Of a stretch of 22,392 nt of DNA, positions 1-22,392 are shown in pieces. Origin of the DNA: an uncultured bacterium (GTDB lineage: Bacteria > CAIJMQ01). How positions within the stretch are numbered: position 1 is the first letter of the stretch; the number at the start of each line of letters is the position of its first letter. The stretch lies in NCBI GenBank assembly GCA_903821905.1, contig CAIJMQ010000119.1, forward strand, positions 1 through 22,392, given 5' to 3'. Made by a program: the position numbers and the translations under genes. The notes beneath the pieces were generated by a model. That model saw only the letters and a program-made list of their open reading frames with translations, searched no databases and had not been told where the DNA came from.

Positions 1-63
1 TAAAATAACCAAGCAACCCAGCAGAAATAATGTAATTGAAATAACATTTAACGTTCTCTTCAT
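1..63 (-). CDS. N-terminal fragment of a membrane or lipoprotein gene (partial)
   Basis: An ATG on the minus strand at 63 opens a frame that runs off the left edge after 21 codons and reads MKRTLNVISITLFLLGCLVI followed by L. A good ribosome-binding site (GGAGG, about 9 bases upstream) precedes it. The start has a positively charged N-terminus, a hydrophobic stretch and a LLGC tetrapeptide, which resembles a lipoprotein signal peptide, although Leu at position -2 of the lipobox is not ideal. It could instead be an uncleaved membrane anchor. It lies 35 bases downstream of the Nfu-type gene on the same strand and may be the next gene of the Fe-S operon. The function cannot be told from 21 residues. 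Confidence 0.55.
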   Translation of the reverse strand, partial: MKRTLNVISITLFLLGCLVIL

Positions 64-98
64 TTGGAAGCACCTCCACTAGAAATCCTATCGGCAAA

Positions 99-320
99 TT
101 AGACCGCTTCTACTTTTTTTACTTCCTTAACCTCTTCCTTTAAGACCCTCTCAATACCGGACTTTAAAGTCATTTGAGCCATGGGACATCCACCACAAGC
201 ACCGGTAAGCTTTACCTTTACAATACCATCTTTTGTAACACTAACTAATTCTACATCTCCGCCGTCTGCCTGTAGTGCCGGCCGTATTTTACTTAGAGCT
301 TTTTCCACTTTTTCTTTCAT
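99..320 (-). CDS. Nfu-type Fe-S carrier, NifU C-terminal domain protein
   Basis: A 73-residue protein consisting only of a NifU C-terminal (Nfu) domain. The QADGGDVELV block (residues 17-26) and the CGGCPMA motif with Cys42 and Cys45 are diagnostic; in this family a pair of CxxC motifs from two subunits binds a 4Fe-4S cluster for delivery to apo-proteins. The start ATG at 320 has GGAG about 8 bases upstream and sits inside the 3' end of the scaffold gene, so the two overlap by 32 bases and are probably translationally coupled. It lacks the A-type N-terminal domain of E. coli NfuA, so this is the short stand-alone form. It is cytoplasmic and the last complete gene of the minus-strand operon. 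Confidence 0.93.
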   Translation of the reverse strand: MKEKVEKALSKIRPALQADGGDVELVSVTKDGIVKVKLTGACGGCPMAQMTLKSGIERVLKEEVKEVKKVEAV

Positions 321-696
321 TTTTCATCTCCTTTTTTTTAAAATAATCATCGATTGCTGATTTGAGCGCTTCTTCTGCTAAAACGGAGCAATGCATTTTT
401 ATGGGGGGTAGTCCACCCAAGGCTTCGGCAACTGCTCTATTTGATACAGTTAATGCCTCATCTACGGTCTTGCCTTTCACAAGCTCTGTAACCATAGAAC
501 TGGTGGCTATTGCAGCTCCGCAGCCGAAAGTTTTGAATTTTGCATCAACGATAATATTATCTTTTACTTTGATGTATAGCTCCATTATATCACCACAGAC
601 AGGATTTCCCACATGCCCAACGCCATCGGGATCTTTCATTTCGCCTACATTCCTGGGATTCTTAAAATGCTCCATCACTTTTTCGCTATATTGCAT
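289..696 (-). CDS. IscU/NifU-type Fe-S cluster assembly scaffold
   Basis: A 135-residue scaffold on which 2Fe-2S clusters are built from iron and the persulfide sulfur of the cysteine desulfurase. The three ligand cysteines are visible: Cys34 in NPVCGD (with Asp36), Cys59 in FGCGAA, and Cys103 in MHCSVLA, preceded by the LPPIK stretch that in IscU binds the HscA chaperone. The N-terminus (YSEKVMEHFKNPRNVG) is typical of the family. The ATG at 696 has AAAGGGG just upstream. The basic tail after about residue 118 is where the Nfu gene overlaps. The matching NifS gene lies upstream in the same operon. No HscA/HscB or A-type carrier is seen in the window. Confidence 0.95.
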   Translation of the reverse strand: MQYSEKVMEHFKNPRNVGEMKDPDGVGHVGNPVCGDIMELYIKVKDNIIVDAKFKTFGCGAAIATSSMVTELVKGKTVDEALTVSNRAVAEALGGLPPIKMHCSVLAEEALKSAIDDYFKKKEMKNERKSGKSSK

Positions 697-771
697 AATA
701 TCACCCCTTTCAATCTGTTCTACTGTCCCCCTTGATTTCTTACGAAATCAGGATAGGGGGATACGTCCTTA
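697..771 (-). repeat. Intergenic hairpin between nadA and the IscU gene
   Basis: The 75-base gap contains a strong inverted repeat at 726-761. TCCCCCT (726-732) pairs with AGGGGGA (755-761), TGATTTC (733-739) pairs with GAAATCA (744-750), and GGAT (751-754) is left as a four-base bulge. In the transcribed (minus) strand the loop is GTAA, a GNRA-type tetraloop. No T-run follows it on the minus strand, so it does not look like an intrinsic terminator. It may be an mRNA processing or stability element, or a copy of a small palindromic repeat. Confidence 0.7.
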
Positions 772-1683
772 CTAATCTACTCTACTATATTGCAACATCT
801 TATCAATTGCTCTTTTCGCTTTCCGTCTTGTTTTTTCTTCAACCTTTACTTCATATTTCATTTCTTCCAGCGACCACAGCACTTTTTCCAAACTATTTTT
901 CTTCATGTTTTCACAAACCGCATGTTTGGACACGGGATAAAATTTTTTGTCTTTATTTTCTTTCTGTAATCTATAAATGATCCCTATTTCTGTGCCGATT
1001 ATCATTTCTTTGCTTTTTGTTTTTTGAGCATAATTACACATACCGGATGTTGATAAAACCTTGTCTGCCAGGGCAATTACATCCGGAGTACATTCGGGAT
1101 GCACTATTACTTCGGCTTCAAGGTGTTCTCTTTTTGCCTTCCCAACATCATCAGCCAAAATTTTGATATGGATAGGGCAGTATCCTTCCCAGAAAATGAT
1201 TTCTTTGCCAGTTTGGCTTGCAACATATTGCCCTAAATACTTATCCGGGATAAAGATAATTTTTTTTGTATCTAATGAATTAACTATCTTGACGGCATTT
1301 GCCGAAGTACAACAGACATCGCTTTCAGCTTTTACTTCTGCAGTTGTGTTCACATATGCAACAACAACAGCACCCGGATGTTCTCCTTTTAATTTCCGCA
1401 ACTTTTCAGCGTTAATCATGTTTGCCATAGGACACCCGGCAGTTATTTCCGGCACAAGCACAACTTTCTTAGGAGAAAGAATAGAAGCTGTCTCTGCCAT
1501 AAAATGTACACCACAAAACACGATAACTTCAGCATCGGTTTGCGCCGCCTTCTGACTTAAACCCAGAGAATCTCCCAAAAAATCAGCAATATCCTGGATT
1601 TCGGGTGGTTGATAATTATGGACCAATATTACAGCTTTTCTTCTTTCTTTAAGGTCTTTTATTTTTTTAACAATGCTATCCAT
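772..1683 (-). CDS. nadA: Quinolinate synthase A
   Basis: NadA condenses iminoaspartate with dihydroxyacetone phosphate to quinolinate, the first ring compound of de novo NAD synthesis, using an oxygen-sensitive 4Fe-4S cluster. Counting from an upstream TTG at 1698, the expected cluster ligands are Cys89 (AGCPMAN), Cys174 (GYCPIH) and Cys262 (VCENMKKNS). Other family blocks are HNYQPPEIQDIADFLGDS, CCTSANA, HPEC and IIGTEIG. About 303 residues is normal for the short archaeal/Thermotoga form. I chose the ATG at 1683, two bases after the upstream stop, because it matches the usual N-terminus; the in-frame TTG at 1698 has a better placed AGGAG and would add five residues. As a labile Fe-S enzyme it is a logical passenger of this operon. 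No nadB or nadC is in the window. Confidence 0.95.
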   Translation of the reverse strand: MDSIVKKIKDLKERRKAVILVHNYQPPEIQDIADFLGDSLGLSQKAAQTDAEVIVFCGVHFMAETASILSPKKVVLVPEITAGCPMANMINAEKLRKLKGEHPGAVVVAYVNTTAEVKAESDVCCTSANAVKIVNSLDTKKIIFIPDKYLGQYVASQTGKEIIFWEGYCPIHIKILADDVGKAKREHLEAEVIVHPECTPDVIALADKVLSTSGMCNYAQKTKSKEMIIGTEIGIIYRLQKENKDKKFYPVSKHAVCENMKKNSLEKVLWSLEEMKYEVKVEEKTRRKAKRAIDKMLQYSRVD

Positions 1684-1685
1684 TT

Positions 1686-2657
1686 TTATACCCTGCAATT
1701 TAACAACTCCTGCTCGCTTATTTTTTCGGCACTAATTATTTGCACATTTTCATCGGGAAGAATCTTTATGCTTATATTAACTTTCTCTCCCTTACAGTAA
1801 TAAGCAACTATCTTGGACGCAATTCCTGAGGTTACATTTTCCTTTTTCCCGCGACCGATTGCAACCGGGCCCTTTGATTCCGGTTCAAAAATTATATCCC
1901 CTTTCTTGGCAAGCCCTATTAATTTTAAGTTCTCCTCATGGTTTCTCCCAACTACTAATTTAAAAGAATTACTAACATTAAAATATCTTCCGGTTTTAAT
2001 TAAATTAACCGAATCAGTATCAAGCATGTGGGATTTAAGCAGATTCTTCACTTTCAAACTAAAACCAGGGTCCGTTAAAAGACAACCTCCTGCCGGAGCA
2101 CCATATCCTGAAATATTATATTTTTCTACTAGTTTAAACTGTCTTTTCCTTGAACGCCCCTCTATATTTAGAAGTTCGTCCCTTTTTATCCAGCACTCTT
2201 TTTCAGGAATTGTTGGATTCAACAACTTTGCAGAAAGAGGGCGAACAACCAGCCCCTCAATACCGCTTTCTTTCTCTATAAGCTCCATCGCTCTTTTGTA
2301 TTGGCTCATGGGACGTTGCCCCAACACTTCACCCGTAACAACAAAACTTGCTCCTAACTCTTCCATCAATTGATGTGCTTTTTTTAATTCTAATATTCTA
2401 CAATCTATGCACGGATTTAAGTTTTTACCATAACCATGCTTGGGAGATTCCAACATCTTGAAAAAATCTTCCGAAATATCAACTAATTTTAAATCAATGT
2501 TTAATTGTTCTGCCAATAATTTAACTCTTTCACTAATACCGTCTCCACTAAAAGGGGTCATAAAAGTAACACCGATAACCTCAACTCCCTGATTCAATAT
2601 AATCTTCGCAGCTAAAACGCTGTCCAGTCCGCCTGAAATTAAAGCTAATGCTTTCAT
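1686..2657 (-). CDS. PP-loop ATPase of the MnmA/ThiI type, probable tRNA thiolation enzyme
   Basis: A 323-residue protein with an N-terminal nucleotide-binding PP-loop, SGGLDS (residues 8-13), which adenylates its substrate in MnmA and ThiI. NPCIDCR (Cys83, Cys86) sits where MnmA has its NPCxxCN-like block, and a second cysteine follows in GAPAGGCLLTDP (Cys192). The C-terminal part, VVGRNHEENLKLIGLA (about 236-251), resembles the RNA-binding DUF814/NFACT-R segment found in related thiouridylase-like proteins. It ends two to three bases before nadA and overlaps the desulfurase gene by four bases, so persulfide sulfur from NifS is the likely donor. A tRNA 2- or 4-thiouridine product is inferred; the exact position cannot be told. 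It lacks the ThiI THUMP domain and the usual MnmA C-terminal barrel. Confidence 0.8.
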   Translation of the reverse strand: MKALALISGGLDSVLAAKIILNQGVEVIGVTFMTPFSGDGISERVKLLAEQLNIDLKLVDISEDFFKMLESPKHGYGKNLNPCIDCRILELKKAHQLMEELGASFVVTGEVLGQRPMSQYKRAMELIEKESGIEGLVVRPLSAKLLNPTIPEKECWIKRDELLNIEGRSRKRQFKLVEKYNISGYGAPAGGCLLTDPGFSLKVKNLLKSHMLDTDSVNLIKTGRYFNVSNSFKLVVGRNHEENLKLIGLAKKGDIIFEPESKGPVAIGRGKKENVTSGIASKIVAYYCKGEKVNISIKILPDENVQIISAEKISEQELLNCRV

Positions 2658-3820
2658 TTTCTACCTTTGTATAAGGGTGACATTGCCCGTAACCGAGAGA
2701 CAATCTCCGGTAAAACCTCCAATACATAACCAATGTCATCTTCCGTATTGTCTTTGCCTAAACTGAATCTTACCGAGCCCTGAGATGTCGCCGGGTCTAC
2801 CCCCATAGCACTCAACACGTGTGACGGTTCAAGAGAGCCTGATGTACAGGCGGAACCACTTGATACAGCAATTCCCTGTAGGTCTAAGTTTAAAATTATT
2901 GATTCACCTTCTACAAACTTGAAAGAAACATTTAAAGTATTGGAAAGCCTTTTTTCTGGATGTCCATTTAATTGAATAGAATCTATCTTTTGGTTTAAAC
3001 CGTCCCATAACTTATCCCTTAGATTTACTTCTTTTTTGTTTTCTTCCTCCATATCTTGAGAAGCAATCTCTATTGCTTTGCCTAATCCAACTATGCCGGG
3101 GACATTTTCTGTACCTGCTCTTCTATTCCTTTCATGGTGTCCGCCGAGAATTAAAGGTTCTATCTTGGTTCCCTTCCGAATATATAATGCACCAATTCCC
3201 TTTGGCCCATAAATCTTATGCCCTGACAAAGAAAGAAGGTCAACATTTAATTCATCCACATTAACTCCTAGCTTACCTACCGATTGAACTGCATCCGTAT
3301 GGAATATAATTCCTTTTTCTTTTGCTATGCTGCCAATTTCTCCAATTGGTTCGATGGTTCCCGTTTCATTGTTTGCATGTAGAATAGTAATGAGTATCGT
3401 CTCGCCTGTTATTGCTTTTTTTACATCATCAGGATTAACTGTCCCATATTTATCAACAGGAAGAAACGTAACCTTGAACCCTTTTCCTTCAAGATACTTG
3501 CAGGTATTTAAAACAGCGTGATGTTCAATTGACGAGGTTATGATATGTCTGCCTTTTTTCTCGTTTCTATAAGCTATGCCCTTGATGGCAAAATTATCAG
3601 CTTCTGTTCCGCCACTGGTAAAAACTATCTCCTCTATTTTAGCACCTATAAAGTTAGCGACTTTTTCTCTCGCTTCATCAACTACTTTTCGTGCTTCTTG
3701 TCCGAACTGATGTATACTTGAGGGATTGCCGTATACCTCATTATAATAGGGCAACATTGCCTTAACTACCTCGGGATGAGTAGGGGTAGTTGCATTATGG
3801 TCTAAATATATTTTCCTCAT
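2654..3820 (-). CDS. Cysteine desulfurase, NifS/IscS family
   Basis: A 388-residue PLP enzyme that removes sulfur from cysteine as an enzyme-bound persulfide, releasing alanine. The PLP lysine is Lys202 in LSGHKIYGP. The His of EHHAVL (His100/101) stacks on the cofactor, and the catalytic cysteine is Cys325 in SSGSACTSGSLEPSHVL. The Cys loop, with SG on both sides, is the long-loop group I type (NifS/IscS) rather than SufS. The N-terminus IYLDHNATTPTHPEV is canonical. It starts at 3820 with a four-base overlap on the HypE-like gene and ends with a four-base overlap on the thiolase gene, so it sits at the centre of the sulfur pathway of this operon, between cysteine synthase and the sulfur acceptors. 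Confidence 0.96.
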   Translation of the reverse strand: MRKIYLDHNATTPTHPEVVKAMLPYYNEVYGNPSSIHQFGQEARKVVDEAREKVANFIGAKIEEIVFTSGGTEADNFAIKGIAYRNEKKGRHIITSSIEHHAVLNTCKYLEGKGFKVTFLPVDKYGTVNPDDVKKAITGETILITILHANNETGTIEPIGEIGSIAKEKGIIFHTDAVQSVGKLGVNVDELNVDLLSLSGHKIYGPKGIGALYIRKGTKIEPLILGGHHERNRRAGTENVPGIVGLGKAIEIASQDMEEENKKEVNLRDKLWDGLNQKIDSIQLNGHPEKRLSNTLNVSFKFVEGESIILNLDLQGIAVSSGSACTSGSLEPSHVLSAMGVDPATSQGSVRFSLGKDNTEDDIGYVLEVLPEIVSRLRAMSPLYKGRK

Positions 3821-4875
3821 TTTTTCTCTCCCAACGCTTTATAAAAAGCTGCCCAAAAAGGGTCAACTCGGGGATGAACCAATTCTTTTTCCTTCCCGTT
3901 TTCCATTAGTTTAATACCCAATTTCTCGTCTACTACTTCACCCACAATAGAAGAATCAATGCCCTCTTTTTTAAGAAGATTTACCACTTCACTTGATTTA
4001 TGAGGACGGCAGGTAAGTAGTAGCGTGCCCTCACTAATAGAAGTATAAGGGTCTATCCCAAAATACTTGCAGATTTTAATTGCTTCTTCTTTTACAACAA
4101 TTTTCTCTTTCTCTATTCTCATTCCCACCTTACTTGCTTGAGCAATCTCATAAAGACCACCCCATATTCCACATTCAGTAGCATCATGTAGAGTTGTAAC
4201 GCCCTCTTCTCTCACGCCTACTTTCACCGTCGTTAAAGCGTCTTTTACAACTGACATGTCCCAGAAAATATCCTGAGCTTTCTTAAGAAAAACACTGCCG
4301 AATTCTTTCTCTAATACTTGAGGAAGGGCTGTGGCAAAGATACCAGCAGCTTCAATAGCAGGCCCTTTGGTCACAATAATGTGGTCTCCAACTTTTGCCA
4401 TAGTGGGGGTCACATATTTATCCTTATCGCCTACACTTATCACGGTAGCTCCTCCTACCATAGGATAATGACAACCCTCGTATCTGGCAGTATGTCCGCT
4501 TACAACAGATATCCCAAGGTTTTTACATTCTTTATGCATCTCGTTCCACATTAGCTCCAATTCACTCTTTGTAATCTCCATCGGCAAATTTAAATCAATG
4601 GCCATAAAAGTCGGCTTAAGGCCCGAACAGGCGGCATCAGAAGCCAATATGTTTATTGCAAACCAAGCAGAGCGTTCCCAACCATACTCCGGGACGATAA
4701 AAACAGGGTCGCAGGTTATAGCTACAACTTTATTGCCTATTTCTACAACACCAACATCCACTCCGTTCTGCGGCCCAACCAAAATATTCTTATTTTTTGC
4801 CCCTAAACGAGGATATATTAACTCCTGAAAAATTTCCGGTGAAATCTTACCTATCTCGGGTAATTCTTCTGGCAT
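3817..4875 (-). CDS. AIR synthase-related (HypE-like) protein
   Basis: A 352-residue protein of the PurM/HypE/SelD/ThiL superfamily of ATP-binding enzymes. Family features are the early loop LVGPQNGVDVGVVEIG (about 32-47), AITCDPVFIVPEYGWER (about 53-69), NILASDAACSG (about 75-85) and the later GDHIIVTKGPAIEAAG block. It resembles the 'AIR synthase related' HypE homologues common in archaea. It lacks the C-terminal PRI/VC peptide whose cysteine is carbamoylated in true HypE, ending instead PRVDPFWAAFYKALG, and no hydrogenase maturation genes lie nearby. GGAGGG lies about 9 bases before the ATG. Its place between cysteine synthase and cysteine desulfurase suggests a role in sulfur (or selenium) transfer, but the substrate is unknown. 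Confidence 0.8.
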   Translation of the reverse strand: MPEELPEIGKISPEIFQELIYPRLGAKNKNILVGPQNGVDVGVVEIGNKVVAITCDPVFIVPEYGWERSAWFAINILASDAACSGLKPTFMAIDLNLPMEITKSELELMWNEMHKECKNLGISVVSGHTARYEGCHYPMVGGATVISVGDKDKYVTPTMAKVGDHIIVTKGPAIEAAGIFATALPQVLEKEFGSVFLKKAQDIFWDMSVVKDALTTVKVGVREEGVTTLHDATECGIWGGLYEIAQASKVGMRIEKEKIVVKEEAIKICKYFGIDPYTSISEGTLLLTCRPHKSSEVVNLLKKEGIDSSIVGEVVDEKLGIKLMENGKEKELVHPRVDPFWAAFYKALGEKK

Positions 4876-4878
4876 CTC

Positions 4879-5808
4879 TTAACCCTCCTGAAATAGTTCT
4901 GTTGAAAGATATCTATCTCCTAAATCCGGCAAGATAACAACAATCAACTTGCCTTTATTTTCTTTTCTACTACCAACTTTCAATGCTGCGCATACGGCTG
5001 CACCTGACGAAATACCTACAAATATTCCTTCCTCTTTGGCAAGACGTCTGGTGGTTGTCATGGCTTCCTCATTAGTAACTTTTATAATTTCATCAATAAT
5101 ATTTTTGTTCAATACATCCGGAACAAAACCAGCTCCAATACCCTGAATTTTATGTGGACCAGGGTTACCACCCGATAGAACAGCAGAATCTGCAGGTTCT
5201 ACTGCTATTGCTTTAAAAGACGTCTTTTTTTTCTTTATTATTTCAGCAATACCTGTAATAGTTCCTCCGGTTCCTACTCCTGCAACAACAATGTCAACTT
5301 TACCATCTGTATCCTTCCAAATTTCTAAAGCTGTAGTCTTACGATGTATTCCAGGATTGGCAGGATTCTTAAACTGCTGTGGCATAAAAGCTTTTTTATT
5401 TTTCTTAACCATTTCTTCTGCTTTTTTAATTGCTCCACTCATGCCTTCGCTACTGGGAGTAAGAACAATCTCGGCTCCCAATGCTTTAAGCATATTCTTT
5501 CGCTCAATACTCATGGTCTCCGGCATAGTCAGAATTAACTTATATCCTTTAACTGCGCAAACAAATGCCAATGCAATACCGGTATTACCTGAAGTTGGTT
5601 CTACAACAATAGAATCTTTGTTCAATAAACCTTGACTCTCTGCCGCCTTAATCATACTTAAACCAATACGGTCTTTTATGCTTCCACACGGGTTAAAAAA
5701 TTCCAGTTTACCAACAATCTTTGCATTTATATCTTTTGCTATTTTATTTAATCTGACCAAGGGCGTATTACCAACCAACTCGGTTATATTATTAGCAATT
5801 TTCTCCAT
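4879..5808 (-). CDS. cysK: Cysteine synthase (O-acetylserine sulfhydrylase)
   Basis: A PLP enzyme that makes cysteine from O-acetylserine and sulfide. The lysine that holds PLP is in [12 protein letters not shown] (Lys45 from the chosen start). The substrate loop [10 protein letters not shown] and the phosphate-binding [10 protein letters not shown] are both intact, and the PLP-ring serine lies in the C-terminal [11 protein letters not shown] block. The length of 309 residues is typical. I chose the ATG at 5808 because AGGAAGGAG lies at ideal spacing before it; the in-frame ATG at 5832 falls inside a hairpin and adds eight non-conserved residues. It supplies the substrate for the desulfurase two genes downstream. 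No serine acetyltransferase (cysE) is seen in the window. A cystathionine beta-synthase-like role is possible but less likely. Confidence 0.94.
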
Positions 5809-5822
5809 TTCATTCTCCTTCC

Positions 5823-5866
5823 TCTCCGACATTACGTCGGAGATAATCGGAACGTAGCTCCGATTA
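5823..5866 (-). repeat. Tandem intergenic hairpins between the Rrf2 gene and cysK
   Basis: Two adjacent perfect inverted repeats fill the gap. The first has TCTCCGAC (5823-5830) pairing with GTCGGAGA (5836-5843) around five bases. The second has TAATCGGA (5844-5851) pairing with TCCGATTA (5859-5866) around seven bases. In the mRNA the second one begins exactly at the stop codon of the regulator gene, and the first one ends just before the cysK ribosome-binding site. Both share a TCCGA core. There is no T-run after either, so transcription read-through is expected. They could separate the stability of the regulator mRNA from the rest of the operon, or be palindromic repeat copies. Confidence 0.75.
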
Positions 5867-6313
5867 AATATGATACATTGCTTTAGATTCTTTCCCCTTA
5901 ATTTTATCTTTCTGCATCTTTACCATATCTTCTAAAGTTATTGAATCCAGGACATCAAACATTGCTTTTTTTAGTTTCCCCCAGATATCATAAGTAACGC
6001 AAATAGGCATCCTTTTACATAATTTCGGATTATCTATACAACCTACTGGAGATATAGAACCTTCAACCGCTTGAATTATTTGACTAAGTTTTACATCACA
6101 TGGTTCTCTTGCCAAACTAAACCCACCATTTCTACCTTGGGCACTTGTTATTAAACCATTTGACACCAAAATTCTCATTATATTTTCCAGATATCTTTCT
6201 GAAATGTCTTGTCTTTTAGCTATGTCCCTTAACAAGACAGCTTGCTCGTCATTATGTAACGCTAAATCTAACATGGCCCTTGTTCCGTAACGCCCTCTCG
6301 TAGAAAGTTTCAT
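5864..6313 (-). CDS. Rrf2-family Fe-S sensing regulator, IscR-like
   Basis: A 149-residue transcription factor with the Rrf2 winged helix at the N-terminus ([17 protein letters not shown], then [19 protein letters not shown] as the recognition region, and [10 protein letters not shown] as the wing). Three cysteines, Cys92, Cys99 and Cys105 ([15 protein letters not shown]), match the cluster ligands of IscR in order and approximate spacing, so it probably binds a 2Fe-2S cluster. It is the first gene of the sulfur/Fe-S operon and is divergent from gap. An inverted repeat over its own -10 box (6335-6364) is a candidate operator. By analogy it would repress the operon when clusters are plentiful. 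A CymR-type cysteine regulator is the alternative given the adjacent cysK, but CymR lacks these cysteines. Confidence 0.9.
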
Positions 6314-6334
6314 GGTTTTATTTATTAAACAACC

Positions 6335-6364
6335 TTATTATCATCGTTTTAGTGATGATTATAA
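6335..6364. promoter_or_regulatory. Candidate Rrf2/IscR operator
   Basis: An imperfect palindrome in which TTATTATCATC (6335-6345) mirrors GATGATTATAA (6354-6364) with one mismatch per arm, around eight central bases. It covers the -10 box and the presumed transcription start of the minus-strand Rrf2 operon. Its length and position fit a dimeric Rrf2 repressor site. That the Rrf2 protein encoded next to it binds here is an inference. Confidence 0.6.
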
Positions 6365-6385
6365 TATATCTTAATTTTTTGTCAA
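6358..6385 (-). promoter_or_regulatory. Sigma70-type promoter of the Fe-S operon
   Basis: On the minus strand, TTGACA (6385-6380) and TATAAT (6363-6358) are separated by 16 bases, both matching consensus exactly. The start codon of the Rrf2 gene lies about 45 bases downstream of the -10 box. The -35 box is 16 bases from the -35 box of the divergent gap promoter. Confidence 0.85.
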
Positions 6386-6401
6386 GTATAAATATTATAA
6401 G

Positions 6402-6430
6402 TTGACAGATTGGAAACTGATTTTTATAAT
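6402..6430 (+). promoter_or_regulatory. Consensus sigma70-type promoter of gap-pgk
   Basis: TTGACA at 6402-6407 and TATAAT at 6425-6430 are separated by 17 bases, a perfect housekeeping promoter. Transcription should begin near 6437, giving a leader of about 44 bases with AAAGGAGG just ahead of the gap start codon. Confidence 0.9.
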
Positions 6431-6480
6431 ATGCCCTAAATTATTATCAAAAAGCTTAAAACAAAGGAGGTTATAGAAAT

Positions 6481-7482
6481 ATGTCTATCAAAGTAGCAAT
6501 AAATGGATTCGGGAGAATCGGGAGAAATGTTTTAAGGGCAGGTTACAAAAATCCGGATATTGAATGGGTGGCAATCAATGATTTAACCGACGCTAAAACG
6601 CTTGCTCATCTTCTTAAATATGATTCGACATTCGGCATAATGCCCGCCGATGTTAAAGCAGACGGCAATTCTATAGTAGTTGACGGGAAGAAAATTCAGA
6701 TTTTATCCGAGAAAGACCCCGCAGTATTACCGTGGAAGAAATTGAATGTTGATTTAGTTATTGAATCGACTGGTAAATTTACAAACAAAGAAGGCGCTAC
6801 CAAGCACATTACAGCCGGCGCCAAGAAAGTTCTAATTTCCGCTCCAGCAAAAGATGCTATTGATGCAACAATAGTAATGGGAGTAAATCATAAAACGTAT
6901 GACAAAAATAAACATCATATAGTTTCGAATGCTTCCTGCACAACAAACTGTTTAGCTCCTGTCGCAAAAGTTCTGCAAGATAAGTTTGTTATCAAAAGAG
7001 GGCTTATGACAACCATTCATTCTTACACGAATGACCAGGTTATTCTGGATTTCCCGCATAAAGACCTAAGGCGCGCAAGAGCAGCAGCTTTAAGCATCAT
7101 ACCCACTTCAACCGGCGCAGCCAAAGCACTCGGGTTAGTAATTCCTGAACTTTCCGGCAAAATGAACGGACTGTCTTTAAGAGTTCCTACGCCGAACGTT
7201 TCAGTTGTTGATTTGGTGTGCGATGTGGAGAAAGAAGCAACGGTCGAAACGGTAAACGCTGCTTTCAAAGAAGCCGCAAAAGGTGCTTTAAAAGGCATAC
7301 TTCAATACTGTGATGAACCTTTGGTTTCACGAGATTTTTATGCAAATCCAAATTCTGCCATATTGGACGCTGGCTCGACTTACGTAATAGATAAAACAAT
7401 GGTTAAGGTCATTGCTTGGTACGATAACGAATGGGCGTATTCCGTAAGAATGCTTGATTTGGCAAAACTTATGCTCAAATAA
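6481..7482 (+). CDS. gap: Glyceraldehyde-3-phosphate dehydrogenase, type I
   Basis: This enzyme oxidises glyceraldehyde-3-phosphate with NAD and phosphate to 1,3-bisphosphoglycerate in glycolysis. The Rossmann start is [17 protein letters not shown], and the catalytic cysteine is Cys153 in [12 protein letters not shown] with the partner His180 ([10 protein letters not shown]). The [20 protein letters not shown] segment binds the phosphates, and [11 protein letters not shown] closes the protein. 333 residues is the normal length. The Asn-Asp pair at the end of the second strand (AINDLTD) suggests NAD preference. An AAAGGAGG site precedes the ATG. pgk follows 24 bases later, the classic order, so both are expected in one transcript from the consensus promoter upstream. 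Confidence 0.97.
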
Positions 7483-7506
7483 AAAATCAAAAGGGGTAAA
7501 CAAGCG

Positions 7507-8691
7507 ATGAGAAAAGTAACAATAGAAGACCTGAACATTAAAGGGAAAAAAGTATTTATGCGGGTTGATTTTAATGTCCCGTTAAAGGATGGAAAAGTAG
7601 CAGATGACACGAGAATACGGGCAGCTTTACCAACAATAGAATACGCTCTAAAGAAAGGCAGCAAACTCATTCTCGCCTCTCATTTAGGCAGGCCCGATGG
7701 CCAAGTTGTTGAAAAGTTACGCATGAAACCCGTTGCAGAACGACTCTCTTCTCTTCTTAAAAAACCCGTAAAAACTACATCGGATTGTGTCGGTGATGAA
7801 GTAAAAGCAGTCGTTAATAACTTAAAAGAAGGCGAAGTGGTTCTGCTTGAAAATGTCAGATTCCATGCAGAGGAAGAAGAAAATGATGCTAATTTCTCCA
7901 AACAACTGGCATCTCTGGCAGATATTTACATCAACGATGCTTTTGGAACTTCTCATCGTGCACATGCATCAACCTGTGGTATTGCTTCGTATCTACCATC
8001 CGGCGTAGGTTTTCTATTAAAGAAGGAAATAGAATATTTTGCAAAAGCACTCGAGTCTCCAGAACGACCGTTTCTAACTATATTGGGTGGAGCAAAAGTA
8101 TCAGATAAAATAGGCGTCATAACAAACCTCTTAGACAAAGTGAATTCTCTGATTATAGGCGGAGCAATGGCTTACACTTTTCTAAAAGTGCAGGGTATTA
8201 ATGTAGGCAATTCTTTGGTCGAAGAAGAAAAGAAAGGCGAAGCGGAGAAAATACTCAAAAAGATTAAAGAAAAGAAAATTAAACTTGTTCTCCCTGTTGA
8301 CCATGTTATCGCTCAAGAAATAAAAGAAGGGGCAACTACAAAACAAACTCCTGATGCCAATATCCCTTCTGGTTGGAAAGGTGTGGACATCGGAGAAAAA
8401 ACCATAGCTTCTGCAAAAAGTTTAATCAAAGAAGCAAAAACAATTGTATGGAACGGCCCAATGGGTATATTTGAAATGGAAAATTTTTCAAAAGGCACCA
8501 GAGAAATCGCTAAAGCAATTGCTGAATCCAGCGCTTTGTCTATTGTTGGCGGAGGAGATTCTGTTAGTGCCATAGAGAAATTCCATCTGCAATCTAAATT
8601 TTCTCATATATCAACCGGCGGCGGGGCATCTTTAGAATTTTTGGAAGGAAAGGAATTACCCGGGGTAGCTGCTATCCCCGATAAGGAATAA
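7507..8691 (+). CDS. pgk: Phosphoglycerate kinase
   Basis: It transfers the acyl phosphate of 1,3-bisphosphoglycerate to ADP, making ATP and 3-phosphoglycerate. Diagnostic blocks are [11 protein letters not shown] near the N-terminus, [34 protein letters not shown], the hinge and nucleotide-site [24 protein letters not shown], and [14 protein letters not shown] plus [15 protein letters not shown] at the C-terminus. The 394-residue length is standard. It follows gap at 24 bases with its own AGGGG-like ribosome site. Triosephosphate isomerase, which in many bacteria comes next, is missing here and secG follows directly. Confidence 0.97.
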
Positions 8692-8695
8692 AATT

Positions 8696-9019
8696 ATGAT
8701 AACACTTATAACTATAGTTCATGTTCTTGTGTGCTTTGGGCTAATTGCTGTAGTACTTCTACAAGTAGGCAAAGGGGCAGGACTTGCAAACATCTTTGGA
8801 GGTGGTAGTAGCGGATTATTCACACCTTCTTCGGGCGGTTTCATGGCAAAATTCACTGCGGTGCTAGCTGTAATGTTTTTAATTACTTCACTATATTTGT
8901 CTTTGGTGACAAAAACAGTGAGAACCTCTTCTACTATTGAGAAAGTCCTCAACCAGCAAGAAACTACAGTCCCACAAGAAGCTCCTGCTCAAGAAATCCC
9001 GGCTCCGGCCAAAGAATAG
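8696..9019 (+). CDS. secG: Preprotein translocase subunit SecG
   Basis: A small inner-membrane subunit of the SecYEG channel that aids protein export. The 107-residue protein has two membrane segments: residues about 2-22, ending in the conserved VVLLQVGKGAGL, and about 50-70 (AVLAVMFLITSLYLSLV). Between them is a glycine/serine-rich cytoplasmic loop with the family motif FGGGSSGLFTPSSGG. The C-terminal tail is rich in Gln, Pro and Ala (QETTVPQEAPAQEIPAPAKE) and is probably disordered. It starts four bases after pgk and is therefore in the same transcript. The pgk-secG linkage, usually with tpiA between, is common. Confidence 0.92.
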   Translation: MITLITIVHVLVCFGLIAVVLLQVGKGAGLANIFGGGSSGLFTPSSGGFMAKFTAVLAVMFLITSLYLSLVTKTVRTSSTIEKVLNQQETTVPQEAPAQEIPAPAKE

Positions 9020-9076
9020 TAATTAATTTACCTTATCTTGGAAGAAGTCGGTTCATTTGAGAAGGGGGGAGGTACA

Positions 9077-9772
9077 ATGACCGCCAAAAAACAGAAGCAG
9101 GAATTACTCAAGTTATACCAAACCCTCCGCGTAGCCGATGTCCGTGACGGCATGGACTGGAACATGATGCACAATTACGGTTCAATGTCCCCCGAAATTC
9201 GTCCCTTATATAGAACAAGAGTTTTTGGAATTGCGCGGACGGCTCGTTATCTACCATATGAAGAATCAATCCCCACAATGTCTCAGGAAGAATATTCTAA
9301 ATGGAGCAGCTTTTATTACAATAATATATGTATCTATCCTTGGATGGACGATATTGAAACGGGGGATTTCGTAGTAATTGATCAGAGCGGGGTTGATGCC
9401 GGTCTTATGGGTTCCAATAATGCGCTCTCTGGCTTCAAAAAAGGCGCGCACGGATATGTTACAAACGGCGGCGTAAGAGATACCGATGAGCTAATAATAC
9501 AGAATATACCCTTCTGGTCCAAATTCATATCTCAAAAAATGGTTCAGGGCAGATTGCGCTTTGATACAAAGGATATTCCTATAAGTGTCGGTGGTGTTAC
9601 TGTATATCCGGGTGATGTCGTTGTTGCAGATGGTGATGGGGTAATTGTTGTGCCAAGAAAAATGGCTTTTGAAGTGGCCAAATATGCTCATAGAGAACTA
9701 CAACAAGATAAAGAAGCCAGAAAAAAATTATACGAAGAACTCAACATGAAACTTGACGATACAGTTCTATAA
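9077..9772 (+). CDS. RraA-family protein (aldolase/demethylmenaquinone methyltransferase-like)
   Basis: A 231-residue member of the RraA/HMG-CHA aldolase fold. The family hallmarks are DGMDWNMM near the start, GAHGYVTNGGVRD (about 123-135) with Arg134 and Asp135 in the metal/substrate site, and VTVYPGDVVVADGDGVIVVP (about 174-192). Members either cleave 4-hydroxy-4-methyl-2-oxoglutarate-type acids or, like E. coli RraA, regulate RNase E; the old 'menaquinone methyltransferase' label is doubtful. The extended N-terminus and ISQKMVQGRLRF insertion resemble the longer catabolic or uncharacterised group rather than the approximately 160-residue RraA. I chose the ATG at 9077 because GGGGGGAGG lies just before it; an in-frame start at 9038 would add 13 unconserved residues. 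It is followed at 10 bases by the PPC protein, suggesting joint function. Confidence 0.8.
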   Translation: MTAKKQKQELLKLYQTLRVADVRDGMDWNMMHNYGSMSPEIRPLYRTRVFGIARTARYLPYEESIPTMSQEEYSKWSSFYYNNICIYPWMDDIETGDFVVIDQSGVDAGLMGSNNALSGFKKGAHGYVTNGGVRDTDELIIQNIPFWSKFISQKMVQGRLRFDTKDIPISVGGVTVYPGDVVVADGDGVIVVPRKMAFEVAKYAHRELQQDKEARKKLYEELNMKLDDTVL

Positions 9773-9782
9773 TAGGAGATAA

Positions 9783-10223
9783 ATGGAATATTTTTCAACC
9801 AAAGACATAGGAAGAACTTTCCTGTTGCGGCTTGACCAAGGGGACGATATTCTTGAAAGTATCAACAACCTCATTCAGAAAGAAAACATAAAAAACGGCG
9901 TAGTCGTCTCTGCAATAGGAACAGTAGATAAGTGTGTTCTTCATATGGTTACAACAACAGGATATCCCCCAAAAGAACACTTTGAAAAATGGGACAACAA
10001 ACCCCTTGAAATTTCTTCCATACACGGCATAATAGCTGATGGAAAACCTCATTTACACGCCGTTGTGTCTGATTCCAAGAAAGCTTACTCGGGCCACCTT
10101 GAAAAAGGTTGTCGCGTATTATATCTTACAGAAATAGTGATTATGGAACTAAAATCAATCCATTTAACAAGAGTTTTGGATGACAAAAATATTTCTAAAT
10201 TGACCCGCGACCCAGGAGAATGA
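9783..10223 (+). CDS. PPC/DUF296 domain protein
   Basis: A 146-residue single-domain protein of the plant-and-prokaryote-conserved (PPC) family, in plants found attached to AT-hook DNA-binding motifs; the bacterial role is not established. Visible family features are LRLDQGDDILESI (about 16-28), VVSAIGTVDKCVLH (about 41-54), a probable metal-binding histidine cluster HGIIADGKPHLHAVVSD (His81, His90, His92) and GHLEKGCRVLYLTEIVI (104-120). No AT-hook is present. GGAG lies just ahead of the ATG. Its 3' end overlaps folK by four bases (ATGA). The preceding RraA-family gene is its likeliest functional partner; a small-molecule or metal-dependent role is as plausible as DNA binding. Confidence 0.82.
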   Translation: MEYFSTKDIGRTFLLRLDQGDDILESINNLIQKENIKNGVVVSAIGTVDKCVLHMVTTTGYPPKEHFEKWDNKPLEISSIHGIIADGKPHLHAVVSDSKKAYSGHLEKGCRVLYLTEIVIMELKSIHLTRVLDDKNISKLTRDPGE

Positions 10224-10723
10224 CGACCGTTTATCTTTCTTTAGGTTCCAATATCGGCAACCGCTCAAAAAATATCCTAACTGCAATAAAACTACTTAAA
10301 GAAACCGGGTTTGATGTTACAAAAACATCTTCTTTATATGAAACCTCTCCTTGGGGAAAGACAAAGCAACCTGATTTTTTGAATCTCGTATTAAAAGGCA
10401 AAACAAAACTTTCTCCCGAAGAATTGCTTAAAGAAATTAAAGCAACAGAAGAAGCGATGGGGCGGGAAACTACAGAGAGATGGGGACCACGAATAATTGA
10501 TATTGATATTCTCTTTTATGGAGAAGAAGTTCTTAATACGCCGTTCCTTAAAATCCCACATCCTCAACTTCATAAAAGGGCATTTGTCCTCATCCCGCTA
10601 AAAGAAATAGCCACGCGCCTTGTTCATCCTATCCTTAAACAAACCGTTAAACAGATGTTAGACAACGCAAATGATAAAGGTTCTGTTGTGTTATATAATA
10701 AATCAAAAACGAAGACGCCATGA
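10220..10723 (+). CDS. folK: 2-amino-4-hydroxy-6-hydroxymethyldihydropteridine pyrophosphokinase
   Basis: HPPK moves pyrophosphate from ATP to 6-hydroxymethyl-dihydropterin, a step of folate synthesis. The motifs are VYLSLGSNIGNR (4-14), SSLYETSPWG (about 37-46), the catalytic-loop Arg region GRETTERWGPRIIDIDILFYG with Mg-binding Asp94 and Asp96, and IPHPQLHKRAFVLIPL. 167 residues is the normal single-domain size. The start overlaps the upstream stop (ATGA), and the stop overlaps the next start, so it is embedded in a tightly coupled operon. No other folate genes (folB, folP) are in the window. Confidence 0.95.
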   Translation: MTTVYLSLGSNIGNRSKNILTAIKLLKETGFDVTKTSSLYETSPWGKTKQPDFLNLVLKGKTKLSPEELLKEIKATEEAMGRETTERWGPRIIDIDILFYGEEVLNTPFLKIPHPQLHKRAFVLIPLKEIATRLVHPILKQTVKQMLDNANDKGSVVLYNKSKTKTP

Positions 10724-11469
10724 TGAATAAAATTAAATGCTTTTTTTTGTTGTTTCCATTTTTGCTTCTTATCGGCTGCGCTACTGTCTACAATCCTGTT
10801 ACCCACAAAGAGGAAACCACATTAATAAGTGAAAAAGAAGAAATACAAATAGGTCAGGAAGCCTCGGTATCCGTAGAAAAACAATATGGCCTCGTTAAAG
10901 ATACAAAACTTAATACACGTCTTTATGGTATAGGGAAAAAAGTTGCAAATTCGAGCGGACGGCCAGACCTTCCATATACTTTCAAGATTTTAAAAACAGA
11001 TGATGTAAATGCGCTTTCTCTCCCCGGTGGCCCTATCTATGTTACCGAAGGTCTCCTCAAAGAATCCCCGACAGATTCTCAACTTGCCTGCGTATTAGGA
11101 CACGAAATAGGGCACGTCTGCGCAAGGCATAGTGTAAAAAGATTAGAAGCACAGGTTGGGTATTCTATTCTCGCCAGTATAATTCTTAAAGGAGATAAGA
11201 AAGACATGCAAAATATTGCAAATATGGCATTCAACCTTACAACTCTGGGATATTCAAGACAGGATGAATTCCAGTCCGACGAGCTTGGAATAAAATACGC
11301 ATACAAAGCCGGCTACGACCCTTATGGGATGGCTGAATTTTTGAAGGTATTAAAGAAAAACCAAAAGACAAATCAATCTCATATCGATGTTTTCTTCTCA
11401 ACTCACCCCCATATAGATGATAGGATTGACCGAGCTGAGGAAATTGCAAAAAAATATGCAAATAATTAA
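10720..11469 (+). CDS. M48-family zinc metallopeptidase lipoprotein
   Basis: A 249-residue protein with a lipoprotein signal peptide (FFLLFPFLLLIGCATV; lipidated Cys20), so it is exported and membrane-anchored, probably facing the periplasm. The zinc protease signature HEIGH is at 128-132 and the third ligand is Glu183 in the motif SRQDEFQSDELG, as in the M48 (BepA/LoiP/HtpX) peptidases. NALSLPGGPIYVTEGLL (about 98-113) is the typical active-site edge strand. BepA/LoiP-type proteins clear or assist outer-membrane proteins, so an envelope quality-control role is likely. The BepA TPR domain is absent. Start could be the first or second of two consecutive ATGs. It overlaps folK by four bases and panC by 14 bases. 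Confidence 0.9.
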   Translation: MMNKIKCFFLLFPFLLLIGCATVYNPVTHKEETTLISEKEEIQIGQEASVSVEKQYGLVKDTKLNTRLYGIGKKVANSSGRPDLPYTFKILKTDDVNALSLPGGPIYVTEGLLKESPTDSQLACVLGHEIGHVCARHSVKRLEAQVGYSILASIILKGDKKDMQNIANMAFNLTTLGYSRQDEFQSDELGIKYAYKAGYDPYGMAEFLKVLKKNQKTNQSHIDVFFSTHPHIDDRIDRAEEIAKKYANN

Positions 11470-12298
11470 AGAGCCGCACAAACTTACAGCAATAATAAAG
11501 TCGTACAAAAAGAGGGGGAAAACTATTGGTTTTGTCCCTACGATGGGTGCGCTCCACAATGGCCACGTCTCACTAATTAAAAAAGCACGAAAAGAAAACA
11601 ATATTGTCGTCCTAAGTATATTCGTCAACCCCACACAGTTCGGCCCGAAAGAGGACTACAAAAAATACCCTCGAAACTTTTCTCGTGATAGTGCTATAGC
11701 TAAAAAAACAGGCGTTGATATAATCTTCGCCCCTGAAGTCAAAGATATTTATAAAAGCGGATTTTCAACCTATATAGAAGAAACAAACTTATCCCACATT
11801 CTTGAAGGAGCAATCAGACCCGATCATTTCCGCGGCGTTACAACAGTTGTGCTGAAACTTTTCAACACCGTCCAGCCAGATATAAGTTATTTCGGGCAAA
11901 AGGACTATCAGCAGGCGGTCATAATAAAGAAAATGGTCAAAGACCTGAATTTAGATACTGAAATTAAAGTTCTTCCAACGGTGAGAGAAAAAGACAGTCT
12001 TGCACAAAGCTCAAGAAATATATATCTCAACAAGGAAGAAAGAAAATCTGCAATAGTTCTTTATAGTTCATTAATTTATGCCAAGGAATTAATAGAAAAT
12101 GGCTTAACCGATGCGGAAGAAATCAAGAAAAGAATGCGAGAGACAATAACTAAAGAGCGTTTGGCAAAAATTGATTATATTGAAATAAGAGAGCCCGAAA
12201 CATTGCAACCTGTTAAAAAAATAACTAGGGAAGTGGTAATATTACTTGCTGTAAAGTTTGGAAAGGTGCGGTTGATTGATAATGTGATAATGAACTAG
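11456..12298 (+). CDS. panC: Pantothenate synthetase
   Basis: PanC joins pantoate and beta-alanine with ATP to make pantothenate, the precursor of coenzyme A. The motifs are GFVPTMGALHNGHVSLIKKA (nucleotide-binding HxGH-type), SIFVNPTQFGPKEDYKKYPR (pantoate site), FRGVTTVVLKLFN, PDISYFGQKDYQQAV and TVREKDSLAQSSRNIYL. With the ATG at 11456 the protein is 280 residues, the usual length; an earlier in-frame ATG at 11417 would add 13 residues inside the M48 gene and is unlikely. Translation probably depends on coupling to the overlapping upstream gene because no close Shine-Dalgarno is obvious. panB and panD are not in the window. Confidence 0.95.
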   Translation: MQIIKEPHKLTAIIKSYKKRGKTIGFVPTMGALHNGHVSLIKKARKENNIVVLSIFVNPTQFGPKEDYKKYPRNFSRDSAIAKKTGVDIIFAPEVKDIYKSGFSTYIEETNLSHILEGAIRPDHFRGVTTVVLKLFNTVQPDISYFGQKDYQQAVIIKKMVKDLNLDTEIKVLPTVREKDSLAQSSRNIYLNKEERKSAIVLYSSLIYAKELIENGLTDAEEIKKRMRETITKERLAKIDYIEIREPETLQPVKKITREVVILLAVKFGKVRLIDNVIMN

Positions 12299-12307
12299 GA
12301 GTTTAAA

Positions 12308-12805
12308 GTGTTTAAGAAGATTAAACAAACATTGGAACAACCTTTATTTCAAATGCGTTTATTTTCAATACTAATATGTTTTAAAGGCTTTGTAATGATA
12401 TTTGTTACTATCATACTATCTATTATGGCTGTATATACTTTCCACACCAAAGGATTAAGTGTTTCTTCAAATTTAGGAATGTTCTTTAATTTTTATTTAG
12501 ATGTAATGAATGCAGCCTTCTGTATAAAAAGCAAATTCCTGCCTTCATGCTCTTTTGTTTTCTCTTTTCTCCTTTGGATATCTTTTATAATAGTTGGGAT
12601 ATTCTTGTTTTTGAGAAAATCATGGGCAAGAAAGATGTTATTGTTTTTGATTATTACCATTTTTCTTAATCGTTTTTTAATAATGTTACTGATAGGTAGA
12701 TTTCCAATGAGCCTTATGACAATCTGGGATTTGGTGGTTTATATAATGTTCTTTGCTTTTTTTACACATAAATCAATTATTCAACTGTTTAATAAAAATG
12801 CTTAA
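12308..12805 (+). CDS. Four-helix membrane protein of unknown function
   Basis: A 165-residue hydrophobic protein that I do not recognise. Four membrane segments are visible at about residues 20-41 (FSILICFKGFVMIFVTIIL...), 75-103 (cysteine-containing, SFVFSFLLWISFIIVGIFLF), 111-126 (LLFLIITIFLNRFLIML) and 133-155 (LMTIWDLVVYIMFFAFF). The start is a GTG at 12308 with TAGGAG eight bases upstream. Loops are short and mostly basic. It begins nine bases after panC and its stop overlaps the hydrolase start by eight bases, so it is in the same transcript. The charge pattern places the N-terminus in the cytoplasm. It could be a small permease-like or stress membrane protein; no motif decides. Confidence 0.75.
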   Translation: MFKKIKQTLEQPLFQMRLFSILICFKGFVMIFVTIILSIMAVYTFHTKGLSVSSNLGMFFNFYLDVMNAAFCIKSKFLPSCSFVFSFLLWISFIIVGIFLFLRKSWARKMLLFLIITIFLNRFLIMLLIGRFPMSLMTIWDLVVYIMFFAFFTHKSIIQLFNKNA

Positions 12806-13625
12806 CGAAACTATTGAACTGTGGGAGAGGGGAGCATACCAGAGCGAAGGAAAAGATGGTTTTATCCCTACTTTGGATACTTATATATTGGATGGGATAA
12901 AGAAAAAAAGAGGAGCCGTCTTGATTTGTCCCGGGGGCGGATATGAGTTTACTTCTGAAAGAGAAGCGGAACCGATTGCAATGCAGTTTAATGCTGCCGG
13001 ATTTCATGCATTCGTTTTATATTATAGCGTGTCTCCCCAAAAGCATCCACAACCTTTGTTGGATTTATCGCGAGCGATGTGTATTATCCGTGAAAATGCA
13101 AAAGCGTGGAATGTTGACTGCGAAAAAATTGCTGTGTGTGGGTTTTCGGCAGGCGGGCATTTAGCAGCAAGTTTGGGTGTACATTGGGAGAAGCCATACT
13201 TACAAAAAGCCGCGGGCATAAAAAAAGGAATGAACAAACCCAATGCTTTAATATTATGCTATCCTGTAATTACCTCGGGTGAATTTGCGCACAGGGGGTC
13301 TATTGAAAATTTACTGGGTAAACAAGCCAATAAAAAATTGCTATATGAAATGTCATTGGAACATCAAATAAATAAAAAAACACCACCGGCATTTATTTGG
13401 CATACGTTTAATGATGGTGCGGTACCGGTTGAGAATAGTTTGTTTTTTGCGAACGAAATGCGCAAGAAAGGTATTCCTTTTGAACTTCATATATACCAAG
13501 AAGGCTCGCACGGATTATCACTGGCAACAAGTGAGACCGACGACGGGAATATGGGTGTATATCCCCACATTGCTACGTGGGTCAAACTATGCATTGAATG
13601 GATGGAAAAATTATTTAATAAGTGA
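12798..13625 (+). CDS. Alpha/beta-hydrolase, BD-FAE/acetyl-xylan-esterase-like
   Basis: A 275-residue alpha/beta-hydrolase with a complete catalytic set: nucleophile Ser117 in CGFSAGGHLA, acid Asp206 in WHTFNDGAVPV, and His238 in YQEGSHGLS. The oxyanion-hole strand is VLICPGGGYEFTSEREAEP. The pattern PGGGY...GFSAGGH...HGL is that of carbohydrate esterases and BD-FAE hydrolases often labelled acetyl esterase or endo-1,4-beta-xylanase-related. No signal peptide is seen, so it is probably cytoplasmic and acts on imported oligosaccharides or other small esters. The ATG at 12798 overlaps the upstream stop (ATGCTTAA), and no good ribosome site is visible, implying coupling to the membrane-protein gene. 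An earlier in-frame TTG at 12753 is possible but would run deep into that gene. Confidence 0.87.
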   Translation: MLNETIELWERGAYQSEGKDGFIPTLDTYILDGIKKKRGAVLICPGGGYEFTSEREAEPIAMQFNAAGFHAFVLYYSVSPQKHPQPLLDLSRAMCIIRENAKAWNVDCEKIAVCGFSAGGHLAASLGVHWEKPYLQKAAGIKKGMNKPNALILCYPVITSGEFAHRGSIENLLGKQANKKLLYEMSLEHQINKKTPPAFIWHTFNDGAVPVENSLFFANEMRKKGIPFELHIYQEGSHGLSLATSETDDGNMGVYPHIATWVKLCIEWMEKLFNK

Positions 13626-13634
13626 AGAACTTTT

Positions 13635-14207
13635 ATGCTTAACGAAGAACAGAAGAAAAAATTATTAAAAATAGCGCGGGAGACGCTCGAGACATACATC
13701 AAAGAAAGAAAAATTGCTAAATTTAGCGAGGATGACCCTGAACTTTTGAAATCTTGCGGTGCCTTTGTAACCTTAAGAAAGACAGGACGAAACATAAAGA
13801 TAGACGATGATGGATCTCTAAGGGGTTGTATTGGGCATATTATAAGCAAGGAGCCGCTTTATAAGGTTGTAAGGGATATGGCGATTGCCTCAAGTACTCA
13901 AGACCCGAGATTCCCGCCTGTTACTGTGAATGAACTTAAAGATATCAAAATAGAAATATCTGTTCTGTCTAAACCTAAATTAATAAAAGACATTAAGGAA
14001 TTTGAACTTGGTAAACATGGCGTGATTATCCAAAAAGGTTCTAATCAAGGAGTATTTCTACCGCAGGTTGCCACAGAAACCGGCTGGAAAAAAGAAGAAT
14101 TTCTGTCAAATCTCTGCTCACACAAAGCAGGTCTTTTATCTGATGCCTGGAAAGATGAAGATACAAATATTTACATATTCGACGCGCAAGTGTTTGAGGA
14201 AGAATAA
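13635..14207 (+). CDS. AMMECR1-domain protein (AmmeMemoRadiSam system protein A)
   Basis: A 190-residue single AMMECR1 domain. The invariant LRGCIGHI block lies at 62-69, followed by SSTQDPRFPPVTVNEL and IEISVLSKP, and the C-terminal GVFLPQVATETGWKKEEFLSNLCSHKAGL block, all typical. The family is found with MEMO1-like and radical SAM proteins in the so-called AmmeMemoRadiSam system, whose biochemical role is unsettled. Neither MEMO1 nor the radical SAM partner is in this window. It starts 9 bases after the hydrolase stop with only a weak ribosome-binding site. Probably the last gene of the run that began upstream, as a new promoter follows for smpB. Confidence 0.9.
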   Translation: MLNEEQKKKLLKIARETLETYIKERKIAKFSEDDPELLKSCGAFVTLRKTGRNIKIDDDGSLRGCIGHIISKEPLYKVVRDMAIASSTQDPRFPPVTVNELKDIKIEISVLSKPKLIKDIKEFELGKHGVIIQKGSNQGVFLPQVATETGWKKEEFLSNLCSHKAGLLSDAWKDEDTNIYIFDAQVFEEE

Positions 14208-14223
14208 ATTTCCTCTTATTCAG

Positions 14224-14253
14224 TTGACCTCTTCTCTCTTATTCCGTTAAAAT
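14224..14253 (+). promoter_or_regulatory. Putative promoter of smpB
   Basis: TTGACC (14224-14229) and TAAAAT (14248-14253) are separated by 18 bases. The -10 box ends only six bases before the smpB ATG, so a start 7 bases downstream would coincide with the A of the start codon. No Shine-Dalgarno is present between the -10 box and the ATG, so the message may be leaderless. Confidence 0.5.
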
Positions 14254-14259
14254 CCAAGT

Positions 14260-14709
14260 ATGGCAGGACGAGTTATTCAGAACAAGCGGGCTTTCTATGA
14301 ATACCTCATTACAGATAAATTTGAAGCCGGGCTGGTTCTTAAAGGGACTGAAGTTAAATCTTTGCGGGAAGGCAATGTAAGTATTGTTGATTCTTTCGCA
14401 AAGATTGAAGAAGGTGATATATTCCTTTACAATATGCACATTGCACCATATGAAGCGGGGAATATCTTCAACTCTTCTCCGCTTAGAAAAAGAAAGCTCC
14501 TTTTACATAAAAGCGAGATAAAAAGGCTTGCTGGGAAACTGTCTCCAAAAGGATTGACATTAATACCGCTAAAAGTGTATTTTAGTTCCAGGGGCTGGGC
14601 AAAAATAGAACTTGGGCTTGCAAAGCCCAAAAAGCTGTTTGACAAAAGACAAGAAATGAAGACGAAAGAGCACGAAAAAGACATGAGGAAAGCGATAAAA
14701 GGAATATAA
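14260..14709 (+). CDS. smpB: SsrA-binding protein SmpB
   Basis: SmpB binds tmRNA and places it in the A site of stalled ribosomes for trans-translation. The 149-residue protein shows the family features: IQNKRAFYEYLITDKFEAGLVLKGTEVKSLREGN near the N-terminus in separate blocks, SFAKIEEGDIFLYNMHIAPYE, the RKRKLLLHKSEI core, and the basic C-terminal tail KKLFDKRQEMKTKEHEKDMRKAIKG that folds in the mRNA channel. The KRELIKKRELKKR-like tail is conserved in pattern (LFDKRQEMK). The start at 14260 matches the short N-terminal forms. The tmRNA gene lies 17 bases downstream, a common pairing. Confidence 0.95.
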   Translation: MAGRVIQNKRAFYEYLITDKFEAGLVLKGTEVKSLREGNVSIVDSFAKIEEGDIFLYNMHIAPYEAGNIFNSSPLRKRKLLLHKSEIKRLAGKLSPKGLTLIPLKVYFSSRGWAKIELGLAKPKKLFDKRQEMKTKEHEKDMRKAIKGI

Positions 14710-14726
14710 AATTATATTTAAAATAA

Positions 14727-15086
14727 GGGGGTGCCCAGGCATCGACATGGGGTAAGCGACCAGAAGGAGCATGCCGAGGTTGTCAGGAGGCCTCGTAAAA
14801 ACACCTGGCAAACATATAAACGCTGAAGAAACAACAGTAGCTTTAGCTGCTTAATACCAGCTAACATCCTTATTCCCGTTCGCCCGTTGGGGAATAGGGG
14901 TGCAAAAAATGGGCTTACTTCTCACTTCAGGTCTGAGGTGTGGGGAGGGAAAATAAACCAGGCTCGTTCCTTTCTTATCTTGTCCTTAAGAGAAGAGAGG
15001 AACTAAACGAAAATAAGGAACAAGCATGTAGCTGCCTCTTGGTAACTACTCTATGGACACGGGTTCGATTCCCGTCACCTCCACCA
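14727..15086 (+). ncRNA. ssrA: tmRNA (SsrA)
   Basis: A one-piece tmRNA of 360 bases that tags incomplete proteins on stalled ribosomes. The 5' end GGGGGTG (14727-14733) pairs with CACCTCC (15076-15082) to form the acceptor stem, followed by A and an encoded CCA (15084-15086). The T-loop region GGGTTCGATTCCC lies at 15061-15073. The message part begins at GGC (14807) and reads GKHINAEETTVALAA before TAA at 14852-14854; the VALAA end is the protease-recognised degron seen in many bacteria, and the CCTGGCAAA context resembles the resume site of Bacillus-type tmRNAs. The resume codon is inferred from the only open frame. No terminator follows; an amidase gene starts eight bases after the CCA. Confidence 0.95.
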
Positions 15087-15094
15087 AATTTTAT

Positions 15095-16201
15095 ATGGTA
15101 AAGAATACAAGGTTTGTGGGGTTGATTTTTTTGTTTCTTTTATTTTCTTTTTTATCTACAGTTTCTGCAGAAATCCGTTTGAAAGACATTAGATACAATT
15201 CCTACCCCGATAAAACGCGAATAGTTGCCGAGATTGATAAAGTATCGCGATATAAAGCAACAAAAACTTCTTCCGAAACAATTGTTTTGAATGTCCCGGG
15301 ACTGCATTCAATTTTGGATCAAAGCTCCTGGCCTATTAATGATGGGTTGGTTAATAATGTATTGTTAAGTTATACCCCAACAAACCAAATTACAATAACT
15401 TTAGAGAAGGGTTCCTGGAGTTATAATGTGTTCTCGTTAAGAAGTCCTCCCCGCATTATTATAGACGTATTTAAAAGTGCTTCGGCGGTAGAAACAGATC
15501 AATCGCCTTCTATTTTTCTGAAAACCGTTGTTATTGACGCAGGCCACGGAGGGAAAGATGCGGGAGCTGTCGGTCCAACCGGGTTAAAAGAAAAGACTGT
15601 TACGCTGGACATGGCGGAAAGAGTGAGGAAATATTTACAAGATAGCGGGGTTCAGGTTGTTCTTACCAGAGACAGTGATGAATTCGTCTCATTGCAAAAA
15701 AGGGTATCTCTTGCCAACAAGTCCGGAGTAGATCTTTTTTTATCCATCCATTGTAATGCGTCTTTTTCTCCCCGAGCGAAAGGTTTTGAAAGTTACTTTC
15801 TTTCTCCGGCATCCGATGACATTGCAAGAGCAGTAGAAGCCGTAGAAAATTCCGTAATCATGTTGGAGCCAAATTCTTCTGACAAAAACACCGAAACGAT
15901 ACTAGCTGATCTAAAATATACTGAATATAGGACAGAAAGCAAAATGCTTGCAAAAACAATACAGTCCCGCCTTGATAAGGCGCTGTCGTCTCCCAATAGG
16001 GGAATTAAATCTGCTCTTTTCTATGTACTCAAAGGACTTGAAGCTCCGGCAGTTCTTGTCGAGATTGGATTTATAAGCAATCCTTCGGAAGAAAGGCTTT
16101 TTGAAAGCGATAACTATAAACAGCTTTTGGCAGAGAATATATCTGAAAGTATTCTGCAGTTTAAGAAAGAATTCGATATTACGGCGGGGTTCACAAAATA
16201 A
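15095..16201 (+). CDS. N-acetylmuramoyl-L-alanine amidase with AMIN domain
   Basis: A secreted cell-wall hydrolase of 368 residues that cleaves the amide bond between MurNAc and the stem peptide. It has an N-terminal signal peptide (about 1-25, ending STVSA), an AMIN targeting domain (about 26-127) and an Amidase_3 zinc domain (about 143-358). Zinc ligands are His151 (VVIDAGHGGKDAG), Glu166 (LKEKTVTL) and His219 (LSIHCNAS); the catalytic Glu323 is in LVEIGFISNP. The AmiA/B/C-type regulatory helix region is present between about 240 and 280 (DDIARAVEAVENSVIML). The ATG at 15095 lies eight bases after tmRNA and lacks a Shine-Dalgarno; an upstream frame into the tmRNA is an artefact. murI follows four bases later. 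Confidence 0.92.
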   Translation: MVKNTRFVGLIFLFLLFSFLSTVSAEIRLKDIRYNSYPDKTRIVAEIDKVSRYKATKTSSETIVLNVPGLHSILDQSSWPINDGLVNNVLLSYTPTNQITITLEKGSWSYNVFSLRSPPRIIIDVFKSASAVETDQSPSIFLKTVVIDAGHGGKDAGAVGPTGLKEKTVTLDMAERVRKYLQDSGVQVVLTRDSDEFVSLQKRVSLANKSGVDLFLSIHCNASFSPRAKGFESYFLSPASDDIARAVEAVENSVIMLEPNSSDKNTETILADLKYTEYRTESKMLAKTIQSRLDKALSSPNRGIKSALFYVLKGLEAPAVLVEIGFISNPSEERLFESDNYKQLLAENISESILQFKKEFDITAGFTK

Positions 16202-16205
16202 AAAT

Positions 16206-17021
16206 ATGGAGAAAAACAGAGCAAACCAACCCATTGGTATGTTTGATTCCGGAGTTGGGGGGCTAACTCTTTTAAAGAGCATCAAAAACCTTTTACCCAA
16301 TGAGAGATTAATATATCTTGGCGATACGGCACGCGTTCCTTATGGGACAAAGTCGCCAAAGGTAATCCGTAAATTTTCCCTGCAAATTGCCGGTTTTCTG
16401 GAAAAATTAGGGATAAAGGCTCTTGTTGTAGCTTGTCATACCGCCTCCTCAACTGCACTTTCTGATTTGAAAGAAAAAATGACAATCCCCGTGATTGGCG
16501 TAATAGAACCTGCCGTGAAAAAAGCAGTAAACATAACAAAAAACAAGAACATTGGTATTATTGGGACAAGGACAACCATTAACAGTGGTAGTTACCAATC
16601 TTTAATACAAAAAATTGACCCGAGGATTTCTATTACTACGGTTGCTGCCCCTATTTTAGTCCCTCTTGTTGAAGAAGGCTGGCTTAACAAAGAAGCCACA
16701 AGAATGATATTAAGAGAATATCTTGCTCCTCTAAAGAAACAGCAGGTAGACACCCTTATCCTTGGTTGTACTCATTATCCTCTCCTCAGGCATCTCTTTA
16801 CTGAGGAGATGGGGCAATCCGTTGCCCTTGTAGACACTTCCACCGAAACCGCCATTTACTTAAAAGAGCTCCTAAAAGAAAAATCTCTACTTAATAATAG
16901 CACCACTTCTCATGATTATAGTTTCTATGTAAGTGATGACCCTGAGAAATTTTCCAAACTAGCCCAGCTTTTTCTGGGAGAAAAACTTGAGACTGTGAAA
17001 TCGGTATCCCTAGAGGAGTAA
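16206..17021 (+). CDS. murI: Glutamate racemase
   Basis: MurI converts L-glutamate to the D-glutamate of peptidoglycan. The two acid/base cysteines are visible: Cys78 in VVACHTASS and Cys188 in LILGCTHYPLL, with partner residues Asp14-Ser15 in IGMFDSGVGGLTLLK and His190. YLGDTARVPYGTKS (about 37-50) and PVIGVIEPAVK are also standard. The usual VACNTAS is VACHTAS here, a variation at a substrate-adjacent Asn. I chose the ATG at 16206 (271 residues, normal length); the frame extends 35 codons further upstream into the amidase gene. It is paired with the amidase in a small peptidoglycan operon just before dnaA. Confidence 0.94.
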   Translation: MEKNRANQPIGMFDSGVGGLTLLKSIKNLLPNERLIYLGDTARVPYGTKSPKVIRKFSLQIAGFLEKLGIKALVVACHTASSTALSDLKEKMTIPVIGVIEPAVKKAVNITKNKNIGIIGTRTTINSGSYQSLIQKIDPRISITTVAAPILVPLVEEGWLNKEATRMILREYLAPLKKQQVDTLILGCTHYPLLRHLFTEEMGQSVALVDTSTETAIYLKELLKEKSLLNNSTTSHDYSFYVSDDPEKFSKLAQLFLGEKLETVKSVSLEE

Positions 17022-17117
17022 AGTTATTCTAAGTGTGTAATTTTTTATCCGCTTACGCCCCAATCTCTTTTCTTTTAAAACGTTATACGTAAAGCACCTA
17101 TTTAAAAATTTTTTCTC

Positions 17118-17146
17118 TTGAAAACATCTTGTCCTTAGGGTAGAAT
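17118..17146 (+). promoter_or_regulatory. dnaA: Putative dnaA promoter
   Basis: TTGAAA (17118-17123) and TAGAAT (17141-17146) are separated by 17 bases, each one base from consensus. The predicted start near 17153 coincides with the first arm of the inverted repeat TTAGACA-N12-TGTCTAA (17153-17178). The leader to dnaA would be about 258 bases. Confidence 0.6.
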
Positions 17147-17241
17147 GGGCGCTTAGACAATAAATAATTCCTGTCTAATGTACTACAGATTCTTCTTGTT
17201 ATGAGCTTATTAATGAGACGCAAAACCCGAAAAGAAACAAT

Positions 17242-17396
17242 TGTGGACAAGTTGTTGGTGTTTTTTGCATTTTTTCGTTTTTTTATCTTTAAAAAAACGA
17301 TAAAACCAGTACGCTGTTGTCCTTTGTGTTTTATAAACAAGCATCCATCGGCACCTCTGAATAAGTTGCCTTTTTTTGTGGATAACCTGTGGATTG
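17242..17396 (-). promoter_or_regulatory. DnaA boxes upstream of dnaA
   Basis: TGTGGATAA at 17377-17385 is a perfect DnaA box on the minus strand (TTATCCACA). TGTGGATTG follows in the same orientation 11 bases later (17388-17396), one helical turn away and directly before the dnaA ribosome site. TGTGGACAA at 17242-17250 is a one-mismatch box. Clustering next to the start codon suggests feedback control of dnaA by DnaA. Confidence 0.8.
17275..17300. repeat. AT-rich hairpin in the dnaA leader
   Basis: TCGTTTTTTTA (17275-17285) is the exact reverse complement of TAAAAAAACGA (17290-17300) around a four-base TCTT loop, giving an 11-base-pair stem. It is too AT-rich to be a typical intrinsic terminator, yet perfect symmetry is unusual. 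It could be a DNA-unwinding or architectural element or an mRNA leader structure. Confidence 0.6.
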
Positions 17397-17410
17397 GAGA
17401 GAATTAGAAA

Positions 17411-18772
17411 ATGAGCACGCCGGAAGAAAATAAAGTTTGGGATAAAGCATTGTCGGTTATAAGAGAGACGATGGATGAGAAGAGTTTTAATATGTGGTTT
17501 AAACCTCTTAAATGTGTGTCGTCCAACAATGAGGTGCTTAATATCGAAGCTCCGTCTCAACTTTTTGCTGATTGGATTAACAAAAACTACAAAGAGGCGA
17601 TTGATAAAGGGTTGTCCTCGGTTACAGATAAAAAAATAAAGGTAGAGTTTTCTTTCAACCAAGAAAACAAGGGAAAACTAAAAATTAAGAAGCAGGGGCC
17701 GTCTCTTTTTGATAATAGGTTTGACAATAGAGGTGATCCCAGCTTCTCGGCTTATTTAAACCCTAATTATACTTTTGATAAGTTTGTAGTTGGTAGTGGT
17801 AATCAGTTTGCACACGCCGCTGCGATGGCTGTAGCCAATTCACCCGGCAAAGCATATAACCCGCTCTTTATTTATGGTGGCGTAGGTCTTGGGAAAACCC
17901 ACCTTATGCAGGCAATAGGGAATGAGCTTGTTGCTAAACACGGCGACCAAAAAATACAATATATCTCCAGCGAAAAATTCACGAACCAGCTGATCGGTGC
18001 AATACAAAACAGGACTACCGAAAAGTTTCGCAAACATTATCGTTCTTCGGGTGTTCTCCTTATTGATGATATCCATTTTATTGCCGGCAAGGAAAGCACT
18101 GAAGCTGAATTCTTCCATACGTTTAACGAACTTTATGATGCACACAAGCAGATAGTAATTTCCAGCGATCGCCCCCCAGAAGAAATACCAACCTTAGAAA
18201 AGAGGATGATTTCGCGTTTCCGCTGGGGCTTAGTTGCAGACATCCAACCGGCCGACTTTGAAACTCGAATGGCTATTTTGCAGAAAAAGATACTGTTTTA
18301 CGGATACAAGATTCCAGACGACGTGCTTTCTTATATCTGTTCCGGCATTACATCAAATATAAGGGAATTAGAGGGCGCCCTAATAAGGGTGGTGGCTTAT
18401 TCTTCTCTTAATGGAAAGACTTTAAACATGAACGTTGTAAAAGAACTTCTTAAAGACTTGATAAAAGGTGGCGATAGCCAAAAACCCATAACAATTGATT
18501 TGATAAAAGAAGAGGTTTGTAATCTTTTTAATGTAAAAGTTTCTGATATGAATTCTAAAAAACGGGATCGAGCCATTGTATATCCCCGCCAAATCGCCAT
18601 GTATTTAGTAAGAGAATTAACAGATTTTTCGCTGCCGGGTATAGGCAACAATTTTGGGGGCAGAGACCATACAACCGTAATACACTCCTGCAACACAATA
18701 AAAACAAGAAGAAAAACAGACAAAAACCTTGACCAAATAATTACTAAAATAATACAAAATATAAAATGTTAA
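17411..18772 (+). CDS. dnaA: Chromosomal replication initiator DnaA
   Basis: DnaA binds DnaA boxes at oriC, melts the origin and recruits the helicase. The 453-residue protein has domain I (about 5-85), a short linker, an AAA+ domain III with Walker A GGVGLGKT (156-163), Walker [13 protein letters not shown] (216-227), and the sensor and arginine-finger regions ([21 protein letters not shown]), then a C-terminal DNA-binding domain with the signature [14 protein letters not shown] (415-428). The core [20 protein letters not shown] (119-138) is canonical. The usual signature loop FPLPGIG is read here as FSLPGIG. GGAGAG lies about 10 bases before the ATG and abuts a DnaA box, suggesting autoregulation. 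Confidence 0.98.
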
Positions 18773-18939
18773 TAGTGTGGAAATATAAAATAGTTGTCCC
18801 CACATTTTTTATAACCTTAAATGTGAAAAGAATAAGAAACTTACAACTTTTTCCACATTATCAACAGGGATTATTATTATTAATACTAGTTATATATAAT
18901 ATAATAGTAACGTAATATAAAGAAATTAAAGGAGAGAAA
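18773..18939. other. Candidate chromosomal origin (oriC), dnaA-dnaN intergenic region
   Basis: This 167-base AT-rich gap contains two abutting DnaA boxes in the same orientation, TTTTCCACA (18849-18857) and TTATCAACA (18858-18866), each one base from TTATCCACA. After a GGGA spacer comes TTATTATTATTA (18871-18882), a run of trinucleotides like the DnaA-trio of the Bacillus basal unwinding system, then an almost pure AT tract to about 18910. A weaker box, TGTGGAAAT, lies at 18776-18784. The order box-box-GC spacer-trios-AT tract matches the described bacterial unwinding module. The dnaN ribosome site (GGAG at 18931) ends the region. Origin activity is inferred from sequence only. Confidence 0.8.
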
Positions 18940-20031
18940 ATGAGAATAAAATTTACCCAAAGCGAATTATTAAAAACTATACAAACAATACAAGGTGTTA
19001 TATCCACAAGAACAACATTACCAATACTCTCTTATTTTCTTTTAACAGTTAAACCAGGGAATATATCTTTTTTTAGTACGGATTTGGAAGTAGGTATTAA
19101 GTGTAATATTTTAGGGGAGATACTAGAAGAAGGAGTAATAGCGCTTCCAGGAAAACGAGTATTAGAGTTAATAAGAGAATTTCCTAAGGGTGAAATTGAA
19201 ATTTCCACAGAAAAAAACATTACAACAATTAAATGTTCCAAAACCCGCGTAAGAATAAACACCCTTCCACCAGACGATTATCCCACTTTCCCTGAAATAG
19301 TGGGGCAAAAAATTAGTATAAAAGGAAGCTTATTAAAATCAATGATTCAGAAGACTCTCTTGGCTGTTTCCAGGGAAGAAAGTAGGTATACCCTGACGGG
19401 GGTGTACTTATTATTAAAAGGCGATAGCATTGAAATGGTTGGCACGGATGGCCGCAGGTTGGCTTTAGTTGAAGAAACCATTGGGGGAGAACCAGTGAAG
19501 CAAAAAAGGGATTGCATACTACCTATGAAAATATGTAATGAGCTTCTGAGGGTAATAACAGACGACGAACTTACCTTAACCTTGGGAGAAAAACAGGCGA
19601 ATTTTATCCAAAAAGATCTTTCTCTTACGTCTCGGCTAATAGAAGGGGAATTCCCAGATTATAATAAAGTTATACCAAAGACCTTTCAACAGAAACTTAT
19701 GATTAATAGACAAGAGTTAATAGGCGCCGTTACAAGAGCTTATGTTTTAACCAAAGAAAAAGGGAGTTCTGTTAAGTTTGATGTGCAAAAAGACTCTATA
19801 ATAGTCAGCTCTAAGGTAGCCGAGGTGGGTGAATCCTCAGAGCAAATACCGATCAAACACGGCGAGAAGGAAATTCAAATAGCATTTGATCCGGAATATA
19901 CAATAGACGTGTTGAAAGTTATAGATAGTGAGGAAGTTTTTCTGGGTTTAAATTCTACCAAAGAAGCAGCTCTCTTCAGGCCCATGGATAATGAAAAATT
20001 TGTTTATGTTTTGATGCCAATGGAGATGTGA
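18940..20031 (+). CDS. dnaN: DNA polymerase III beta subunit (sliding clamp)
   Basis: The beta clamp is a ring-shaped dimer that holds polymerase III on DNA. The 363-residue protein shows the three-domain clamp pattern: MRIKFTQSELLKTIQTIQGVISTRTTLPILSYFLL at the N-terminus in two blocks, INTLPPDDYPTFPEI (about 106-120), YTLTGVYL and MVGTDGRRLALVE (about 164-176), LIEGEFPDYNKVIPK (about 236-250), and the C-terminal YVLMPMEM that lines the partner-binding cleft. Length is normal. AAAGGAGAG precedes the ATG. It follows the origin gap after dnaA and is followed one base later by the DciA-like gene, a classic origin operon. Confidence 0.97.
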   Translation: MRIKFTQSELLKTIQTIQGVISTRTTLPILSYFLLTVKPGNISFFSTDLEVGIKCNILGEILEEGVIALPGKRVLELIREFPKGEIEISTEKNITTIKCSKTRVRINTLPPDDYPTFPEIVGQKISIKGSLLKSMIQKTLLAVSREESRYTLTGVYLLLKGDSIEMVGTDGRRLALVEETIGGEPVKQKRDCILPMKICNELLRVITDDELTLTLGEKQANFIQKDLSLTSRLIEGEFPDYNKVIPKTFQQKLMINRQELIGAVTRAYVLTKEKGSSVKFDVQKDSIIVSSKVAEVGESSEQIPIKHGEKEIQIAFDPEYTIDVLKVIDSEEVFLGLNSTKEAALFRPMDNEKFVYVLMPMEM

Positions 20032-20032
20032 G

Positions 20033-22392
<2,360 letters not shown>

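Follow-up and report, generated by a model that had tools for sequence, protein, structure and literature searches.

Layout of the dnaA-dnaN region

The window, meaning the whole stretch of 22,392 nucleotides analysed here, carries three replication genes in a row on its forward strand. These are dnaA (17411–18772), encoding an initiator of 453 amino acids that matches Pfam Bac_DnaA (3.7e-70), Bac_DnaA_C and DnaA_N; dnaN (18940–20031), the sliding clamp gene, with Pfam DNA_pol3_beta domains; and, directly after it, dciA (20033–20338), a replicative helicase loader/operator (Pfam PF05258 DciA, 2e-15). Between the end of dnaA at 18772 and the start of dnaN at 18940 lies a gap of 167 bp that is 79% AT. 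From 18849 onward, the forward strand of this gap reads TTTTCCACA TTATCAACA GGGA TTA TTA TTA TTA ATA CTA G TTATATATAATATAATA. The first two elements are DnaA boxes on the forward strand, a distal one (18849–18857) and a proximal one (18858–18866), which abut without a spacer and each differ from TTATCCACA by one mismatch. Next come a strandless GGGA spacer (18867–18870) and a run of DnaA-trios (18871–18888), made up of TTA four times at 18871–18882, ATA at 18883–18885 and CTA at 18886–18888, then a single G and an AT-only tract (18890–18906). The bound strand of the trios would be the bottom one, on which they read 3'-AAT-5' four times, 3'-TAT-5' and 3'-GAT-5', in the same register as in the Bacillus subtilis system. 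Every element of the layout proposed in an earlier note on this DNA, from the abutting boxes to the AT-only stretch, can be read directly at 18849–18906. At the start of the gap, distal to the trios, an inverted pair of weaker DnaA boxes (18776–18802) is formed by ATTTCCACA on the reverse strand and TTGTCCCCA on the forward strand, with two mismatches each; an opposed pair is found in relatives too.

At lengths of 30, 50 and 70 bp alike, no duplex in the window is less stable than the one that follows the abutting boxes. The DNA unwinding element, which overlaps the trios and has no strand, is accordingly placed at 18870–18919, the stretch with the lowest nearest-neighbour stability among all 50-bp stretches of the window. 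TATAAT-like sequences at 18871–18906 raise the question of whether the element is a dnaN promoter instead of an origin, and two weak sigma-70-like matches do overlap the boxes and trios. However, their number is that of the shuffle mean (2 vs 2.2), and a promoter, which could coexist with an origin, would leave the box pair and the in-register trios unexplained. A promoter in place of an origin is extremely improbable.

The remainder of the window holds several other features. A tmRNA gene (14727–15086; tag AEETTVALAA) adjoins smpB (14260–14709), and the called start of an amidase ORF at 15053 falls within it, the true start probably lying further downstream. On the reverse strand, a sulfur-handling cluster (289–5832) that is conserved in the relative G002 adjoins an rrf2 regulator and comprises nifU, nadA, a ThiI/MnmA-like PP-loop protein, nifS, a HypE/ThiL/SelD-superfamily protein and cysK. 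The PP-loop and HypE/ThiL/SelD-superfamily proteins both score below curated cut-offs and may constitute an uncharacterised sulfur or selenium relay. An ORF of 146 amino acids between an RraA-like gene and folK (9783–10220) had no NCBIfam match.

Conservation and chance occurrence

Seven genomes were compared, namely that of the window, three from the same family and three from the same class; these seven are the only genomes of the lineage in the collection searched, and the NCBI labels of the relatives include Calescamantes and Caldisericota. DnaA identity to the window's protein is about 80% in family members and about 56% in class members. The dnaA-dnaN gaps range from 148 to 218 bp and align poorly. 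Within the same gap of all six relatives, ACA is followed by 3–4 nucleotides and three (C/T)TA trios, a pattern that arises in 0.1–0.7% of shuffles per genome. The sequences concerned are ACAC TTACTACTA in G002, ACAC CTATTATTA in G003 and GCAC TTACTATTA in G001, while G005, G006 and G004 have GCG, GGG and GTA, respectively, each with TTATTACTA. Counting the window, the 3–4 nucleotide spacer and the first three YTA trios are kept in 7/7 genomes, so that conservation, one of the checks suggested in the earlier note, came out in its favor. Variation inside trios 1–3 is confined to C or T at the first base, which the trio consensus allows. The boxes of the sister genus are weaker than the window's (2–3 mismatches), and the box pair as a whole is less conserved than the trios.

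A fourth TTA occurs in the window only; the relatives have AGA or AGG, giving cytosine as the middle base on the bottom strand. In B. subtilis, cytosine in place of adenine caused no rate loss in vitro (PMC10721633). At the relatives' loci (L084–L089), the middle base captured from the fourth trio would be this cytosine and, once it is counted, the register of amine-bearing middle bases spans six trios.

A composite score for a box pair, a spacer of 1–6 nucleotides and YTA trios was used to gauge how readily such an arrangement arises. Not one of 5000 shuffles that preserved the dinucleotides of the gap reached its value, and no score close to it turned up elsewhere in the 22-kb window or in a 593-kb contig of G002. 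The 1.30-Mb genome has a single site at which a DnaA box precedes three YTA trios, the dnaA-dnaN gap itself. When both strands of the 1,304,591-bp draft genome were searched, TTATTATTATTA was found once, at 18871; as a control, its letters read backwards were found once on each strand.

These results bear on the idea that the TTA repeats are a microsatellite that merely happens to lie close to DnaA boxes, with no trio role. The AT content of the gap would favor such a run and, given the AGA or AGG of the relatives, slippage could have extended it in the window. Against this, the fourfold TTA is unique in the genome, and in every genome compared three YTA trios stand at a fixed 3–4 nucleotides from the proximal box. 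A purely incidental origin of the run is thus very improbable.

DnaA boxes flanking dnaA

Further DnaA boxes lie upstream of dnaA on the reverse strand. One of them, TTGTCCACA (17242–17250), has one mismatch; at this site the four family genomes all retain TTGTGGACAAGTTG, and class members have a box at the equivalent place. A pair at 17377–17396 consists of a perfect TTATCCACA (17377–17385) and CAATCCACA (17388–17396). Box clusters upstream of dnaA are present in 7/7 genomes, and no trio run was found beside them in any of the seven. Since these upstream boxes are conserved too, the origin is probably bipartite, with dnaA flanked by clusters of DnaA boxes, one of which holds the unwinding element, and the pair at 17377–17396 is a putative oriC1 half. 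The earlier description of a compact origin overlooked the upstream cluster and is probably too narrow.

Chromosomal position

The draft genome of the window is divided among 121 contigs, and skew was therefore examined on the 593-kb contig of G002, in which synteny around dnaA is conserved and the gap lies at about 477.3 kb. DnaA boxes reach their highest density on this contig in the bins at dnaA-dnaN. Without correction, cumulative GC skew is lowest at 497,873, which is 20 kb from the gap. After removal of the coding-strand effect by means of fourfold sites, the minimum is at 467,875 and the change-point interval of 466–495 kb includes the gap. The GC-skew trough (464–498 kb) brackets the gap without resolving it, and for AT skew the best-fitting change point falls at 445 kb, with a clearly worse fit at 477 kb. 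The skew check called for in the earlier note, made on this contig only, lends weak support: the gap lies inside the GC trough but is not singled out, and AT skew prefers another position. Overall, the G002 skew agrees with an origin at the dnaA-dnaN gap without pinpointing it.

An alternative is that the main function of the boxes is to titrate DnaA or to autoregulate dnaA-dnaN, with replication starting elsewhere, for example at the divergent nifS-rrf2/gap junction (6.3–6.5 kb). The window's own cumulative GC-skew minimum is near 6.4 kb, at this junction, and the syntenic position in G002 (464 kb) has a local skew trough. However, the genes switch strand near 6.4 kb and the minimum there is attributable to the coding-strand effect, the corrected interval in G002 being 466–495 kb as noted above. 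In addition, direct reading of 6250–6520 revealed no DnaA-box cluster or trio run, and titration has no use for conserved trios. A start of replication away from the dnaA-dnaN gap is improbable.

The initiator and its trio tract

The window's DnaA aligns along its full length with that of B. subtilis (8btg; E 2.5e-135). The residues reported to contact the trios in B. subtilis, E183, N187, I190, I193, R202, K222, E223 and E228, are conserved, as is the arginine finger R264; in the numbering of the window's protein these are E188, N192, I195, I198, R207, K227, E228, E233 and R269. The sole trio-contact residue that differs is B. subtilis N196, a third-base contact, which is R201 in the window. 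A second, weak DnaA-like match, on contig C85 (L002), was considered as another initiator and rejected, as it looks like an IS21-type IstB helper ATPase beside a transposase.

The composition of the trios deserves separate attention. Cryo-EM and genetics show best capture for 3'-GA-5' and a preference for 3'-GAT-5', and initiation is poor when a B. subtilis origin carries six 3'-AA-5' trios (PMC10721633). Trios 1–4 of the window lack the preferred guanine. Hence calling the perfect TTA repeats cleaner than the mixed trios of B. subtilis, as the earlier note did, inverts the functional order (PMC10721633).

To place the tract among other origins, forward-strand runs of at least four YTA trios beside a box were counted in the dnaA-dnaN gaps of fetched loci, a sample that leans to Firmicutes. 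A pattern survey of 386 genomes was mixed with background, many matches lying away from dnaA, and only dnaA-dnaN gaps entered the census. Thirty runs were found, 24 of which start with CTA; two consist entirely of TTA, those of the window and of L012, a locus of the Bacillota MAG PL25a_bin.78. Like the window, the L012 gap is AT-rich and has pure TTA trios (six) 13 nucleotides from a DnaA box, but its boxes are weaker and its DnaA has Thr at the B. subtilis I193 position where the window has Ile. This is the only Thr at that position among 107 DnaA sequences. AT bias alone was rejected as an explanation of the pure TTA runs, as other gaps at 18–24% GC mostly keep CTA trios. A compensating change in the guanine pocket of DnaA (R207, E233) was also sought, and the pocket is unchanged.

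One tentative suggestion, held with rather low confidence, is that the origin of this lineage works efficiently on almost guanine-free trios (3'-AAT-5' four times), with the near-consensus abutting boxes and the very unstable duplex offsetting their weakness in the presence of an unaltered R207/E233 pocket. The all-AAT tract offers a natural test of the weight of the trio guanine where the DnaA pocket is intact.

A candidate BUS-type origin

The earlier note proposed that the gap is an origin with the order of elements of the basal unwinding system (BUS). The published search rule for BUS asks for a DnaA box with up to two mismatches within 16 bp of at least three consecutive NAN trios, and for a second box with up to four; it found candidates in 1755 of 2070 bacterial origins, about 85%, with 13 bp as the commonest spacer (PMC8287927). 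The window has two boxes with one mismatch each, a spacer of 4 nucleotides, 13 nucleotides from the distal box to the trios and at least six consecutive 3'-NAN-5' trios; an easily melted AT-rich element, the DnaA ISM residues with the arginine finger, and conservation in relatives are also present. Only trio 6 is 3'-GAT-5', which is a preference and not a requirement of the family. The proposal is supported by 6/6 relatives, the least stable duplex and the DnaA residues, and more weakly by the skew trough that brackets the gap in G002. The dnaA-dnaN gap is very probably the unwinding half (oriC2) of a BUS-type chromosomal oriC.

From the observed sequence with its position and conservation, the instability of the duplex, the residues of DnaA and the presence of DciA, we infer how binding, filament formation, unwinding and loading may proceed. 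DnaA domain IV would bind the abutting boxes (18849–18866) and be positioned across the 4-nucleotide spacer. On the bottom strand of the trios, DnaA would then assemble by way of domain III into an ATP-dependent filament and capture the first two bases of each trio. The duplex could open into the AT-rich tract as far as the dnaN ribosome-binding site, after which DciA may help with helicase loading. A higher local DnaA concentration, or regulation of dnaA, is the probable contribution of the box clusters found upstream of dnaA and where the gap begins.

Comparison with known origins

The architecture is of a known kind, having been predicted for 85% of the 2070 bacterial origins (PMC8287927). 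Although its host lineage is unusual, the locus itself is very probably an ordinary origin of the BUS type, and the near-pure AAT tract is its only, mildly unusual, point. Its significance lies in extending the box-spacer-trio origin to an uncultured, deep lineage, in support of the view that BUS is ancestral.

With the BUS of B. subtilis, the window shares the location in the dnaA-dnaN gap, tandem boxes pointing to the trios, a short spacer, an AT-rich element, trios bound on the opposite strand and conserved DnaA ISM residues. It differs in that the B. subtilis trios are mostly 3'-GAT-5', whereas trios 1–4 of the window are all 3'-AAT-5'; B. subtilis has seven boxes, compared to four recognisable ones in the window's gap; and the loader in the window is DciA, unlike in B. 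subtilis. A further comparison is with the bipartite oriC1/oriC2 of Clostridioides difficile (PMC7561715). There, the trios mix CTA and TTA in contrast to the fourfold TTA of the window, and DnaA-dependent melting, which is predicted for the window, was shown experimentally (PMC7561715). As in the window, box clusters flank dnaA and trios are found in the dnaA-dnaN half only, and it is in this half that the bipartite origins of both B. subtilis and C. difficile melt (PMC7561715).
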